NCBI RefSeq assembly: GCF_022436705.1
Contig: NZ_JAKUHT010000029.1
Span: 1 to 64,000, forward strand
Origin: Nocardioides sp. CFH 31398
Lineage (GTDB): Bacteria > Actinomycetota > Actinomycetes > Propionibacteriales > Nocardioidaceae
DNA length: 64,000 nt
Direction: 5' to 3'
This document shows positions 1-64,000 of the stretch, one piece after another. The position numbers and the translations under genes are program-made. The notes under the pieces were generated by a model that was not told where the DNA came from, made no database searches, and saw only the letters and a program-made list of their open reading frames with translations. The stretch's first letter is position 1. The number at the start of each line of letters is the position of its first letter.

Positions 1-161
1 CCGAGGGGGCCGACGGCCGTCCCGCCGTCGGCGCGGGCCAGGACCGGGCCCCGGCGGGCCGGCGCGGTCGCTCCGCGCGCCAGGCCCCGCCGGCCCAGCA
101 GCCCGCCGACGAGGGCATGGACGACATCGAGGCCATCCTCCGCCGTCGCGGCATCGAGTAG
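1..161 (+). CDS. C-terminal end of an unrecognised protein (partial)
   Basis: An open frame enters from the left window edge and stops at TAG 159-161. The visible part is a low-complexity tail rich in Ala, Gly, Arg, Pro and Gln, closing with a compact motif, MDDIEAILRRRGIE. Such a disordered tail with a short charged terminal helix suggests an interaction peptide, but I do not recognise the family. The next gene starts 9 bases downstream on the same strand, so the two may be co-transcribed. The true start lies outside the window. Confidence 0.5.
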   Translation, partial: EGADGRPAVGAGQDRAPAGRRGRSARQAPPAQQPADEGMDDIEAILRRRGIE

Positions 162-170
162 GCGCGGCGG

Positions 171-1391
171 ATGAGCGAGGACCGGGACCTCCTCGCGGCA
201 CGGCTGGGCCGCGCGCTCGCGGCGTACGGCGAGGCCGGCGCCCGCCGTCCCGTCGTGGTGGTCGACCTCTCCGCGTTCGACGCGAACGCCGCCGACCTCG
301 AGCGCCGGGCGGGCGGGGTGCCGATCCGCGTGGCGTCGAAGTCCGTGCGCGTCCCCGCGCTGCTGTCGCGGGTGCTCGCCCGCGACGGGTTCTCGGGCGT
401 CCTGGCCTACACGTTGGCCGAGGCGCTGTGGCTGCACCGCACTGGCGTCACCGACGACGTCCTCGTCGCCTACCCGAGCGTCGACCTGCCGGCGCTCACT
501 GCGCTCGCCGCCGACCCCGAGGCGGCCGCGGCGATCACGGTGATGGTCGACGACGTGAGGCACCTCGACCTCGTGGACGAGGCGCGCCGCTCGGTCGGGG
601 ACCCGGCGGTCGTCCGGGTGGCCCTCGACGTGGACGCGTCCCTCCACGCCGGCCCCGGGCGCCTCGGACCCCGACGCTCGCCGCTGCGCTCCGTCGCCGA
701 CGTGGTCCTCCTCGGTCGCGAGGTCCTCACCCGCGACGGCCTCGACCTGGTCGGGGCGATGACCTACGAGGGCCTCGTCGCCGGCCTGGGCGACGCGGTC
801 CCCGGCCAGGCGGTCCGCACCACCGTGCTGCGGCGGCTGCAGGCCGCCAACCTGGCGCAGCTGCGCCGCCGGCGCCGTCGGGTCGCGGTCGGCCTCGCCC
901 GCGCGGGGGCGGCGCTCGAGCTGTGGAACGCCGGGGGCACCGGGTCGGTCGAGGCCGCGGCGTCCGACCCGGTGGTCACCGAGGTCGCGGCCGGCTCCGG
1001 CCTGCTGGCGCCCCGCCTGTTCGACCACTACCGGGCGTTCGCGCCCACCCCCGCGGCGTACCTGGGCCTGCCGGTCACCCGGCGTCCCGACGCCACCACC
1101 GCCACCGTCCACGGGGGCGGGTACGTCGCCTCCGGGGCCGCCGGGCCCGACCGGCTCCCGACGCCGTGGGCGCCGTCCGGGCTCGAGCTGACGGCCACGG
1201 AGGGCGCGGGCGAGGTGCAGACCCCGCTCGTCGGCGCGGGCGCCGCCGACCTCGCCGTGGGCGACACGGTCTGGTTCCGGCACGCCAAGGCCGGTGAGCT
1301 GATGGAGCACGTCGGCTCCGTCCTGCTGCTCCGCGGTGCGGACGTCGTCGACGAGGTGGCGACCTACCGCGGGCTGGGGCAGGTCTTCTGA
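171..1391 (+). CDS. Amino acid deaminase/aldolase, PLP fold-type III (alanine racemase-like N domain)
   Basis: This 406-residue protein has an alanine-racemase-like TIM barrel followed by a D-serine-dehydratase-like C-terminal domain. The candidate Schiff-base lysine is Lys57 in the segment RVASKSVRVPALL, which is where fold-type III enzymes hold PLP. The C-terminal part has a His in HAKAGEL where D-threonine aldolases and D-serine dehydratases place a metal ligand. Family knowledge points to a cytosolic D-threonine aldolase or D-serine dehydratase type enzyme; the substrate cannot be read from sequence. It starts 9 bases after the preceding gene, and its stop is close to the start of a kinase gene, so an operon is likely. 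Confidence 0.75.
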   Translation: MSEDRDLLAARLGRALAAYGEAGARRPVVVVDLSAFDANAADLERRAGGVPIRVASKSVRVPALLSRVLARDGFSGVLAYTLAEALWLHRTGVTDDVLVAYPSVDLPALTALAADPEAAAAITVMVDDVRHLDLVDEARRSVGDPAVVRVALDVDASLHAGPGRLGPRRSPLRSVADVVLLGREVLTRDGLDLVGAMTYEGLVAGLGDAVPGQAVRTTVLRRLQAANLAQLRRRRRRVAVGLARAGAALELWNAGGTGSVEAAASDPVVTEVAAGSGLLAPRLFDHYRAFAPTPAAYLGLPVTRRPDATTATVHGGGYVASGAAGPDRLPTPWAPSGLELTATEGAGEVQTPLVGAGAADLAVGDTVWFRHAKAGELMEHVGSVLLLRGADVVDEVATYRGLGQVF

Positions 1392-1411
1392 GCACCGGGT
1401 GGGCCGAGGCC

Positions 1412-1963
1412 GTGGCCGGCGAGGTGCTGGCCCTGGCGCGCTCCCGGCCGCCGACGCTGGGGACGGGCCGGCTCGTCTGCCTCGACGGACCGGCCGGCAC
1501 CGGGAAGACCACCCTGGCCGCCGCGATCGCCGACCGCGCGGGGCCGGACGGCTGCGAGGTCGTCCACGCCGACGACCTGTACGCCGGGTGGTCCGGCCTC
1601 GGCGAGGTCGCCGTCCAGCTCGACTCGCTGCTGCCGCCGCTCGCCGAGGGCCGGCCCGGCGCCTACCGCCGCTGGGACTGGCACGCCTCCGCGTGGGCGG
1701 GCACCGTCACGGTGGCGCCCTCCCCGCTGCTCCTCGTCGAGGGGGTGGGGTCCTGGGCCGCCGCCCACGCGGCCCGGGTCACCGTCCTGGTGTGGCTGAC
1801 CGCACCGGTCGCGCTCCGCCGCGACCGGGTGCTCGCGCGCGACGGCGCTACGGTCGCGCCGCACCTCGACGCGTGGTCGGCCGACGAGGACGCCCACCAC
1901 CGGGCGCAGGGCACCGAGGCCCACGCCGACCTCGTCGTCGACGCGGCGGCGGCTCGGGACTGA
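1412..1963 (+). CDS. P-loop kinase of the uridine kinase-like type
   Basis: A 183-residue cytosolic protein with a clear Walker A at residues 26-34 (GPAGTGKTT) and a following acidic HADDLY segment like the Walker B/substrate Asp region of uridine kinase-type NMP kinases. It also has a lid-like Arg/Asp-rich stretch (RRDRVLARD). The substrate is unknown; a nucleoside or small-molecule kinase is plausible. The frame is open upstream to the end of the previous gene, where a CTG overlaps its stop codon, so the real start could be slightly upstream of this GTG. It converges on the PH-domain gene with only 7 bases between stops, leaving no room for a separate terminator. Confidence 0.65.
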   Translation: MAGEVLALARSRPPTLGTGRLVCLDGPAGTGKTTLAAAIADRAGPDGCEVVHADDLYAGWSGLGEVAVQLDSLLPPLAEGRPGAYRRWDWHASAWAGTVTVAPSPLLLVEGVGSWAAAHAARVTVLVWLTAPVALRRDRVLARDGATVAPHLDAWSADEDAHHRAQGTEAHADLVVDAAAARD

Positions 1964-1970
1964 CGCGCGC

Positions 1971-2411
1971 CTAGCGCTCGAGGAGGGCGCGGAGCTCGCG
2001 GAGCTGCGCGCGGGCGCGGTCGCCGTCCGACGACTGGATCCCGAGCGCCGTGCGCGTCGTGCCGTCCGCGAGGTCGAGCGTCGCCCACGGCGCTCCCGAG
2101 GGGAGGCGCACGGCGAGCACCTGCGCCTGGTCGTAGTCGTGGCGGCGGAACCCGTTCACCACGACCAGCCTCTCGGCCGTGACGGTGATGCGCGAGCGCA
2201 CCAGGCCCCACCAGACCGAGAACAGCAGGAGCCCGAAGAACAGCATCGTGCCGATCTGGAACGGGGTGAAGCGGTCCCGGATGTCGCGGGCCAGCAGGAA
2301 CCACGCGGCCAGGCAGATCACCAGCAGCATGCCGCCGAGGAGCGTCGCCGCCATCCGGGTGGCGAGCGGCCGGAACGTGCGGGGCAGGCCCCGCTCAGAT
2401 GCGGCAGGCAT
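1971..2411 (-). CDS. Bacterial PH-domain membrane protein
   Basis: A 146-residue protein with two hydrophobic segments near residues 22-42 (LLGGMLLVICLAAWFLL) and 52-70, followed by a soluble region (ITVTAERLVVVNGFRRHDY...) typical of bacterial PH domains (bPH family). It is probably anchored to the inner membrane with the PH domain in the cytoplasm. Its function is unknown. The ATG start lies inside the end of hisG (17-base overlap), so it is translated from the hisE-hisG transcript. A small PH-domain gene behind hisG is a common actinobacterial arrangement, but no role in histidine synthesis is implied. Confidence 0.7.
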   Translation of the reverse strand: MPAASERGLPRTFRPLATRMAATLLGGMLLVICLAAWFLLARDIRDRFTPFQIGTMLFFGLLLFSVWWGLVRSRITVTAERLVVVNGFRRHDYDQAQVLAVRLPSGAPWATLDLADGTTRTALGIQSSDGDRARAQLRELRALLER

Positions 2412-3249
2412 GGATGTCCGTGAGGAGGATGCCGCGGGCGCCGACGCCGTACAGCTCGTCCATGAGGCGCTGGGCCCCGGCCCGCGGGACCATCGCGCGG
2501 ACCGCGACCCAGCCCTCCCGCTGGAGCGGGGAGATGGTCGGGCCCTCGATGCCGGGCGTCAGCGCGGTCGCGGGCTCGAGGTGCTCGCGGGCGATGTCGT
2601 AGTCCATCATCACGTAGCTCCGGGCGAGCAGGACGCCGTCCACGCGACGGCGGAAGACGTCGAACCCGTCCGGCATCTCGCCGCCGCGGCGCGTGACCAG
2701 CACGGCGCGCGACGTCATCACCGGCTCGCCGAAGATCTCCAGGCCGGCGGCGCGCAGGGTGCTGCCGGTCTCGACCACGTCGGCGACGACATCGGCGACG
2801 CCGAGCTGGATGCTGGTCTCGACCGCACCGTCCAGCCGGGTCACGGACGCCTCGATGCCCTCGCGCTCCAGGAACGAGGTCACGATCCCGACGTACGAGG
2901 TGGCGATGCGTGCGCCGGCCAGGTCCGACCACTCGCGGTAGGCGCCGGGGCGCGCCGCGAAGTGGAAGCGGGAGCCGCCGAACCCGAGGTCCATGACCTC
3001 GTCGGCGTCCGCGCCGGAGTCCAGCAGCAGGTCGCGGCCGGTGATGCCGAGGTCGAGGGTCCCCTCCCCGACGTACAGGGCGATGTCACGGGGGCGCAGG
3101 TAGAAGAACTCGACGCCGTTCTCGTGGTCGGTGAGCGCCAGCTCCTTGCTGTCGCGGCGCTGGCGGTAGCCGGACTCGCGCAGGATCGCGGACGACGCCT
3201 CCGACAGCGCCCCCTTGTTGGGGACGGCGATGCGCAGCGGCCGGCTCAC
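2395..3249 (-). CDS. hisG: ATP phosphoribosyltransferase (long form), first step of histidine biosynthesis
   Basis: HisG joins ATP and PRPP to make phosphoribosyl-ATP. The 284-residue protein starts [12 protein letters not shown] and contains [13 protein letters not shown], both typical of HisG. Its length, with an extra C-terminal domain of about 75 residues ending near [11 protein letters not shown], marks the long hexameric form, which carries its own histidine-binding regulatory domain and needs no HisZ. The GTG start at 3249 was chosen because it overlaps the hisE stop as GTGA and gives a normal family N-terminus; the open frame runs further upstream but there only mirrors hisE in another frame. 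Feedback inhibition by histidine is expected from the family. Confidence 0.95.
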
Positions 3250-3509
3250 AGGTGCGCGTACACGTCGTCGGGGCTGATGCCGACGGCGAGCATCAGCACC
3301 TGGGCGTGGTAGAGCAGCTGGCTGATCTCCTCGGCGGCGCGCTCGGCGCCCTCGTGCTCGGCCGCCATCCAGGACTCGGCGGCCTCCTCGACCAGCTTCT
3401 TGCCGATGGCGTGCACGCCGGCGTCCAGCGCAGCCACGGTGCCCGAGCCGGCGGGGCGCTCGACGGCCTTGGTCGACAGCTCCGACCAGAGCTCCTCGAA
3501 GGTCTTCAC
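3246..3509 (-). CDS. hisE: Phosphoribosyl-ATP diphosphatase, second step of histidine biosynthesis
   Basis: HisE hydrolyses phosphoribosyl-ATP to phosphoribosyl-AMP. The 87-residue product is all-alpha and has the MazG-like metal-binding helices: [10 protein letters not shown] around residues 37-46 and [11 protein letters not shown] around 58-68. This length is normal for a stand-alone HisE. The GTG at 3509 gives the family N-terminus KTFEELW. A TAGGCT box ends 8 bases before it, so the transcript is probably almost leaderless. hisG overlaps its stop by four bases. Upstream lies a 32-bp repeat array instead of a gene. Confidence 0.93.
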
Positions 3510-3517
3510 GAGGGTCC

Positions 3518-3523
3518 AGCCTA
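3518..3523 (-). promoter_or_regulatory. -10 box of the hisE-hisG promoter
   Basis: On the minus strand TAGGCT lies 8 bases upstream of the hisE GTG. It fits the actinobacterial TANNNT -10 consensus and would start transcription only 1-3 bases before the start codon. No convincing -35 is seen. The box lies between the repeat array and the gene. Confidence 0.45.
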
Positions 3524-3545
3524 GGCGGGGCGACGCAGGCACGCC

Positions 3546-3840
3546 GAGTCGGCCCGAACGCACGCCCCACGGACCCCGAGTCGGCCCGAACGCACGCCCC
3601 ACGGACCCCGAGTCGGCCCGAACGCACGCCTCCACGGACTCGAGTCGCCACGTCCGGACGGCTCGTGGTCTCGTCGGCGCCTCGCCCGGCTGCTCAGACG
3701 TGCCGACTCGACGCCGTACAGCTGCGCAGACGTGCCGACTCGACGCCATACAGCTGCGCAGACGTGCCGACTCGACGCCGTACAGCTGCGCAGACGTGCC
3801 GACTCGACGCCCCTCAGCTGCGCAGACGTGCCGACTCGGC
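3546..3840. repeat. Array 1 of a 32-bp intergenic repeat family, two subtypes in opposite orientation
   Basis: Three near-identical units beginning GAGTCGGCCCGAACGCACGC start at 3546, 3578 and 3610, and a degenerate fourth core follows at 3642, all 32 bases apart. After a short non-repeated stretch, five units of CAGACGTGCCGACTCGACGC type start at 3695, 3727, 3759, 3791 and 3823, again every 32 bases. The second block is the reverse orientation of the same core (minus strand GAGTCGGCACGTCTGCGCAG). The array fills the whole interval between the hisE start and the regulator gene, and its last unit runs into that gene's 3' end. There are no unique spacers, so it is not a CRISPR. Confidence 0.9.
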
Positions 3841-4152
3841 GATGTCTCCCCCGGCGATCTCGGCGAGGGCCGCGAGGTGGCCCTCGAGCGCTCGGGAGCC
3901 CTCCCGGGTGAGTCCGACCCAGGTGAGACGGCGGGCGTCGCCGCGGCCGGGCGAGCCCTCCTTGCGCAGCCGGACGTAGCCCCGGTCGACGAGGACCTTG
4001 AGGTTCTTCGAGAGGTGGGCGTCGCTGAGCCCCAGGGTGTCGCGGACGACGCCGAACTCCACCTCGTCGAGCCGTCGCAGCACCCCGCAGATGCGCAGAC
4101 GGACGGCGGAGTGCACCACCTCGTCGAACGCCGGCTCGACGGGAGCGCTCAT
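3814..4152 (-). CDS. Winged-helix transcriptional regulator (ArsR/PadR-like fold)
   Basis: A 112-residue DNA-binding protein. Residues about 15-75 form a winged helix: recognition helix near [23 protein letters not shown], then a wing with [14 protein letters not shown]. The rest is a short dimerisation helix. The last codons (AESARLRS, then TGA) lie in a 32-bp repeat unit, so the C-terminus comes from repeat DNA. It overlaps the preceding membrane-protein gene as ATGA and is its operon partner. A double dyad in the shared promoter makes it a likely autorepressor; the ligand or signal is unknown, and the membrane partner may be the output. Confidence 0.8.
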
Positions 4153-4616
4153 CGCCGGCCGGCGGCGAGGTCATGCCGCAGGGCCTCGTCGTAGCGGCGC
4201 CCGAGGACGACGACCGCGACCAGCACCAGCCCCGCCGGCACGAGCGCCCACACGGGCGCGAGCACGCCGAGCAGCGCTCCCCCGACGATGCCGAGGACGA
4301 TCGCGGCCATCACCCACCGGAACATCCGCCGGCTCCGGTCGCCCGCGGGCTGGCTCACCCGGACGCCGTACCGGCGCCGGTACGCCACGGGCAGCAGCGC
4401 GAGGACGACGACGCAGAGCGCCACGACGGCCACCGTCGCCGACGGGGGCAGGGCCGGGCTCAGCGCCACGGCGGCCACCACCGCCCCCAGGACGGGGTGG
4501 TACCACCACGGCGTCACGACCCGGTCGGCCAGACGGGCGTTGTCGTCGTCCAGCCCGCTGAGCGCCTCGCGAGCCGCCTCGGCGGTGAGTCGCTGGCCGT
4601 CCGAATTGGTTGCCAT
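4149..4616 (-). CDS. Small membrane protein paired with the winged-helix regulator
   Basis: A 155-residue protein without a recognised domain. The N-terminal 35 residues are charged and soluble. Four hydrophobic segments follow in two pairs: about 42-57 and 60-77 (TVAVVALCVVVLALLPVAY), then about 100-117 and 120-137 (WALVPAGLVLVAVVVLG), with a basic loop between. It ends in an Arg-rich cytoplasmic tail. The ATG lies inside an operator-like dyad and directly after a -10 box, so the mRNA is probably leaderless. Genes of this kind (short membrane protein plus wHTH regulator) often belong to stress or efflux responses, but nothing here proves that. Confidence 0.6.
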   Translation of the reverse strand: MATNSDGQRLTAEAAREALSGLDDDNARLADRVVTPWWYHPVLGAVVAAVALSPALPPSATVAVVALCVVVLALLPVAYRRRYGVRVSQPAGDRSRRMFRWVMAAIVLGIVGGALLGVLAPVWALVPAGLVLVAVVVLGRRYDEALRHDLAAGRR

Positions 4617-4653
4617 GTCGGCAACACTATGACTTACCGTCTCGGCAAGTCAA
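4610..4653 (-). promoter_or_regulatory. Leaderless promoter with two repressor-type dyads for the regulator operon
   Basis: On the minus strand a -35 TTGACT (4648-4653) and a -10 TAGTGT (4624-4629) are separated by 18 bases, and the ATG (4614-4616) follows after 7 bases, so transcription should begin at the start codon. Two dyads of the form TTRCC-N5-GGCAA lie at 4610-4624 (covering the start site and ATG) and 4634-4648 (in the spacer, touching the -35), with centres 24 bases apart. Binding of the adjacent winged-helix protein there would block RNA polymerase. Its identity as the binder is inferred. Confidence 0.7.
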
Positions 4654-4677
4654 TGCTCGCCCGGGGACGGTGAGGGG

Positions 4678-5145
4678 TCAGACCCGCAGGGCTCGGACCG
4701 TCGCGAGGGCCGCGCTGGCGGCCTCGTGGCCCTTGTCCTCGCTGCTCCCCGGGAGCCCGGCGCGGTCGAGCGCCTGCTCGTCGGTGTCGCAGGTGAGGAC
4801 GCCGAAGCCGACGGGGACGGCGTGATCGACCGCCACCCGCGTCAGGCCGTCGGTGGCCGCCGAGCAGACGTAGTCGAAGTGCGGCGTCCCGCCCCGGACG
4901 ACGACGCCCAGCGCGACGATCGCGTCGAACCCGCGCTGCGCGAGGGCGGCCGCCGCCACCGGCAGCTCGAACGTGCCGGGCACCCGGACGACGGTCGGCT
5001 CGCTCACCCGGTGCTCGGCCAGGGCGCGGTGCGCGCCGTCCAGCAGCCCGTCCATGACCTCGGTGTGCCAGCTGGCCGCGACGACGGCGACCCTCAGGTC
5101 GCTCGCGTCGTACGCCGTGGTGTCGGGGGCTCCGTGGCCGCTCAT
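4678..5145 (-). CDS. ribH: 6,7-dimethyl-8-ribityllumazine synthase
   Basis: RibH condenses the ribityl-pyrimidinedione with dihydroxybutanone phosphate to give lumazine, the precursor of riboflavin. The 155-residue protein has the family features in order: ASWHTE (about 24-29), the phosphate/ribityl-binding VPGTFELP (55-62), [16 protein letters not shown] with the catalytic His (about 78-93), and [16 protein letters not shown] near the end. Length is standard. Its ATG overlaps the ribBA stop (ATGA), and it is the last gene of the rib operon governed by the upstream FMN riboswitch. Confidence 0.96.
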
Positions 5146-6413
5146 CGTGGGGTCTCCTCCAGGTCCTTCTCGAGGTCGTCGAGGTCGTCGAGGTCGGGCA
5201 GTCCGGGCAGCACGTGGCCCATCCGGTCGCGCTTGGTCAGCAGGTAGGCGAGGTTGTGGTCGTTCGGGCGCGGCGTGAGCGGCACCCGCTCGGCCACGGG
5301 AACGCCGTACTCGGTCAGCGACTCGGTCTTGTCCGGGTTGTTGGTCAGCAGCCGCACGGAGGTGACGCCGAGGTCCTTGAGGATCTGCGTGGCGGTCCCG
5401 TAGTGGCGTGCGTCGGCGGGTAGCCCGAGGTCGAGGTTCGCGTCGACGGTGTCGCGGCCGCCGTCCTGCAGCTGGTAGGCCTGCAGCTTCGCCACGAGCC
5501 CGATCCCGCGTCCCTCGTGGCCGCGCAGGTAGACCACCACGCCGCGCCCCGCGTCGACGATGCGCTCCATCGCCTCCTCGAGCTGCGGCCCGCAGTCGCA
5601 GCGGTCCGAGCCGAAGACGTCGCCGGTGAGGCACTCGGAGTGCACGCGGACGAGCACGGGCTCGTCCCCGGCCGCCTCCAGGTCGCCGTGGACCAGCGCG
5701 ACGTGCTCGGAGTCGTCGAGGTCGACGCGGTAGCCGTACGCCGTGAAGTCGCCGTACCGGGTCGGCAGGCGGGTGGTCGCCACGCGCTGGGCGTGCCGCT
5801 CGGTGCGACGGCGGTACCGGACGAGCTGCTCGATGGAGATCATCGACAGCCCGTGGGTGTCGGCGAACTCGCGCAGCTCCGGCCCGCGCTTCATCGTGCC
5901 GTCGTCGTTGACGATCTCCACCAGCACGCCCGCCGGCGTCAGCCCGGCGAGGCGGGCCAGGTCGACGGAGGCCTCGGTGTGGCCGCGGCGCACGAGGACG
6001 CCGCCCTCGCGGTAGCGCAGCGGGAAGACGTGCCCGGGTCGCGTCAGCTCCCAGGGCTCGGTCGCGGAGTCGGCGAGGGTCCGCGCGGTGTGGGCGCGGT
6101 CGGCGGCCGAGATGCCGGTGGTGACGCCGTCTCGGGCGTCGACGGAGATCGTGTACGCCGTCCGCAGCGGGTCGCGGTTGTGCGGCGTCATCAGCGGGAT
6201 CTCGAGGCGGTCGAGGGTGCGGGCCTCCAGGGGCACACAGATCACGCCGCTGGAGTGGCGGATCGTGAAGGCCATCAGCTCGGGCGTCGCGCGGGAGGCC
6301 GCGAAGACGAGGTCGCCCTCGTTCTCGCGGTCCTCGTCGTCGACGACGACGACGGCCTTGCCGGCCGCCACGTCGGCGATCGCCTGCTCGACGTCGTCCA
6401 GGCGCACGCTCAC
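5142..6413 (-). CDS. ribBA: Bifunctional 3,4-dihydroxy-2-butanone 4-phosphate synthase / GTP cyclohydrolase II
   Basis: One 423-residue polypeptide makes both precursors of lumazine. The N-terminal RibB domain (about 1-205) shows [14 protein letters not shown], the acidic metal loop, and [13 protein letters not shown]. The C-terminal RibA domain (about 210-400) has the zinc cysteines in [18 protein letters not shown] and the GTP-binding [10 protein letters not shown]. Both sets of catalytic residues are present, so both activities are expected. The C-terminus ends in an acidic tail. It lies between pnuC-like and ribH with overlapping ends. Confidence 0.96.
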
Positions 6414-7105
6414 GCGGGGACCTCCTCGGTCGGTCGGGTGGTGTCAGTCGGTCCGGGGAGGCGCCGCGACGCGCGGACCCAGGCCACGAGCCCGGCGACG
6501 CAGAACACCCCGTAGAACAGGTACATGAAGGCCGTCGGGTAGTAGCCGGCCTGGACGAGGGTGGTCACCCCGACGACGTCGACGGCGATCCAGACCAGCC
6601 AGAACTCGACGTACCCCTTGGCCATCCCCCAGGTCGCCAGCAGCGAGCCGGCGAGGATCCAGGCCTCGGTGACCGGGCCCCAGGACCCGATCAGCAGCAG
6701 CAGGACGTACGCCGCGGCGTAGCCGAGGGCCGCGAGCCCGAGCAGCCGCAGCCGCTCGCCGGCGGAGGCCCACCGCGGGGTCAGCGCGCCGCCGTCCGCG
6801 GCGTCGGCGCCGTGGGTCCAGCGCCAGAACCCGTAGACCCCGACGGCGACGAACATGAGCTGGCGGCCCGCCTGCCCCCACAGCGGTTCCCCGGCGGTGT
6901 GGCCGCCGAGCTCGCCGGTGACGAACACGGTGAAGAGCAGGACGTTGCCGACCAGCCCGACCGGCCAGGCCCACACGGTGCGACGCATGCCGAGCACGGC
7001 GCTGGCCAGGCCGAACAGGTTGCCGACGACCTCGCGCACGGCGAGGGCGCCGCCGGCGACGGGGATCACCCCGTGCAGCAGCCACTGGATCGCGGTCTCG
7101 ATCAC
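6410..7105 (-). CDS. PnuC-family vitamin transporter, probably for riboflavin (PnuX-like)
   Basis: A 231-residue inner-membrane protein with about seven hydrophobic segments and the aromatic WPVGLVGN and GFWRWTHG motifs typical of the PnuC family of facilitative vitamin transporters. PnuC members carry nicotinamide riboside, thiamine or riboflavin. Because this copy sits between ribE and ribBA behind an FMN riboswitch, riboflavin is the likely substrate, as for PnuX of corynebacteria; that assignment rests on context. It overlaps both neighbours by four bases and is therefore translationally coupled. Confidence 0.8.
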
Positions 7106-7713
7106 GGGGTCACCGCCGTCGCGCGCGCGCCGAGCAGCTTCTCCACGTGCTTGGCGAGGACGTCGACCTCGAGGTTGACGCGGTCACCGGGCTGCCGGTG
7201 GCCCAGCGTGGTGCGGGCGAGCGTCTCCGGGATGAGGCTGACGGCGAAGCCGGTGGGGGTCGTCCGCAGCACGGTGAGGCTGACGCCGTCCACCGCCACG
7301 GACCCCTGGTCGACGAGGTAGCGGCCCAGCGCGGGGTCGGGCAGGTCCACCGTGACGACGTCCCAGTTCTCACCGGGCTCCCGCGACACCACCGTGCCCA
7401 CGCCGTCGACGTGGCCCTGCACGAGGTGGCCGCCGAGCCGGGTGGACAGGGTCGCTGCGCGCTCGAGGTTGACCGGTGCGCCGTCGACGACGTCGCCGAG
7501 CGAGGTGCGCTCGAGCGTGGCGAGCATGACGTCGGCGGTGAAGGTGCCGTCGCCCTGGTCGGCGACGGTGAGGCAGCAGCCGTTGACGGCGATCGAGTCC
7601 CCACCGGCGGCGTCCGCCAGCACGACCTCGGCGGCGACGGTGAGCCGCGCTGACTCCGTCCCGCGCTCGACGGCGCGGACGGTGCCGAGCTCCTCGACGA
7701 TCCCGGTGAACAT
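7102..7713 (-). CDS. ribE: Riboflavin synthase, alpha chain
   Basis: This enzyme dismutates two lumazine molecules to riboflavin. The 203-residue chain begins MFTGIVEELG and shows the internal duplication of two lumazine-binding barrels: residues 1-97 (with NGCCLTV near 44-50) and 98-190 (with GHLVQGHVDGVG at the junction and VDGVSLTVL). It is the first gene of the rib operon. The ATG start was chosen from the invariant family N-terminus. A leader of more than 100 bases separates it from the FMN riboswitch. Confidence 0.96.
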   Translation of the reverse strand: MFTGIVEELGTVRAVERGTESARLTVAAEVVLADAAGGDSIAVNGCCLTVADQGDGTFTADVMLATLERTSLGDVVDGAPVNLERAATLSTRLGGHLVQGHVDGVGTVVSREPGENWDVVTVDLPDPALGRYLVDQGSVAVDGVSLTVLRTTPTGFAVSLIPETLARTTLGHRQPGDRVNLEVDVLAKHVEKLLGARATAVTP

Positions 7714-7829
7714 CTGACCCTGCCTTCCCTGCTGCCTGCTGGAGGCTCCGGGGCGGGTCGTGCGCGGGGCGGATCGGCACTGGACCTCGTCGCACGGGGC
7801 GTCGTCGTCGGGTGCCGGCCACCGCCTGC

Positions 7830-7951
7830 GCGCTCTTCCCATCCGGACTCTCACCGTCGGTCCAGGAATCCCACCTGGTCAGCCGGTCACTGGATGTGAC
7901 CGGGTCGCGGACTGTCACCGCCGGCTCGGAATTGCACCGACCCCAGAGCAC
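7830..7951 (-). promoter_or_regulatory. FMN riboswitch (RFN element)
   Basis: The minus strand carries the conserved RFN blocks in order: GGTGCAATTCCGAGCCGGCG, GGTGACAGTCCGCGACC, a variable hairpin (GGTCACATCCAGTGACC), GGTGGGATTCCTGGACCGACG and GGTGAGAGTCCGGATGGGA. The outer P1 helix is closed by GCTCT and AGAGC. The element is 116 bases upstream of ribE. FMN binding should turn down ribE-pnuC-ribBA-ribH. The GC-rich stretch 7714-7829 would be the expression platform; I see no canonical U-tract terminator there, so control of translation is at least as likely. Confidence 0.95.
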
Positions 7952-7952
7952 G

Positions 7953-7983
7953 CGAGCGTTCGCTCGTCTACGGGCCCAATATG
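7953..7983 (-). promoter_or_regulatory. Possible rib operon promoter and a small hairpin before the riboswitch
   Basis: In an otherwise GC-rich gap, CATATT on the minus strand (7978-7983) could be the -10 box, which would start the RNA about 20 bases before the riboswitch. No good -35 is visible. A perfect hairpin, CGAGCG-AA-CGCTCG on the minus strand (7953-7966), lies between this start and the P1 helix. Confidence 0.3.
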
Positions 7984-8063
7984 CCAGAGGTGCGCTTTGT
8001 TCCCGGTGTCGGATCGCTCACGCCCGCCGACCCCCACCTCGGCGGTTCCTGGCGGGTCCGCCG

Positions 8064-8735
8064 CTACGCGCCCTCGGTCGCGGCGGCCTCCGCGAGGCGA
8101 CGGAGCTCCGCCACCATCGCGTCGGGGTCGTCGGCGGAGTAGACGGCGCTGCCGGCGACGAACGTGTCCGCCCCGGCCTCGGCGCAGCGGCCGATGGTGT
8201 CGGGCGAGACCCCGCCGTCCACCTGCAGGCGGACCTCGCCGCCGTGCGCGTCGACGAGCGCGCGGGCGCGCCGGATCTTGGGCAGGACGAGGTCGAGGAA
8301 CGACTGGCCGCCGAAGCCGGGCTCGACGGTCATGAGCAGGAGCATGTCGAGCTCGCCGAGCAGGTCGGCGTACGGGTCCACGGGGGTGGCGGGCCTCAGC
8401 GCCATGCTGGCGCGGGCGCCGGCCGACCGGATCTCCCGCGCGAGCCGCACCGGGGCGGCGGCCGCCTCGACGTGGAACGTCACCGAGGCGCACCCCGCCT
8501 CGACGTAGGTCACGGCGTGCCGGTCGACGTCCGCGATCATCAGGTGGGCGTCGAGCGGGACGCTGCTCACCGCGGCCAGCGCCTCGACCATGGTGGGTCC
8601 GAAGGTCAGGTTCGGGACGAAGTGGTTGTCCATGACGTCGACGTGGACGAGGTCGGCGCCGGGGATGCGGGCCACCTCCTCGCCCAGTCGCGCGAAGTCG
8701 GCGTTGAGGATGCTCGGCGTGATCTGGATGCCCAC
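8064..8735 (-). CDS. rpe: Ribulose-phosphate 3-epimerase
   Basis: Rpe interconverts ribulose 5-phosphate and xylulose 5-phosphate in the pentose phosphate pathway; its product pool also feeds riboflavin precursors. The 223-residue TIM barrel shows [14 protein letters not shown] at the N-terminus, the catalytic [18 protein letters not shown] (Asp and metal His), [17 protein letters not shown] and the second catalytic Asp in LQVDGGVS. The C-terminal phosphate-binding loop is VAGSAVY. It lies directly upstream of the rib operon leader on the same strand. Confidence 0.96.
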
Positions 8736-8766
8736 GGCCCGAACCTAGCGGTGCGCCACCGGTGGC

Positions 8767-9783
8767 TCAGCGGTGCGGCTCGATCACCGTCTTGAGACCG
8801 TCGCGGGCCAGGGCACGGTCGAACGCCCCGCCCGCCTCGTCGAGGGCGAAGGTGCGGTCGACGAGGCCGTCGAGGCTCAGACGGCCGGACGCCAGCAGGG
8901 CCAACGCGGCCGGGTAGCTGTCGCGCATGCGCCGGACCGTCGTGAGACGCACACCCTTCCGGCGGGCCAGGTCGGCCGGGAACGAGGTGACGTTGCCGTC
9001 GGGGATGCCCGCCAGGACGACGTCGCCGTCCGGCGCCACGGCCCTCAGCGCCTCGACGAGCGCGTCCGGCGAGCCGCAGGCGTCGTACACGACACCCACG
9101 CCGTCGGGCGCGGTCTCGGCCCAGACGTCCTCCTCGCGGGCCGGGGCGGCGTCCAGGACGGCGTCGACGCCCCCGGGTCCGACCAGCGCGGCCTCCCGCC
9201 GGTGGGCCAGCGGGTCCACGCCGACCACGCGACCGGCGCCGGCCGCGCGGGCGACCCGGCAGACGAGCTGGCCGATGGGTCCCAGACCCACGACGGCGAC
9301 GGTGCCCCCGACCGGCACCCCGACCAGCTGCACGGCGTACGTCGCGACCCCGAGCGGCTCGAGCAGCGCGGCGTCGACGGCGGTGCTGCCCTCGGGCATC
9401 GGGGAGAGCAACCGGGTCGGCCAGGCGATCCGCTCGGCCAGACCGCCCGGCGCAGTGCCGTCGCCGGCGAAGCGGATGGCGCGGCACAGGTTGTGCTTGC
9501 CCGCCTCGCACAGTGCGCACCGCCGGCAGCTGTCCGCCGGGTCGAGCGCGACGACCAGGCCGGCGTACGGGCCGGTGAGGGCACGGCCACCGATCTCGTG
9601 GCCGGGCACGACGGGCTGCGACAGCACGGCGCTGCCGATGCGGCCCTCGTCGTACCAGTGCAGGTCGCTGCCACAGATCCCCAGCGCCTCGACGGCGACG
9701 AGCGTCTCGTCCTCGGCGGGCTCCGGGTCGGGCACCTCGGCCGGGCGAAGGTCGTGGGCGCCGTGCAGCAGGGCGGCCCTCAT
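8767..9783 (-). CDS. Zinc-dependent medium-chain alcohol/polyol dehydrogenase
   Basis: A 338-residue cytosolic NAD(P)-dependent oxidoreductase. Catalytic zinc ligands are seen in GICGSDLHWY (Cys38) and VVPGHEIGG (His-Glu). The structural zinc loop is CRRCALCEAGKHNLC, with four cysteines. The Rossmann motif is VAVVGLGPIGQL. The closest families are sorbitol/threonine dehydrogenases; the Ser-Asp-Leu-His after the zinc Cys fits polyol dehydrogenases. The substrate is not readable. It is followed by rpe after 31 bases, so a sugar or polyol entry role is possible but unproven. Confidence 0.85.
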   Translation of the reverse strand: MRAALLHGAHDLRPAEVPDPEPAEDETLVAVEALGICGSDLHWYDEGRIGSAVLSQPVVPGHEIGGRALTGPYAGLVVALDPADSCRRCALCEAGKHNLCRAIRFAGDGTAPGGLAERIAWPTRLLSPMPEGSTAVDAALLEPLGVATYAVQLVGVPVGGTVAVVGLGPIGQLVCRVARAAGAGRVVGVDPLAHRREAALVGPGGVDAVLDAAPAREEDVWAETAPDGVGVVYDACGSPDALVEALRAVAPDGDVVLAGIPDGNVTSFPADLARRKGVRLTTVRRMRDSYPAALALLASGRLSLDGLVDRTFALDEAGGAFDRALARDGLKTVIEPHR

Positions 9784-9811
9784 GTCGTGCTCACGGCGTC
9801 CTCACGCATCC

Positions 9812-10246
9812 TCACTCGGGCTCCGGTTCCTCGCGGGTCCGGGTGACCTGCAGGGTCTCCATCTCGCACCCCATCGCCTGCAGCGCCCGGACCAGCGCGC
9901 GGGCCATCCGGGGCGCCGACTGCAGCGGGGCCTCCCGCCACAGGGTGGTGCTGTCGGTCGACCACGGCTTCTCCCACCCCTGCGCCAGCAGGGCGTCCAC
10001 CGTCGCCGGGTCGAGGTCCCACTCGCCGCCCCACGACCGGGCACCGACCACCTCGCCGATCAGCACCGACTGCGCGGCCGTCACCGAGACCCAGCGCCGG
10101 GCGGGGACGGGCGGCAGCGGGCCGAGGCCGAAGAACGACCGCTTGCGCGGGCCGGTGTCGTCGCCGACCACGACGCAGTCGTACACGTCCAGCGACAGCA
10201 TGGCGCTCGTGAGCCGTCGGGCCAGGTCGTCCCAGCTGCCTCTCAT
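9812..10246 (-). CDS. Protein of unknown function
   Basis: A 144-residue soluble protein that I cannot assign. It begins SWDDLARRLTSAMLSLDVYDCVVVG and has mixed alpha/beta character with a central stretch AQSVLIGEVVGARSWGGEWDLDPATVDALLAQGWEKPWS, a pattern known from small actinobacterial proteins of unknown role. The C-terminal region is a long helix with a run of acidic residues. It lies between the ligD polymerase gene and the dehydrogenase on the same strand, 13 bases after ligD, and is probably co-transcribed with it. Confidence 0.55.
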   Translation of the reverse strand: MRGSWDDLARRLTSAMLSLDVYDCVVVGDDTGPRKRSFFGLGPLPPVPARRWVSVTAAQSVLIGEVVGARSWGGEWDLDPATVDALLAQGWEKPWSTDSTTLWREAPLQSAPRMARALVRALQAMGCEMETLQVTRTREEPEPE

Positions 10247-10259
10247 CGGCGGAGCCTCC

Positions 10260-11225
10260 TCATCGGTCCTCGTCCCCCGCGCCGTCGGGCTGCTCGGCGC
10301 CGTCGCGCTCGTCGCGGTCCGCCCACTCGAGGAGCGGAGTGACGTCGAAGGCGTGCTCGTCGATGTCCGCGTGGAGGTCGCCGAGCTCGGCGAAGCGCGC
10401 CGGGACCGTGGCGATGGTGAAGTCGTCCGGCTCGACGTCGTCCACCTCGTCCCACGTCACGGGCGTCGAGACGGTGCCGCGGGGCGTCCCGCGGACGGAG
10501 TACGCCGCCGCGATGGTGTGGTCGCGGCTGTTCTGGTTGTAGTCGACGAACAGGTCGGCGGGGTCGCGGTCCTTGCGCCACCAGGCCGTGGTGACGTCGT
10601 CCGCGCGCCGCTCGACCTCGCGGGCGAACGCGAGCGCGGCCCGCCGGACGTCGGCGAAGGGGCGCGGCTCGATGCGCACGTAGACGTGCAGCCCTCGCCC
10701 GCCGCTGGTCTTGGGGAACCCCACCGCGCCGAGCTCGTCGAGCACCTCGTGGACGACGGCGGTGGTGCGCTGCACCGTGGCCCAGTCGCAGTCGGGGCCC
10801 GGGTCGAGGTCGATGCGCCACTCGTCGGGCTCCTCGACGTGGCCGCGGCGGCTGTTCCACGGGTGGAACTCCACGGTCGACATCTGCACCGCCCAGATGA
10901 CGCTGCCCAGCTCGGTGACGCAGAGCTCGTCGGCGGTGCGGTTCCAGCGGGGGAAGTGCAGGCGGACGGTCTCGACCCAGTCGGGGGCGCCCTTCGGCAG
11001 CCGCTTCTGGTGGACCTTCTCCCCCGACAGCCCCGTCGGGAACCGGTGCAGCATGCACGGCCGCTCCCACAGGGCGTTCACGATCCCGGGACCCACCGCG
11101 AGGTAGTAGTCGACGAGGTCCTTCTTGGTGGCGCCGGTCTCGGGGAAGTAGACCCGGTCGGGGTTGCTGACCCGGACCACCCGGTCGTCCACCTCGACCT
11201 CGATCGCCGGACTCGTGCTCGCCAC
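10260..11225 (-). CDS. Stand-alone LigD-type DNA polymerase/primase domain
   Basis: A 321-residue protein of the archaeo-eukaryotic primase superfamily, corresponding to the polymerase domain (PolDom) of LigD in non-homologous end joining. It shows the expected blocks: the N-terminal VSNPDRVYFPETGATKKDL, HRFPTGLSGEKVHQKR, the metal-binding WRIDLDPGP (two Asp), GFPKTSGGRGLHVYV and FVDYNQNSRDHT. No ligase or nuclease domain is attached, so it should act with separate partners in end repair or gap filling. The acidic C-terminal 40 residues are probably disordered. The GTG start follows a TAGGTT box by 6 bases, suggesting leaderless transcription. Confidence 0.88.
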   Translation of the reverse strand: MASTSPAIEVEVDDRVVRVSNPDRVYFPETGATKKDLVDYYLAVGPGIVNALWERPCMLHRFPTGLSGEKVHQKRLPKGAPDWVETVRLHFPRWNRTADELCVTELGSVIWAVQMSTVEFHPWNSRRGHVEEPDEWRIDLDPGPDCDWATVQRTTAVVHEVLDELGAVGFPKTSGGRGLHVYVRIEPRPFADVRRAALAFAREVERRADDVTTAWWRKDRDPADLFVDYNQNSRDHTIAAAYSVRGTPRGTVSTPVTWDEVDDVEPDDFTIATVPARFAELGDLHADIDEHAFDVTPLLEWADRDERDGAEQPDGAGDEDR

Positions 11226-11257
11226 CCGCTCAACCTACGGGTCCTAGCCTGCTGCGC
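11226..11257. promoter_or_regulatory. Divergent pair of leaderless promoters between ligD-polymerase and the AAA ATPase
   Basis: The 32-base gap holds two back-to-back -10 boxes. On the minus strand TAGGTT (11232-11237) is 6 bases before the ligD-polymerase GTG. On the plus strand TAGCCT (11245-11250) is 7 bases before the ATPase GTG. Both transcripts would begin at or near the start codon, and their -35 regions would lie inside the opposite gene. Confidence 0.5.
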
Positions 11258-11995
11258 GTGGACTTCGACCAGCCTCCGGTGCGCCGCTTCACCCTCGCCG
11301 ACCCCGGCGCCCTGCCGCGCGGAGCCTGGCCCGCGACGGTGCCCGCCGTCGCGCAGGTGCTGCGCGAGGGCTTCACGCCGGCGAAGGGCGTCACGATGCT
11401 GGTGGGTGAGAACGGGTCGGGGAAGTCGACGCTGGTCGAGGGGTTCGCGGAGGCGTTCGGCCTCGCCCCGGAGGGCGGGACGCCGTACGGGCGGCACACG
11501 ACGCGTCGCTCCGAGTCGCCGCTCGGGCGGGCGCTGCGGGTCGAGCGAGGTCTCGGGTCCGGACGCTACGGGTTCTTCCTGCGCGCCGAGACCATGCACC
11601 ACTGGTACACGTTCCTCGAGGACAACCCGCCGCCGGACTCGTCGCGCTCGCGCGAGCCGCGCTTCCACGAGATGAGCCACGGCGAGTCGTTCCTCGCCGT
11701 CCTGCGCACCCGCTTCGACTCCCCCGGCTTCTACTGCCTCGACGAGCCCGAGGCGGCGTTGTCCTTCTCCTCGACGCTGGGCCTGATCGGCGCCCTCGCC
11801 TACCTCGTCGCGGACGGCGGGCAGGCCGTCTGCGCCACCCACTCGCCCGTGCTCGCCGCGATGCCGGGCGTCCGGCTGCTCGAGGTCGGCGAGTGGGGCC
11901 TGCGGGAGACCACCTGGGAGGACCTCGAGCTCGTGCGCCACTGGCGCGCCTACCTCGACGCCCCCCAGCGCTACCTCCGGCACGTCGTCGACTGA
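11258..11995 (+). CDS. AAA/ABC-type ATPase of unknown role
   Basis: A 245-residue single-domain ATPase without membrane segments. Walker A is GENGSGKST (about residues 49-57), a signature-like motif MSHGESFLAV stands near 140, Walker B is FYCLDEPEAAL near 160-170 and the switch His is in CATHSP. This layout is that of the AAA_15/SMC-like ABC ATPases seen in DNA repair and in bacterial defence nucleases, but no nuclease domain is attached. It starts back to back with the LigD-type polymerase and shares its 32-base promoter region, which is a weak hint at DNA repair. Confidence 0.7.
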   Translation: MDFDQPPVRRFTLADPGALPRGAWPATVPAVAQVLREGFTPAKGVTMLVGENGSGKSTLVEGFAEAFGLAPEGGTPYGRHTTRRSESPLGRALRVERGLGSGRYGFFLRAETMHHWYTFLEDNPPPDSSRSREPRFHEMSHGESFLAVLRTRFDSPGFYCLDEPEAALSFSSTLGLIGALAYLVADGGQAVCATHSPVLAAMPGVRLLEVGEWGLRETTWEDLELVRHWRAYLDAPQRYLRHVVD

Positions 11996-12032
11996 CGCGG
12001 TCGGCCGCAGGACGTCGAGGGCGACGCGGACG

Positions 12033-13328
12033 TCAGGCGCGGCGGAGGAGGGCCGTGAACATCGCGTCGGTGCCGTCGCGGTGCGGCCAGAGCTGGTCGG
12101 TGGACTCGACGGCGACGTCCGGGGAGTCGGCGTACGGCGCCACGACGTCGCGGGTCTCGGCGAGCACGGGCGAGCAGGTGGCGTAGAGGACGACGCCGCC
12201 CGGGCGGACCAGCCGCAACGCGGAGTCGAGCAGCTGCCGCTGGAGCGGGACGAGGTCGTCGAGGTCCGAGGGACGCCGCCGCCACCGTGACTCCGGGCGC
12301 CGCCGCAGCGCGCCCAGCCCCGTGCAGGGGGCGTCGAGCAGGACGCGGTCGAAGGACCCGGCCTCCCAGGGCCCGTCGCGACCGTCGGCGACCGTCACCT
12401 CGGGCTCGCCCGGCATGCCCGCGAGCGAGCGGCGGACCAGGTCGGCGCGGTGCGGCGCGACCTCGTTGGCGACGAGGTGGGCGCCGCGTCCGGCGGCGAG
12501 GCCCGCCAGGAGCGCGGCCTTGCCGCCCGGTCCGGCGCAGAGGTCGAGCCAGCGGTGGTCCCCGCCGGCCAGCGGCGCGTCGGCCAGGGCGGTCGCGACC
12601 AGCTGGGAGCCCTCGTCCTGCACCCCGGCGAGGCCGTCCCGGACGGCGAGAACGGCGCCGGGGTCCCCGGAGGCGAGCACGACGCCGTACGGCGACCGCG
12701 GGGTCGCGGTGCCCTCGACCTGCGCGAGCAGGTCGGCGCGGGTGAGTCGGCCGGGACGCGCCACCAGGGTCACGGCGGGCGGCGCGTTGTCGGCGGCCAG
12801 CAGGGCGGGCAGCTCGCCGTCGGCGCCGTCGGCGGCCAGGGCCTCGCCGAGGCGCTCGACCACCCACGCCGGGTGGCTGTGACGCAGCGGGAGGTCGTCG
12901 CCGGCCGGGTCGAGGCGGTCGAGCCAGGCCGCGAGGTCGTGCTCGGCGACCCGGCGCAGGACGGCGTTCGCGAACCCGCCGGCACCCGCCCCCGCCCGGT
13001 CCCGGACCAGGTCGACGGTCGTCGAGATCGCGGCGTGCGCGGGGACCCGCATCGCGAGCAGCTGGTGGGCGCCGAGGCGCAGCGCGTCGAGGACCTTCGC
13101 CGGGGTCGAGGCCAGGGGCCGGTCCGTGCAGGCGTCCAGCACGGCGTCGTACGTGCCCCGGCCGCGGAGGGTCCCGGCGGCCAGCTCGGTGGCGAACGCG
13201 GCGTCCCGGCCGCTCAGGCCGGCCTCGCGCAGCACGCGCGGCAGCACCAGGTTGGCGTAGGCGTCGTCGACCCGGACCGCCTTCAGGACCTCGTAGGCGG
13301 CGAGGCGGGAGGGGTCGGGGCGGCTCAC
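12033..13328 (-). CDS. rsmB: 16S rRNA (cytosine-967-C5)-methyltransferase
   Basis: RsmB methylates C967 of 16S rRNA using SAM. The 431-residue protein has an N-terminal NusB-like RNA-binding domain (about 1-140, [20 protein letters not shown]) and a C-terminal Rossmann methyltransferase. The SAM motif is [12 protein letters not shown], motif IV is [20 protein letters not shown] with the release Cys, and motif VI is [11 protein letters not shown] with the nucleophile Cys. The GTG start overlaps the fmt stop by four bases. It converges with the AAA ATPase gene across 37 bases. Confidence 0.93.
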
Positions 13329-14263
13329 CCGAGACGCTCGCCGTCGGCGAGGCGCGCGCCCCGGGCCCAGTCGGCGGCCGGCATCATCCGCTTGCCGGTG
13401 GCCTTGACCTCACCGAGCCGCACCGGGCTGGTGGCGGTGCCGACGTACACGGCGTTCTTGCGGACCACGAGGCTCCCCGGCGCCGGCCGCGCGGCCCGGA
13501 CGTCGTCGGGCACGTCGAGGGCGACCGGGCCCAGCTTGAGCCGGTCCTCGCCGTGGGTCGTCCACGCCCCCGGCGCAGGAGTGCACGAGCGGATGCGGCG
13601 GTCGACGGCGGCGGCGGGCTCGGACCAGTCGACCCGCGCGTCGGCGACCTCGACCTTGGGGGCGTGGGAGACGCCGTCCTCGGGCTGCTCGCGGGCCTCC
13701 AGCGACCCGTCCTCGATGCCGTCGAGGGTCGCGACGAGGAGGTCCGCCCCGGCGACGGCGAGGCGTCCCAGGAGGTCGCCGGCCGTGTCGGTCGGACGGA
13801 CCCGCTCGGTCATGACGCCGAAGGTGGGGCCGGCGTCCATCGCCCGCACGATCCGGAAGGTCGTGGCGCCCGTGAACTCGTCGCCCGCCCGCACGGCGTG
13901 CTGCACCGGCGCGGCACCGCGCCAGGCCGGGAGGAGCGAGAAGTGCAGGTTCACCCAGCCGTGCGGCGGGATGTCGAGCGCGGACTGCGGCAGCAGCGCG
14001 CCGTACGCCACGACGGGGCAGCAGTCCGGCTCCCAGCCCCGCAGGGCCGCCTGGAAGTCCTCCTCGCGCGGGTGGCTCGGCTTCAGCACGGGCACGCCGA
14101 GCTCCTCGGCCGCCTCGGCCACCGGGCTGGCGACGAGCCGTCGCCCCCGACCGGCCGGTGCGTCCGGGCGCGTGACCACGCCCACGAGCTCGTGGCCCGA
14201 GGCGGCGACGGCGCGCAGCGACGGGACGGCGACCTCCGGGGTCCCGGCGAAGACGACCCTCAC
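13325..14263 (-). CDS. fmt: Methionyl-tRNA formyltransferase
   Basis: Fmt formylates initiator Met-tRNA with 10-formyl-THF. The 312-residue protein shows the N-terminal [14 protein letters not shown], the catalytic region [20 protein letters not shown] (SLLP loop and His) and the Asp in [10 protein letters not shown], followed by a beta-barrel tRNA-binding C-domain from about residue 205. Its start is GTG. The gene sits in the conserved def-fmt-rsmB order and overlaps rsmB by four bases, so initiation and rRNA modification genes are expressed together. Confidence 0.96.
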
Positions 14264-14273
14264 AGGCTCCCCC

Positions 14274-14819
14274 TCACAGGCCGAGCCCGCCGGTGACGTG
14301 CGGCGAGACCTGCACGCGCGGCTGCTCGGCGGCGAACCAGTCCGCGGCGCGGACCTCGGCCATCACCCGACGGCGCTCCTCGGTGTCGAGGCGGTCGATG
14401 AACAGCACGCCGTCCAGGTGGTCGGTCTCGTGCTGGATGGCGCGCGCCAGGAGCTCGGAGCCGTGGACGGTCACCGGCTCGCCGTGCATGTCGAAGCCCC
14501 GCGCGACGACGCTCATGGCCCGTCGGCACTCCGCGGTCAGCTCGGGCAGGGACAGGCAGCCCTCGAGGCCCTCCTGCTGCTCCTCGCTGAGCTCGAGCAC
14601 GGGGTTGACCAGGTGACCGACCTCGCCGTGCACCGACCACGTGAAGACCCGCAGGCCGACCCCGATCTGCGGTGCCGCGAGACCGGCGCCGGGGGCGTCG
14701 AGCATCGTGTCGGTGAGGTCGGCGACCAGTCGGCGCAGCTCGGCGTCGAAGTCGGTCACCTCGGCGGCGCGGCGACGCAAGACGGGGTCGCCGAACAGAC
14801 GGACGGGCCGGACGGCCAC
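14274..14819 (-). CDS. def: Peptide deformylase
   Basis: Def removes the formyl group from nascent proteins. The 181-residue enzyme has the three metal-site motifs: [10 protein letters not shown] (about 44-53), EGCLSLPEL (with the metal Cys, about 85-93) and QHETDHLDG (HExxH, about 127-135). CLSLP marks a type often found in Gram-positives and actinobacteria. I prefer the GTG at 14819, giving [13 protein letters not shown], because a GAGAGGAG ribosome-binding site precedes it by a few bases; an upstream start would add 16 unconserved residues. fmt follows after 10 bases. Confidence 0.94.
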
Positions 14820-14889
14820 CGGCACTCCTCTCCCCCGGCTCTCGCCGGGGACTTCTCGGGCGAGCACCCGATTCTAGGGAGGCGGGAGG

Positions 14890-17016
14890 TCACAGCCCGG
14901 GCGGGTCGACCTGCACCCGGACGGCCGCCTGCTTGCGGGCCGACCGGGTGCGCTGCAGGTCGCCCAGGACCGTGGACAGCGTCGTCCCGTCCGCGCGCGG
15001 CACCCGCAGGACGAGCCGCTGCAGGTCGGACTCGGTCGGTCCGGTGCCGGCGGCCGGGACCGGCCCGAGCACCGTCACCTGCGGCGGCGGGTCGAGCTGC
15101 GCCAGCACCTCGTCGAGGACGTCGGGCGCGGCGGTCAGCGAGGCCATCCGGGTCGCGGGCGGCAGGCCCGCCTCGGTGCGGACGGCGACCTCGCGGTCGG
15201 CGAACCCGGCCGGGTCCCACCGCACGAGCGCCTGCAGGGCGGGGTGCGACGGGTCGCCGACGGCGACCACCCTCCCGCCGGGCCGGACGAGGCCCGCGGC
15301 CCCGAGCCAGCGCCGCAGGGCCTCCTCGTCGCTGCGGAGGTCGACCCGGCCGAGCGTCAGCCAGGTGTCGAGCAGGACCACGGCGGCGTACCCGTCGCCC
15401 TCGACGACCGGTTCCGCCCCCGGCGTCGCCACGACCACCGCGGGCTCGTCGCCCACGGTGGCGAGGACCTGCTCGCCGCTGGAGGACCGCATCCGCGCGC
15501 CGGGCAGGGCGCGACCCAGCTCCTCGACCGTGCGGTCCGAGCCCCGCACGGGGGCCCGCAGGCCACGGGAGCCGCAGACCGCGCAGCGGTGGTCGTCGGC
15601 CCGCTGCCCGCACCACCGGCAGGTCGGCACCCCTCCGGCTGCGGTGACCGCGAGCGGCCCGGCGCACCGGGCGCAGCGCGCCGGGGTGCGGCAGGTCTCG
15701 CACGCCAGGCTGGGCGCGTAGCCCGCCCGCGGCACCTGGACCAGAACCGGCCCCGGGTCGGCGCCGGTCAGGGCGTCGCGCACGAGGTCGCGCGCCGCCG
15801 TCGGGAACCGGGCGGCCCGCCCGGCGGGGTCGCGGGCGACCTCGCGGTCGTCGGCGCCCGCCACGTGCACGGAGACCCGCGCCCGGAGCGTCTCCCGGGT
15901 CGGTGCGATGGCGTGCGCCCAGCCGGAGTGCACGAGCTGCGCGCCCTCGACCGTCCGGGTGAAGCCGCCCACGAGGACGGCGGTGTCCTGCTGCGTGGCC
16001 CGCAGCAGGAGGGTCTCCCGGGCGTGGGGGTACGGCGCACGCGGCTCGGAGAAGAGGTCGTCGCCGTCGTCCCAGATCGCCACGAGGCCGAGGTCGGCCA
16101 CCGGCGCCAGCGCGGCGGCGCGGGTGCCGACGACGACGCGGACGGCGCCGCGGGAGACGGCGAGGAAGTCGCGGTAGCGACGGGAGGGTCCGGCGTCCGC
16201 GCGCAGGGCGACGTGGCGGCCCTCGCCGAGCGCCGCGGTGAGCGCCGCCGAGACCCGGTCGACGTCGCGGCCGTCCGGGACGCAGATCAGCGCACCCTGG
16301 CCCGCCGCGTCGGCGACGGCCGCCGCGGTGGCGAGCATCGCCGGCCAGTCGGCGCCCGGCGCCGCCGTCCACACCGCCCGGGGCCGGGGGCCGTCGCTGC
16401 CCTCGGCCAGGTGCGCGAGGAAGGCCTCCGCGGGCTCGTGGTCCACCCAGGCCGCGGTGGCGGCGGCGAGCGCGGGCCCCGGCGCGGGCGGCTCCGGGGC
16501 GGGCGGGGTGTCCTGCTTCTCCACCGTCGCGTGGCGGGGCGGGACCGCGAGCCTCAGGACGTCGCCGCGCGTCCCCGCGTAGCGCCGCGCGACGGTGGCG
16601 GTCAGGGTCGCGACCTCCGGGTGGAGCACCCGCTCGGCGCTCACCACCCGCCGCAGCGGGCGCAGGGTCCCGCCGTGCTCGCTGGCGTCGCGGCGGGCGA
16701 CGACGAAGCCGTCGACGTCCTGCCCGGCGAAGCGCACCTTGACCCGGACGCCGGGCCGGGCGGTCTCGGCGGCGTCGGCCGGCACCAGGTAGTCGAAGGG
16801 CCGGTCGAGGTGTGCCAGGGGCACGTCGACCAGCACCGAGGCGACCGGGTCGACCTCCGCCACGGGCTTCGGGGGCTTCTTCTCCCGTGCCTCCGCCCGC
16901 TTCCGCGACGCCCGCGCCGTCGAGCGCACGACCTCGGGCAGGAGGGCCGGCTGGCCGGCGTCCTGCTCGTGGTGGCGGCCCGGGTCGTGGCCCGGGCCGG
17001 GGTCGGAGTGCGTCAC
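14890..17016 (-). CDS. priA: Primosomal protein N' (PriA), helicase-motif-deficient actinobacterial form
   Basis: A 708-residue PriA homologue. It keeps the N-terminal DNA-binding domain (VLVDVPLAHLDRPFDYLVP, about 62-80) and the zinc-binding cysteines CETCRTPARCARC and CRWCGQRADDHRCAVCG in the helicase region. However, there is no Walker A lysine motif where one is expected, and the DEEH box is replaced by AIWDDGDD, so ATP hydrolysis is unlikely. This loss is characteristic of actinobacterial PriA, whose role is then structural in replication restart. The gene starts 79 bases after metK, with GTG as start codon. Confidence 0.9.
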   Translation of the reverse strand: MTHSDPGPGHDPGRHHEQDAGQPALLPEVVRSTARASRKRAEAREKKPPKPVAEVDPVASVLVDVPLAHLDRPFDYLVPADAAETARPGVRVKVRFAGQDVDGFVVARRDASEHGGTLRPLRRVVSAERVLHPEVATLTATVARRYAGTRGDVLRLAVPPRHATVEKQDTPPAPEPPAPGPALAAATAAWVDHEPAEAFLAHLAEGSDGPRPRAVWTAAPGADWPAMLATAAAVADAAGQGALICVPDGRDVDRVSAALTAALGEGRHVALRADAGPSRRYRDFLAVSRGAVRVVVGTRAAALAPVADLGLVAIWDDGDDLFSEPRAPYPHARETLLLRATQQDTAVLVGGFTRTVEGAQLVHSGWAHAIAPTRETLRARVSVHVAGADDREVARDPAGRAARFPTAARDLVRDALTGADPGPVLVQVPRAGYAPSLACETCRTPARCARCAGPLAVTAAGGVPTCRWCGQRADDHRCAVCGSRGLRAPVRGSDRTVEELGRALPGARMRSSSGEQVLATVGDEPAVVVATPGAEPVVEGDGYAAVVLLDTWLTLGRVDLRSDEEALRRWLGAAGLVRPGGRVVAVGDPSHPALQALVRWDPAGFADREVAVRTEAGLPPATRMASLTAAPDVLDEVLAQLDPPPQVTVLGPVPAAGTGPTESDLQRLVLRVPRADGTTLSTVLGDLQRTRSARKQAAVRVQVDPPGL

Positions 17017-17095
17017 GTGGCCGATCCTGGCAGCGACCGCCGACAGGTCACGGGTCCCCGTCCACAGGCCCCGGACCGGTGGCCCGGTGCGGTGC

Positions 17096-18286
<1,191 letters not shown>

Positions 18287-18338
18287 GGGCTCAGCTCCTG
18301 TGAGGTGGGATGGGGCCCCCTGCGGACCCGGTCCGTCA

Positions 18339-18344
18339 ACCCTA
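18339..18344 (-). promoter_or_regulatory. Possible -10 box of a metK promoter
   Basis: TAGGGT on the minus strand lies within the coaBC-metK gap, about 50 bases before the metK start. The same hexamer stands at the expected place before carA and pyrR. No clear -35 is seen, so this is a weak call. Confidence 0.3.
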
Positions 18345-18417
18345 ACCAGATCGATGGTCGATGCCCGCACCCGGACGAGTCGTGGGCACGGCCGCCCCGG
18401 AGGGGGTCAGGGACTCC

Positions 18418-19662
18418 TCAGGACCCGGCCAGGCGCCGGGTCACGGCGTCCCACACCGCGTGGGCCAGCACGCCCTTGGGACCGGCGGGCACGGGGGTGG
18501 GCTCCGAGCCCTCGGCGTCGAGGACGACGGCCTCGGTGTCGGGGCGGCCGAAGACGCGCCCGTCGCCGACGTCGTTCAGCACGAGCAGGTCGCAGCCCTT
18601 GCGCCGCAGCTTGTCGGTGGCGAGCGTGAGGACGTCGGTGTCCCCGTCGCCCGTCTCGGCGGCGAAGCCGACGACGACCTGGTCCGGGCCGCCGGGCCGG
18701 GTGGCCGACAGCTCCCTGAGCACGTCGGGGGTCTGCACGAGCTCGAGCGCGGGTGCGCCGTCCCCGGTCTTCTTGATCTTGGTCTCGCTGCGCGCGGCGG
18801 GAGTGAAGTCCGCGGGGGCGGCGGCCATGACCACCGCGTCCGCGTCGGACGCGGCGGCGAGCACGGCGTCGCGCAGGTCCGCCGTCGAGTCGACCTCGAC
18901 CACCGTGACGCCAGCCGGTGTCGGCAGGTCGACGTGGGCGCGGACCAGCGTCACGCGGGCGCCGCGGCCGAGCGCCGCGACGGCCAGCGCCTGGCCCTGG
19001 CGGCCCGACGAGCGGTTGCCGAGGAACCGGACGGGGTCGAGGGCCTCCCGGGTGCCGCCCGCGGAGACGACGACGTGCCGGCCGGCGAGGTCGGTGCCCC
19101 GCTCACCGCGCAGCAGCAGGTCGCGGGCGGCCTCGAGGATCGCGTCGGGGTGCGGCAGCCGCCCGCGGCCGGTGTCGGCGCCGGTCAGCCGGCCGGAGTC
19201 CGGGTCCAGCACGTGCACGCCGCGCTCGCGCAGGGTGGCGACGTTCGCCCGCGTGGCGGGGTGCTCCCACATCTCGGTGTGCATCGCCGGCGCCATGAGC
19301 ACCGGGCACCGGGCGGTCAGCAGGGTGTTGGTGAGCAGGTCGTCGGCGAGGCCGTGGGCGGCCTTGGCGAGGATGTCGGCCGTCGCGGGGGCCACGACGA
19401 GCAGCCCCGCCTCGCGGCCGATGCGGACGTGCGGGACCTCGTGGACCGACGCCCACACGTCGGCGGCCACCGGCTTGCCGGACAGGGCGGCCCAGGTGGG
19501 GGCGCCGACGAACTCCAGCGCGCTTGCGGTGGGCACGACGGTGACGTCGTGGCCCGACTCCGTCAGGCCGCGGAGCAGCTCGCAGCCCTTGTACGCGGCG
19601 ATGCCCCCGGCGACGCCGAGGACGACGCGGGGGGCGGGGGCCCGGAGGCCGGGCTCGCTCAC
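18418..19662 (-). CDS. coaBC: Bifunctional phosphopantothenoylcysteine decarboxylase / phosphopantothenate-cysteine ligase
   Basis: CoaBC carries out two steps of coenzyme A synthesis. The N-terminal flavoprotein domain (about 1-185) has [19 protein letters not shown], the catalytic His in [14 protein letters not shown] and the PAMHTEMW substrate loop (the actinobacterial variant of PAMNxxMW). The C-terminal ligase domain (about 190-414) shows [19 protein letters not shown] and [11 protein letters not shown] for CTP binding. The GTG start overlaps the rpoZ stop as GTGA. metK follows after 131 bases. Confidence 0.95.
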
Positions 19663-19988
19663 TCCTCGAACGCGGGACCGGACTCCGTGGCGGCCTGCAG
19701 GGCGGCCTCCTCGGCGGCGAGCTCGGCCGGGTCGGCCTTCTCGCAGGTGAGCAGGTCGTCGTTGATCTCGCGCAGCGCGATGGAGAGCGGCTTCTCCTGC
19801 ACGTGGGTGTCGACCAGCGGGCCGACGTACTCGAGCAGGCCCTCGCCGAGCTGGGAGTAGTACGCGTTGATCTGACGGGCGCGCTTGGCGCTGTAGAGCA
19901 CCAGCTGGTACTTGCTGTCGGTCTTCGTCAGCAGGTCGTCGATGGACGGGTTGGTCACGCCCTCGGCGGCGATGTGGGGGGCAGACAC
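19659..19988 (-). CDS. rpoZ: RNA polymerase omega subunit
   Basis: A 109-residue omega subunit that helps assemble RNA polymerase. It contains the conserved stretch [32 protein letters not shown] (quoted as family hallmark across about residues 13-44) and ends with an acidic tail usual in actinobacteria. It lies in the conserved gmk-rpoZ-coaBC order and overlaps coaBC by four bases. A gap of about 70 bases separates it from gmk. Confidence 0.94.
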
Positions 19989-20060
19989 AGGAGGACCTCG
20001 CTGGAGCTCGGAGTAACCGGGGTGTCGACGGGCGAGCGGTGCTCTACCTCTCAGCGCCTC

Positions 20061-20642
20061 TCAGCGCTGTCGCCCGGACACGGACGTCAGCAACGTTACC
20101 AACTCCGCCGCAGCGGCACGAACTTCGTGGTTGACGATGGTGACGTCGAACTCGGTCTCGGCGGCCAGCTCGGTGCGCGCGGTGAGCAGCCGGCGCTCCC
20201 GCTCGGCCTCGGACTCGGTGCCCCGGCCGACGAGCCGGCGCACGAGCTCGTCCCACGACGGGGGCGACAGGAACACGAACAGCGCCTCGGGCATCGTCTC
20301 GCGCACCTGCCGCGCGCCCTGCAGGTCGATCTCGAGCAGGGCCGGGCGACCCTCGGCCAGCGCGGCCTCCACGGGGGCGCGGGGGGTGCCGTAGCGGTGG
20401 GTGCCGTGCACGACCGCCCACTCGAGCAGGTCGCCGGCGGCGACCATGGCGTCGAACTCGGCGGCGCTGACGAAGCGGTAGTGGACGCCGTCGACCTCCC
20501 CGGGCCGCGGTGGCCTCGTGGTCGCGGACACCGACAGCCACACCTCGGGGTGGTCGGCGCGGACGGCGGCCGCGACGGTCCCCTTGCCGACGGCGGTGGG
20601 GCCGGCGAGGACGACGAGCCGCGAGGTGGCGGGTGCGCTCAC
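20061..20642 (-). CDS. gmk: Guanylate kinase
   Basis: Gmk phosphorylates GMP to GDP. The 193-residue enzyme has a P-loop GPTAVGKGT (about 14-22, a slight variant of the usual GPSGVGKGT), the GMP-binding region [36 protein letters not shown] and [10 protein letters not shown]. The start is GTG at 20642, overlapping the mihF stop as GTGA, so the two are translationally coupled. Just past its stop the 10-base string CTCTCAGCGC occurs twice in tandem. Confidence 0.94.
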
Positions 20643-20965
20643 GCGCCGTCGCGCGGGCCGAACTCCTCGCGCAGGGCGGCGAGCTGCTTCGCGCCGAGCC
20701 CCCGCACGCGCCGGGACTCCGCGATGCCCAGGCGCTCCATGGTCTGGCGGGCACGCACGCGGCCGAAGCCGGGCACCGACTGCAGGAGGTCCACGACCCT
20801 CATCTTGCCGACGACCTCGTTGCGCTGGCCCTCCTCGAGCACCTCGACGAGCGATCCGCCGCCGTGCTTCAGGCGGTTCTTGACCTCGGCCCGTTCGCGG
20901 CGGGACGCCGCGGCCTTGTCCAGAGCGGCCTGGCGTTGCTCGGGCGTCAGGGGGGGCAGTGCCAC
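20639..20965 (-). CDS. mihF: Actinobacterial integration host factor (nucleoid protein)
   Basis: A 108-residue basic DNA-binding protein of the actinobacterial IHF family, which bends DNA through a helix-two-turn-helix module and is unrelated to proteobacterial IHF. The C-terminal core [22 protein letters not shown] (H2TH, about 62-83) and [11 protein letters not shown] are characteristic; the N-terminal helix is rich in Arg, Lys and Glu. It occupies its usual site between pyrF and gmk. The 32-bp repeat arrays elsewhere in this window could be targets for such a DNA-bending protein, but this is speculation. Confidence 0.93.
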
Positions 20966-21024
20966 GGAAAGGAGTCCTCGTCGTCGACGGCTGGGCCGGT
21001 CGGGTCAATCTGTCAGATGCCCAG

Positions 21025-21044
21025 GCCCCCCGGCAATCGGGGGC
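21025..21044 (-). terminator. GC-rich hairpin between the lipoprotein gene and mihF
   Basis: On the minus strand GCCCCC-GATTGCCG-GGGGGC forms a perfect 6-bp stem located 40 bases past the lipoprotein stop and before mihF. There is no U-tract, as is common in high-GC actinobacteria. It may end or attenuate the pyr transcript. Confidence 0.4.
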
Positions 21045-21083
21045 ACGGGCGTGCTCCCGCCGGGGCCGGGGCGGCGGGCCGCG

Positions 21084-21533
21084 TCACAGCCGGAGGGGGG
21101 TCCCGCACACGTCGAGGGCCTGCTGCTCGAGGTCGTCCATGGCCTGGACGGTCTCGGGCGCGGCGAGGTCGTCGGCGGCCTGGCGGATGCGGGCCCGCTC
21201 CTGGTCGTCGAGGTCGGCGGGCGGGTCCCGCGGGTCGTACGTCGCGGGGTCGACGTCGGCCTCGTCGAGGGTGGTCTCGAGGACGTCGATGCGGTCGAGG
21301 ACGAGGTCCCAGTCGTCGGTGATGTCCTCGGGTGCGTCGCCGGCGAGCTCGCGGTAGACGTCGCGCGCCTCGAACAGGGCGAGGGCGTCGCCGGACTCGG
21401 CGATCTCGCCCAGGCGGTCCTGGTTGTCGGCGACGGCGTCGCAGTAGGTCTCGGTCGCGTCGGCGCAGCCGCCGGCGAGCAGCAGCACGCCGGCGAGGGC
21501 CAGGCCGGCCACCGCCGGACCTCGGGGCCTCAC
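21084..21533 (-). CDS. Small lipoprotein of unknown function
   Basis: A 149-residue exported protein. The N-terminus (RPRGPAVAGLALAGVLLLAGGC) is a typical lipoprotein signal with a basic start, a hydrophobic core and a lipobox LAGGC, so Cys23 would be lipidated. The mature part is acidic and helical, with about 18% Asp, and has two further Cys near positions 31 and 142 that could form a disulfide. No known domain is seen. The GTG start overlaps the pyrF stop, making it the last gene of the pyrD-pyrF transcript. Confidence 0.75.
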   Translation of the reverse strand: MRPRGPAVAGLALAGVLLLAGGCADATETYCDAVADNQDRLGEIAESGDALALFEARDVYRELAGDAPEDITDDWDLVLDRIDVLETTLDEADVDPATYDPRDPPADLDDQERARIRQAADDLAAPETVQAMDDLEQQALDVCGTPLRL

Positions 21534-22381
21534 GGCTCGGCCAGCGCCGCCGCCTGCGCCTGGGCGGCGCGGCAGGCGTCCGCGAGCGCCTCCGGGTCGG
21601 GCCCGGCGGCCAGGACCTCGCGGGAGGTGGTGGGCAGGGCGGCCCGGGCGGCGGCGCCGACGAGGCGGCGTACGTCGGCCACGCCGGCGCCCTGCGCCCC
21701 GACGCCGGGCAGCAGCAGGGGTCCCCCGACGTCGAGGACCCCGGCGTCCGCGCCCGCGGGCAGCGTGGCGGTGGCTCCGACGACCGCGCCGAACGAGCCC
21801 AGCGCGGCGCCGTCGGCGAGCTCGGGGCGGTTCAGCTCGCGGAGGCCGTCCAGGACGGTGACGGCGACCGCCCGGCCGTCGTCGCCCCGCGCGTGCTGGA
21901 CGGCGGCGCCCTCGGGGTTCGAGGTGAGCGCGAGGACGAACAGCCCCGCGCCGTGGGTCCGGGCGGCCTCGACGAAGGGGTCGAGCGAGCCGAGGCCCAG
22001 GTAGGGGCTCAGGGTGACGGCGTCGCCCGCGAGGTCGCTGGCGGGGTCGAGCAGCCCGTCGGCGTACGCCGCGGAGGTGGAGCCGATGTCGCCGCGCTTG
22101 GCGTCGAGCAGCGCGAGCGCCCCGGTGGCGCGGACGTCGGAGAGGGTGCGTGCCAGGACGGCGACCCCGGCGCTGCCGAAGCGCTCGAAGAACGCCGCCT
22201 GGGGCTTGAGGACGGGCGAGAGCGGGCCGAGGACGGCGACCGCGTCGCGCGCGAAGCGCTCGAGGCCCGTGACGTCGTCGGGGAGGCCCCACGCGGCCAG
22301 CAGGCCGGGGTGGGGGTCGATGCCCACGCACATCCGGCCCCGCTCGCCCAGCGCGGTGTGCAGCCGTGCGCCGAACCTCAC
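21530..22381 (-). CDS. pyrF: Orotidine 5'-phosphate decarboxylase (long, type 2)
   Basis: PyrF converts OMP to UMP, the last step of UMP synthesis. The 283-residue TIM barrel has CVGIDPHPGLL (about 18-28), KPQAAFFERFG (59-69), the catalytic tetrad in LLDAKRGDIGSTS (91-103) and LTSNPEG near 152. This sequence set and the length define the longer group 2 enzymes usual in actinobacteria. The GTG start overlaps the preceding dehydrogenase gene by four bases. Confidence 0.95.
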   Translation of the reverse strand: MRFGARLHTALGERGRMCVGIDPHPGLLAAWGLPDDVTGLERFARDAVAVLGPLSPVLKPQAAFFERFGSAGVAVLARTLSDVRATGALALLDAKRGDIGSTSAAYADGLLDPASDLAGDAVTLSPYLGLGSLDPFVEAARTHGAGLFVLALTSNPEGAAVQHARGDDGRAVAVTVLDGLRELNRPELADGAALGSFGAVVGATATLPAGADAGVLDVGGPLLLPGVGAQGAGVADVRRLVGAAARAALPTTSREVLAAGPDPEALADACRAAQAQAAALAEP

Positions 22382-23265
22382 GCCGGCACCCCCGCCCCGT
22401 CCGCCGCCCCGTCGCCGCCCGCGGGCTCGGCGGCCAGCTCGGCGCTGATGCGGTGGGCCGTCGTCGGGTCCGCCAGGAGCGCGGAGCCGACCTGGACGGC
22501 GACGGCACCCGCGGCGAGCATCGCGCGGGCGTCGTCCGCGGTCGCGACGCCGCCGCACCCCATCACCGGCAGGGTCGGCAGCCCGGCGTGGACCTCGGCG
22601 ACGCAGCGCCGGGCGACGGGGAACAGGGACGGGCCGCTGAGCCCGGCGTGGCGGCCGTCGGGCATCAGGGCAGGCAGGGAGTGGCCGACCACGAGGCCGT
22701 CGACGCCCGCCTCGACGAGGGCGAGGGCCTGGTCGAGGACGCGCAGCGGGTCGGGGCGGACCTTCGCCAGCACCGGGACGTCGCGCGGCAGCTCGCGCCG
22801 GCACGTCGCGACGATGCGGGTCGCGACGAGGCCCGAGGCCATCGGCTCACGGGTCTCGACGAGGCCCCAGTCGAGGGGGTCCGGCTCGGACAGGTCGACC
22901 TCGACCGCCGCGACGCCGGGCGACTGCCCGACGCGGCGGGCGAGCTCGGCGTGCTCGGCGACCGTCTCCCCCGCGATCGAGACCACGACCCTGGCGCCGG
23001 CCCGGACGAGCCAGGGCAGCTCGGTGGCCAGGAACCGGTCGAGGCCGGGATTCTGCAGGCCGACGGCGTGGAGCAGCCCGGAGGGCGACTCGACGACCCT
23101 CGGCAGCGGTCCCCCGGGGCGGGGGCGCAGCGTGATGGTGCGGGTGACGAAGCCGCCGAGGGCCGACAGGTCGCCGTACGCGGCGAGCTCGCGGCCCGTC
23201 CCGGCGCAGCCGGCGGCGGTGAGGACCGGTCCCGGCAGGTCGACGGTGGCGACGTGGCGGCCCAT
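22378..23265 (-). CDS. Dihydroorotate dehydrogenase-like flavoprotein (PyrDB family) lacking the catalytic cysteine
   Basis: A 295-residue FMN-binding TIM barrel of the class 1 dihydroorotate dehydrogenase family: N-terminal LPGPVLTAAGCAG, LAKVRPD with the FMN lysine, PVMGCGGVATADDARAML and VQVGSALL for FMN phosphate. In class 1B enzymes the active-site loop reads NxSCPN; here it is VDLSEPDPLDWG, so the catalytic Cys is absent. It forms a pair with the PyrK-like gene just upstream. Because a complete class 2 PyrD is encoded next to them, this pair probably does another flavin reaction or is a divergent remnant. Confidence 0.75.
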   Translation of the reverse strand: MGRHVATVDLPGPVLTAAGCAGTGRELAAYGDLSALGGFVTRTITLRPRPGGPLPRVVESPSGLLHAVGLQNPGLDRFLATELPWLVRAGARVVVSIAGETVAEHAELARRVGQSPGVAAVEVDLSEPDPLDWGLVETREPMASGLVATRIVATCRRELPRDVPVLAKVRPDPLRVLDQALALVEAGVDGLVVGHSLPALMPDGRHAGLSGPSLFPVARRCVAEVHAGLPTLPVMGCGGVATADDARAMLAAGAVAVQVGSALLADPTTAHRISAELAAEPAGGDGAADGAGVPA

Positions 23266-24185
23266 CAGACGGCGCCTCCCCCGGCGGTCTCGGCGGTCTC
23301 GGTGGGCACACGGCCGAGCGAGTCCCACCGGACCCGGTCGCCGCGGAGCACGGGTCCCTCGGTGCAGCCGCGGACCATCCGCACCACGCGGTCCTCGCCG
23401 AGGACGGGGACGGCGCAGCCCTGGCACAGTCCGGTGAGGCACGGACCGGGCTGCTCGAGCGCGGTCTGGCTCCACGCGCCGGCGTCCTCGGCGGCCCCGG
23501 CGACCCGTGCGAGGGTCGCGGCGGGGGCGGCGGCGTACACGACGTCGGCCTCGGCGCGGGCGAGCACCTCGGGCAGCGCGGCGCCGACGAGGTCGGCGAG
23601 CGACGACCCGGCCCCGGCGCGACCGACGGAGCCGTCGCCGGTGACGACCGTGACGGACCGGGCGGTGCGGCGGGCCTCGAGGGCCGCGAGGAGGCGCGAC
23701 TCGTCGGCGGCGGCGAGGAGGATGACGACGGTGCAGCCGCGCTCCTTCAGCCGTGACGCCAGCGGGAACAGGCAGGCGGCGGAGTAGCCCTCGCCGACCA
23801 GGACGCACGAGACCGGGTCGCGAGGCAGGGAGAACGGGCGTCCGAGGGGGCCGGTGACCTCGAGCCGGGTGCCGGCGGGCTGGGCCGCGAGCCACCGGCT
23901 GCCGGGGCCGACGGGGTCGACGACGACCTCGACGGCGCTGCCGAAGCCGCCGACGGTGCGGACGCCCCGGATCCAGAAGGCGCGCCGTCCGAGGCGGCCC
24001 TCACCGGCGGGCAGCGCGACGAAGGTGCCGGGGCGGGCGCGCTCGGCGACGTCGGGGACGGCGAGGGTGAGGTGCTGGTAGGCACCGACCTTCTTCGTGG
24101 TGAGGATCTCGCCGGTGACGTGACGCGGACCGGTGGGGGTGTCGGGGGCGCCGCCCGCGGTGGTCGACCCGGTGGCGGTGCTCAC
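23265..24185 (-). CDS. PyrK-like electron transfer subunit (FAD and [2Fe-2S])
   Basis: A 306-residue member of the ferredoxin-reductase family most like PyrK, the electron transfer partner of class 1B dihydroorotate dehydrogenase. It has an N-terminal FAD-binding barrel, an NAD-binding half with [16 protein letters not shown], and a C-terminal iron-sulfur ligand set [10 protein letters not shown] plus RGCTEGP (C-x4-C-x2-C...C). The first 22 residues are probably disordered. It overlaps pyrD (4 bases) and the PyrDB-like gene (1 base). It should pass electrons between NAD(H) and that flavoprotein. Confidence 0.8.
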
Positions 24186-25237
24186 GGGACCAGCCCCGCG
24201 ACGGTACGGCGGACGAACGCCGGGCCCTCGTAGACGAACCCGGTGTAGGACTGCAGCAGCGTGGCACCGTCGCGCAGCCGCTCGGAGGCCTCGGCGGCGT
24301 CGGCGATGCCGCCGACCGACACCAGCGTGAGGCGGTCGCCGGCACGGCGGTGAAGGAGGCGCAGCACCTCCCGGGAGCGGGCGGCGACGGGTGCGCCGGA
24401 CAGGCCGCCGGCCCCGGCGGCGGCGACGTCCGCGGGCGGGCTGAGCAGCCCGTCGCGCGCGATCGTGGTGTTGGTGGCGACGATCCCGGCCAGCCCCTGG
24501 GCGACGGCGAGGTCGGCGACGGCCTCGACGTCCTCGTCGGCGAGGTCGGGCGCGATCTTCACCAGCAGCGGCAGCGGGCTGGTCCGGTGCGGGGTCGCGG
24601 TGTCCGCGCGACGTCGTACGGCGGCCAGGATGGGCTCGAGCCGCTCGACGTTCTGCAGGTCGCGCAGGCCCGGGGTGTTCGGGGAGCTGACGTTGACGAC
24701 GAGGTAGTCGGCGTACGGCGCCAGCAGGCCGGCGCTCAGCTCGTGGTCGGCGACGGCCTCGTCGTCGGCGACGACCTTGGTCTTGCCGATGTTGACGCCG
24801 AGGACGACGTCGGGGGTGCGTCCGGCGTGGGCGAGACGGGCGGCGCGCAGCGCGAGCCGGGAGGCGACCGCTTCGGCACCCTCGTTGTTGAAGCCCATCC
24901 GGTTCACGACGGCGCGGTCGGCGGGGAGGCGGAACAGCCGCGGTCGCGGGTTGCCCGGCTGCGGGCGTCCCGTGACGGTGCCGACCTCGACGTGGGAGAA
25001 CCCCAGGCCGGCCAGCGCGTCGACGCCGACGGCGTTCTTGTCGAAGCCGGCGGCGAGGCCCAGGGGGTGCGAGAAGCGCAGCCCCATGGCGGTGACGGGG
25101 CGGGCGCCGGAGGGGGCGACGGGCGCCCGCTGGAGCACCGGACGGGCGGCGCGGACGGCGGCGAACCCGACCCGGTGCGCGCGCTCGGCGTCGATGCGGG
25201 TGGCGACGACGTCGAAGAGGCGGCGGTACGTGCTCAC
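24182..25237 (-). CDS. pyrD: Dihydroorotate dehydrogenase, quinone-dependent (class 2)
   Basis: This enzyme oxidises dihydroorotate to orotate, using membrane quinone. The 351-residue protein has the extended N-terminal helix region of class 2 enzymes ([18 protein letters not shown]), [19 protein letters not shown], the catalytic serine in [21 protein letters not shown] and VSVGGI. All key residues are present, so it is the likely functional dihydroorotate dehydrogenase of this organism. A GAGGAGGG ribosome-binding site precedes the GTG. Its leader holds a strong dyad unlike the PyrR leaders at carA and pyrR. Confidence 0.95.
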
Positions 25238-25274
25238 GCCTCCGGCCCTCCTCGCGATGCTGACCCCCGAGAGC

Positions 25275-25304
25275 CCCGCCGCTCGGCGGGCTGCGGTGAG
25301 GCTA
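25275..25304 (-). promoter_or_regulatory. pyrD leader: -10 box and a 7-bp hairpin
   Basis: On the minus strand TAGCCT (25299-25304) can serve as -10 box. The transcript would then carry the hairpin CCCGCCG-AG-CGGCGGG (25275-25290) before the ribosome-binding site. No PyrR-type loop is present. A 2-base loop is tight, so the folded form would open to a 4-base loop. Confidence 0.35.
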
Positions 25305-25335
25305 ACAGGGCGGGGAGGCGAGCCGACCTGCGAGG

Positions 25336-26508
25336 ATGCGCCGCGTGCGCGACTCCCGGGCCCTCGCCGGTGTGCTCGGCGTCCTGCTGGCGACCGGCTG
25401 GGCGGCGAACCACTTCTCGGCCACCATCCCGGTCCTGACCGGGCGCGAGGGCCTGTCGGTCACGCTGATCGACGCCGTCTTCGGGCTGTACGCCGTGGGG
25501 CTGGTGCCCGGCCTCTTCCTCGGCGGCGGTCTCTCCGACCGGTGGGGCCGCCCGGCCGTCGTCCTGCCCGGGGCGCTGCTCGCGGCGTGCGGGACCGTCG
25601 TCCTGCTGACCTGGCACGAGCCGGCGGGTCTGCTGCTGGGCCGCTTCGTCGTGGGTCTCGGCGCCGGGCTCACCACCGGGGCCGGCACGGCCTGGGCCGG
25701 GGATCTCGGCGGCACCCGCGGGACCGTCCTCGCCGGGGTGTTCCTCACCGCCGGCTTCGGCTTCGGTCCGTTGACCTCCGGGGTCGTGGCGCAGTTCCTG
25801 CCGCTGCCGCTCGTGCTGCCCTTCGGGCTGTCGCTGGTGCTCTCGCTGGCGGCCGTCGCGGCCGCCGTCCGGTGGAGCGTGCCGGTGACGCCCCGGCCCG
25901 TCCGTCGCACGGCCGACTCACCCGCGCCGCCGCCGGTCGAGGCGCACCGCGGCGTCGGGGTGACGCTGGCCTGGTCGGTGCCCGTCGCGATCGTGGTGTT
26001 CGCGAGCGCGACCGTCGTCCTTGTGACCCTGACGCCGCGGCTGCCCGGTGACCTCGACGGCCCGCTGCTCATGGGTGTCTCGGCCATCCTGTCCCTGGGC
26101 AGCGGGATCGCGGTGCAGACGCTCGCGCGGCGCCGCGGCTTCGGGCCGCGGGCCGGGGTCGTGGGCCTGCTGTTCTCCGCGCTCGGCTTCGCGCTGCTCG
26201 CCGCCGGGGGCTCCACGGTGGGGCTGCCGCTGTTCGTCACCGCGTGCGTCGTGATGGGTGCCGCCTACGGCCTCTGCCTGCGGGAGGGCCTGCTGGACGT
26301 CGAGTCCCTCGCCCCGCCCGCCCGGCGCGGCGTCCTGACCGGCTTCTTCTACGTCGTCACCTACGTCGGGTTCGGCCTGCCGCTGCTGCTGACCGTCCTC
26401 ACGCCGTCCGTGGGCGTCCTCTGGCCCCCCGTCGTCCTCAGCGGCGTCGCGCTCGCCCTCGCCGCCCTCCGCACCACCCAGCTCGCCGCCGGCCACCCCG
26501 CCCGCTGA
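25336..26508 (+). CDS. MFS transporter
   Basis: A 390-residue inner-membrane protein with about twelve hydrophobic helices in two halves joined by a charged loop near residues 185-205. The MFS signature between helices 2 and 3 is [14 protein letters not shown] (motif A). The substrate cannot be inferred. An in-frame GTG at 25345 has a GAGGAT box 7 bases upstream and may be the real, leaderless start. The gene interrupts the usual carB-pyrD neighbourhood on the opposite strand and is followed by an inverted 32-bp repeat array, which suggests an insertion. Confidence 0.85.
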
Positions 26509-26518
26509 CGCCCGCCGG

Positions 26519-26772
26519 GTCGGCACGTCTGCGCACCGAACAGGGCTCGAGTCGGCACGTCTGCGCAGCCCACACGGCTCGAGTCGGCACGTCTGCGCAG
26601 CCCACACGGCCCGAGTCGGCACGTCTGCACCGCACGGAGCTCGAGTCGGCACGTCTGTGCCCGCGACTCCCCGCCAGCGCCCCGACCTGCGCAGACGTGA
26701 CGACTCGACGTCCTCAGCCTGCGCAGACGTGCCGACTCGGCGTCCTCAGCCTCCGCAGACGTGCCGACTCGA
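26519..26772. repeat. Array 2 of the 32-bp repeat family, inverted halves between convergent genes
   Basis: Five units with core GTCGGCACGTCTGCGCA start at 26519, 26551, 26583, 26615 and 26645 (period 32, the last 30). After a 25-base spacer, three units in the opposite orientation, GCAGACGTGCCGACTCG, start at 26691, 26723 and 26755. The first of these has A for C in the core. The two blocks are reverse complements and can pair to form very long hairpins. The array fills the 269-base gap between the convergent MFS and carB genes and ends 6 bases from the carB stop, so it may act as a bidirectional terminator. Confidence 0.9.
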
Positions 26773-26777
26773 CGTGC

Positions 26778-30139
<3,362 letters not shown>

Positions 30140-30140
<1 letters not shown>

Positions 30141-31260
30141 CAGCGAGCACCTCCCATGAGGTCGCAGAACCGGTCGAACAGGTACGCCGCGTCGTGCGGC
30201 CCGGCCGCGGCCTCGGGGTGGTACTGCACCGAGAACGCCCGCAGCCTCTCCGCGTCGTCGCGGAGCTCGAGGCCCTCGACGACGTCGTCGTTGAGGCAGA
30301 CGTGGCTGACGCTCGCCGCGCCGTACGGCGTGGCCGTGACGGCGTCCAGCGGCGCGTCGACCGCGAAGCCGTGGTTGTGGGCGGTGACCTCGACGCGCCC
30401 GGTGGTGCGGTCCATCACGGGCTGGTTGATGCCGCGGTGGCCGTAGGTGAGCTTGTAGGTGCCGAAGCCGAGCGCGCGGCCGAACAGCTGGTTGCCGAAG
30501 CAGATCCCGAAGTACGGCAGACCCTCGTCGAGCGCCCCCTGCAGCAGGGCGATCTGGTCGGTCGTGGCGGCCGGGTCGCCGGGGCCGTTGGAGTAGAAGA
30601 GCCCGTCGGGCGAGACGGCGCGGACGTCGTCCAGCGAGGCGGTCGCGGGCAGCACGTGCACCTCGACGCCGCGGGCGGCGAGCATCCGCGGGGTGTTGGC
30701 CTTGATGCCGAGGTCGAGCGCGGCGACGCGCAGGCGGGCGGTGCCCTCGGCGGGGACGACGTACTGCTCGGCGGTGGTCACCTCCCCCGCCAGCTCGGCG
30801 CCGGCCATCGGCGCCGACGCCTGCACGCGCTCCAGGAGCGCGGCGGCGTCGGTGGTCGGAGAGGATATGCCCCACCGCAATGCGCCGCGCTCGCGAGGTG
30901 GCGGGTGAGCGCCCGGGTGTCGACCCCGGAGATGCCCACCACCCCCTGCTCGCGCAGGGCGTCGTCGAGCGAGGCGTTCGCACGCCAGGACGACGGGCGG
31001 CGCGCGGGATCGCGGACGACGTACCCCGCGACCCAGATGCGACGCGACTCCGGGTCCTCGTCGTTGACGCCGGTGTTGCCCACGTGCGGGGCCGTCATGA
31101 CGACGACCTGCCGGTGGTAGCTCGGGTCGGTGAGCGTCTCCTGGTAGCCGGTCATGCCGGTCGAGAACACGGCCTCGCCGAAGGTCTCCCCCTCGGCGCC
31201 GTAGGACTCCCCGGTGAACGTGCGTCCGTCCTCGAGCACGAGGATCGCAGGCGAGACCAC
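30140..31260 (-). pseudogene. carA: Carbamoyl-phosphate synthase small subunit, apparently frameshifted
   Basis: CarA is the glutaminase subunit feeding ammonia to CarB. The N-terminal part ([18 protein letters not shown] to [14 protein letters not shown]) is in one frame and the rest ([12 protein letters not shown], then the amidotransferase domain with the catalytic Cys in [14 protein letters not shown] and the His/Glu in YHPEAAAGP) is in another. The switch is near 30893-30897, where CACCTCGCGAG reads as CACCTCCGCGAG with one C missing. The total length is one base short of 374 codons. Read as one gene, all catalytic residues are present. A sequencing error is at least as likely as a real lesion. 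The start is GTG at 31260, with a perfect AGGAGGT 5 bases upstream. Confidence 0.85.
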
Positions 31261-31323
31261 GCCGTACCTCCTTCTCCGCCTCACGGGACGGCCAGTTAAA
31301 GGATGTCGGTCGGCGCGACCCTA
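31261..31323 (-). promoter_or_regulatory. carA promoter and PyrR-type RNA leader
   Basis: TAGGGT (31318-31323) is the likely -10. The leader carries CCTTTAA and then CCCGTGAGG (31279-31287), which matches the PyrR-binding loop consensus CCNGNGAGG. Flanking GCCGT (31288-31292) pairs with ACGGC (31261-31265) next to the start codon, enclosing the AGGAGGT ribosome-binding site (31266-31272). With UMP or UTP high, PyrR would hold this fold and block translation. The pyrR leader at 37269 has the same layout. Confidence 0.8.
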
Positions 31324-31359
31324 CCAGCGCGGCGACCCACCCATTCCTGACCGTTTCAC

Positions 31360-31365
31360 TACACT
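31360..31365 (+). promoter_or_regulatory. -10 box of a leaderless promoter
   Basis: TACACT ends 6 bases before the ATG at 31372. The surrounding string ACTACACTTCGGCCATG nearly matches the one before the sulfotransferase gene (ACTACACTTTGGTCATG). No -35 is obvious. Confidence 0.4.
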
Positions 31366-31371
31366 TCGGCC

Positions 31372-32283
31372 ATGACCGTCCTCGACCTGGGCCTGCCCTT
31401 CCTCGACGAGCCGCGCGTGGTCGTCCCCGCGCCCGACGCGGGCCCCGGCAACTGGAGCGGGGCCGCGTCCGCCGTCCTCGTCGACGGCGTGACCTACCTC
31501 ACCTACCGCGTCCGCCGCCCGCTCACGGAGGGCCGCGGGGTCGCGGTCGTCGTCGCGGCGTCGCCGGACGGCGTCGCCTTCGAGACCGTGTGCGAGGTCG
31601 AGCGGGACGAGTTCGGGGCGGAGTCCTTCGAGCGTCCCGTCGTGCTGCGGCGTCCGGACGGCGGCTGGCGCCTCTACCTGTCGTGCGCCACCCCCGGCTC
31701 GAAGCACTGGTGGGTGGAGGCCCTCGACGCCGACACCGTCGAGGAGCTGCCCCGGGGGCGCCGCACCGTGACCCTGCCCGGTGACGAGACCGTCGGCGTC
31801 AAGGACCCCGTCGTCGCGGTGGACGACGCCGGCGGCTGGCACCTCTGGTCGTGCGACCACCCCCTCACCGACACCGGGGAGGAGGACCGCATGTCGACGT
31901 CGTACCACTCGAGCTCCGACGGCCTGGCCTGGACGCGGCACGGCACCGTCCTCTCCCCGCGGTCCGGCATGTGGGACGCGCGGGGTGCCCGGGTCACCGC
32001 GGTGGTGTCGCTCGACCCCCTCGTCGTCCTGTACGACGGGCGCCCCCGCAAGGAGGACAACTGGCACGAGCGCTGCGGGGTCGCGACCGGGGAGCCCGGT
32101 GCCGGCCCGGCCTCGGCGCTGACGAGCCGGACGACGCAGCCGCTGGCCTCCCAGGACTCCGACGGCGCCTGGCGGTACGCGGCGACGGTCCGGCTGCCCG
32201 ACGGCCGCCTGCGCTGCTACGCGGAGATCGCACGCCCGGACGGCGCGCACGACCTGGTGACGGGGATCCTCACCGGCTGGTGA
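31372..32283 (+). CDS. Five-bladed beta-propeller protein, glycosidase-like, function unknown
   Basis: A 303-residue protein with no signal peptide or membrane segment. It is made of repeated beta-blades with Asp/Gly/Trp-rich turns ([66 protein letters not shown]), which resembles the GH43/GH32/GH117 five-bladed propeller fold. The acidic residues at blade starts are compatible with a glycoside hydrolase, but no family signature is certain. It lies divergent to carA, at the point where the pyrimidine cluster is split, and is probably an acquired gene. Confidence 0.55.
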
Positions 32284-32305
32284 GGCCCCGGCGCGGGGCG
32301 GACCC

Positions 32306-32323
32306 GGCCGGGCTCAGCCGGCC
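32306..32323. terminator. Hairpin between convergent propeller and sulfotransferase genes
   Basis: GGCCGG-GCTCAG-CCGGCC is a perfect 6-bp dyad with a 6-base loop at the point where the two genes converge. The loop contains the sulfotransferase stop codon. It could end transcription in both directions; no U-tract is present. Confidence 0.4.
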
Positions 32324-33303
32324 TGGCCGACCCGCTGCTGCTCCTCCGCCTGGCGGGTGGCGAACGACCCGCCGTCGCGGTGCAGCAGCCACTCGGAGAA
32401 GTCCTGCCCGGTCAGCTCGGTCAGCAGCGCGATGTCCTCGCGGTGCGGCTCGAGGAGGAGCGAGCGCTGCTCGGGCGTGAGGCTGGGGCGACCGCCCTCG
32501 CCGCTGCGCTGGAGCTGACGGACCAGCGGGCTGCTGGCCCTGCGCCACGCCTGCGGCGGTGCGAACTGGCCCGCCCACGCCCCGGCGCGGATGACGGGGC
32601 CCAGGAGCCTCGTGCGCAGACCGTCCTCGACGAAGGGTCGCGAGTTGTCGGCAGGGATGGTCTCGATCTCGACGGGCGGGACGCCGAGGAAGTCGAAGAC
32701 CCGTCGCAGGGTCGGTCCGGGCGAGGCGACCAGCTCCTTGTAGCGGAGCAGGAGCACCTGGTCCGCGGGGACGTGGTCGTACAGGTCCGCCAGCTGCCGG
32801 CCGTACATGCCCAGCGACGAGTAGTGCCAGAACGGCGCCCAGCCCTGGTCGATGCGCCACTGCTCGCGCTTCACGGCCTCGACGACGTCGCACCGGGGCT
32901 CGAGCCCGTCCATCCACAGGTGCATCCAGTTGGAGTACGCCCGGTCGACCGGGTCCCGGAGCACGGCGACGAGCTTCGCGTCGGGGTTGTCCGCGGCGAT
33001 GCGGCGCCGCGCGTCGCGGTTGTACAGGTAGAACGGCGTGCTCTCACCGCGCAGCGCGCCCTCGGGGGCGCCGTCGAACAGGGCGAGGTAGCGCTCGCGC
33101 TGCCAGACCCACTCCTGGTTGCTGTGGGCGTCGCCCGGGCCCTTGTACGCCGGCGGCGGCGAGTCGCCGCACATGTAGTACTTCGGCTCCTTCGGGCGGG
33201 ACAGGAACAGCCCGGGGTGCTGCTCCAGCGCCTTGTGCAGCGCGCTCGTGCCCGCCTTCGGGGCGCCGATCAGGAAGAAGTCAGGGCCGCGGCGTCGTGC
33301 CAT
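32314..33303 (-). CDS. Sulfotransferase
   Basis: A 329-residue PAPS-dependent sulfotransferase. The 5'-phosphosulfate loop is FLIGAPKAGTSALHKALEQHP (about 9-29) and the 3'-phosphate motif is RDPVDRAYSNWMH (about 114-126). The pattern with KEPKYYMCG, GESTPFYLYN and RYKELVASPGPTLRRVFDFLGVP is typical of bacterial enzymes that sulfate carbohydrates or small acceptors. The acceptor is not readable. The ATG at 33303 is preferred over upstream in-frame starts because TACACT lies 6 bases before it and PAPS enzymes start close to this loop. Confidence 0.85.
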   Translation of the reverse strand: MARRRGPDFFLIGAPKAGTSALHKALEQHPGLFLSRPKEPKYYMCGDSPPPAYKGPGDAHSNQEWVWQRERYLALFDGAPEGALRGESTPFYLYNRDARRRIAADNPDAKLVAVLRDPVDRAYSNWMHLWMDGLEPRCDVVEAVKREQWRIDQGWAPFWHYSSLGMYGRQLADLYDHVPADQVLLLRYKELVASPGPTLRRVFDFLGVPPVEIETIPADNSRPFVEDGLRTRLLGPVIRAGAWAGQFAPPQAWRRASSPLVRQLQRSGEGGRPSLTPEQRSLLLEPHREDIALLTELTGQDFSEWLLHRDGGSFATRQAEEQQRVGQAG

Positions 33304-33309
33304 GACCAA

Positions 33310-33315
33310 AGTGTA
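33310..33315 (-). promoter_or_regulatory. -10 box of a leaderless sulfotransferase promoter
   Basis: On the minus strand TACACT ends 6 bases before the ATG at 33303, in the context ACTACACTTTGGTCATG. The same context occurs before the propeller gene at 31372. No clear -35 is visible. Confidence 0.4.
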
Positions 33316-33410
33316 GTCATCTGATCGACTTGGTGGCCATGGCTGCACCGGACCGCGCCGGCGCCGAGACCCCCTCCCGCGGCGTCGATGGCCGCTGAGA
33401 CAGTGGGGTC

Positions 33411-34433
33411 ATGGCCCTCCCCCGCCTCGCGGCCGTCCTGGCCGTCCCCACCCTCGCCCTCGGCCTCCTGCTCGGCTCCGCCACGCCCGGAGTCGCCGCC
33501 GACCCCGAGGACGACCCGCGCTTCACCCTCGCCGTCATCCCCGACACCCAGGACGAGGTGGTCCGCGCCGACGACGGCCGCTTCGCCCAGCGCACCCGCT
33601 GGCTGGCCGACCGTGCCGCCGCCGACGACCTGCGCTTCGTGCTGCACACCGGTGACGTGGCGAACTGGGGCTGGGCGGCGCCCGAGCAGCTGTCGCGGGC
33701 CAAGGCGGCCATGCAGGTGCTGGGCGCCGCGGGCGTCCCGTGGCAGCTCGCGCTCGGCAACCACGACAGCCGCCGGCACGGGTGGGACGGGCAGGGTGGC
33801 TACGGCCGGTTGCCCTACGTGCAGAACCCCGAGTGCACGCAGCGGTTCGCCGCCGCGTGCACCGACGCCGCGCTGCTCCGACGGACCGACGAGACCGACG
33901 AGGCGTTCGCGCGGGGCTTCGCCGGGCGCTTCGAGGCGGACTCGATCGCCAACGCCTACCGGCGCTTCGACGCCGGCGGGCTGCGGTGGATGGTGCTGAG
34001 CCTCGAGCCGTGGCCCCGCGCCGAGGTGGTGGCCTGGGCCAACCGCGTCGTCGCCCAGCACCCGCGACGCAACGTCGTCATCGCCACCCACAGCTACCTC
34101 GCGGACGACGGCTCCATCGCCACGTCCGCCGAGTACGGCGACACCAGCCCGCAGCAGCTGTGGCAGCAGCTGGTCTCGCAGCACGCCAACATCAAACTCG
34201 TCTTCTCGGGCCACACCGGCGCCGCGGCGTACCGCACGGACACCGGGGTGCACGGCAACCGGGTCGCGTCGTTCCTCGGCGCCTTCCACTCCCCCGACGC
34301 CAACCCGGTCCGGCTCGTCACCGTCGACCCGGAGGCCGGTGCCGTCTTCTCCCGCTTCCGCGTCCCGTCCACCGGCGGGCACCTGTCGCAGTACGACGCC
34401 TACGTCAACGGGCTGGACTTCGTGCGCCCCTGA
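33411..34433 (+). CDS. Secreted metallophosphoesterase
   Basis: A 340-residue calcineurin-like phosphoesterase. Residues 1-30 form a Sec signal peptide (LAAVLAVPTLALGLLLGSATPGVAA) with an AxA cleavage site. The five metal motifs follow in order: IPDTQ (about 44-48), HTGDVAN (about 79-85), ALGNHDS (about 115-121), IATHSY (about 223-228) and FSGHTG (about 264-269). It should act outside the cell on phosphoesters; the substrate is unknown. Starts with ATG; GACAGT 6 bases upstream may be a weak -10. It converges with pyrC over a strong hairpin. Confidence 0.85.
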   Translation: MALPRLAAVLAVPTLALGLLLGSATPGVAADPEDDPRFTLAVIPDTQDEVVRADDGRFAQRTRWLADRAAADDLRFVLHTGDVANWGWAAPEQLSRAKAAMQVLGAAGVPWQLALGNHDSRRHGWDGQGGYGRLPYVQNPECTQRFAAACTDAALLRRTDETDEAFARGFAGRFEADSIANAYRRFDAGGLRWMVLSLEPWPRAEVVAWANRVVAQHPRRNVVIATHSYLADDGSIATSAEYGDTSPQQLWQQLVSQHANIKLVFSGHTGAAAYRTDTGVHGNRVASFLGAFHSPDANPVRLVTVDPEAGAVFSRFRVPSTGGHLSQYDAYVNGLDFVRP

Positions 34434-34462
34434 CCCGACCGGGGTCGTCCCCGACCGTCGGG
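34434..34462. terminator. Bidirectional hairpin terminator between metallophosphoesterase and pyrC
   Basis: The arms CCCGAC (34434-34439) plus CGGGG (34440-34444) pair with CCCCG (34449-34453) and GTCGGG (34457-34462), with a TCGT tetraloop and a 3-base bulge ACC. This gives 11 GC-rich pairs in the short gap between two convergent genes and fits a U-less actinobacterial terminator. Confidence 0.6.
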
Positions 34463-34468
34463 CCGCGG

Positions 34469-35775
34469 TCAGACCGCGTGGGTGACCCGGCCCCGCAGCA
34501 CGGTCGCCCGCACCCGACCGACGAGCTCGCGCCCGTGCCAGGGGTTGTTGCGCGACAGCGAGTACGTCGCGTCCCGGTCGACCCTGACCCGCGCCGACGG
34601 GTCGACGAGCACGACGTTCGCCGGCTCCCCCACGGCCAGCGGACGGCCCTGGCCGGCCAGGCCGGCGATGCGGGCCGGGTTGGCGGACATCACCCGGGCG
34701 ACGTCGTCCCACCCGAACGGGCCTCCCTCGGCACCGGCCACCATCACGGTCGACACGACCGCCAGGGCCGTCTCGAGCCCGACCATGCCGAACGCGGCGT
34801 CGGTGAACGCGTGCTCCTTGTCGTGCCGCGCGTGGGGGGCATGGTCGGTGGCGACGGCGTCGATGGTCCCGTCGGCCAGGGCGGCCCGCAGGGCGGCGAC
34901 GTCCTCGGCGGGGCGCAGCGGCGGGTTGACCTTGTACGTCGGGTCGTAGCCGGCGAGCTCGTCGGTGGTGAGCAGCAGGTGGTGGGGGGTGACCTCGGCG
35001 GTGACCGGCAGCCCCTGCGCCTTGGCCCAGCGGAGCACCTCGACCGTGCCGGCGGTCGAGACGTGGCACACGTGCACCCGCGAGCCGGTGTGGCGGGCGA
35101 GCATGACGTCCCGGGCGACGATCGTCTCCTCGGCGACGCCGGGCCAGCCGGGCAGCCCGAGCCGCCCCGAGGTCTCGCCCTCGTGGCAGCAGGCGTCGGG
35201 CCCGGCGAGGGTGGGGTCCTGGGCGTGCTGGGCGACCACGCCGCCGAACGCCTTGACGTACTCCAGGGCCCGTCGCATCACCCGGGCGTCGGCGACGCAG
35301 CGCCCGTCGTCCGAGAACACCCGGACGGCGGCCCGCGACCGCGCCATCAGCCCCAGCTCGGCGAGCTGCTGGCCCTCCAGGCCATGGGTCACGGCCCCGA
35401 CCGGCTGGACGTCGACGAGCCCCGCGGCGCGCCCGAGGTCGAGCACGCGCTCCGCGGCCTCGGCGGTGTCGGTGACCGGCGAGGTGTTGGCCATCGCCAG
35501 GACGGCGGTGTAGCCCCCCGCCGCCGCGGCCCGCGAGCCGGTGGCGACCGTCTCGGCGTCCTCGCGGCCGGGCTCGCGCAGGTGGGTGTGGAGGTCCACC
35601 AGCCCGGGCAGGGCGACCAGGCCGTCGGCGTCGAGCACCTCGGCGTCCCCGGGCGCACCGGCGTCGACGCCGGACCCGGTCGCACGCACGAGCCGCTCGG
35701 CCAGCAGCAGGTCGCCGCGGGTGCCGTCCGGCAGCGTCGCACCGCGCACCAGGAGCGGCCGGTCGGTCGTCTCAC

Positions 35776-35779
<4 letters not shown>
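34469..35779 (-). CDS. pyrC: Dihydroorotase
   Basis: PyrC cyclises carbamoyl aspartate to dihydroorotate. The 436-residue amidohydrolase has the metal motif [12 protein letters not shown] (about 58-69), the NTSP substrate segment, VCHVSTAG, and the catalytic Asp in AVATDHAPH (about 300-308). It belongs to the long type I dihydroorotases used by actinobacteria. The GTG start overlaps the pyrB stop by four bases. It is the last gene of the pyrR-pyrB-pyrC transcript, with a strong hairpin just after its stop. Confidence 0.96.
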
Positions 35780-38163
<2,384 letters not shown>

Positions 38164-38170
38164 GGGCGCC

Positions 38171-39580
38171 TCACCCGAGCTCGTCGAGGGCGGACTCGAC
38201 GGCCCGGTGGAAGGTCGGGTAGGCGTAGATCATCGAGCGCAGCGTCGCGGTCGGGACCCGGGCGTGGACGGCGAGCGCCAGCAGGCCCAGGATCTCCCCG
38301 CCGGACGGCCCGGCGGCCGTGGCCCCGACGAGGACCCCGGCGTCGGCGTCCTCGACGACCTTGATCACTCCCCTGGCCCCCGGGCCGTGGGTGAACCCGC
38401 GGGACGACGCCTCCAGCGGCGTCACCCCGACCCGGACGGTGAGCCCGGCGTCACGGGCGGCCTGCTCGGTCATCCCGACGCCGCCGACCTCGGGGTCGGT
38501 GAAGGTCGCGTGCGGCACGGCGTGGTACTCGGCCGGGTGGTGCTCCGCGCCGGTGACGTCGGCCAGGGCGACCGCGGCCTGGTACATCGACACGTGCGTG
38601 TACGCACCCTTGCCGGTGATGTCGCCGATGGCCCACAGCCGCTCCCCGGCCCGCATCCGCTCGTCCGTCTCCAGGGTGCGCGCGGACGGGTCGAGGCCGA
38701 TGGTCTCGAGGCCCAGGTCGTCGAGGTTGGGGGTGCGCCCGGCGGCGACGAGCAGCTGGTCGGCGACGAGCTCCTCGCCGTCGTCCAGGGACAGGGTGAA
38801 GGTGCCGTCGGCGTAGGACGCCCGCGTCACCTCGGCGCCGGTCATCACGCGGATGCCCTCGGCGACGAAGACCTCCTCCAGCAGCCGGCCGGCCTCGGGC
38901 TCGTCGCCGGCGAGCAGGCGGTCGCCGTGCTGCACGACCGTGACCCGGCTGCCGAAGCGGGCGAAGGTCTGGGCGAGCTCGCACCCGATCGGGCCACCAC
39001 CGAGGACGACCAGGCTGCCGGGCACGTGGTCGGCGCGGACTGCGTCCCGGTTGGTCCAGTACGGCGTGTCCGCGAGGCCCTCCACGGGCGGCGCGGCGGG
39101 GCGGGTGCCGACGTTGAGCACGACGCCACGGCGCGCCTCGAACGTCGGGCCGGCGGAGCCGTCGGGGAGCTCGACCGCGACCGTCCCGGTGCCGGTCAGG
39201 CGCCCGATGCCGTGGTACACGGTCGCGCCGGCGTCGGTGAGGCGGTCGACGGCGACGGTGTCGTCCCAGTCGGCTGTCGCCTCGTCGCGGACGCGGGCGT
39301 GCACGGGCGCCCAGGACGGGCTGACGCTCACCTCGCCCGCGAGCTCCGACACCCGGCCGGCCTCGGCGAGGGCGTCGGCCGCGCGCAGCATCATCTTGGA
39401 GGGGATGCAGCCGTAGTAGGGGCACTCGCCGCCGACGAGGTGACGGTCGACCACGACGACCTCGAGACCGGTCGCGGCGGCCCCGGAGGCGAGCGACTCG
39501 CCGCCCGGGCCCGCGCCCAGGACCACGAGGTCCACCTGCGTCGCTGCGCCGTCGTCGGCGCCGTCCTGGGGGCTGCTCAT
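38171..39580 (-). CDS. FAD/NAD(P)-dependent pyridine nucleotide-disulfide oxidoreductase, transhydrogenase-like C-terminus
   Basis: A 469-residue flavoenzyme of the lipoamide dehydrogenase/mercuric reductase group. FAD binding is VVLGAGPGGESLA, the redox disulfide is GGECPYYGCIPSK (C-x4-C), the NAD(P) site is VVLGGGPIGCELA, and the second FAD motif is ERLWAIGDITG. In true lipoamide dehydrogenases the C-terminal catalytic base is in HAHPT; here the segment reads YAYPTFHRAVE, so the His is a Tyr, as in soluble transhydrogenase SthA. The electron acceptor is therefore probably not lipoamide. A six-codon upstream frame ends on its ATG. Confidence 0.8.
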   Translation of the reverse strand: MSSPQDGADDGAATQVDLVVLGAGPGGESLASGAAATGLEVVVVDRHLVGGECPYYGCIPSKMMLRAADALAEAGRVSELAGEVSVSPSWAPVHARVRDEATADWDDTVAVDRLTDAGATVYHGIGRLTGTGTVAVELPDGSAGPTFEARRGVVLNVGTRPAAPPVEGLADTPYWTNRDAVRADHVPGSLVVLGGGPIGCELAQTFARFGSRVTVVQHGDRLLAGDEPEAGRLLEEVFVAEGIRVMTGAEVTRASYADGTFTLSLDDGEELVADQLLVAAGRTPNLDDLGLETIGLDPSARTLETDERMRAGERLWAIGDITGKGAYTHVSMYQAAVALADVTGAEHHPAEYHAVPHATFTDPEVGGVGMTEQAARDAGLTVRVGVTPLEASSRGFTHGPGARGVIKVVEDADAGVLVGATAAGPSGGEILGLLALAVHARVPTATLRSMIYAYPTFHRAVESALDELG

Positions 39581-39597
39581 CGGGTCTCCTCGCTCAT
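39577..39597 (-). CDS. Six-residue upstream open reading frame (MSEETR) overlapping the oxidoreductase start
   Basis: Minus-strand ATG at 39597 opens a frame of six codons whose TGA overlaps the oxidoreductase ATG as ATGA. The upstream frame includes the GAGGAG that would serve as ribosome-binding site of the main gene. CATGCT, 7 bases before this ATG, could be a -10 for a leaderless start. It may couple translation; a chance frame cannot be excluded. Confidence 0.3.
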   Translation of the reverse strand: MSEETR

Positions 39598-39624
39598 GGT
39601 CGCCAGCATGCCGGTTCTGGTTGG

Positions 39625-40434
39625 GTGGTGCCCGTGGACCCCGGCACCGATTCGTTCGTCTCGTTCGGCGAGCAGGGGGCGCAGCTGACCTACGGCAGCT
39701 ACCTGCGCCTGCCCGACCTGCTCGACGCCCAGCACCTCGAGTCGGACCCGCCGGCGCACGACGAGCTGCTGTTCATCACGATCCACCAGGTCTACGAGCT
39801 GTGGTTCCAGCAGCTGCTGCACGAGCTGGAGGCGGTCCGGGCCGCGATGACGTCCGGCGAGCTGTGGCGCGCCCAGCACCTGCTCGGGCGGGTGCACGTC
39901 ATCGAGCGCGTGCTGGTCGAGCAGGTCGACGTCCTCGAGACGATGACGCCGCAGGACTTCGCGACCTTCCGCCAGCGCCTGGCCCCGGCGAGCGGGTTCC
40001 AGTCCGTGCAGTTCCGCGAGCTGGAGTTCCTCTCGGGCGCGCAGGACCCGGGCTACCTGCGCCGCTTCCGCGGGCTCACCGCCGAGGAGGAGTCGCGGCT
40101 CGAGCGGCGGCTGTCGGAGCCGACGCTGTGGGACGCGTTCCTGGACGTCCTGCGCGCCGCCGACCTGCCCACCGACGACGACGAAGCGGTGCTGTCCTCG
40201 ATCCGCTCCCTGGCGCACGACCGCAACCGGTACGGCGCCGCCTGGGCGCTGTCGGAGGCCCTGCTCCAGCACGACGAGCTCGCGGCCGGCTGGCGCGCCC
40301 GCCACGTCGTGATGGTCGAGCGGATGATCGGCGCCAAGTCCGGCACGGGCGGCTCCAGCGGCGCGGCCTACCTGCGCGGCCGCCTCGACCTCCGCTACTA
40401 CCCGCTCCTGTGGGAGGTCCGCAGCACCCTGTGA
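39625..40434 (+). CDS. kynA: Tryptophan 2,3-dioxygenase
   Basis: KynA opens the indole ring of tryptophan with O2 to N-formylkynurenine. The 269-residue all-alpha heme enzyme shows the substrate site FITIHQVYELWFQQLLHE (His acid-base region), QSVQFRELEFLSG, and the proximal heme His in RHVVMVERMIGAKSGTGGSSG. Three in-frame GTG codons occur at the start (39625, 39628, 39634). The last has TTGGGT exactly 7 bases upstream and may be the true, leaderless start. No kynurenine formamidase or kynureninase gene is nearby. It diverges from the flavin oxidoreductase. Confidence 0.93.
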   Translation: MVPVDPGTDSFVSFGEQGAQLTYGSYLRLPDLLDAQHLESDPPAHDELLFITIHQVYELWFQQLLHELEAVRAAMTSGELWRAQHLLGRVHVIERVLVEQVDVLETMTPQDFATFRQRLAPASGFQSVQFRELEFLSGAQDPGYLRRFRGLTAEEESRLERRLSEPTLWDAFLDVLRAADLPTDDDEAVLSSIRSLAHDRNRYGAAWALSEALLQHDELAAGWRARHVVMVERMIGAKSGTGGSSGAAYLRGRLDLRYYPLLWEVRSTL

Positions 40435-40482
40435 GGCCTGCCGTCCCGAGGGGTCCCTGGCCAGGCCGTGGCCGACCTGGCT

Positions 40483-40524
40483 CCCGTCGACAGGCTCAGG
40501 ACACCGCCTCGACCACCGGACGGG
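40483..40524. repeat. REP-like palindromic element between convergent kynA and the MinD-like gene
   Basis: CCCGTC (40483-40488) and GACGGG (40519-40524) form the outer arms; inside, GTCGACAGG and CCTCGAC can also pair with one bulge. The string TCGACAGGCTCAGGACA resembles a widely dispersed bacterial REP family whose units contain GACAGGCTCAGG. It lies in the 105-base gap between two convergent genes and may end both transcripts. Only one copy is present in this window. Confidence 0.5.
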
Positions 40525-40539
40525 TCAGGCGGCTCGCGG

Positions 40540-42057
40540 TCACAGGGCCGAGGCCATGCCCGCGCAGGCGCGGAGCCAGGAGTCGCGGGTGCTCCGCGAC
40601 AGCTGGGCGTAGGGGATCTCCGAGCCGGAGACCAGCGACGGGTCGTAGGGCACCCGGTAGACCTCGCGGGTGCGCTGCTCGTAGACCTGCATGAGGTCGT
40701 GGGCCAGCGTGGCGTCGACGCTGGGGCTGGGGTCGGACAGCACCGTGATCGTGCGGTGCTTGAGGTCCTGGTAGCCGGCGTCCTGCAGGGCGTCGAGCAT
40801 CCACAGGCCGCTGTAGCCGGTGTCCTCACGGACCGTGCTGGTCACGACGAGCAGGTCGGCGGCCTCGGCGGCGGCGAGCCAGTTCTCGGCGCGCATGTTG
40901 TTGCCGGTGTCGACGAGGATGACCCGGTAGAACCGTTCGAGCAGCTGGTGGACGGCGGTGAAGTCCTTCGCACGGATCGTGCCCGTCACGTCCGGCCGCT
41001 CGTCGGAGGCGAGGACGTCGAAGTGCGCGTCGCCCTGCGCCCGCACGAACGCCCCGAGGTCACCGATGCGCGACTGGTAGACGTCGCTGAACTTCTCGAG
41101 GTCCTCCAGCAGCTCGCGGGTGGTGTTGCGGTGCGTGCTGCGCATCGCGCGGATCCCCAGCGTGCCGCGGGTCTCGTTGTTGTCCCACGCGACCACCGTG
41201 CCGCCGCGGACGGTGCCGAACGTGTAGCCGGCGGCCAGCACCCCCGTCGTCTTGGCCGCGCCGCCCTTCGGGTTCAGGAAGGCGATGGTGCGCGGGCCGT
41301 CGAAGTCCTTCTGGATGACCCGGCGGTAGTCCTCGTGGACCATCTCCGCCGGACCCATCTGGGGCGAGACCAGGCCGCCCGACCAGCGACGCACCCGGCC
41401 GCGCCAGCCCCACGTGGCGGGGCCGTACTCCACGACGTCCGCGCGCCGGTCGAGGAAGTCGGTGGCCGTCATGAAGCGACGCGGCTCACCCTCCGGACCC
41501 TGCTGGGGGCCTGGCGCCTCCGGCAGGGGGCCGGGCTGCTGCTGCCAGCCGGGCGGCGGGCCCTGCCGACGTCCCGGCTGCTGGGCCGGCTGCTGGGCCG
41601 GCTGCTGGGCCTGTTGCTGGGCCTGTTGCTGGGCCGGCTGGCCCCATCCCTGCGGCGAGGCGGGACCCGGGCTCCAGCCCGGTGATGTCTGCTGCTGCTG
41701 CTGCGGCTGCTGCGGCCACGCGGGCGGGGCCTGCTGGGCCGAGGGTGCGGCGGCGATGCGGGTCTGCTCCGCGCCGCCGCCCTCGACCGGGCGGGCGGGG
41801 CCGGGGGCGTTCGGGTCGGGCACCGGACCCGGGCGCGCCTCCTCCGCGGGTCGACCGGGGCTCGGGGAGCCCCCGACCATCGGGTCGGTGAGGGGGTCGC
41901 CCGTCACCGGCCGGCCGGACGGCGTCGGCTCCGCCTCGAGCCGGGCGCCGTAGTCGGCGAGCTCCTCGGTCGTGTACAGCCGCTCGCTGGTGTCGGGCTC
42001 GTGGGCGGGGTCGTGCCGACCCTCACCCTGCTCGCTCCCGCCCTGCTCCTGCGACAT
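40540..42057 (-). CDS. MinD/ParA-family ATPase with long disordered N-terminus
   Basis: A 505-residue protein. Residues 1 to about 200 are disordered, rich in Pro, Gln, Ala and Gly, and include a (PAQQ)n run near residues 140-165 that is encoded by a tandem DNA repeat around 41580-41640. The C-terminal 260 residues are a ParA/MinD ATPase with deviant Walker A NPKGGAAKTT, DNNETRGTLG, LVDTGNNM and ADLLVVTSTVREDTG. The architecture resembles EspI/SCO5717-type proteins found with type VII secretion, but no esx or ecc gene is in the window. The partner and cargo are unknown. Confidence 0.75.
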   Translation of the reverse strand: MSQEQGGSEQGEGRHDPAHEPDTSERLYTTEELADYGARLEAEPTPSGRPVTGDPLTDPMVGGSPSPGRPAEEARPGPVPDPNAPGPARPVEGGGAEQTRIAAAPSAQQAPPAWPQQPQQQQQTSPGWSPGPASPQGWGQPAQQQAQQQAQQPAQQPAQQPGRRQGPPPGWQQQPGPLPEAPGPQQGPEGEPRRFMTATDFLDRRADVVEYGPATWGWRGRVRRWSGGLVSPQMGPAEMVHEDYRRVIQKDFDGPRTIAFLNPKGGAAKTTGVLAAGYTFGTVRGGTVVAWDNNETRGTLGIRAMRSTHRNTTRELLEDLEKFSDVYQSRIGDLGAFVRAQGDAHFDVLASDERPDVTGTIRAKDFTAVHQLLERFYRVILVDTGNNMRAENWLAAAEAADLLVVTSTVREDTGYSGLWMLDALQDAGYQDLKHRTITVLSDPSPSVDATLAHDLMQVYEQRTREVYRVPYDPSLVSGSEIPYAQLSRSTRDSWLRACAGMASAL

Positions 42058-42112
42058 GCTGGTCCCCCTCGTCTCGCGGCCTCACGCACCGTCTGCCCGC
42101 TGGGCCCGAACG

Positions 42113-42601
42113 TTAGTCCTCCGACGGCCCGTCCTCGTCGACATCCGGGAGGTCCGGCCCCGGCGTCGCGTCGGTCCCGGTGTCCCCGACCGCCTCCAGC
42201 TCGTCGGCGACGGAGGCGAGGACCCCGTTGACGAAGGGCGGCGACTCGTCGGTGGAGAGGTCGCGCACCAGCGCGACCGCCTCCGACAGGGCGACCGGGC
42301 TCGGGACGTCGTCCACGGCGAGGAGCTCGTACACCGCGAGGCGCAGCACGTTGCGGTCCACGGCGGGCATGCGGGCCAGCGTCCAGCCGCGGCTGTGACG
42401 GGTCAGCAGCTCGTCGATCCGGTCGCGCTGCTCGACGACGCCCCGCACGAGGGTCTCGCTGTACGGGTTCGTCGGCGCGTTGCCGTCGGTGACGAAGGCC
42501 TCCAGGGTCACCAGGGGAGGCTCGCCGCGCAGCTCCGCGGCGTAGAGCACGTCGAGGGCCCGCTTGCGCGCCTTGGAGCGCGCGGTGGTCCGGGTCGCCA
42601 T
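42113..42601 (-). CDS. nusB: Transcription antitermination factor NusB
   Basis: NusB acts with NusE (S10) in antitermination of rRNA operons. The 162-residue all-helical protein has KARKRALDVLYAAELRG near the N-terminus, DELLTRHSRGWTLARMPAVDRNVLRLAVYELL in the core (about 72-105) and SEAVALVRDLSTDESPPFVNGVL. The last 25 residues form an acidic tail. It follows efp by 3 bases, the usual efp-nusB pairing. Confidence 0.95.
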   Translation of the reverse strand: MATRTTARSKARKRALDVLYAAELRGEPPLVTLEAFVTDGNAPTNPYSETLVRGVVEQRDRIDELLTRHSRGWTLARMPAVDRNVLRLAVYELLAVDDVPSPVALSEAVALVRDLSTDESPPFVNGVLASVADELEAVGDTGTDATPGPDLPDVDEDGPSED

Positions 42602-42604
42602 CGG

Positions 42605-43168
42605 CTAGGAGCTCACCCGTCCGAGGTAGGAGGAGTCGCGGGTGTCGACCTTGACGCGCTCACCCGCGGAGATGAAGAGCGGCACGTTGATGGAGTGGCC
42701 GGTCTCCAGCGTGGCGGGCTTGGTGCCGCCGGTGGACCGGTCACCCTGCAGGCCGGGCTCGGTGTAGGTGATCTCGAGCTCGACGGAAGCGGGCAGCTCG
42801 ATGTAGAGCACGCGACCGTCGTTCGTGGCGACGATGGCCTCGCCGTTCTCGAGCAGGAAGTTCTTCGCGTCGCCGACGATCTCCGGCGACACCTCGAGCT
42901 GCTCGTAGGTGCCGGTGTCCATGAAGACGTACGACGTGCCGTCGTTGTAGAGGTACTGCATGGTGCGCTTGTCGACGTTCGCGACCTCGACCTTGACGTC
43001 CGCGTTGAAGGTGCGGTCCACCGTCTTGCCGGACTCGATGTTGCGGATCTTGGACCGCACCACCGCGCCGCCCTTGCCGGGCTTGTGGTGCTGGAACCAC
43101 ATGACCTGCCAGAGCTGACCGTCGAGCCGCAGGACCATGCCGTTCTTGAGGTCGTTCGTCGTCGCCAT
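42605..43168 (-). CDS. efp: Translation elongation factor P
   Basis: EF-P rescues ribosomes stalled at proline stretches. The 187-residue protein has the three-domain family layout: KOW-like N domain with the tip loop [11 protein letters not shown] carrying the conserved Lys (about 30-36), the two OB domains with [11 protein letters not shown] and [26 protein letters not shown], and the C-terminal [21 protein letters not shown]. No EpmA or other tip-modifying enzyme is seen nearby. It is co-transcribed with nusB. Confidence 0.96.
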
Positions 43169-43212
43169 GCCCAGCAGTCTAGGAGCGGCGGGGCATGGCG
43201 ACCGACCCGGGC

Positions 43213-43386
43213 TCAGCGCTTGAAGGCGTCCTTGACCTTCTCGCCGGCGTCCTTGAGGTTCGCCTTCGACTGGTCGTTCCGGCCCTGGCGCTCCAGGGCG
43301 TCGTCACCGGTCGCCCTGCCGACGGCCTCCTTCGCCTTGCCGGCCAGCTTGTCCTTCGTGTTCTCGGCCTTCTGCTCGTCGCCCAC
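43213..43386 (-). CDS. CsbD-family small stress protein
   Basis: A 57-residue highly charged protein: [20 protein letters not shown] at the start, then [20 protein letters not shown], ending KVKDAFKR. The [19 protein letters not shown]-type core is that of CsbD proteins, small hydrophilic proteins often induced by general stress; their molecular role is not known. The GTG start at 43386 is preceded by GGGAGA at 7 bases. It stands alone between aroQ and efp on the same strand. Confidence 0.85.
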
Positions 43387-43465
43387 GCGCGTCTCCCGAT
43401 CGGTCGCAGCCTCTGCCCGCGGGGCCCCGCGGGTCCCACGACGGTAGCGGCGGGCGGGCGCCGCG

Positions 43466-43891
43466 TCAGCCCGCGAGGAAGGCGAGCGCGTCGCGGTAGC
43501 CGTCGACGCCGCGGCCGGCGATGACGGTGGCGGCGTGCGGCGTGACGAGCGAGGTGTGCCGGAACTCCTCCGGGCGCTGCTTCGGTTCGGAGATGTGCAC
43601 CTCGACCAGCGGGGCCTCGAGCTGGGCGCAGGCGTCGTAAAGGGCGTAGGAGTAGTGCGTCCAGGCCGCGGCGTTGAGGACGACGGGCACGGCGTCGTCC
43701 GCGGCGGCGTTGAGCCAGTCGATCATCTGGCCCTCGTGGTTGGTCTGGCGCACCTCGACCTCCTGGCCCCGCTCGCGGCCCCAGGCGACGCAGCGTGCGG
43801 CGAGCTCGTCGTGGGTGGTCGAGCCGTAGATCTCGGGCTGGCGACGGCCCAGGCGCCCGAGGTTGGGTCCGTTCAGCACGAGCACCTTCAT
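43466..43891 (-). CDS. aroQ: 3-dehydroquinate dehydratase, type II
   Basis: AroQ removes water from 3-dehydroquinate in the shikimate pathway. The 141-residue subunit begins [13 protein letters not shown], has the lid with catalytic Tyr in [12 protein letters not shown] (Tyr22), [12 protein letters not shown], and the catalytic His in LVEVHISE (about 99). Two motifs deviate from the common form: [12 protein letters not shown] for NPGAYTHTSxAL, and [15 protein letters not shown] for LSNxHAREPFRHHS, but the Asn, His and Arg expected in catalysis remain. The ATG overlaps the aroB stop. Confidence 0.9.
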
Positions 43892-45039
43892 CGGGGTCCT
43901 CCCAGCGCGGCGTACGCCTCGGCCAGCACGGCCGGGTCGGGGTCGGTGAGGATGCGGGGCGAGCCGACGTCGTCCAGCACCACCAGGCGCAGGCTCGCGC
44001 CGCGCGCCTTCTTGTCGACGCGCATGACGGCGAGCAGGTCGTCGAACGACGCCGCGTCGTACGTGGTCGGCAGGCCCAGCCCGGCGAGCACGGCCGCGTG
44101 GCGGTCGGCGACGTCGTCGGCGAGCAGCCCGCTGCGGCGGGCGACCTCGGCGACGAACACCGAGCCGATCGCGACGGCCTCGCCGTGACGGACCGTGTAG
44201 TCGGAGGTCCGCTCGACCGCGTGGGCGAGGGTGTGGCCGTAGTTGAGGGCCTCGCGCCCGGGGTGCCCGCCGGCGCCGCCGGTCTCCCTGAGGTCGCCGG
44301 CGACCACGTGGGCCTTGACCCGCACCGCGCGCAGGACGAGCTCCGCCAGCACGTCGCCGGACGGGTCCAGCGCCGCACCGGGGTCGGCCTCGGCGATCTC
44401 GAGGATGCCGGGGTCGGCCACGAAGCCGCACTTGACGACCTCGGCCATGCCGGCGACCAGCTCGGGTCGGGGCAGCGTCGTGAGCAGGTCGAGGTCGCAC
44501 ACGACGGCGGCGGGCTCGTGGAAGGCGCCGACGAGGTTCTTGCCGGCGCCGGTGTTCACGCCGGTCTTGCCGCCGACGGCCGCGTCGACCATCGCGAGCA
44601 GGGTGGTGGGCACGTGGACGACGGCGACCCCGCGCAGCCAGCAGGCGGCGACGAAGCCCCCGAGGTCGGTCGTCGCTCCCCCGCCGAGGGTGAGGACGGC
44701 GTCGCTGCGGGTGAAGCCGGCCTCCCCGAGCCGCTCCCAGCAGCGCTCGGCGGTGGCGACGGTCTTGGCGACCTCCCCGTCGGGGACGGCCAGCGGCAGC
44801 ACCGTCACGTCGTCCAGGGCGTCGGTCACGGCGTCGCTGAGCGCCGCGGCACGGTCGGCCAGCGGCTCGGGATGGACCAGGGCCACCCGCCGTACACCGG
44901 GCAGCAGGTCGGCGAGCAGGCGCGGGACCTCGGCGAGCAGCCCGCGGCCCACGAGGACGTCGTACGGCGCGGCGGTCGCGACGCGCACCGCCTCCACCCC
45001 GGCCCCGGACCCGGCCCCGGCCCCGGGAGCCTGGGTCAC
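43888..45039 (-). CDS. aroB: 3-dehydroquinate synthase
   Basis: AroB makes 3-dehydroquinate from DAHP using NAD+ and a metal. The 383-residue enzyme shows [20 protein letters not shown] (NAD-binding, about 110-129), [29 protein letters not shown] (substrate and metal region), [10 protein letters not shown] and the metal His in [15 protein letters not shown]. The first 15 residues are Gly/Ala-rich and probably disordered. The GTG start overlaps aroK by four bases. It is part of the aroC-aroK-aroB-aroQ transcript. Confidence 0.96.
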
Positions 45040-45548
45040 GCCCGTACCTCGACGGCGTCGCGGACGGCCTCGGCCACGGCGGCGGAGTCGAGGTCGTCGG
45101 TGTCGACGACGACGCTCGCCACCGCGGTGTAGACGGGCGCGCGCTCGTCGAGGATCGCCTTGAGGCGTCCGCGGACGTTGCCGAGCAGCAGCGGCCGGGC
45201 GGAGCCCAGGCCGACCCTCGACACGGCCTGCGTCAGTCCGACGCGGAGGAAGACGACGGTGTGGCCGGCCAGCCGCTCGCGGGTCTCGGAGTCCATGACG
45301 GCGCCGCCGCCGAGGGCGAGGACGCCGTCGTGCTCGGCGAGCGCCGTCGCCACGGCCTCCCGCTCGAGGGCCCGGAACCGGGCCTCGCCCTCCTCGACGA
45401 ACACGTCGGCGACGCTGCGGCCCGCCGTGGTCTCGACGTCGGCGTCGGTGTCGCGGAACCCGACGCCCCAGGCCTCGGCGAGCAGCGGGCCGACGGTGCT
45501 CTTGCCGGCGCCCATGGGGCCGATGAGCACGACGCGGGGTCCGCTCAC
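45036..45548 (-). CDS. aroK: Shikimate kinase
   Basis: AroK phosphorylates shikimate. The 170-residue P-loop enzyme starts [18 protein letters not shown] (Walker A about 10-17), with the shikimate Asp in FRDTDADVE (about 31-39), [15 protein letters not shown] (about 78-85) and the lid Arg in RPLLLGN. Length is standard. I chose the GTG at 45548 because it overlaps the aroC stop as GTGA and directly precedes the first beta strand. Confidence 0.96.
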
Positions 45549-46741
45549 GGCTGCTGCCACTTCGCCGCGATCGCCTCGAGGTAGGTCCGCGCGTTGCGGC
45601 GGGTCTCCCCGAGGGAGTCGCCGCCGAACTTCTCCAGCGCGGCGTCGGCGACGACGAGGGCGACCATCGCCTCGGCCACGACGCCCGCGGCGGGCACCGC
45701 GCACACGTCCGAGCGCTGGTGGTGCGCCACGGCCTCCTCGCCGGTGGCGACGTCGACGGTGCGCAGGGCCCGCGGGACGGTCGCGATGGGCTTCATGGCC
45801 GCGCGGACGCGCAGCGCCTCCCCGGTGGTCATGCCGCCCTCGGTGCCGCCGGCACGGCCGGTCACCCGCGAGAACGAGCCGGCCTCGTCGCCGTGGACGA
45901 TCTCGTCGTGGGCCAGCGAGCCGGGGGTCGCGGCGAGCGCGAAGCCGTCGCCGACCTCGACGCCCTTGATGGCCTGGATCCCCATGAGCGCCCCCGCGAG
46001 GCGGGAGTCGAGCCGGCGGTCCCAGTGCACGTGCGAGCCGAGACCGGGCGGCAGCCCGTGGACGACGACCTCGACGACGCCGCCCAGGGTGTCGCCGTCC
46101 TTGTGGGCCTCGTCGACACGGGCGACCATCGCGGCGGACGCCTCGGGGTCCAGGCAGCGCACCGGGTCGGCGTCCAGGCGCTCGACGTCGTCGGGCACCG
46201 GGACCACGCCCGCGGGCGCGGCGACGCCGCCGAGCTCCACGACGTGCGAGACCACGTGGGCGCCGAGGGCGTGCTCGAGGAACGAGGCGGCCACGGTGCC
46301 GAGGGCGACGCGGGCGGCGGTCTCCCGGGCGGAGGCGCGCTCGAGGACGGGCCGGGCCTCGTCGAAGTCGTACTTCTGCATGCCGACCAGGTCGGCGTGG
46401 CCGGGCCGGGGCCGGGTGAGCGGGGCGTTGCGGGCCAGGGAGGCGAGCTCCTCGGCGTCGACCGGGTCGGCCGACATCACGCGCTCCCACTTCGGCCACT
46501 CGGTGTTGCCGACGCCGATGGCGACGGGTCCGCCCTGGGTCAGCCCGTGGCGGACGCCGCCGACCAGGGTGACCTCGTCGGCCTCGAACTTCATCCGGGC
46601 CCCGCGGCCGTAGCCGAGCCGGCGGCGGGCCAGGGCCGAGGCGACGTCGGCGGTGGTGACGGGGACCCCGGAGGGCAGTCCCTCGAGGATGGCGACCAGG
46701 GACGGGCCGTGGGACTCCCCCGCGGTGAGCCAGCGCAGCAT
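45545..46741 (-). CDS. aroC: Chorismate synthase
   Basis: AroC forms chorismate from EPSP with reduced FMN. The 398-residue protein starts [25 protein letters not shown], contains [19 protein letters not shown], the RPGHADL motif, [14 protein letters not shown] and [23 protein letters not shown] near the C-terminus, all typical. It heads the aroCKBQ string. aroA is not in the window. Confidence 0.97.
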
Positions 46742-46754
46742 GGGGGCGAGTCTG

Positions 46755-47483
46755 TCACGGGCCGCTGACGGCCCAGGACCCCGCTGCCGGGCCGAGCAGG
46801 ACGCCGACCACGACGCCCAGCAGGAGGAACGGCCCCAGGGGGTAGGCGCGGCTGCGCCGGCGGTCGAGCAGCCGCAGCAGCAGGCCGCCGACGCCGCCCA
46901 GGAGCAGGCCGGACCACAGCCCGAGCAGGAGCGGGGCCCAGCCGAGGTGGCCGAGCACGATCCCGATCAGCCCGGCCAGCCGCACGTCGCCGTACCCCAG
47001 CGAGGCCGGCGAGAGCAGCCACAGCAGGAGGAAGAACCCGCCGCCGACGGCCCAGCCGAGGGCGGAGCCGACGACGCCGTCCCAGTCGCCGGAGACCGGG
47101 CGGCCCAGCAGCGCGAGGGGGACGACGACGGCGTACGTCGGGAAGACGAGCCGGTTGGGCAGCATCCGCGTGCGCAGGTCGACGTACGCGAGGACGACGC
47201 CGGGCGGGACGAGCACGAGCAGCAGCACCAGCGCCCAGGTGGCGCCCGTCGCGGCGGCCAGGGCGGCGCCGAGGATCCCGGCGACCACCGCGGCGCCGGC
47301 GCGGAGGCCGCGGGCCGCGCCGATCGCGGCGTACGTCGGCCTGGGGGCCTCGTCGTCGCGGCGGGCGGGCGGCTCCGTCGGCTCGGGCAGCCGGGCGACG
47401 CCGGCCGCGACCGGCAGCGTGGCCAGGGCGCAGAGGAGCGCGCAGGCGACGACGAGCACGGGGCCGTCGGCGAGCGGGGCCAC
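46755..47483 (-). CDS. Type IV prepilin peptidase (A24 family), methylase-free
   Basis: A 242-residue inner-membrane aspartic protease with about seven hydrophobic segments. The two catalytic aspartates are in [11 protein letters not shown] (about 106-116) and [14 protein letters not shown] (about 162-175). The N-terminal zinc/methyltransferase domain of PilD is absent, as in other short actinobacterial members. It should process prepilin-like signal peptides of Flp/Tad or competence pili, though none are encoded here. It lies between aroE and aroC, an arrangement common in actinobacteria and probably not functional in aromatic synthesis. Confidence 0.85.
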
Positions 47484-47484
47484 G

Positions 47485-48354
47485 TCAGGCCCGGGTGGCC
47501 AGCGCGGCCAGGCCCGCGTCGCGCATCGCGCCCAGCGGCGCCGCGTGGCCCGTGAACAGGGCGAGCTGCAGCGCGGCCTGGTGGACGAGGAGGTCGAACC
47601 CGCTCACGAGGACGGCACCGGTGGCCTCGGCGGCGCGGGCCAGCGGGGTCGGCCAGGGGTCGTAGAGGGCCTCGAAGACCGCACCGGACGCCCCGGCCGC
47701 CACGACGCAGGCGGCGACCAGCTCCTCGGACTGCGCGGCGGCGGGCACCGTGGACACGACGAGGTCACCGGTCACCGTCGACGGCTCGAGCAGGTCGATC
47801 TCCACCCTCGGTGCTGCGGGGTGCGCCCGCACCGCCGCGGCCGCCTCCTCCGCGCGGCCGGGCTCGCGCACGCAGAACCGCACCACCTCGGCCCCCAGGT
47901 CGGCGGCGGCGAGGGCGAGCGACGCCGCCGTCGCTCCCCCGCCCAGCACCGCCACCCGGCGGGGCAGGACGTCGCGCTCGGCCAGCGCCGCGACCGCCCC
48001 CGGCACGTCGGTGTTGTGCCCGTGCACCGGTCCGACGACCCCGCCGGACCCGGGGTCGAGCACGAGGGTGTTGACGCCGCCGGCGCGCGCCGCGGCGTCG
48101 TCGAGGCTGCCGCGCCGCTCCGCGAGGGCGTGGGCCTCCCGCTTGAGCGGCATCGTCACCGACAGCCCCCGCCACCCCTCGCCCGAGCCGAGGAGCTCGT
48201 CGACGAACCCCGCGAGGCCACCCGCCGGCACCCGGTGCGCGGTGTAGCGGCCCGCGAGCCCGAGGGCGTCGTACGCCGCGGCGTGCAGCACCGGGGACAG
48301 CGAGTGCGCGACGGGGTCGCCCACCACGCCGCAGCGGATCAGGGCAGCGGGCAC
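47485..48354 (-). CDS. aroE: Shikimate dehydrogenase
   Basis: AroE reduces 3-dehydroshikimate with NADPH. The 289-residue protein has the shikimate site GDPVAHSLSPVLHAAAYDALG (about 10-30), the catalytic Lys in VTMPLKREAHALAE (about 63-76), GPVHGHNTDVPG (about 106-117) and the Rossmann GGGATAASLALA. Starts with GTG. mltG ends 7 bases upstream, so it belongs to the alaS-ruvX-mltG-aroE transcript. Confidence 0.93.
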   Translation of the reverse strand: MPAALIRCGVVGDPVAHSLSPVLHAAAYDALGLAGRYTAHRVPAGGLAGFVDELLGSGEGWRGLSVTMPLKREAHALAERRGSLDDAAARAGGVNTLVLDPGSGGVVGPVHGHNTDVPGAVAALAERDVLPRRVAVLGGGATAASLALAAADLGAEVVRFCVREPGRAEEAAAAVRAHPAAPRVEIDLLEPSTVTGDLVVSTVPAAAQSEELVAACVVAAGASGAVFEALYDPWPTPLARAAEATGAVLVSGFDLLVHQAALQLALFTGHAAPLGAMRDAGLAALATRA

Positions 48355-48361
48355 CAGACCC

Positions 48362-49741
48362 TCAGCACGCGTCCGAGGTCGTGCAGTACTCGTTGAGCTC
48401 CGCGACGTTCTGCTCGTGCTCGGCGAACGTCTCAGCGAACTTCGTCTCGCCGGTCGCCAGGTCGACGGTCACGTAGTAGAACCAGTCGCCGTCCGCGGGG
48501 TTCGCCGCCGCCTCGATGGCGGCGTCTCCGGGCGCCTCGATCGGCGTCGGCGGCAGGCCCGGGTAGCGGTAGGTGTTGTACGGCGAGTCGATCTGCCGGT
48601 CCTCCTCGGTGGTGCGGGCACCGAGGTCCTCGCCGGAGGCGTAGTTGACCGTCGCGTCGAGCTGCAGCAACCCGTCGGTCTCGTCGCCCTCCAGGCGGTT
48701 GTAGATGACGCGAGCGACGCGGGCGCGGTCCTCGGGCCGGCTGGCCTCCGCCTCCACGAGGCTGGCCACGGTCATGACCTCCTCCGGCGTGTAGCCCAGC
48801 TCCTGCGCGCGGCCGACGAGGTTCGCCGCGTCGGCGGACTGCTGCCACCGGGCGACCATGGCCCGCAGCATGCTGCGCGGGGACTGGTCCTCGCCGAAGT
48901 CGTACGTCGCGGGGAACAGGTAGCCCTCGACCTCGCCGCCGGCGAACGACGGCAGCCCCAGCGCGTCGGGGTTCTCCAGCGCCTGCTCGAAGCGGCGGAC
49001 GGGGACGCCGGTGCCGTCGCTGAGGACGTCCACGATCTCCTCGACCCGCAGCCCCTCCGGGACGGTGACGCCGTTGCCGCTCACGAGGTTGTCGGGGTCC
49101 ACGAGGACCTCGAGGGCCTCCTGCGCGCTCATCTCGCGGCGCAGCTCGTAGAAGCCGACCTGGATGCCGGTCGAGCGGTCGTCGGTGGACGCCGCGTCGG
49201 TGAAGGCCTCGGCGGACGCCACGACGTCCTCGGCGACGAGGCCCTGGGCGATGTCGGTGGCGTTGTCGCCCTGCTGGACCTCGAACTGCACCCGTCCCGT
49301 CCCGGGGCCGGGGTAGTCGTCCGGGCCGTCGCCGAAGCGCGACTCCAGGGCGCCGATGCCGCGCGAGACGGCCAGGTAGAGGCCGCCGACCACGAGGGCG
49401 AGGACGACGACGGCCACGAGGCAGCCGACGCCGGAGGTGCGCTTGCGCTTGGCGCGGCGGCTGCCGGGGCGGCGGGTGGCGACGAGCACCTCGCCGCCGG
49501 CCGTAGCCACCAGCGGGTCGCCCCGGTCGTCGACGACCGGCTCGCCCTGCTCGTCGTAGATCGGCTCGACGGGACCGTCGTAGGTGACCTCGCCGTGCTC
49601 GTCGAACAGGTGCCCGTCGTACGGCTGGTCGTCGTACGCGCCGCCATCGTGGGGCGGGCCGCCGGGCTCGGAGGCGTGAGGATCGGGTCCCAGGGCGTCG
49701 TCGTCGACGCCGTGGGGGCGGGGATTCCCCGGTTCGCTCAT
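48362..49741 (-). CDS. mltG: Endolytic murein transglycosylase
   Basis: MltG cleaves nascent glycan strands and so ends peptidoglycan polymerisation. The 459-residue protein has a cytoplasmic, acidic, Tyr/Asp-rich region of about 105 residues, a single membrane segment (GVGCLVAVVVLALVVGGLYLAV, about 108-129), then the LysM-like region and the YceG catalytic domain with the active Glu in VASLVEAEASRPEDRARVARVIYNRL. The long cytoplasmic part is typical for actinobacteria. Its ATG overlaps with ruvX at the other end of that gene's stop (ATGA). Confidence 0.93.
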   Translation of the reverse strand: MSEPGNPRPHGVDDDALGPDPHASEPGGPPHDGGAYDDQPYDGHLFDEHGEVTYDGPVEPIYDEQGEPVVDDRGDPLVATAGGEVLVATRRPGSRRAKRKRTSGVGCLVAVVVLALVVGGLYLAVSRGIGALESRFGDGPDDYPGPGTGRVQFEVQQGDNATDIAQGLVAEDVVASAEAFTDAASTDDRSTGIQVGFYELRREMSAQEALEVLVDPDNLVSGNGVTVPEGLRVEEIVDVLSDGTGVPVRRFEQALENPDALGLPSFAGGEVEGYLFPATYDFGEDQSPRSMLRAMVARWQQSADAANLVGRAQELGYTPEEVMTVASLVEAEASRPEDRARVARVIYNRLEGDETDGLLQLDATVNYASGEDLGARTTEEDRQIDSPYNTYRYPGLPPTPIEAPGDAAIEAAANPADGDWFYYVTVDLATGETKFAETFAEHEQNVAELNEYCTTSDAC

Positions 49742-50271
49742 GCCTCTCCTCCTCCGGACGGGGTGTCTCCCGTCGCGGGGTGTGTCTGCGGCTGGTCCTG
49801 TGACGGTGTGGTGGGTCGGCCTCCCGAGACGACCTCGCCGGGCGCAGCCCCCGTGCTGCGCTCGGTGTCCAGGGCGTGCTGCAGGATCAGCACCGCGGCG
49901 GCCTGGTCGACCACGTCGCGCCGGGCGCGGCCGTGCCGACCCTGCTCCCGCAGCATAGATTCTGCCGACACGGTGGTCAGGCGTTCATCACACAGCCTGA
50001 CGGGGACCGGGGCAACCTGACGCGCCAGGCGACGCGCGAACCGTCGCGACTCCGCGGCGGCGGGGCCCTCGCCCCCGTTCAGCGAGCGGGGCAGCCCGAC
50101 GACGACCTCGACGGCCTCGTGCTCGCGCACGAGGGCCGCGAGGCGGCGCAGGTCGTCCTTGCCGCGACGGACCGTCTCGACGGGGACCGCGAGCACACCG
50201 GCGGGGTCGCTGCGGGCGACCCCGATCCTGGCCTTCCCGGGGTCGACGCCGAGGCGCGTGCCGGATCGCAC
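49738..50271 (-). CDS. ruvX: Putative Holliday junction resolvase / pre-16S rRNA nuclease (YqgF)
   Basis: A 177-residue RNase H-fold nuclease of the YqgF family. The acidic residues lie in LGVDPGKARIGVARSD (about 7-22), VVVGLPRSLNG (about 55-65), CDERLTTVSAE (about 94-104) and VVDQAAAVLILQHALD (about 118-133). Family members process the 5' end of 16S rRNA or resolve DNA junctions. The last 40 residues are a Pro/Thr/Gln-rich tail. It starts with GTG 2 bases after alaS. Confidence 0.92.
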   Translation of the reverse strand: MRSGTRLGVDPGKARIGVARSDPAGVLAVPVETVRRGKDDLRRLAALVREHEAVEVVVGLPRSLNGGEGPAAAESRRFARRLARQVAPVPVRLCDERLTTVSAESMLREQGRHGRARRDVVDQAAAVLILQHALDTERSTGAAPGEVVSGGRPTTPSQDQPQTHPATGDTPSGGGEA

Positions 50272-50273
50272 CC

Positions 50274-52987
<2,714 letters not shown>

Positions 52988-52988
<1 letters not shown>

Positions 52989-53263
52989 CAGTCCTGGTCC
53001 TCTCTCGACGTCGGCTCCGGCACCGGGCCCGACTCCAGCGCGCGGTACCCGGGCTCGGGCACCCCGTAGCGCTCACGCAGCTCCACCTCGCGCTCGACGG
53101 CGCCGGCGCGGACCTCCTCGGCCATGATCCGCGCGCCCAGCGCGACGGCACCGATGCGGTCGCGCAGGCCGTCGGCCGTGAGGGACTCGGCCAGCCGGCG
53201 CGCACGGGCCATCGCGTAGACCCCCGCACCGGCCCCCGCGACGAACCACAGGGTCCTGGGCAT
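52988..53263 (-). CDS. Small DUF6167-like membrane-anchored protein
   Basis: A 91-residue protein. Residues 1-22 (PRTLWFVAGAGAGVYAMARA) form a short glycine-rich membrane segment with GxGxG spacing; the rest is a charged helix with RARRLAESLTADGLRDRIGA and a Pro/Glu tail. It resembles the DUF6167 proteins that actinobacteria keep next to alaS. Function is unknown. The stop codon abuts the alaS start, and the ATG overlaps the previous gene's stop by one base. Confidence 0.7.
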
Positions 53264-53775
53264 CAGGCGGCCTCCCGCTCCTCGGCCTGCATCCGGCGCA
53301 GCGCGGCCTTCATGTCGCTGCGGCGCTGCTTGCGCGCGCGCCGCACCTCGCGCCGCATCTCGAAGCGGACCCGGTTGCGGGTCTCCGCGTTGAGCGCGCG
53401 TCGTACGCCGTGGGTGAGGGAGGCGAGCCGGATGACGGACTCGCGCAGCACCATGTCGGTGAACACCGGCGCCGGCAGCGCGCGGCCCTCGACGGCGGCC
53501 GCGCCGACCGAATGGTCGGGGTCCCCGTCGTCCGGGAGTCCGAGCGGCACGCTCGGGGTGACGGCGGCCGGTGCCGCCGGCCTCGCGGACCCCGTCGGGG
53601 TCACCCGCCCGCGGCCGGCCTCGAGCTCGTCGAGACGCCGCCGCAGCTCGGCACCCTCGGCCCGCGCGGCCTCGAGGTCCCGCCGCGCGGCCCGCCGCGT
53701 CCGGGACGCCAGCAGCAGGGCCCCGAGCCCCGCCACGAGGGCGGTCCCGGCGCACACCAGCAGCGCGACGTCCAT
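53263..53775 (-). CDS. Membrane-anchored coiled-coil protein, function unknown
   Basis: A 170-residue protein with an N-terminal membrane segment (residues 2-24, DVALLVCAGTALVAGLGALL), a following basic coiled-coil helix (about 25-55, RRAARRDLEAARAEGAELRR), a Pro-rich linker, and a very basic C-terminal helix (about 118-168) rich in Arg. It is a DUF948-like or YtxH-like architecture, but I cannot assign a family with certainty. It stands at the head of the alaS transcript, just downstream of repeat array 3, which must contain or border its promoter. Confidence 0.6.
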   Translation of the reverse strand: MDVALLVCAGTALVAGLGALLLASRTRRAARRDLEAARAEGAELRRRLDELEAGRGRVTPTGSARPAAPAAVTPSVPLGLPDDGDPDHSVGAAAVEGRALPAPVFTDMVLRESVIRLASLTHGVRRALNAETRNRVRFEMRREVRRARKQRRSDMKAALRRMQAEEREAA

Positions 53776-53799
53776 GACGCCGCACCCTACCCGCGCGCC

Positions 53800-53998
53800 G
53801 AGTCGGCCCGAACGCACCGCCCCACGACGCCGAGTCGTCCCGAACGCACGCCCCCACGACACCGAGTCGTCCCCAACGCACGCCCCCACGACGCCGAGTC
53901 GTCCCGAACGCACGCCCCCACGACACCGAGTCGTCCCCAACGCACGCCCCCAGGACGCCGAGTCGTCCCCAACGCACGCCCCCACGACACCGAGTCGT
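53800..53998. repeat. Array 3 of the 32-bp repeat family, seven direct units
   Basis: Seven units begin GAGTCG at 53800, 53832, 53864, 53896, 53928, 53960 and 53992, exactly 32 bases apart. After the first (GAGTCGGCCC), units read GAGTCGTCCCGAACGCACGC or GAGTCGTCCCCAACGCACGC in an almost alternating pattern, followed by CCCCACGACRCC. The array lies between the end of the AbiEi/DUF559-like gene and the start of the membrane-anchored coiled-coil gene. Its orientation is opposite to array 4 on the other side of the DUF559-like gene. Confidence 0.92.
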
Positions 53999-54007
53999 CC
54001 CGGACCG

Positions 54008-54988
54008 TCAGCGGGTGAAGTGAATCCGGCGGCCCGCGCGCCGCCTCGCCTCACGGACTCCGGCGCGCAGCAGGAGCTCCGCGTCCTGGTGAGGACCGAC
54101 CAGGTTCTCGTTGCGCACGACGACGATCGTCCAGTCCTGGGTGCTCTCCAGGTCCGCACGGCGGTCCAGGTCGTTCGCCACCTGCCGCTCGGAGGAGTGG
54201 AATGCGACGCCGTCGTACTCGGCCGCGAAGCGCAGGACCTCGTCCCCGAGGTCGAGCCGGGCCAGGAACCGTCCGTCGTCGTGCACCTCGAGCTGAGGCA
54301 CGAGTCCCTCGATCCCTGCCTGCAGGCAGCGCAGTCGCAGGACAGACTCGGGTGGGGACTCCGCCCGGCCGTCCGCCAGCGGAGCGATCTCGCGCAGCGT
54401 CCTCACCCACCGCTGCCCGGCGAAGCGCGGCACGCTGGCCAGGATCTCGGCCGGCGAGAGGCCGCCGAGCCGGACCATGGCGTCCATACCGGCGATCGCC
54501 CGGTCCGGGTTGCGCACCCGACCGAGGTCGAGGGCAGTCCGCAGCCGGGTCGTGACGGGGAGGCCCATGACCTCGGTGACGTCGTACGGCGCGAGTGCCC
54601 TCTCGCCACCAGCCGCGAGATCGCCCTTGACCCGCCCACGGTCGCTGAGCCGAGCGACGGAGACGGGTGAGAGGTGCAGGTGTTCGTTCGGCGCGAGGAC
54701 CATGTCCGCTCCGTGGAGGTATCCCGCGTGTCGATCGACGATGTAGCTGTCCGGCGGCAGCACCAGCGCGAGTGCCTGTGACCGGAGCAGCGGCGAGTCC
54801 CCCGCCTGCGCGGCCAGGTAGACCCGGCGCACCGGTCGTCGGAGCAGGCCCAGCGCACACAGCCGGGTCAGGTCGGGTGACCTGACGCCCTCGGCGCGCG
54901 CTTGGTCGAGGGTGAAGGGTCGGTCGAGTGGCAGCGGGAAGGCAGGGCCGAGGAAGCGCCCGTCGGTCGTGAGCGGGATGGTCTTCAT
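54008..54988 (-). CDS. AbiEi/DUF559-like protein: N-terminal HTH-like domain and C-terminal Vsr-like endonuclease fold
   Basis: A 326-residue protein of a type present in many copies in some actinobacteria. Residues about 25-60 (FTLDQARAEGVRSPDLTRLCALGLLRRPVRRVYLA) look like the winged-helix domain of AbiEi-type antitoxins. Residues about 235-310 have a restriction-endonuclease-like pattern: ARLDLG, FAAEYDGVAFH, RRADLESTQDWTIVVVRNENL. This resembles DUF559/Vsr-fold proteins and could be a nuclease or an inactive relative. No AbiEii-type toxin gene is adjacent. Codon use is less GC-extreme than its neighbours, and inverted 32-bp arrays flank it, so transfer is plausible. Confidence 0.65.
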   Translation of the reverse strand: MKTIPLTTDGRFLGPAFPLPLDRPFTLDQARAEGVRSPDLTRLCALGLLRRPVRRVYLAAQAGDSPLLRSQALALVLPPDSYIVDRHAGYLHGADMVLAPNEHLHLSPVSVARLSDRGRVKGDLAAGGERALAPYDVTEVMGLPVTTRLRTALDLGRVRNPDRAIAGMDAMVRLGGLSPAEILASVPRFAGQRWVRTLREIAPLADGRAESPPESVLRLRCLQAGIEGLVPQLEVHDDGRFLARLDLGDEVLRFAAEYDGVAFHSSERQVANDLDRRADLESTQDWTIVVVRNENLVGPHQDAELLLRAGVREARRRAGRRIHFTR

Positions 54989-55130
54989 GTGCCGGGTCTG
55001 CCCGGACCCATCCGCTTCAGCCCACTGATCTCTCCGCCCTGTGCAGGAGCGATGCCCGTCTGCGGCTGTGGATGACTCGCGGCTTGCGCAGACGTGGCCC
55101 CAGCGGGTGACACACGGTGCGGGCGTTGGG

Positions 55131-55371
55131 GCCGACTCGGCGCCCCTACGGGGGTCCGTTTGGGCCGACTCGGCGCCCCTACGGGGTGCGTTCGGGCCGA
55201 CTCGGCGCCCCTACGGGGTGCGTTTGGGCCGACTCGGCGCCCCTACGGGGTGCGTTCGGGCCGACTCGGCGCCCCTACGGGGTGCGTTCGGGCCGACTCG
55301 GCGCCCCTACGGGGTGCGTTCGGGCCGACTCGGCGTCCCTACGGGGTGCGTTCGGGCCGACTCGCGCTTCG
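55131..55371. repeat. Array 4 of the 32-bp repeat family, eight direct units with an internal hairpin
   Basis: Eight units with core GCCGACTCGG begin at 55131, 55164, 55196, 55228, 55260, 55292, 55324 and 55356. The spacing is 32 except for the first step of 33. Between cores stands CGCCCCTACGGGGTGCGTTY, which contains the small dyad CCCC-TAC-GGGG. On the minus strand units read GAGTCGGCCCGAACGCACCC. The array overlaps the rarA 3' end and supplies its stop codon. An isolated piece of the other subtype, GCGCAGACGTGG, lies just outside at 55087-55098. The remaining gap 54989-55130 holds a small dyad (GGGTC-N6-GACCC, 54994-55009) and nothing else I can name. Confidence 0.92.
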
Positions 55372-56741
55372 TGTGCCGCGGATGAGGCGGCGGACGCGCT
55401 CCCAGCGCTCCTTGACGGCGCCCTCGGCGCCGAGGGCGGTCGGCTGGTAGTAGGTGGCGTCGGCGACGACGTCGGGGGCGTACTGCTGCTGGGCGATGCC
55501 GTACGGCGCGTCGTGGCTGTAGACGTACGACGAGCCGTGGCCCAGCTTCTTCGCGCCCGAGTAGTGGGCGTCGCGCAGGTGGGAGGGGACGGGGCCGACC
55601 TTGCCGGCACGCACGTCGGCGCTGGCCGCGCCGATGGCGGTGGTGACCGCGTTCGACTTCGGAGCGACGGCGAGGGCGATGGTCGCCTGGGCCAGGGTCA
55701 GCCGGCCCTCGGGCATCCCGATGAGCGCGACCGCCTGGGCCGCGGCGACCGCGGTGGTGAGCGCCGTCGGGTCGGCGAGGCCGATGTCCTCGCTGGCCAG
55801 GATGATCAGGCGGCGGGCGATGAAGCGGGGGTCCTCCCCCGCCTCCATCATCCGCGCCAGGTAGTGCAGCGCGGCGTCGGCGTCGGAGCCGCGGACCGAC
55901 TTGATGAAGGCGCTCGTGACGTCGTAGTGCTGGTCGCCCTGGCGGTCGTAGCGGACGGCGGCGACGTCGACCGCGGCCTCGGCGGTGTCGAGGTCGATCA
56001 CGTCGAGGCCCCGCGCGGACGCCGCCCGCGCCGCGGCCTCGAGGTAGGTCAGCGCGCGCCGGGCGTCGCCCCCCGCGAGGCGGACGAGGTGGCCGCGGGC
56101 GTCGTCCGCGAGATCGACCGTGCCACCCAGGCCGCGCTCGTCGCCCAGCGCGGAGTCGAGGACCCCGCCCACGTCGTCGTCGGTGAGCGACTCCAGCCGC
56201 AGCAGCAGGCTGCGGGAGAGCAGGGGGGAGATGACGGAGAAGAACGGGTTCTCCGTGGTCGCCGCGACGAGGGTGACCCAGCGGTTCTCCACGCCGGGCA
56301 GCAGGGCGTCCTGCTGCGCCTTGCTGAACCGGTGCACCTCGTCGACGAACAGCACCGTCTCGGTGCCGGTCGCGACCAGGTCGCGCCGCGCGGCGTCGAT
56401 GGCGGCGCGGACCTCCTTGACGCCCGCGGCCACCGCGGAGATCTCCACGAACCGCCGGTCGGTCTGCCGCGACAGGATCGAGGCGATCGTGGTCTTGCCC
56501 GTGCCCGGAGGTCCCCACAGCAGCAGCGACATCGACGCGTCGCCCTCGACGAGCTGGTGCAGCGGCGACCCGGCGTCCCGCAGCTGGGACTGCCCGGCGA
56601 GCTCGTCGAGGGTGCGCGGGCGCATCCGGACGGCGAGGGGCGCCGAGGCATGGTCGCTGGCGCCGAGGGACCCGGCGGAGCCCGACGTCCCGGAGGGCCC
56701 CGTGGAGGGAGCCCCCGGGACGTCGAAGAGACCGTCGCCGC

Positions 56742-56745
<4 letters not shown>
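55339..56745 (-). CDS. rarA: Replication-associated recombination protein A (MgsA/RarA AAA ATPase)
   Basis: RarA acts at stalled replication forks with the clamp-loader fold. The 468-residue protein has the N-terminal [18 protein letters not shown], Walker [13 protein letters not shown], Walker [11 protein letters not shown], sensor ATTENP and the C-terminal region [11 protein letters not shown] ... [19 protein letters not shown]. The only start consistent with a normal length is a CTG at 56745 that overlaps the previous stop as CTGA, with AGGA 6 bases upstream. The last residues after RRLIRG ([11 protein letters not shown]) and the TAG stop come from the 32-bp repeat. Confidence 0.9.
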
Positions 56746-57961
<1,216 letters not shown>

Positions 57962-57962
<1 letters not shown>

Positions 57963-59101
57963 CACGCCTCCTTGTTCGTGGGGGCGGCCGCGGGGGCCGC
58001 GGGAGCACCGTCGGCGAGGTCGGGCGCGATCTCGGGCAGGATCTCGGTCGCGTAGATCCGCTCCGGGTCGGCGAGGTGGCACCGCTTCAGGTGGCCGGGC
58101 CCGCGACCGCCGGGGCTCAGGTCCGGGATGGTCGTGGTGCACAGGTCGCCGGGGACCTTGTCCCGGTGGACGCAGCGCGGGTGGAACGAGCAGCCCGACG
58201 GCGGGTCCAGCAGGCTCGGCGGGTTGCCGGGGATCGGCAGCAGCCGGGCGTCCACGTCGCCCGACACGTCGGGCACGCTCGACAGGAGCCCCCAGGTGTA
58301 GGGCATCTCCGGGTGCGTCAGCAGCTCGCGGGTGGCGCCGTACTCGACCGCGCGCCCGGCGTACATGACGAGCACCTCGTCGGCCATCTCCGCGATGACG
58401 CCGAGGTCGTGGGTGATGATGATGATCGCGGAGTCGAACTCGCGCTGCAGGTCGCCCAGCAGGTCCAGGATCTGCGCCTGCACGGTCACGTCGAGCGCCG
58501 TGGTCGGCTCGTCCGCGATCAGCAGCGACGGGTCGTTGATCAGGCCCATCGCGATCATGGCCCGCTGGCGCATGCCGCCGGAGAACTGGTGCGGGAAGTC
58601 GTCGACGCGCCGGTCGGGCTGCGGGATGCCGACGAGGTCGAGCATCTCGATCGCCTTGCGGCGGGCGTCGCGCGCGCTGGCCTTCGGGTGGTGCGCGGCG
58701 TACGCCTCGGACAGCTGCTTGCCGACCCGGTAGAACGGGTGCAGCGAGGCCAGCGCGTCCTGGAAGATCATCGCCGCGCTGTTGCCGCGGATGCGGCGCA
58801 GCTTGGCCTCGGACAGGCCGATGACCTCCTGGCCGTCGACGCGGATCGAGCCCTCGATGCGGGTGCGCCGGGGGTCGTGCAGCCCGAGGACCGCCATCGA
58901 CGACACCGACTTGCCCGAGCCGGACTCGCCCACGATGCCCAGGGTCTTGCCCCGCGCGACGCCGTAGGAGAGGTCGGTGACCGCGTTGACGAGGCCGTCG
59001 GCGGTGGGGAACTTGACCGTGAGGTGCTCGACCTCGAGCAGGCGCTCCCCCGCCGCGGCGGCGCCGGCGGCGCCGGTGGTGACTCCGGTGTCGGTGCTCA
59101 C
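57962..59101 (-). CDS. Peptide ABC transporter, ATP-binding protein (DppD/OppD type)
   Basis: A 379-residue ATPase that pairs with the DppF-like subunit. Walker A is IVGESGSGKSVSSMAVLGL (about 56-74), Q-loop MIFQDALASLHPF, signature QFSGGMRQRAMIAMGL, Walker B LLIADEPTTALD and switch IITHDLGVIAEM. The C-terminal domain has SGCSFHPRCVHRDKVPGDLC and a later CHL, the usual cysteine set. The GTG start overlaps the permease gene by four bases. Ala/Pro-rich extensions mark both ends. Confidence 0.93.
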
Positions 59102-60102
59102 GAGATCCTCACTCGGGGGTCGAGCACCCCGTAGAGGATGTCGACCACGATGTTCGCCACGATCACCACGATGGCACCGAAGAGCACGGTGGTCTGCACC
59201 ACCGGGAAGTCCTCGATCTGGATGGCCTCCAGGCCCCAGCGACCGATGCCGTTGATGCCGAAGATGATCTCCGTGAAGATCGTACCGGCCAGCAGGAACG
59301 CGAAGTCGATGCCGAAGATCGTCACGATCGGCACGAGCGCGGAGCGCAGGCCGTGCTTGAACGTCACGGTCCGCGAGCTCAGGCCCTTGGCCCGGGCGGT
59401 GCGGATGTAGTCCTCCGACAGGGCGTCGATCATCGCGCCCCGGGAGAAGCGGGTGTACTGCGTCGAGTTGTAGAAGCCGAGCGCGAGCCACGGCAGCAGC
59501 AGGCCGCTCAGCCACGCCACGGGGTTCTCCGTCAGCGGGGTGTAGCCCGCCTCGGGGAACACCTCGTTGATGACGTTGAGGTAGAGGTACACGAGCAGTG
59601 CGAACAGCACGTACGGGATCGAGCTCATCAGCAGGGTCGCGCTGACCAGCGCCTTGTCGGCGACGGTCCCGCGACGGCGGGCGGCGAGGACGCCGCTGGT
59701 CACGCCGACGAGCAGGATGATGACGGCCGCGCCGACCGCGAGGCTGATCGTGGCCGGCAGGCGGCGCACGAGCTCGTCGAACGCGGGCACGAAGGTCCGG
59801 TAGGACAGCCCGAGGCACGGGGCGGAGCACTCGACGAACGTGTTCGCGCCGAGCTGGATGTCGCGGCCGGTGAAGATGCCGGCGACGTACTTCCCGAGCT
59901 CGGAGAGCATCGGGTTGTTGTAGCCGAAGTTCTCCTCCAGCTGGGCGCGGAAGTCCGCGGTGCAGCGGTTGTTCGTCCGCTGCTCGCACAGGCCCTGGAC
60001 GGGGCTGCGCGGGCCGTACCAGAACAGCAGGAAGATGCTGACGACCAGCGTGCTCAGCACGAGGAGGCCGGCCAGCAGGCGCTTCACGATGAACGCGAAC
60101 AT
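59098..60102 (-). CDS. Peptide ABC transporter permease (DppB/OppB type)
   Basis: A 334-residue inner-membrane permease. An N-terminal helix (MFAFIVKRLLAGLLVLSTLVVSIFLLF) is followed by a long outside loop of about 75 residues with four cysteines (LCEQRTNNRC, VECSAPC), then five more helices. The ATPase contact motif is EDYIRTARAKGLS (EAA loop, about 238-250). The ATG at 60102 is preceded by AGGAG; an upstream in-frame start would only add 12 residues. Forms the channel with the DppC-like protein. Confidence 0.92.
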   Translation of the reverse strand: MFAFIVKRLLAGLLVLSTLVVSIFLLFWYGPRSPVQGLCEQRTNNRCTADFRAQLEENFGYNNPMLSELGKYVAGIFTGRDIQLGANTFVECSAPCLGLSYRTFVPAFDELVRRLPATISLAVGAAVIILLVGVTSGVLAARRRGTVADKALVSATLLMSSIPYVLFALLVYLYLNVINEVFPEAGYTPLTENPVAWLSGLLLPWLALGFYNSTQYTRFSRGAMIDALSEDYIRTARAKGLSSRTVTFKHGLRSALVPIVTIFGIDFAFLLAGTIFTEIIFGINGIGRWGLEAIQIEDFPVVQTTVLFGAIVVIVANIVVDILYGVLDPRVRIS

Positions 60103-60123
60103 GTCGCTCCTGGGGCTCGGTGC

Positions 60124-60209
60124 GGGCGGACGGGACACCGGGATCCTCCGGCGCCCGTCCGCCCGACGGGCGTCGTGCCCGGCCGGCTCAGGGCCGACCG
60201 GACACGACG
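60124..60209 (-). promoter_or_regulatory. Two consecutive hairpins between the peptide-binding protein and DppB-like genes
   Basis: GGGCGGACGGG (60124-60134) and CCCGTCCGCCC (60154-60164) are a perfect 11-bp inverted repeat; inside it CCGG-GATCCT-CCGG forms a second small stem. Next to it CGTCGTG (60171-60177) pairs with CACGACG (60203-60209). Both lie in the 143-base gap after the binding-protein stop. Such structures commonly protect the upstream mRNA or partly terminate, giving more binding protein than permease. Confidence 0.65.
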
Positions 60210-60245
60210 GGGTTGGTGCGAGGTGGTGCTGCTAGCTCAGGCCGG

Positions 60246-62021
60246 TCACTCCGGGACGACGTACATGTCGCGCCAGTTCGGGAAGCCCTGGGCGGCGTCG
60301 TTCTGGAAGTTGCCCACCCGCTCGCCGTAGGCGAACAGGTTGTTGAGGTAGCCGAGCGTCAGGGTCGGGAAGTAGTCCTGACGGATGGTGCGGTCGAGGT
60401 CGGCCCACGCGGCGGGCTGCTCCTCCACCGGCAGGGACGAGATCTCGCCGATGCGGTCGTCGACCTCCTGCTCGGAGAAGTTGCCGGTGTTGTACTCCTG
60501 GCCGCTCTCGAACAGCGCCGGGATGAACGTCGAGGCCGACGGCCAGTCCGAGCACCAGGCGACGCCGCGGACGTTCAGCTCCTGGTAGATGTTGTTGTCC
60601 GGGTCGGTCCACACGTCGTACGGCGAGCCGCCGTAGCCGAACGCCTGGGTGGCGAAGCCCGCGTCCTCGAGGGCGGTCTCGATCTGCTCCTTGGCCGCAC
60701 GGCCCTCCGGGGTGGAGTTGGTGAAGGAGAAGCGGATCTCGTACTCGCCGGGCTCGTAGCCGGCCTCGGCGAGCAGCTCGCGCGCACGCTCCGGGTCGGT
60801 CTCGATGGTCTCGCCCGGGATCGCCTCGTAGTCCTCGCGGCCGGCCATGCCCGGGGGCAGGATCGGCTCGCCGAAGGTACGGGTCAGGCCGGGGATCTCA
60901 CCGGCGGCCGCGGCGGCGTCCTCGTAGGGGTACGCGAAGGCGAGGGCCTGGCGGACCTCGATCTCGTCGATCTTCTCGTAGTCCGGGTTCCAGAACGAGG
61001 TGCAGGCCTGCGAGGCCGGCACGACGCGGTCACCGAGGTTCTCGGTGGCCTGCTGGTACGACGAGCCCTGGAGCGCGGTGAGGACCGTGGTCTCGGAGTC
61101 GGCGGTGTTGTTCAGCATGACCTGGTCGCTGGCCGTGGTGTCCTGGCCGAACTCGAACACGTACTCGTCCGGGTACTGGTGGCGCGACGCGTCGGTGTTG
61201 GGGTCCCACTCGTCGTTGCGCTCGAGGCGGAGGATCTCCCCGGCGCGGAACTCGGCGACCTTGTAGGGGCCGGTGGCCAGCGGCGCGTTGCCGTAGCCGG
61301 GAGCCTCGCCCTCGGGGCCCGAGGGCACCGGGCCCATGGCCATGAAGGAGCCCCAGTAGTCCATCTCCGGGAAGGGCTGGGACATCTCGATGGTGATGTC
61401 GCTGCCGTCGACCGTGATGGCCGGGAAGTCCTCGCCGTCCTCGTACGGGCCGGCGTAGTCCTTGCCGCCGGCGAAGTACGTCTTCGAGTACTTCGTGCCG
61501 GGGCCCTGCAGGTCGGCCGACTCCGACAGCGAGCGCTTCATGCCGAAGGCGACGTCCTCGGCGGTGACGGGATCACCGTTCTCCCAGCGGATGCCGTCCT
61601 TGATCGTGAACGTCCACTCGGTGAAGTCGTCGTTCGGGGTGCCGAGGTCGGTGGCGAGGTCGGGGACCAGCACCATCTCGTCGGTCTCGTAGTCGTACTT
61701 GAAGGTCGTGAGCGACCGGAAGACGAGGTTCTGCAGGATCGAGTTGTCGGTGACCGACCACCCGGCCGTGGGGTCCAGGGTCGTCGGGCCCTCGTCGGGC
61801 AGCGGGAGGAGCACGTTCAGCGTGCCACCCTCCTCGGCGCCCTCGATGGGCTCCGCGGGGCCCTGTGCCTCGGGGTCCTTGAGCTCGCCCGCGGCGCCGC
61901 CCTCCTGGAACCCCTCGCCGGCCTGAGGCTGGTCGCCTCCACCGCCGCCGCCGCCGCATGCCGCCAGCGTGAACAACGCTGCCGCTCCTGCGACCGCAGC
62001 CATGGACTTGCTGCGCTTCAT
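60246..62021 (-). CDS. Peptide ABC transporter, substrate-binding lipoprotein
   Basis: A 591-residue family 5 solute-binding protein. The signal peptide KRSKSMAAVAGAAALFTLAAC carries a lipobox LAAC, so Cys22 is lipidated, followed by a run of seven glycines and an acidic linker. The mature domain shows TLDPTAGWSVTDNSILQNLVF, DGIRWENGDPVTAEDVAFGMKRS and GTGPYKV-like (ATGPYKVAEF) motifs typical for peptide-binding proteins. It lies between the two permease genes, which is an unusual order. AAGGAAGG precedes the ATG. The ligand is likely an oligopeptide. Confidence 0.94.
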   Translation of the reverse strand: MKRSKSMAAVAGAAALFTLAACGGGGGGGDQPQAGEGFQEGGAAGELKDPEAQGPAEPIEGAEEGGTLNVLLPLPDEGPTTLDPTAGWSVTDNSILQNLVFRSLTTFKYDYETDEMVLVPDLATDLGTPNDDFTEWTFTIKDGIRWENGDPVTAEDVAFGMKRSLSESADLQGPGTKYSKTYFAGGKDYAGPYEDGEDFPAITVDGSDITIEMSQPFPEMDYWGSFMAMGPVPSGPEGEAPGYGNAPLATGPYKVAEFRAGEILRLERNDEWDPNTDASRHQYPDEYVFEFGQDTTASDQVMLNNTADSETTVLTALQGSSYQQATENLGDRVVPASQACTSFWNPDYEKIDEIEVRQALAFAYPYEDAAAAAGEIPGLTRTFGEPILPPGMAGREDYEAIPGETIETDPERARELLAEAGYEPGEYEIRFSFTNSTPEGRAAKEQIETALEDAGFATQAFGYGGSPYDVWTDPDNNIYQELNVRGVAWCSDWPSASTFIPALFESGQEYNTGNFSEQEVDDRIGEISSLPVEEQPAAWADLDRTIRQDYFPTLTLGYLNNLFAYGERVGNFQNDAAQGFPNWRDMYVVPE

Positions 62022-62071
62022 GTCCAGCCTTCCTTGTCGTGATGGTCGGTCGCGGTGTGGATGCCGCGTCC

Positions 62072-62087
62072 GCGTTCCCGAGAACGC
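62072..62087 (-). promoter_or_regulatory. Perfect small hairpin between DppC-like and binding-protein genes
   Basis: On the minus strand GCGTTC-TCGG-GAACGC is a perfect 6-bp stem with a 4-base loop, 30 bases after the permease stop and about 50 bases before the binding-protein start. It may define a processing site or the stable 5' end of the binding-protein mRNA. No U-tract follows. Confidence 0.45.
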
Positions 62088-62116
62088 TTCTGGCGCCTCG
62101 AAGATCGGAGCAGGCG

Positions 62117-63124
62117 TCAGCGCCTGGTCTTGGGGTCGAGGGCGTCGCGGATCGCGTCGCCCAGGAGGTTGAGGGCGATGACCAGGAGGACGATCCCGAT
62201 CACCGGCTGCCACAGGTACTGCGGGTAGACGTCGAACCACTGCACGGCACCCGCGACGGTCTGGCCCCACGAGGGCCGGTCGACGACGCCGATGCCGAGG
62301 TACGACAGCCCGGCCTCCGCGGCGACGTACGCCGGCAGGGCCAGGGAGAAGGCGACCACGATGGGGGCCACCAGGTTGGGGAGGATCTCCTTGCGGAGGA
62401 TCCGGTGGGTGGGGACGCCGATCGCGCGGGCGGCCTGCACGAACTCGCGCTCGCGCAGCGACAGCACCTCGCCGCGGATCAGGCGGGCCATCGTCATCCA
62501 GCCGAAGAGCGTCAGCACCGCGATGACGGAGTAGAACTGGATCTCCCCCAGCCGCTGGGGGTCGGTGCCGAACCGGTCGGACAGGATCGGCGCCAGCGCG
62601 AGCGCGGCCAGCAGGAACGGGATGGTCAGGAACAGGTCCGTGACGAACATCAGGACCCGGTCGACCACGCCGCCCAGGTAGCCGGCCAGCAGGCCGACGA
62701 TCACGCCGACCACGGTCGACAGCACCGCCGCGGACGCCGCGATGATCATCGACGTCCTCGCGCCGTACAGCCACACGGCGAGGTTGTCGGTGCCCACGCG
62801 GGGCGCGACGCCGAAGGGGTGCTCGGGGTCGAAGCCCCCGAAGGGCGGGCCCTCCAGCGGCAGCTGGCTGATCAGGTTGATCCGCTCCGAGGCGAGCGGG
62901 GTCTCCAGCGAGACGCCGAACAGGTTCGCGATGGCTCCCGCGAACACGGCGATCACCGCGAAGACGAGGACCACGAGCAGCGACGCCATGGCCAGCCAGT
63001 CGCGACGCAGCCGGTCGAAGGCGATGCGGGTCGGCGACTTGCCGGCGATGGCCTTCGGCGCCGACTGGGGGGCCCCGGGGGGCTCCGTCGACTGCGTCTG
63101 CACCTCCGCCTGCGGCAGGGTCAT
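62117..63124 (-). CDS. Peptide ABC transporter permease (DppC/OppC type)
   Basis: A 335-residue inner-membrane permease. A Pro/Gln-rich cytoplasmic N-terminus (about 1-45) precedes the OppC N-terminal helix (WLAMASLLVVLVFAVIAVFAG), an outside loop, and five helices. The ATPase contact loop is REREFVQAARAIGVPTHRIL (EAA motif). The C-terminus (LNLLGDAIRDALDPKTRR) is the classical OppC ending. The ATG at 63124 has GAGGTG directly upstream. It is the first gene of the transporter operon, ahead of the binding protein, which is not the usual order. Confidence 0.92.
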   Translation of the reverse strand: MTLPQAEVQTQSTEPPGAPQSAPKAIAGKSPTRIAFDRLRRDWLAMASLLVVLVFAVIAVFAGAIANLFGVSLETPLASERINLISQLPLEGPPFGGFDPEHPFGVAPRVGTDNLAVWLYGARTSMIIAASAAVLSTVVGVIVGLLAGYLGGVVDRVLMFVTDLFLTIPFLLAALALAPILSDRFGTDPQRLGEIQFYSVIAVLTLFGWMTMARLIRGEVLSLREREFVQAARAIGVPTHRILRKEILPNLVAPIVVAFSLALPAYVAAEAGLSYLGIGVVDRPSWGQTVAGAVQWFDVYPQYLWQPVIGIVLLVIALNLLGDAIRDALDPKTRR

Positions 63125-63183
63125 GCTCACCTCGTGTTCGTCACCCGAATGACCGTGCGCCCCGGTGGCGCGTGGTGAGCCTA

Positions 63184-63241
63184 GACCGGCGCGGATCGAG
63201 ACAGGATCACTGCGGAATAACGATTGCGTCTCGCGCCGGTC
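63184..63241 (-). repeat. Long imperfect inverted repeat between aspS and the peptide transporter operon
   Basis: GACCGGCGC (63184-63192) plus GAGAC (63198-63202) pair with GTCTC plus GCGCCGGTC (63228-63241), giving 14 base pairs with a 5-base bulge GGATC and an AT-richer 25-base loop (63203-63227). It begins 5 bases past the aspS stop and could end that transcript. TAGGCT (63178-63183, minus strand) directly after it could be the -10 of the transporter promoter. Confidence 0.5.
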
Positions 63242-63245
63242 CTTG

Positions 63246-64000
63246 CTAGGAGCCCGCTGAGGACCCCGCCGCGGCGTCGGGCTGAGGTGCCTTCGGCTTC
63301 GCGTCGACACCCGCCTCGCGCCGCTGCTCGGGGCTGATGGGCGCCGGCGCGGCGGTCAGCGGGTCGTAGCCGCCGCCGGACTTCGGGAACGCGATGACCT
63401 CGCGGATCGAGTCCGCCCCGGCCAGCAGCGCGACGATCCGGTCCCACCCGAAGGCGATGCCGCCGTGCGGCGGGGCGCCGTAGGCGAAGGCGTCGAGCAG
63501 GAAGCCGAACTTCTCGGTCGCCTCCTCCTCGGAGAGCCCCATCACCGCGAAGACGCGCTTCTGGACGTCCTCACGGTGGATACGGATCGACCCGCCGCCG
63601 ATCTCGTTGCCGTTGCAGACGATGTCGTAGGCCCACGCCGGTGCCTCGCCGGGGTCGACGTCGAAGGTCTCGAGGTCCTGCGGGCTGGTGAAGGCGTGGT
63701 GGACGGCGGTCCAGGCGCCCGAGCCGACCGCGACGTCGCCCGCGGCCTGGGCGTCGGACGCCGGCTCGAACAGCGGCGCGTCGACGACCCACACGAAGCT
63801 CCAGGCGTCGGTGTCGATGAGGCCGAGGCGGTGGCCGATCTCCAGGCGCGCGGCGCCGAGCAGCGCCCGCGAGGTCTTGGGCGGGCCGGCGGCGAAGAAG
63901 ACGCAGTCCCCCGGCTGGGCGCCTACGTGGGCGGCCAGCCCGGCCTTCTCGGTGTCGCTGATGTTCTTGCTGACCGGGCCGGTCAGCTCGCCGTCGGGCT
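63246..64000 (-). CDS. aspS: Aspartyl-tRNA synthetase, C-terminal part (cut by the window end)
   Basis: The visible 250 residues are the C-terminal part of a bacterial-type AspRS. The GAD insertion domain end is seen ([22 protein letters not shown] and [13 protein letters not shown]), then motif 2-3 regions: [42 protein letters not shown] and the motif 3 [15 protein letters not shown]. The tail after [19 protein letters not shown] is Ala/Pro-rich. The catalytic domain extends past position 64000. Whether it charges only tRNA-Asp or also tRNA-Asn cannot be judged here. Confidence 0.95.

Follow-up and report, generated by a model that had tools for sequence, protein, structure and literature searches.

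How is the small regulator/membrane-protein gene pair of Nocardioides sp. CFH 31398 controlled, and by which protein? The pair is located in what is here called the window, i.e. the whole 64,000-nucleotide stretch that was analyzed (contig NZ_JAKUHT010000029.1, positions 1 to 64,000). An initial annotation had described a promoter, formed by TTGACT, an 18-base spacer, TAGTGT and an ATG seven bases later, together with two dyads 24 bases apart, one over the start codon and one in the spacer. Both were confirmed by direct reading of the sequence: the minus-strand layout is TTGACT-N18-TAGTGT-N7-ATG, from 4653 to 4614, and the dyad starts are 24 bp apart.

4648..4653, minus strand: -35 hexamer TTGACT, read from the sequence, starting 37 nt before the ATG
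4634..4648, minus strand: candidate operator dyad 1, TTGCC-GAGAC-GGTAA (TTGCCGAGACGGTAA on the coding strand), over the spacer and the last base of the -35
4624..4629, minus strand: -10 hexamer TAGTGT, read from the sequence
4610..4624, minus strand: candidate operator dyad 2, TTGCC-GACAT-GGCAA (TTGCCGACATGGCAA on the coding strand), over the predicted transcription start and the start codon
4616-4614, minus strand: start codon ATG, opening the membrane-protein gene
4149..4616, minus strand: membrane-protein gene, 155 aa, first gene under the promoter
3814..4152, minus strand: HTH_34 winged-helix regulator gene, 112 aa, second gene, its start overlapping the membrane-gene stop by 4 bp

The regulator/membrane-protein pair is thus present under the promoter as annotated, but with the membrane-protein gene first and the regulator gene second. 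Its upstream neighbors are presumably riboflavin-synthesis genes and its downstream neighbors hisG/hisE-like genes, as assigned by eye from the translations. Two tandem-repeat arrays with a 32-bp unit are found just downstream of the regulator gene, slightly overlapping its end (3544-3647 and 3689-3838, with 3.2 and 4.7 copies and 94-95% matches); the first unit has GAGTCGGC and the second its complement GCCGACTC.

A consensus promoter scan of positions 3000-6500 returned a single promoter-like site, namely the present one, but parsed it with a spacer of 16 and CATAGT (4626-4631, overlapping TAGTGT) rather than with a spacer of 18 and TAGTGT. The motif TTRCC-N5-GGCAA, for which 100 shuffled versions of the window gave an expectation of 0.00, was found in the window at dyads 1 and 2 only. 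Dyad 1, with its GGTAA half, is an imperfect palindrome on the coding strand, and extends to an imperfect palindrome of 23 bp (4630-4652). The proposed scan of the 4.42-Mb genome for pairs of the motif gave one pair only, i.e. that of the window, but also three further single sites. Of the five places in total only the window's two are near each other, so that the single motif is not unique in this genome, while the pair of the exact motif is.

Paired dyads in front of homologous gene pairs

Upstream of homologues of the regulator a general operator motif was found, consisting of two TTKCC-N5-GGMAA dyads, often within ACTTTCC-N5-GGAAAGT; the window's dyad 1 matches it imperfectly. With a score of at least 18 of 20 as the criterion for a dyad pair (a threshold set post hoc, after preliminary dyad results), 145 out of 227 unique regulator-homologue loci had such a pair upstream, compared to none of the 227 for the reversed motif and two for the region downstream of the regulator. 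The 227 loci are what remained of 232 rows after removal of one without upstream sequence and four duplicates, ten twice-represented loci (L036-L040, L042, L060, L166, L172 and L175) having been left out beforehand.

Ordered by profile score from best to worst, pairs were found in 101/109, 36/68, 7/21 and 1/29 loci, the first figure being that of the closest homologues (profile E<1e-35). The 82 loci lacking a pair consequently include few of the closest homologues and nearly all of the most remote. Divided by source, the figures were 24/31 for the family search (best matches only, i.e. 30, L006-L035), 54/124 for the class profile search (13 of its 14 weakest rows left out) and 67/72 for close relatives (80 of 130 relatives kept), the last being biased upward because peptides of close homologues had served to find these relatives. 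When profile A1 was built, dyads were already known at some of its loci.

Within the genus the regulator is patchily distributed, with matches in 22 of 215 genomes at E<=1e-15 (own genome included). Of the family Nocardioidaceae, 43 out of 100 genomes have a match at E<=0.001, and the profile matched in 100 of 296 class genomes at E<=1e-10. A set picked by close similarity extends the dyad pairs to records of Proteobacteria, Planctomycetes, Gemmatimonadetes and others. Among the records with a name, those of Pseudoalteromonas, Sphingomonas aracearum, Cellulomonas, Frankia and Rhodococcus have pairs, as do metagenome-assembled genomes, whose assignments may be wrong, of Gemmatimonadales, Pirellulales, Verrucomicrobiia, Latescibacterota and Neomarinimicrobiota.

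Three or more hydrophobic segments were counted in the open reading frame following the operator at 134 of the 145 paired loci, and at 143 this frame ends between -40 and +25 nt from the regulator start; the choice of frames favored this, preference having been given to those ending near the regulator. A reverse search did not involve the regulator at all: the 43-base pattern TTGCC-N5-GGAAA-N13-TTTCC-N3-ATG-GAAA was searched in 388 class genomes and gave a single match in each of 13 of them, while its backward control gave none in the same genomes. In all 13 the embedded ATG opens a frame of 142-188 codons, directly followed by a regulator homologue; hydrophobic segments number three or more in 12 of the 13 frames and two in the remaining one. 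The pattern is narrow, missing most homologue-bearing genomes, the window's included. The wide footprint (145/227 vs. 0 and 2) and the reverse search (13/13) together lend strong support to the double operator. Similar paired sites precede related gene pairs in bacteria only remotely akin to one another, and thus mark a widespread regulatory unit. The unit is apparently undescribed in the open-licence literature, where no paper was found on an operator or partner of the HTH_34 (PF13601) family, nor any related paper by means of the operator motif strings.

In at least 62 of the 145 paired loci the membrane-protein frame starts at the ATG within the second dyad, a lower bound since L066, at least, escaped the count. 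A TTG hexamer, i.e. the putative -35, starts 36 or 37 nt upstream of this ATG in 51 of the 62, which is what a leaderless promoter would require; in the remaining 11 it is found elsewhere or is absent. Where the dyads are spaced 28-29 bp apart the -35 is TTGCCA, the dyad's own first half, so that the distance follows from the dyad spacing itself. The independent part of the observation is therefore the 24-bp class, to which the window belongs with its TTGACT touching the dyad, and in which the TTG is kept at -36/-37 in all six loci. The leaderless start that had been proposed for the window is supported by this spacing, above all by these six loci.

Which dyad resembles a -35 box depends on the spacing. 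At 28-29 bp the first dyad begins with TTG in at least 53 of 63 loci and the second with TTTCC in 59 of 63, while at 23 bp the two are swapped (of 34 loci, 31 have TTTCC at the beginning of the first dyad and 29 have TTG at that of the second). Our reading is that the dyad located on the -35 looks as if bent towards the -35 sequence, one half-site thereby doubling as the presumed -35 box. Spacings range from 23 to 33 bp with no fixed helical phase kept, which argues against a fixed cooperative geometry. In a subclass spaced 26 bp apart (L058, L063, L074, L089, L098, L105, L198, L218 and L221) most first dyads have TTGAC, with an additional (G)GAAAGTAC half-site in front of them, which hints at a third half-site or operator.

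These positions also bear on the direction of control. That the regulator activates the operon, or both activates and represses it, would be in line with the 23-bp class, in which one dyad is situated upstream of the presumed -35. We nevertheless consider this very unlikely for the window, where each of the two dyads extends into the core promoter or the start site.

Half-site specificity and other sites

The window's candidate GGCAA half-sites, and with them TTRCC-N5-GGCAA, are a local variant of the general ACTTTCC-N5-GGAAAGT, in which the usual half is GGAAA. At position 45 of the recognition helix most regulators have Ser, together with GGAAA half-sites, and the window's regulator has Ala. 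A base other than A in third position of a right half-site was found in 5 of 7 loci with Ala or Tyr at position 45, compared to 11 of the 153 having Ser (Fisher p 1e-4). This p value overstates the evidence, since the seven loci amount to roughly two lineages and it was the window's case that had prompted the comparison.

Among the matches in the 215 genus genomes only that of G641 (locus L251) is close, with 84% identity, followed by G621 with 55%. Between the window and L251 no base differs in the -35, the -10 or dyad 2. Dyad 1 is retained with one change per half (TTGCC to TTGCA and GGTAA to GGCAA) and a different center, and the flanks differ as well. L251 also carries a repeated CGAGTCGGC element upstream of its promoter.

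Within the genome under study both HTH_34 genes are preceded by a dyad pair. The second gene (contig C7, locus L066, G000:C7:53500-57000) has its own pair with GGAAA right halves, which opens a 151-aa membrane-like protein. Two paralogues with different half-sites in one genome could serve to test the shift in recognition specificity. At L066 the stretch from the dyad pair to the regulator holds two similar membrane-protein-like frames in tandem, the first being that of 151 aa, an arrangement that resembles a duplication.

The three other single TTGCC-N5-GGCAA sites of the genome, at L001, L004 and L005, raise the possibility that the window's GGCAA dyads are bound by another regulator. Two of them are the following:

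L004 and L005, position 1501-1515: single TTGCC-N5-GGCAA dyads, upstream of genes

The genes in question, named by eye, we take to encode a FAD-oxidoreductase-like and a methyltransferase-like protein; they are neighbors in several relatives. The motif is present at 7 of 30 loci around relatives of the L005 gene and at 9 of 30 around those of the L004 gene (own genome in each), compared to a background of 3 in 331,294 bases (loci L066-L165). Because the genes are neighbors there, five of the nine L004 sites are the same as among the seven of L005, which leaves 11 distinct sites, two of them in the own genome. The relatives' sites are found at L295, L296, L302, L304, L307, L308, L323, L326 and L339, and in the nine genomes bearing them (G530, G560, G523, G640, G484, G479, G470, G624 and G569) the window's regulator finds no match at E<=1e-15. 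The L004 and L005 sites thus probably belong to the regulator of another, conserved regulon. The L001 motif is present in the own copy only, i.e. in one of seven loci.

This recurrence of single dyads lends some substance to the idea of a foreign regulator at the window, but the genome's three other sites are single and lack the ACTT/AAGT extension, the paired arrangement tracks the HTH_34 gene, and half-site changes accompany changes in the recognition helix. We therefore hold binding of the window's dyads by another regulator to be highly improbable. TTRCC-N5-GGCAA, proposed as a searchable operator motif, is a local variant, and as two of the three other sites look like another regulon's, a scan for single sites would mislead.

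The gene products and a model of control

The regulator is an HTH_34 protein (PF13601; 51.4 bits against a curated cut-off of 27), a family also matched by all 58 aligned regulator homologues at E<=0.001. Scores remained below the curated cut-offs for the ArsR/SmtB metalloregulator model NF033788 (29.4 bits, cut-off 55) and for MarR_2 PF12802 (21.7 bits, cut-off 27), and neither MarR PF01047 nor PadR matched at E<=0.001, although four of the 58 homologues do match PadR. The AlphaFold model is confident (pLDDT 91.0). The nearest solved structure is 1ub9, i.e. PH1061 of Pyrococcus horikoshii, as found by profile (1.9e-8), Foldseek (3.7e-5) and VIA-align (Z 14.6, rmsd 3.1, 98 aligned); the VIA-align list is filled by MarR-like folds, so that no weight attaches to other families being missing from it.

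The membrane protein matches no known family. The window's copy has no Pfam match and a single NCBIfam match (TIGR03750), far below its cut-off. Two Pfam and two NCBIfam models match one member each of the 49 aligned membrane proteins, no family recurring, and EccD, ThrE and NF000600, each weak and in one of the 49, were rejected as its family. Conserved positions are few (L19, P36 and G84), with a mean column identity of 22%. The AlphaFold model (pLDDT 90.3) has an N-terminal helix (12-32) and four further helices (39-55, 58-83, 93-119 and 121-152). No PDB fold was found at E<=0.001, the best matches, helical bundles with E about 1, being rejected.

Established at the level of sequence are the anatomy of promoter and dyads, the order of the genes and the conserved association between paired dyads and the regulator/membrane-protein pair. 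As for an autorepressor, a candidate operator is situated over the regulator's own promoter, so far as the bases themselves tell. We consider it highly likely that the membrane-protein and regulator genes form a two-gene operon, transcribed from one promoter as a presumably leaderless mRNA and autorepressed by the HTH_34 regulator through the two dyads. The regulator, probably as dimers, would bind the two tandem dyads and thereby cover the -35 and spacer as well as the start site and start codon, so that RNA polymerase would be blocked and the regulator's own operon repressed. The linkage of paired dyads with the regulator family thus favors autoregulation by the adjacent winged-helix protein, as first annotated, but the wording "clear autorepression switch" exceeds the evidence.

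Far more tentatively, the membrane protein may sense a membrane-linked signal or sequester the regulator, and so release the promoter. The tight pairing of the two genes suggests such membrane-linked sensing by analogy with the HAAS-PadR-like winged-helix dyads (PMC11237479), in which a small winged-helix regulator gene likewise adjoins its partner gene, the partners are mostly membrane-linked, and an alternative to two-component systems is proposed. The window also has its regulator gene next to the partner gene. It differs in that its regulator is HTH_34 and not PadR, and in that none of the 49 membrane proteins has a direct HAAS/DUF1700 model match at E<=0.001. Similarly, the Listeria PadR repressors LstR and LltR (PMC6624303) act chiefly on their own operons, in which membrane proteins are encoded. 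Self-regulation is predicted for the window too, but by a regulator of another family.

Control of the regulator by the membrane protein through its N-terminal cytosolic helix, in the manner of a HAAS-PadR-like dyad, is accordingly a serious yet tentative candidate, which we rate as somewhat short of even. The HAAS-PadR precedent (PMC11237479), the adjacency of frame and regulator (143/145) and the hydrophobic segments (134/145) speak for it, as does the modeled N-terminal helix preceding the membrane part, but the cytosolic side of this helix is an assumption, HAAS/DUF1700 is not matched, and the membrane proteins share few positions (22% mean column identity). A plain ligand-bound autorepressor is about as likely. 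Here the regulator itself would bind a small molecule, the membrane protein being only an effector, e.g. in transport or envelope protection. Many MarR/ArsR-type proteins bind ligands directly, and the regulator's fold matches such proteins. However, the model of this short regulator shows no additional ligand domain, and the membrane protein lacks any transporter family or fold match beyond the weak ThrE match in one of 49 members; we thus regard this alternative, too, as possible at rather less than even strength.

A toxin-antitoxin-like module, with a toxic membrane protein controlled by the regulator, would fit two small overlapping genes which are apparently autoregulated and patchy in occurrence (22/215 genus genomes). 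Yet the membrane protein has no toxin family match, and a four-helix protein of 155 aa is large for a membrane toxin. Of the explanations this is the remotest, with hardly any probability.

At only slightly less than even confidence, the HTH_34 regulator and the unclassified four-helix membrane protein may constitute a phylum-spanning, kinase-free membrane signaling pair whose promoter is built into its operator, one dyad serving as the -35 box and the other, in many actinobacteria, holding the leaderless start codon. The operator would thereby fix the first residues of the protein, usually Met-Glu. The window's copy would be a branch with a shifted recognition code (GGCAA for GGAAA), insulated from the GGAAA paralogue in the same genome. 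In any case the HTH_34 family gains a concrete, testable candidate operator, present in several phyla, and a link to a membrane protein without convincing Pfam or NCBIfam match. The locus is also a clean case of operator, promoter and predicted leaderless start codon on the same bases. Lastly, the wing of the window's regulator is four residues longer than in 15 of the 17 other regulators of alignment A1.
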